Source: Deltaproteobacteria bacterium
Lineage (GTDB): Bacteria; Bdellovibrionota; JACOXK01
Assembly: GCA_016186995.1 (NCBI GenBank)
Contig: JACPKQ010000015.1
Span: 1 to 7,820 of the forward strand
Direction of reading: 5' to 3'
DNA: 7,820 nucleotides
A model generated the notes under the pieces. That model made no database searches. It was not told the origin of the DNA and worked only from the letters and a program-made list of their open reading frames with translations. Positions 1 through 7,820 of the stretch are shown piece after piece; position 1 is the stretch's first letter, and every line of letters begins with the position of its first letter. The position numbers were made by a program, and so were the translations under genes.

Positions 1-442
1 ATCTGCATGAAGAACCTGAACCTAATCTTGAAATGTGTGAAAGTTTCTCTTTCGAAAGATCTAGTTCCAAAGCTTTGGCTCCTGCCAGCGTCAGCGCTGA
101 CATTCCTGAAGCACTTGAAGCAAGCCCTGCCGCTGTTGGAAAATTATTAAAACTTGTAACTTGAGCATAAACTTTTTCTTTTTTAAGATCCCTTAAGATG
201 TTAAGAATTCTTTCCCAACGTGTCATCCCGGGCTTGACCCGGGATCCAGGTATTTCTTTTCCATTTAAAATAAAAACATCTTTTTTAAAACGAGAATCAA
301 AAACAACCTCTGTTTCACTCCCAAAATCTGCAAGTGTTACAGAAAGGCTACTATTTGCAGGTAAATTCAAAGTAGGGTCTCGCTTCCCCCAATACTTAGC
401 CAAAGCAATATTCGTAGGTGAAAAAACTTTTACTTTTCTCAT
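1..442 (-). CDS. mvaD: Diphosphomevalonate decarboxylase, N-terminal part (runs off left edge)
   Basis: This enzyme carries out the ATP-dependent decarboxylation of mevalonate diphosphate to isopentenyl diphosphate, the last step of the classical mevalonate pathway, in the cytosol. The 147 visible codons show the family N-terminus: PTNIALAKYWGKRD at residues 9-22, LNLPANSSLSVTL at 25-37, the GHMP phosphate loop NNFPTAAGLASSASG at 99-113, and the start of GSGSSCR at 141-147. The protein is usually about 310-330 residues, so roughly half lies beyond position 1. The start is well supported. A GGAGG lies 4 nt upstream (447-451), and the ATG overlaps the stop of the mevalonate kinase gene as ATGA, which implies translational coupling. 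The oddity is residues 65-75 (PGSRVKPGMTR), which are encoded by a palindromic repeat lying in frame, in the variable stretch between a predicted strand (FILNG) and the following helix. The conserved motifs on both sides are intact, so the gene looks functional. Confidence 0.95.
   Translation of the reverse strand, partial: MRKVKVFSPTNIALAKYWGKRDPTLNLPANSSLSVTLADFGSETEVVFDSRFKKDVFILNGKEIPGSRVKPGMTRWERILNILRDLKKEKVYAQVTSFNNFPTAAGLASSASGMSALTLAGAKALELDLSKEKLSHISRLGSGSSCR
222..250 (-). repeat. Palindromic repeat copy 1, in frame within mvaD
   Basis: This is a GC-rich palindromic element in AT-rich surroundings. The 8-bp perfect arms ATCCCGGG (225-232) and CCCGGGAT (238-245) flank a 5-nt loop, with CCTGG and GTC borders. 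Read on the minus strand it has the same order as copy 2 (CTGGATCCCGGG, loop, CCCGGGATGAC). It lies within the mvaD reading frame, contributes no stop, and is translated as PGSRVKPGMT. Elements of this general sequence are dispersed in many Proteobacteria-related genomes. In-gene palindromes of this kind are best known as the Rickettsia palindromic elements, a comparison made here by analogy only. Confidence 0.85.
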
Positions 443-1347
443 AAAGCCTCCACAACTCCCACAACCTGAAGTCCTCGAGTCTTAAGGCGCTCTGCCAAAC
501 CTTGCCCGTCTCCTCTTTCTGCCACAAAAAGAAGAGCCCCTCCACATCCAGCCCCACTTATTTTTGAAGCGAGGGCTCTTTCTTCAATTCCAATTCTTAT
601 TTGTTCTTCAATGCCACCATGCGAAAGGTTGAGGCTTGCCAACACATCATGAGAAGCATTCACAGTCTCACTTAAAACATCTATATCTCCTTCTTTTAAA
701 GCTCGAAGTATAGAAAGACTGAGTTCTCGAACCCTTGAACTCATACTCTTCCAAATTTTGGGGTGCTCTTTTTTAATCTCTTGAATTTTACTTACAAGTT
801 CTTTACACGATTTTCTCTCCCCACTATCTACAAGAACAAAATCACAAGCTTTATTCGTAATGACTTTAGGTTCTTTACCTTTCTCAAACAACACAGGGCT
901 TTCTCGAAGAATAGTTGTTGTATCAATACCACTGGGCTTACCATGAAATATTTTCTCAAGTGCTTCCACAGCATTAGGAATAATCCATTCATGTTTTCTT
1001 TTAAACTTGGCCATGGCTCGACATAACGCCACAGAAAAAGAGGCACTACTTCCAAACCCTCTTTGAAGAGGAAAATTACTTGTAGATTTTATTTTAAAAA
1101 AATCATTGATCTTAAAAAGAAAACACGCTTTTTTAAACGCCTCTTCCATTTTTGTTTTAATTTCTTCTTCGTTGGAAAGAGTCAAAGTAGAGTTGATAAC
1201 AAAAGAATTTTTTCCATCTTTTTGAAGCGTCACAGTTGTTTTTAAATCTTTAAGTGGGAAGGCGATAGCGGGAACTTCGCCATCTACAATAAAGTGTTCT
1301 CCAATGAGAATAAATTTTCCTTGGGCTTCTGCCCTTACTTCTTGCAT
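439..1347 (-). CDS. mvk: Mevalonate kinase (GHMP kinase family)
   Basis: This enzyme phosphorylates mevalonate to 5-phosphomevalonate with ATP and belongs to the GHMP kinases (galactokinase, homoserine kinase, mevalonate kinase, phosphomevalonate kinase). The 302-residue protein has the N-terminal GEHFIVDGEVPAIAFPL (16-32), the glycine/serine ATP loop LQRGFGSSAS (94-103), HGKPSGID (135-142) with the likely catalytic Asp142, and the C-terminal SGAGCGGALL (264-273). HGxPSGID and GEH at these positions are characteristic of mevalonate kinase rather than phosphomevalonate kinase. The length matches the short archaeal/bacterial type. It sits between fni and mvaD: its start lies 13 nt inside the end of fni, with an AGAAGAAG purine run just upstream, and its stop overlaps the mvaD start by 4 nt. 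Expression should therefore be coupled. Substrate assignment is by motif and context; a related GHMP activity is the alternative. Confidence 0.92.
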   Translation of the reverse strand: MQEVRAEAQGKFILIGEHFIVDGEVPAIAFPLKDLKTTVTLQKDGKNSFVINSTLTLSNEEEIKTKMEEAFKKACFLFKINDFFKIKSTSNFPLQRGFGSSASFSVALCRAMAKFKRKHEWIIPNAVEALEKIFHGKPSGIDTTTILRESPVLFEKGKEPKVITNKACDFVLVDSGERKSCKELVSKIQEIKKEHPKIWKSMSSRVRELSLSILRALKEGDIDVLSETVNASHDVLASLNLSHGGIEEQIRIGIEERALASKISGAGCGGALLFVAERGDGQGLAERLKTRGLQVVGVVEAL

Positions 1348-2363
1348 AACTTCTTCTTTTTAAGCTCTTTGATATTTTTTGCTCCCACTACAAACATGAG
1401 TGTTTTTAATTCTTCTTTCATTCTTTCAATTTCTTCAACTACACAATCAGTCGATTTTTCTGCAGCAATTAAAAAAGGATGAGCAATAGCAACCAGTGAA
1501 GCACCTAAAACAAGCGCTTTAGCAACTTCAATTCCATTTCGAATACCTCCAGAAGCAATCACTATTTTATCGTTTAATATTTTATGACAAATCTGAATAC
1601 TCTCAGCAGTTGAGAGTCCCCACTGTGAAAAAAGCTCGCCTACCTTTTTTTTGATTTCACTTTTACTTCTTTGGCTTTCAATATAAGCCCACGAAGTTCC
1701 ACCACGCCCCCCTGTTTCAACACCAAAAACCCCCAATGTTTTTATTTTTTTTGCTGTCACTTCTGAAATACCAGCTCCTACTTCTTTAATAAAAACAGGA
1801 ACTTTAATTTGTGGAATCAACTCTTTTAACTTAGAAAGGAGGTGTGAAAAATCAGTGTCTCCCTCTGGTTGAATGGATTCTTGAAGAGGATTTAAATGAA
1901 AGTAAAAAGCATCTGCTTCTACTTCCTCAATAAGTTTATGAATGTGAGAAACTTCCAAACCATAGTTCAGCTGCACAGCCCCAATATTTCCAAAAAGTAA
2001 AGGTAAGTTTGGCGCTTTTTCCTTAACACAATAAGTTGCTCTTACACTTGGGTCTTCAAGCATTTTTCTTTGAGATCCTAGTGCCATAGGAATCTGACAC
2101 TTTTCTGAAGCTCTGGCTAATCTTTCATTGATAGTTTGAGCCTTTTGGGTTCCGCCAGTCATGGAACCTATCATCAAAGGAGCACTTAACTTTTTTCCTA
2201 AAAATTCAGTTTCTAAACTTATAGAATTTTTATTTATTTCAGGCAGCGCATCATATTGAAATTCATAGGAATCAAAACCATTTCCCCTTAAACTAGAGAA
2301 ATCAACGTTTTTCTCTAAACAAATATCCAAATGCTCGTTTTTTCTTTCACCTATTTGATCCAT
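1335..2363 (-). CDS. fni: Type 2 isopentenyl-diphosphate delta-isomerase (FMN-dependent)
   Basis: This enzyme interconverts isopentenyl diphosphate and dimethylallyl diphosphate using reduced FMN, Mg2+ and NAD(P)H. It is a TIM-barrel flavoenzyme unrelated to the type 1 (Idi) isomerase. Numbered from the chosen start, the 342-residue protein shows ERKNEH (6-11, substrate diphosphate contacts), SMTGGT (67-72, FMN), GSQR (96-99), HLNPLQE (146-152, with Gln151 and Glu152 for substrate and metal), FIKEVGAG (181-188, Lys183), ETGGRGGT (206-213) and SGGIRNG (261-267, FMN phosphate). All key motifs are present. An in-frame ATG at 2393 would add ten residues, but family members begin only a few residues before ERKNEH, and a CAGGG lies just upstream of the ATG at 2363, so the shorter start is preferred. 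It is the first gene of the mevalonate operon and its 3' end overlaps mevalonate kinase by 13 nt. Confidence 0.95.
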   Translation of the reverse strand: MDQIGERKNEHLDICLEKNVDFSSLRGNGFDSYEFQYDALPEINKNSISLETEFLGKKLSAPLMIGSMTGGTQKAQTINERLARASEKCQIPMALGSQRKMLEDPSVRATYCVKEKAPNLPLLFGNIGAVQLNYGLEVSHIHKLIEEVEADAFYFHLNPLQESIQPEGDTDFSHLLSKLKELIPQIKVPVFIKEVGAGISEVTAKKIKTLGVFGVETGGRGGTSWAYIESQRSKSEIKKKVGELFSQWGLSTAESIQICHKILNDKIVIASGGIRNGIEVAKALVLGASLVAIAHPFLIAAEKSTDCVVEEIERMKEELKTLMFVVGAKNIKELKKKKLCKK

Positions 2364-2433
2364 AAACCCTGCTTCTAACACCCATATGCCCATTTTTCAA
2401 TCACAGCTTGAGCTTAATTTCAAATCCATGAGA

Positions 2434-2488
2434 GAATTGGGGCGTGTTTTTTTTCGCACGTTTTGGAGAAAAAAAATACCCCCAATTC
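2434..2488. repeat. Nested inverted repeat in the fni/ABC divergent spacer
   Basis: Perfect 9-bp outer arms GAATTGGGG (2434-2442) and CCCCAATTC (2480-2488) are separated by 37 nt. Inside, a CGTG/CACG pair (2443-2446 and 2457-2460) closes over a run of T residues directly next to the left outer arm. The arms could form a cruciform or RNA stem, or be operator half-sites. The sequence is unrelated to the CCCGGG palindromes. Function is not known; the element is described from symmetry only. Confidence 0.5.
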
Positions 2489-2514
2489 AGAACAAAAGTT
2501 GTAGAAGAAGAACA

Positions 2515-2543
2515 CTGGATCCCGGGTCTTCGCCCGGGATGAC
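2515..2543 (+). repeat. Palindromic repeat copy 2, intergenic
   Basis: This is a second copy of the element found in mvaD. The arms ATCCCGGG (2519-2526) and CCCGGGAT (2533-2540) are identical to copy 1. The loop is 6 nt (TCTTCG) instead of 5 nt (TCAAG), so arms are conserved while the loop varies, as expected of a hairpin-forming element. It lies 68 bp before the ABC ATPase start. A short ATGAC/GTCAT inverted pair (2539-2543 and 2551-2555) extends from its right border and may be a remnant of a neighbouring or longer unit. Confidence 0.85.
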
Positions 2544-2570
2544 GGGAAGGGTCATTTCAAGAACTTAAGT

Positions 2571-2598
2571 TTGATGGCGCTTATTTTTTAAATATGCT
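2571..2598 (+). promoter_or_regulatory. Candidate sigma70-type promoter for the ABC operon
   Basis: TTGATG (2571-2576) and TATGCT (2593-2598) are separated by 16 nt and each matches four of six consensus bases. They sit just downstream of the palindromic repeat. If used, transcription would begin only about 6 nt before the ATG at 2611, leaving no room for a ribosome binding site. This fits the absence of any purine-rich Shine-Dalgarno sequence there, but the match is weak. Confidence 0.25.
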
Positions 2599-2610
2599 AT
2601 ACGAAAAACG

Positions 2611-3531
2611 ATGCCTCACATTATTGAAATTAAAAACCTCACCCATAGCTATCAAAAAAAAATCCCTGTTTTGAATAATCTTTCCCTAGACATTGAACAG
2701 GGGGAGATTTTTGGTCTTCTGGGTCCAAATGGCAGTGGAAAATCGACCCTTTTCAAAATACTCTCAACACTGCTTTTTCCAACTAAAGGTTCTATTCTTT
2801 TTGAAAAAAAAGACCTTCTCAACTCTCGCGAAGAAGTAAGAAAGCATATAGGGGTTGTCTTTCAAAATCCAAGTTTAGACAAAAAGTTAAGTGTTTTTGA
2901 GAATCTCATATTTCAAGGTTATCTCTATGGCCTGAAAGGAAAAAAGCTCACTCAAAAAATCAATACAATATTAGAAAAACTAGATCTTATCACAAGAAAA
3001 AATGACAAAGTTGAAATACTTTCTGGTGGACTTAAGCGTCGTGTCGAAATAGCAAAGTGCCTTCTTCACAATCCTAAAATACTCATTCTTGATGAGCCTA
3101 CAACAGGACTTGATCCATCTATACGTGCTTCTCTTTGGAAAGATATTTTTGCGCTTAAACAAGAAGGGATGACATGCCTTATCACAACCCATCTTATGGA
3201 TGAAGCCGAGTTTTGTGATCGCATTGGAATTTTAGATAAGGGATACTTAATGGCTCTTGATACCCCTTCTCACCTCAAAAAAAATATTGGAGGAGAGGTC
3301 GTCACTTTTAAATCAAAAAACATAAATGATCTTAGCCAAAAACTAAAAAAAACCTTTTCTTGTTCAACAAAAATTTTAGATGATGAATTGAGAGCAGAAA
3401 CAAACAATGGAAGTGACCTTCTTACTCAAGCCCTTAAAACGTTTCCACAAGAAATTGAAAGCGTCACTTTATCAAAACCCACTTTAGGAGATGTGTTCAT
3501 TCAAAAAACAGGACACAGTTTAGAACAATGA
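2611..3531 (+). CDS. ABC transporter ATP-binding protein (ABC-2/DrrA-type exporter)
   Basis: This is the cytosolic ATPase subunit of an ABC exporter. The 306-residue protein carries Walker A GPNGSGKST (38-46), Q-loop Gln85 (VVFQNPSLD), ABC signature LSGGLKRR (137-144), Walker B ILILDEP (157-163), D-loop GLD (166-168) and H-loop His194. After the ATPase core there is about 100 residues of variable C-terminal domain ending in PTLGDVFIQKTG, the hallmark tail of DrrA/NodI-like subunits (PTLxDVFxxxTG). All catalytic residues are intact. Its stop overlaps the permease start as ATGA, so the two are made as a unit. The substrate cannot be read from sequence: the family includes drug, lipid, polysaccharide and Na+ exporters, as well as poorly defined transporters next to respiratory genes. 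The start is chosen because residues 1-27 align with the usual family N-terminus, although no good ribosome binding site precedes it. Confidence 0.93.
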   Translation: MPHIIEIKNLTHSYQKKIPVLNNLSLDIEQGEIFGLLGPNGSGKSTLFKILSTLLFPTKGSILFEKKDLLNSREEVRKHIGVVFQNPSLDKKLSVFENLIFQGYLYGLKGKKLTQKINTILEKLDLITRKNDKVEILSGGLKRRVEIAKCLLHNPKILILDEPTTGLDPSIRASLWKDIFALKQEGMTCLITTHLMDEAEFCDRIGILDKGYLMALDTPSHLKKNIGGEVVTFKSKNINDLSQKLKKTFSCSTKILDDELRAETNNGSDLLTQALKTFPQEIESVTLSKPTLGDVFIQKTGHSLEQ

Positions 3532-4313
3532 CTTCAAAAATACTTTTACCAGTTTATTCATTGTGGAAACGCGAAATGATCCGCTTCTTAAGACAAAAAA
3601 ACAGAGTGGTGGGAGCTCTAGGACAACCTCTTCTCTTTTGGCTTTTTTTAGGTATTGGATTTAAAACAACATTCCAATATCCAGATGCAAGCTCACATAT
3701 TAATTATTTACAATATTTTTATCCTGGCATTCTCACTCTTGTCATTTTATTTACAACCATCTTTTCAAGTTTCTCGTTGATTGAAGATAAAAATGAAGGC
3801 TTTCTTCAAGGCGTTCTTGTTTCTCCTGTTTCAAAAACCTCTCTCATCCTTGGAAAGCTTTTAGGAGGAACCACACTTGCCCTTCTTCAAACTTTGTTTT
3901 TTTTAGCACTTGCTCCTTTTCTAGGTTTTTCTCTTTCACCCTTTCAGTTCTTTTTACTTTTTATTTTTTCTTTTTTGACAGCTTTTAGCCTCACAGGTTT
4001 AGGATTTTGTTTAGCTTGGAAAATGGATTCAACACAAGGGTTTCACGCTATTATGATGCTTGTCCTCATGCCTCTTTGGTTTCTTTCAGGGGCTTTTTTT
4101 CCAGAAACGGGGTTGCCTTTTATTTTTAAATTATTGATGCGCCTGAATCCCTTAACTTATGCTGTGGCTGGCATGAGACACTTATTCTACTTTGAAGCAC
4201 CCGGATTTCTTGTGGATATCCCATCTTTTGACTTATGCATTTTAATAACAAGTCTTTTCGGTGTACTTACATTTCTTTATGCTCTTTTTGTAACACATCA
4301 CAAATCATGCTAG
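3528..4313 (+). CDS. ABC-2 type transporter permease
   Basis: This is the inner-membrane subunit paired with the upstream ATPase. The 261-residue protein has about six hydrophobic segments (roughly residues 30-46, 65-85, 112-132, 138-162, 174-192 and 236-256). It has the ABC-2 hallmarks: a cytosolic amphipathic coupling region before helix 1 (SLWKREMIRFLRQK), EGFLQGVLVSPVS (90-102) between helices 2 and 3, the segment MPLWFLSGAFFP (181-192), and LNPLTYAVAGMRHL (206-219). This is the single-domain DrrB/NodJ type, which acts as a dimer with two ATPase subunits. The ATGA overlap with the ATPase gene implies coupled translation. The next gene begins 9 nt after its stop, so a three-gene operon is likely. 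The transported substrate is unknown. Confidence 0.9.
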   Translation: MTSKILLPVYSLWKREMIRFLRQKNRVVGALGQPLLFWLFLGIGFKTTFQYPDASSHINYLQYFYPGILTLVILFTTIFSSFSLIEDKNEGFLQGVLVSPVSKTSLILGKLLGGTTLALLQTLFFLALAPFLGFSLSPFQFFLLFIFSFLTAFSLTGLGFCLAWKMDSTQGFHAIMMLVLMPLWFLSGAFFPETGLPFIFKLLMRLNPLTYAVAGMRHLFYFEAPGFLVDIPSFDLCILITSLFGVLTFLYALFVTHHKSC

Positions 4314-4322
4314 GTTAATCTC

Positions 4323-4691
4323 ATGGTTCAACTTTATGTAGGTTTTGTTCTTGTCCTTATTTTTGTAGGTGTCTCCTTCAAGAGAAAACCTAAGATTCAC
4401 GTCCCTATTATGATTTCGTGTCTTGTTTTAGATCTGTCAGCTGTACTTTATTTGGAAATAACTCGAAATGCGGTCATGGAGGCCATCGAACATGCTCCAG
4501 AGTTTCTCATGCAAATTCATCTTGTGTTTGCCGTCACAACCCTTGTGGGTTATGGTGTAGCCGCTACAACAGGTACACTCCTTCTTAAGGGTAAAAGGGT
4601 CCGTCATATTCACAAAACAAATGCTGTTATCTTTCTTCTAGCCCGCATCGGGGTTTTTATAACCAGCTTTTGGGTGCCTGTATCTATTTAA
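4323..4691 (+). CDS. Small four-helix membrane protein, DUF420-like
   Basis: This 122-residue protein has four hydrophobic stretches (about 3-18, 27-46, 62-88 and 101-120) and basic connecting loops (KRKPK at 20-24, KGKRVRHIHK at 89-98). Histidines sit at or near membrane edges: His26 before helix 2, His57 and His66 around the start of helix 3, and His95 and His97 before helix 4. The size, helix count and His placement resemble DUF420 (YozB-like) proteins, which in some genomes lie near cytochrome oxidase assembly genes. The similarity is judged by eye and is not certain. The start has a modest TAGG 8 nt upstream, overlapping the permease stop. It is probably the third gene of the ABC operon. 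Its last 8 nt overlap the 3' end of the convergent cytochrome gene. A heme- or metal-related role is possible from the histidines but unproven. Confidence 0.7.
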   Translation: MVQLYVGFVLVLIFVGVSFKRKPKIHVPIMISCLVLDLSAVLYLEITRNAVMEAIEHAPEFLMQIHLVFAVTTLVGYGVAATTGTLLLKGKRVRHIHKTNAVIFLLARIGVFITSFWVPVSI

Positions 4692-5091
4692 AGGTTCTCA
4701 TGTATTGAACCAGTTTTTTTGCATCATCCTCTGAAATTTTGCCTTTATATCCAGGCATTTTTCCTTTTCCTTGAAGAACCGCTTGCACAAGAACCGCATC
4801 AGATGCTTTTTTGATACCGTCACCTGTAAGTTTTAGTTTTTCTTCTTCTAACTTAAACATTTTAGCCATTTTGGGAGAGCCTTCTCCAAGTGTTCCATGA
4901 CACGAAGCACACTTGCTTTTATAAAGCGCTATCGTTTCTTCACTGGCAGGCGTTCTTGAGGCTGCAGTACTTTGAATTTTAGATTTTGACATTTTATCTT
5001 TTTGAGATGCTGCATTTGTTCCTGCTGAAAAAACTGAAACAGAAAACAACAAAACAACACTGAGCACAACGAACCTTAGAGAATTTTGCAT
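4684..5091 (-). CDS. Secreted monoheme cytochrome c (class I)
   Basis: This is a periplasmic electron carrier. The 135-residue precursor has a Sec signal (basic start, hydrophobic residues 7-22, likely cut after Ala23 or Ala27), then a short Lys/Ser/Thr/Ala-rich linker, then an 80-residue cytochrome c domain. The single heme site is CASCH at 61-65. The distal ligand is probably Met112 in GKGKMPGYKG, a layout typical of small class I cytochromes c, and the C-terminal helix ends with AKKLVQYMRTFK. The start is strongly supported by GGAGG 4 nt upstream (5096-5100) in a G-rich run, and by a perfect extended -10 just before it. It is transcribed divergently from the octaheme cytochrome across 189 bp, so a shared function as soluble periplasmic electron shuttle is plausible. 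No specific partner can be named from sequence. Confidence 0.92.
   Translation of the reverse strand: MQNSLRFVVLSVVLLFSVSVFSAGTNAASQKDKMSKSKIQSTAASRTPASEETIALYKSKCASCHGTLGEGSPKMAKMFKLEEEKLKLTGDGIKKASDAVLVQAVLQGKGKMPGYKGKISEDDAKKLVQYMRTFK
4693..4720 (+). terminator. Weak Rho-independent terminator for the ABC operon
   Basis: GGTTC (4693-4697) and GAACC (4707-4711) form a 5-bp stem with a 9-nt loop, followed by AG and seven T residues (4714-4720). It begins 1 nt after the stop of the small membrane protein gene, where a plus-strand terminator is expected. The stem is short and has only modest GC. The whole element lies inside the last codons of the convergent cytochrome gene. Confidence 0.35.
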
Positions 5092-5095
5092 ATCC

Positions 5096-5123
5096 CCTCC
5101 CCCTTTTCTCTAAGATTATACCA
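5096..5123 (-). promoter_or_regulatory. Extended -10 promoter and strong Shine-Dalgarno for cytochrome c
   Basis: On the minus strand, TGGTATAAT (5115-5123) is a perfect TATAAT preceded by the TGn extension, which can compensate for a poor -35. No good -35 hexamer is seen at 16-18 nt. Transcription would begin near 5108, giving a leader of about 17 nt with GGAGG at 5096-5100, 4 nt from the ATG. This is the strongest set of expression signals in the window and suggests an abundantly made cytochrome. Confidence 0.65.
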
Positions 5124-5203
5124 GATTTTTTTCCTATAAATCCAGTAGATTTTTTTTACAACTTATTGAGCAAAAAACTAACTTTAATCATTTTTATTTT
5201 TGA

Positions 5204-5231
5204 TTGACTCAACTAACCTATTTCCTATATC
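5204..5231 (+). promoter_or_regulatory. Candidate promoter for the octaheme cytochrome/porin operon
   Basis: TTGACT (5204-5209, five of six) and TATATC (5226-5231, four of six) are 16 nt apart. The predicted transcription start near 5238 leaves a leader of about 43 nt before the ATG at 5281. It lies downstream of the alternative in-frame ATG at 5200, which argues for the shorter start. An AATCA/TGATT inverted pair (5186-5190 and 5201-5205) overlaps its upstream edge and could be a regulator site, but this is not demonstrable by reading. Confidence 0.45.
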
Positions 5232-5280
5232 TTCCATAAAAATAACCGTTAATGCTCTTTTGAAAACACAAAAAAGAAAT

Positions 5281-6102
5281 ATGAAAAAGGCCGTTTGTAT
5301 AACTTGTGTTTTTCTCTTTTTAATTTCCTGTCAATCTGTTCCAGCTAAAAAGGCAAGTAAAAACCCTCAAGCCACGACTCAAAGCGAAGAAAGCAACCTT
5401 AAAATTATTGAACAACCTGCATTTCATTCTCAAAAATTAAAAGGCGCAACGTATGTAGGTGTGTCAACATGCACGCTGTGCCACGAAAATCAAGCACAAC
5501 ATTTTAAAATGGCTTTGCATGCTCGGGTGGAAGTGGCAGGGGTTGAAAACACTCACGGTACAGCGTGTGAAATGTGCCATGGCCCGGGAAGCCTTCATGT
5601 TGAAGGCGGTGGCGATAAAACAAAAATTCTCAATCTAAAAAAAGATAACGAATCGTGCTTTAATTGCCACGCTGATAAAAAAGTAGAGTTTAAACTGAAA
5701 AACCATCACCCTGTATTAGAAGGAAAAATGCAATGCACCGATTGTCATAACCCACATGCCCCGGACGCTAAACCGTGGACAGCTGTTTCAGAAAGCGGGA
5801 CAAACGATGCGTGCTTTAAATGCCATGCTGAAAAAAGAGGCCCTTTTGCCTTTGAACACGAGGCACTCAGTTCTTCTTGTATTGCATGTCACAATCCACA
5901 TGGCTCTATTCACACAAAACTACTTGTTCAAAATGATAAAAACCTATGCTTAAGGTGCCACGCGCAAGCCAATTATCCTACAATTGGAGGAAGAGGTCAT
6001 GGTGCAAGTGGCACAGGCTATGCAACACAAGGTACCTGCTGGAGCGCGGGGTGTCATACAGGCATTCATGGATCAAACTTTGATGTTCATTTGAGGTATT
6101 GA
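5281..6102 (+). CDS. Octaheme c-type cytochrome lipoprotein (DmsE/MtrA-like)
   Basis: This is a predicted periplasmic-side electron conduit with eight heme-binding sites in 273 residues: CTLCH 64-68, CEMCH 96-100, CFNCH 126-130, CTDCH 152-156, CFKCH 178-182, CIACH 200-204, CLRCH 223-227 and an expanded CWSAGCH 253-259. Fourteen further histidines, including NPH repeats after hemes 4 and 6, are enough for bis-His ligation. The C-terminal GCHTGIHGSN resembles the end of DmsE/MtrA-family cytochromes, which normally have ten hemes. The chosen start gives a lipoprotein signal MKKAVCITCVFLFLISC, with lipobox LISC and lipidated Cys17. The residue after it is Gln, not Asp, which favours outer-membrane sorting. 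A longer in-frame ATG at 5200 would bury this signal and precede the candidate promoter, so it is rejected. The stop overlaps the beta-barrel start as TGATG, which implies coupled translation. Confidence 0.92.
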   Translation: MKKAVCITCVFLFLISCQSVPAKKASKNPQATTQSEESNLKIIEQPAFHSQKLKGATYVGVSTCTLCHENQAQHFKMALHARVEVAGVENTHGTACEMCHGPGSLHVEGGGDKTKILNLKKDNESCFNCHADKKVEFKLKNHHPVLEGKMQCTDCHNPHAPDAKPWTAVSESGTNDACFKCHAEKRGPFAFEHEALSSSCIACHNPHGSIHTKLLVQNDKNLCLRCHAQANYPTIGGRGHGASGTGYATQGTCWSAGCHTGIHGSNFDVHLRY

Positions 6103-7820
6103 TGAAAAAAAACTATTTTCTTTATCTCACTTTAAGCTTCATCCTCTTAAACATAAAAGCTTACGGAGAAGAACCTCTTCACACTGCGACTCCCTCTGCT
6201 TTTTATTTTTTTACCAACAAAGATTATTACCAATTTCAAGAATTCAGAGGTTTTAAAAAAGGTTTTGACGCAGGGTTTAATCAACTTACATTTTCTAAAA
6301 TCTACGAAAAAAAAGGGCTCGATCTTAACTTTGAAGGCCATGCCTTTGTTTTAAATAAAGACATCAATCTTCTGCTCAATCTTAAAAACAGCAATGACCC
6401 TTCAAAATTTAATCTTAAAACAGGCTTTAAATCTTTTAACCGCTATTTTGATCCGACAGGAGGATATTTTGCAACCTCTTCTCCAACACATTATGATTTT
6501 GGTGACTTTGGCCAATCAAATAAACTTACTTTATTTGACGGAAAGTATTTTATTGAATTGGGCTTTCCCATTTTCTCACTAGAAACTCTTGTAAAGAGCA
6601 GTTGGCATCGAAAATCTGGAAAAATGAGTGAACTTAACTGGGGTTTGGGTCCACAAGGCACGACTAAAAAGTTTTCTCCAGGCTTTTCTGAAATTGATCA
6701 AGATGTGTATGAAGCAGAACTGATCTTCAAAAAAGAAGTCAAAAATGGAGATATTACCCTTGGGCAACATTTTATCTATATGAACGATGATCCTATTCGA
6801 AGAGAGTTTGATCAAAATACTGTAGGTAAACGTGTGGTTCAAAGCCAAAACCTAAACAGTCTCCATTATGCAGCACATCTTACATTTTTTAAAGCGCTAT
6901 CAGAAAAAACACTGACCACCCTCGCCTATTATCTCAACCTAGGCGACACATCTGAAAAGCAAAACTTAGAATCATTTAATTCTGCAGGCGCAAGAATAGG
7001 TGGTGGAACAACAAAAAATTTTTTTAATGCCACGGCAGATAATTTTAAGCAAAAGCACAGTTTAAACGCCCATCTCTATAGAGAGGCTTGGAACAACATA
7101 TATATGAATCTTCGTCTCAATGCGTTTTATAAAGACCGTGATTCCGATGCAACCTATCCAAAAGATACCACTAGCCCCCCTGATTTCGTTATTGATCAAA
7201 CAACTATCATTGATACCGAAAACTTAGGCCTTGGGTTAGGAGAACAACTCAGCTTGCATTATAAAGGTTTCAATCGCTTAACACCCTATTTAAAACTTGA
7301 ATCAGAACAAAATATTTTAAAACTTACGGAAGATTCTATCACGACGGGGGTATCCGCAGATACTTTTTACAGAACCACAGCACAAATATTACTTAAAAAC
7401 ATAGCTGCGCTTGGCTTTTATTCCTATCCCAAAAATTGGCTCAAACTTTCAGCAGAATACAGCTTTAGCCCTGATATTGATGCTTACAACGACACTCGTG
7501 AAATTCCATCTTCTGTCGGTAGTGAAAAATCTGCTTTCGTCGATGACTTAAGAAGATTTTCACATGCTCTCAAAGCTAACGCCTCTCTTGCCCTTAATTC
7601 GTGGCTACAAACAGGATTGAGATTTAATGGAAAAAGAACTCGCTTTAAAATAACAACAGACGGGCAAGGAGTATCTAAAAGCTCTCACAACACTTATCAC
7701 TACACAGCCTTTTTTTCGGTTCTCCCACGATCTGATTTCTCTTTAGTTCAAAGCTTTTCTTTCAATGATGCAAGAACAAAAACCCCTGCAGTCTCATCAG
7801 CCACAGGATTTGCACAAATC
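6102..7820 (+). CDS. Outer-membrane beta-barrel, MtrB/PioB-like porin (runs off right edge)
   Basis: This is the predicted outer-membrane sheath for the upstream octaheme cytochrome. The 573 visible codons are open to the last base with no stop. A signal peptide occupies about residues 1-22 (MKKNYFLYLTLSFILLNIKA). The rest is rich in alternating polar/aromatic strands with Asn/Asp/Lys/Ser turns, has many Tyr/Phe and no cysteine, as expected of a transmembrane barrel. An early FRGFKKGFDAGFNQL stretch (about 45-59), a mid-region ending NSAGARIGGGT, and the repeated strand pattern resemble porins found next to multiheme cytochromes. Such MtrB-type proteins are commonly around 650-750 residues, so most of it is probably present. 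There is no N-terminal CXXC like that in Shewanella MtrB. The start overlaps the cytochrome stop by 1 nt and has no separate ribosome binding site. Family assignment rests on context plus barrel character rather than on a decisive motif. Confidence 0.75.
   Translation, partial: MKKNYFLYLTLSFILLNIKAYGEEPLHTATPSAFYFFTNKDYYQFQEFRGFKKGFDAGFNQLTFSKIYEKKGLDLNFEGHAFVLNKDINLLLNLKNSNDPSKFNLKTGFKSFNRYFDPTGGYFATSSPTHYDFGDFGQSNKLTLFDGKYFIELGFPIFSLETLVKSSWHRKSGKMSELNWGLGPQGTTKKFSPGFSEIDQDVYEAELIFKKEVKNGDITLGQHFIYMNDDPIRREFDQNTVGKRVVQSQNLNSLHYAAHLTFFKALSEKTLTTLAYYLNLGDTSEKQNLESFNSAGARIGGGTTKNFFNATADNFKQKHSLNAHLYREAWNNIYMNLRLNAFYKDRDSDATYPKDTTSPPDFVIDQTTIIDTENLGLGLGEQLSLHYKGFNRLTPYLKLESEQNILKLTEDSITTGVSADTFYRTTAQILLKNIAALGFYSYPKNWLKLSAEYSFSPDIDAYNDTREIPSSVGSEKSAFVDDLRRFSHALKANASLALNSWLQTGLRFNGKRTRFKITTDGQGVSKSSHNTYHYTAFFSVLPRSDFSLVQSFSFNDARTKTPAVSSATGFAQI

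Follow-up and report, generated by a model that had tools for sequence, protein, structure and literature searches.

A conserved pair of octaheme cytochrome and divergent beta-barrel as a probable trans-outer-membrane conduit of the MtrAB type in an uncultured bacterial lineage from groundwater

Do an eight-heme cytochrome and a beta-barrel encoded by two overlapping genes form an electron conduit through the outer membrane, and does such a conduit stand apart from those already described? The question is raised by the right-hand end of the window analyzed here, a stretch of 7820 b that makes up a complete contig (G000:C6) of a draft genome of 1.68 Mb in 30 contigs. A sequence-only reading of this DNA had pointed out a cytochrome with a lipobox, overlapping a large barrel, and had proposed a minimal porin-cytochrome conduit, possibly of a class of its own. 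The left part of the window is occupied by a row of mevalonate pathway genes on the minus strand (2-2393), which comprises a diphosphomevalonate decarboxylase-like gene, a GHMP kinase and a type 2 isopentenyl diphosphate isomerase-like FMN protein. Two palindromic stretches containing CCCGGG, at 225-250 (gtcatcccgggcttgacccgggatcc) and, similar and in the opposite orientation, at 2510-2545, resemble dispersed repeats; the former lies inside the decarboxylase-like coding region.

The octaheme cytochrome

The cytochrome gene (5281..6102, plus strand) encodes a protein of 273 aa. Its start is taken as ATG 5281 rather than TTG 5200, the mechanical start of the open reading frame, because the related cytochromes begin at the equivalent of 5281. 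The N-terminus, MKKAVCITCVFLFLISC, fits a lipoprotein signal: a predicted type II signal peptide (5281..5331, plus strand), MKKAVCITCVFLFLIS, precedes Cys17 at +1 and Gln at +2, and the LISC motif ending in Cys17 is the sole lipobox of the protein. The lipobox is kept in four of the four cytochromes of this kind, those of the window and of three relatives from the same class, always in the same alignment column; the cysteine is Cys17 in two of the relatives and, owing to a longer N-terminus, Cys22 in the third. A lipobox is absent from all of 12 decaheme MtrA/DmsE proteins of this phylum. The pattern and its conservation suggest that the cytochrome is lipidated, in line with the earlier prediction of a lipid anchor.

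Seven CXXCH motifs are followed by an eighth, atypical motif, CWSAGCH (CX4CH; 6037..6057, plus strand), which bears out the earlier count of eight hemes. Alignment and heme spacing equate this motif, which is succeeded by HxxxHGSN, with heme 10 of MtrA, and covalent heme binding by CX3-4CH motifs is known (PMC4245776). Histidines outside the CXXCH motifs are invariant at 12 positions among the four cytochromes and are available as candidate distal ligands for the eight hemes; the C-terminus, FDxHLRY, is invariant as well. The cytochrome of one relative (L009:5201-6288, G005:C105) lacks its last two hemes through an in-frame deletion of ~48 aa, which reflects either assembly error or decay.

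The assignment of the cytochrome to the MtrA/DmsE group, made from the sequence alone, is confirmed by database comparison. MtrA of the Mtr complex (PDB 6r2q, chain 6r2q_A) is matched with an E value of 9e-35. All four cytochromes match the decaheme models of DmsE (TIGR03508) and of the GSU2203 family (NF041028), with E values down to 1e-49 to 2e-51; the window protein, which has two hemes fewer, scores 158.1 bits against a curated cut-off of 192.2 for the former and 168 bits against a curated cut-off of 325 for the latter, and so remains below both. Alignment with the 12 decaheme proteins of the phylum in hhalign yields a probability of 100 and an E value of 8e-47, and the sole large gap falls on MtrA hemes 3-4. 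The heme spacings of the window cytochrome past heme 2 are 30, 26, 26, 22, 23 and 30, of which the run 26-26-22-23-30 agrees with the canonical spacings of hemes 5-10 (about 26, 24, 22, 23 and 28-54). Because the alignment gap and the heme spacing both map there, sequence comparison indicates that the cytochrome belongs with MtrA/DmsE/MtoA by homology and arose by the loss of hemes 3 and 4, its own hemes corresponding to MtrA hemes 1, 2 and 5-10. The likeness to Geobacter OmaB that had been suggested by the number of hemes is rejected: the deletion of hemes 3-4 from an MtrA-type decaheme accounts for the gap and the spacing, and published work sees no relationship between the Pcc proteins (OmaB/OmbB) and Mtr (PMC4245776). 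With its eight motifs the protein falls short of the ten hemes that characterize the MtrA/DmsE family, and its predicted lipobox differs from the soluble periplasmic (non-lipoprotein) signal peptide of the described members. Earlier reports of an MtrA that has eight hemes or is a lipoprotein were not found in the open-access literature, to which the search was confined. A search of a plasmid collection returned one partial DmsE-like match, from Photobacterium.

The barrel

The stop codon of the cytochrome gene overlaps the start of the barrel gene (6102..7820, plus strand) in the sequence TGATG (6100..6104), an arrangement indicative of translational coupling. The barrel reading frame is open to the end of the contig and encodes 573 residues. 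Its 3' remainder, the last 96 codons, is found in the first bases of contig C14 from this genome (G000:C14:3-290), and only a few residues are missing between the two pieces. Neither piece contains a cysteine, in agreement with the earlier description of a large cysteine-free barrel.

Three further MAGs from this class, the 'Deltaproteobacteria bacterium' genomes NC_groundwater_714, GWA2_38_16 and RIFCSPHIGHO2_02_FULL_40_11, encode homologues of the barrel, with identities of 60, 37 and 32 %; scanning a genome collection with the barrel brought up these three MAGs and no others. Each is located directly 3' of a cytochrome that is 79, 66 or 62 % identical to that of the window, and the overlap noted in the window recurs as TGATG in two relatives (L016 and L017) and as TAATG in the third (L018). 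A search of 368 genomes from the phylum detects the barrel in these four only; two further matches of the search (E 0.001-0.006) are weak, cover 42-89 positions and do not represent barrels of such length. The pair with its overlap thus occurs in four of the eight class genomes. Both genes are missing from the four others, which are 61-92 % complete, and the search of 360 genomes from the rest of the phylum came upon neither the pair nor its overlap or lipobox. The cytochrome and the barrel are a real, conserved porin-cytochrome pair, and not a chance association, because the cytochrome matches MtrA at the E value given above and the arrangement is conserved in four genomes.

None of the four barrels has a Pfam or NCBIfam match or reaches the cut-off of TIGR03509, PF11854 (MtrB/PioB) finds nothing in the window's genome, and a PDB sequence/profile search with the barrel gave no match worth naming. 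Of the two profile comparisons that the sequence-only reading had called for, the one with DmsE gave a strong match below the cut-off, and the one with MtrB/PioB produced no match to a family model. PF11854 does find normal MtrB beside decaheme cytochromes elsewhere in the phylum. Aligned with 14 MtrB proteins of the phylum in hhalign, the barrel is collinear over 588 columns with a score of 34.0, at a probability of only 8 %. The maximum among 60 column shuffles is 28.6, and decoy matches to the barrel are lower and only local: LptD attains at most 29.3, in the signal-peptide region, and TonB receptors 25.1. The N-terminal segment scores 22.9 with MtrB against at most 17.0, and the C-terminal third 33.8 against at most 23.1, at a probability of 40 %; each of them beats all 40 shuffles. 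An F-x-E-[YF]-R-[DG]-like N-terminal motif is common to the barrel and MtrB, and the best non-self matches of a HMMER model of the barrel are MtrB proteins (E 0.001-0.06 in a small test set). Whole-genome reciprocal profile searches between MtrB and the barrel gave nothing either way at E 10; the prefilter of these searches may drop candidates, and the scan was redone directly with HMMER --max and hhalign.

Structure prediction with AF2 from a four-row alignment gave a strand-rich first model with low confidence (pLDDT 45) and 24 strands, compared with 26 in the MtrB barrel. VIA-align superimposes 384 of its residues on MtrB (6r2q_B) at 4.7 A with Z 16.3, among generic barrels; MtrB stands out by aligned length in this low-confidence model only, and the top Z rows of Foldseek and VIA are generic barrels. 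In the second model, from a four-row alignment as well (pLDDT 40), MtrB appears at rank 47 and is not favoured, many barrels being equally similar. Two other identities were considered and rejected: LptD, whose profile score stems from the signal-peptide region, and a TonB receptor, since PF00593 is absent from all barrel members and from the window's genome, and the corresponding profile decoys score lower. The sequence-only reading had named an unrelated porin or TonB-type protein as the outcome that would speak against a conduit, and the Pfam and NCBIfam searches point to neither. Judging by the profile comparisons, the barrel is probably a divergent MtrB, its homology being unproven: the resemblance to MtrB/PioB is weak and not conclusive, but collinear, full-length and above that of shuffles and other barrels.

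These comparisons also bear on a different origin of the pair, in which an MtrA-derived, lipid-anchored eight-heme wire would have joined a barrel of non-MtrB ancestry and converged on the MtrAB mechanism. The result would be a separate conduit class, confined to one uncultured lineage and needing no surface cytochrome. The collinear full-length profile similarity, the common N-terminal motif and a gene order identical to that of mtrA-mtrB render this unlikely, even though Pfam, NCBIfam and HMMER give no significant MtrB/PioB match, canonical MtrB is easily detected beside decaheme MtrA in other members of the phylum, and the second structural model is equally like many barrels. It is more doubtful still, despite a lipid anchor that is unusual for the MtrA type and a barrel whose relationship to MtrB is unproven, that there is no wire and that a periplasm-facing or surface lipoprotein redox protein merely shares its operon with a separate transporter, since the cytochrome retains exactly the C-terminal six-heme part by which MtrA interacts with MtrB, ends in an invariant motif and has its gene translationally coupled to that of the barrel in each of the four genomes.

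The genomic neighbourhood

A monoheme class I cytochrome c gene (4684..5091, minus strand; PF13442, 1.9e-13) is divergently oriented to the octaheme gene and encodes a candidate periplasmic partner, MtoD-like by role. The divergent intergenic region between the two genes (5092..5280) includes a weak sigma70-like match on the plus strand (5204-5233), a match to the consensus only. The monoheme gene holds the same divergent position in one relative (G002), and another (G005) has a frameshifted copy. NapC/NirT-type (NapC/CymA-like) tetrahemes are found beside the pair in G002, G004 and G005. The G002 locus also carries genes for cytochrome c assembly (ResB and CcsA-type) and, near the conduit genes, an 11-heme cytochrome with a fused membrane domain of b type, which is formate dehydrogenase gamma/cytochrome b561-like (L010:12895-14952, G002:C8); the fusion is a candidate quinone-linked partner. 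An MtrC-less core accompanied by a quinone enzyme of the CymA/MtoC type and a monoheme cytochrome c is what mto clusters contain (PMC5566968; PMC8805035).

Past the end of the barrel, where the sequence-only reading had advised looking for an extracellular multiheme cytochrome, C14 encodes an unassigned 264-aa protein and then aa3-type oxidase genes and an alternative-complex-III-like cluster. Oxidase subunit I, a pentaheme cytochrome and one NrfD-like subunit of this cluster were checked by profile, the rest being read from sequence, and the neighbourhood is seen in one genome only, across a contig junction. MtrC/OmcA (TIGR03507) is not encountered above the cut-off in any of the eight draft genomes of the class, including that of the window.

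Other multiheme proteins are encoded elsewhere in the window's genome. A cluster at a contig end (L012:6060-15489, G000:C12:64059-73488) includes a hexaheme lipoprotein-like protein, a 400-aa protein with 10-11 hemes, tetrahemes, DsrP (NF045798, above the cut-off), a DsrO-like subunit, a NapC/NrfH-like protein and an 11-heme protein whose N-terminal ~330 aa have no heme motif. A 12-heme protein of ~798 aa with an N-terminal membrane segment (L097:3513-5909, G000:C20) scores 253 bits with ExtM, the selenite/tellurite operon cytochrome, far below the cut-off of 800.

The proposed conduit

We consider it quite probable that the pair is a divergent, lipid-anchored eight-heme trans-outer-membrane conduit of the MtrAB/MtoAB/PioAB type. 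The minimal conduit proposed at the outset remains the best reading, with a barrel partner present and no MtrC/OmcA above the cut-off in this or the related genomes. The evidence so far does not carry the claim of a distinct class and agrees better with a divergent MtrAB/MtoAB variant.

The wire would be an MtrA homologue reduced to eight hemes by deletion of hemes 3-4, near the periplasmic end. In the MtrCAB structure, the C-terminus of MtrA is directed outward, its C-terminal half contacts MtrB, and its N-terminus extends into the periplasm, which places heme 1 about 20 A deep in that compartment; the chain of hemes 1-10 covers 80 A across a membrane of roughly 40 A (PMC7198977). Dropping two of the ten hemes would by proportion leave about 60 A, still enough to span. 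Since the C-terminus of MtrA faces outward and the N-terminus is its mobile periplasmic end, the C-terminal six hemes are predicted to lie within the barrel, while the periplasmic end would be anchored in the inner leaflet of the outer membrane by the N-terminal lipid. By analogy, a lipid at the periplasmic leaflet fits the topology of MtrA. Insulation of the wire would fall to the barrel, which is most likely an MtrB that has diverged strongly; we infer both the insertion of the cytochrome and the transfer of electrons. In the periplasm, the partners in electron exchange may be the monoheme cytochrome c encoded next to the pair and a NapC/CymA-like tetraheme of the inner membrane. Because no MtrC/OmcA-like surface cytochrome was found, the conduit may meet its external donor or acceptor directly. 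Inward electron flow, with oxidation of a mineral or Fe(II) as in MtoAB/PioAB, is slightly preferred to outward flow, in view of the missing MtrC, the class I monoheme cytochrome c and the aa3-type oxidase and alternative complex III genes that adjoin the pair in the window's genome. The loss of the last two hemes from the cytochrome of G005 and the frameshift in its monoheme gene weaken the case for a conduit.

A natural lipid-tethered MtrA with eight hemes would identify periplasmic hemes 3-4 as a dispensable part of the wire, and could provide a smaller chassis for engineered conduits. It would also imply that the barrel half of conduits can drift past the models that are used to count extracellular electron transfer genes. 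Standard annotation recognizes only the cytochrome half of this pair, and surveys that depend on an MtrB hit miss the lineage because its barrel is beyond the family models.

Comparison with known systems

The pair differs from a complete MtrCAB conduit in that the extracellular MtrC/OmcA decaheme is not found in the eight draft genomes of the class. With OmaB/OmbB of the Geobacter Pcc it shares the architecture of an octaheme cytochrome and a barrel; however, its cytochrome is Mtr-related, whereas the Pcc proteins are published as Mtr-unrelated (PMC4245776), and it has no OmcB-type partner. Likeness to MtrA/MtrB of Shewanella (PDB 6r2q) extends to cytochrome homology over two N-terminal and six C-terminal hemes, the cytochrome-then-barrel order and the large barrel partner. 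By contrast, the window pair has eight hemes instead of ten, a CX4CH motif as the last, a lipobox, a barrel below detection by MtrB models, and no MtrC that could be found. MtoA, PioA and MtrA have ten hemes in all described cases, and MtoA and PioA, unlike the predicted lipoprotein of the window, are described as periplasmic (PMC5566968; PMC4245776). The MtoAB(CD)/PioAB systems of Fe(II) oxidizers resemble the pair in having no outer-surface cytochrome, and a monoheme cytochrome c and a CymA/NapC-type tetraheme are located nearby, as in mto clusters (PMC5566968).
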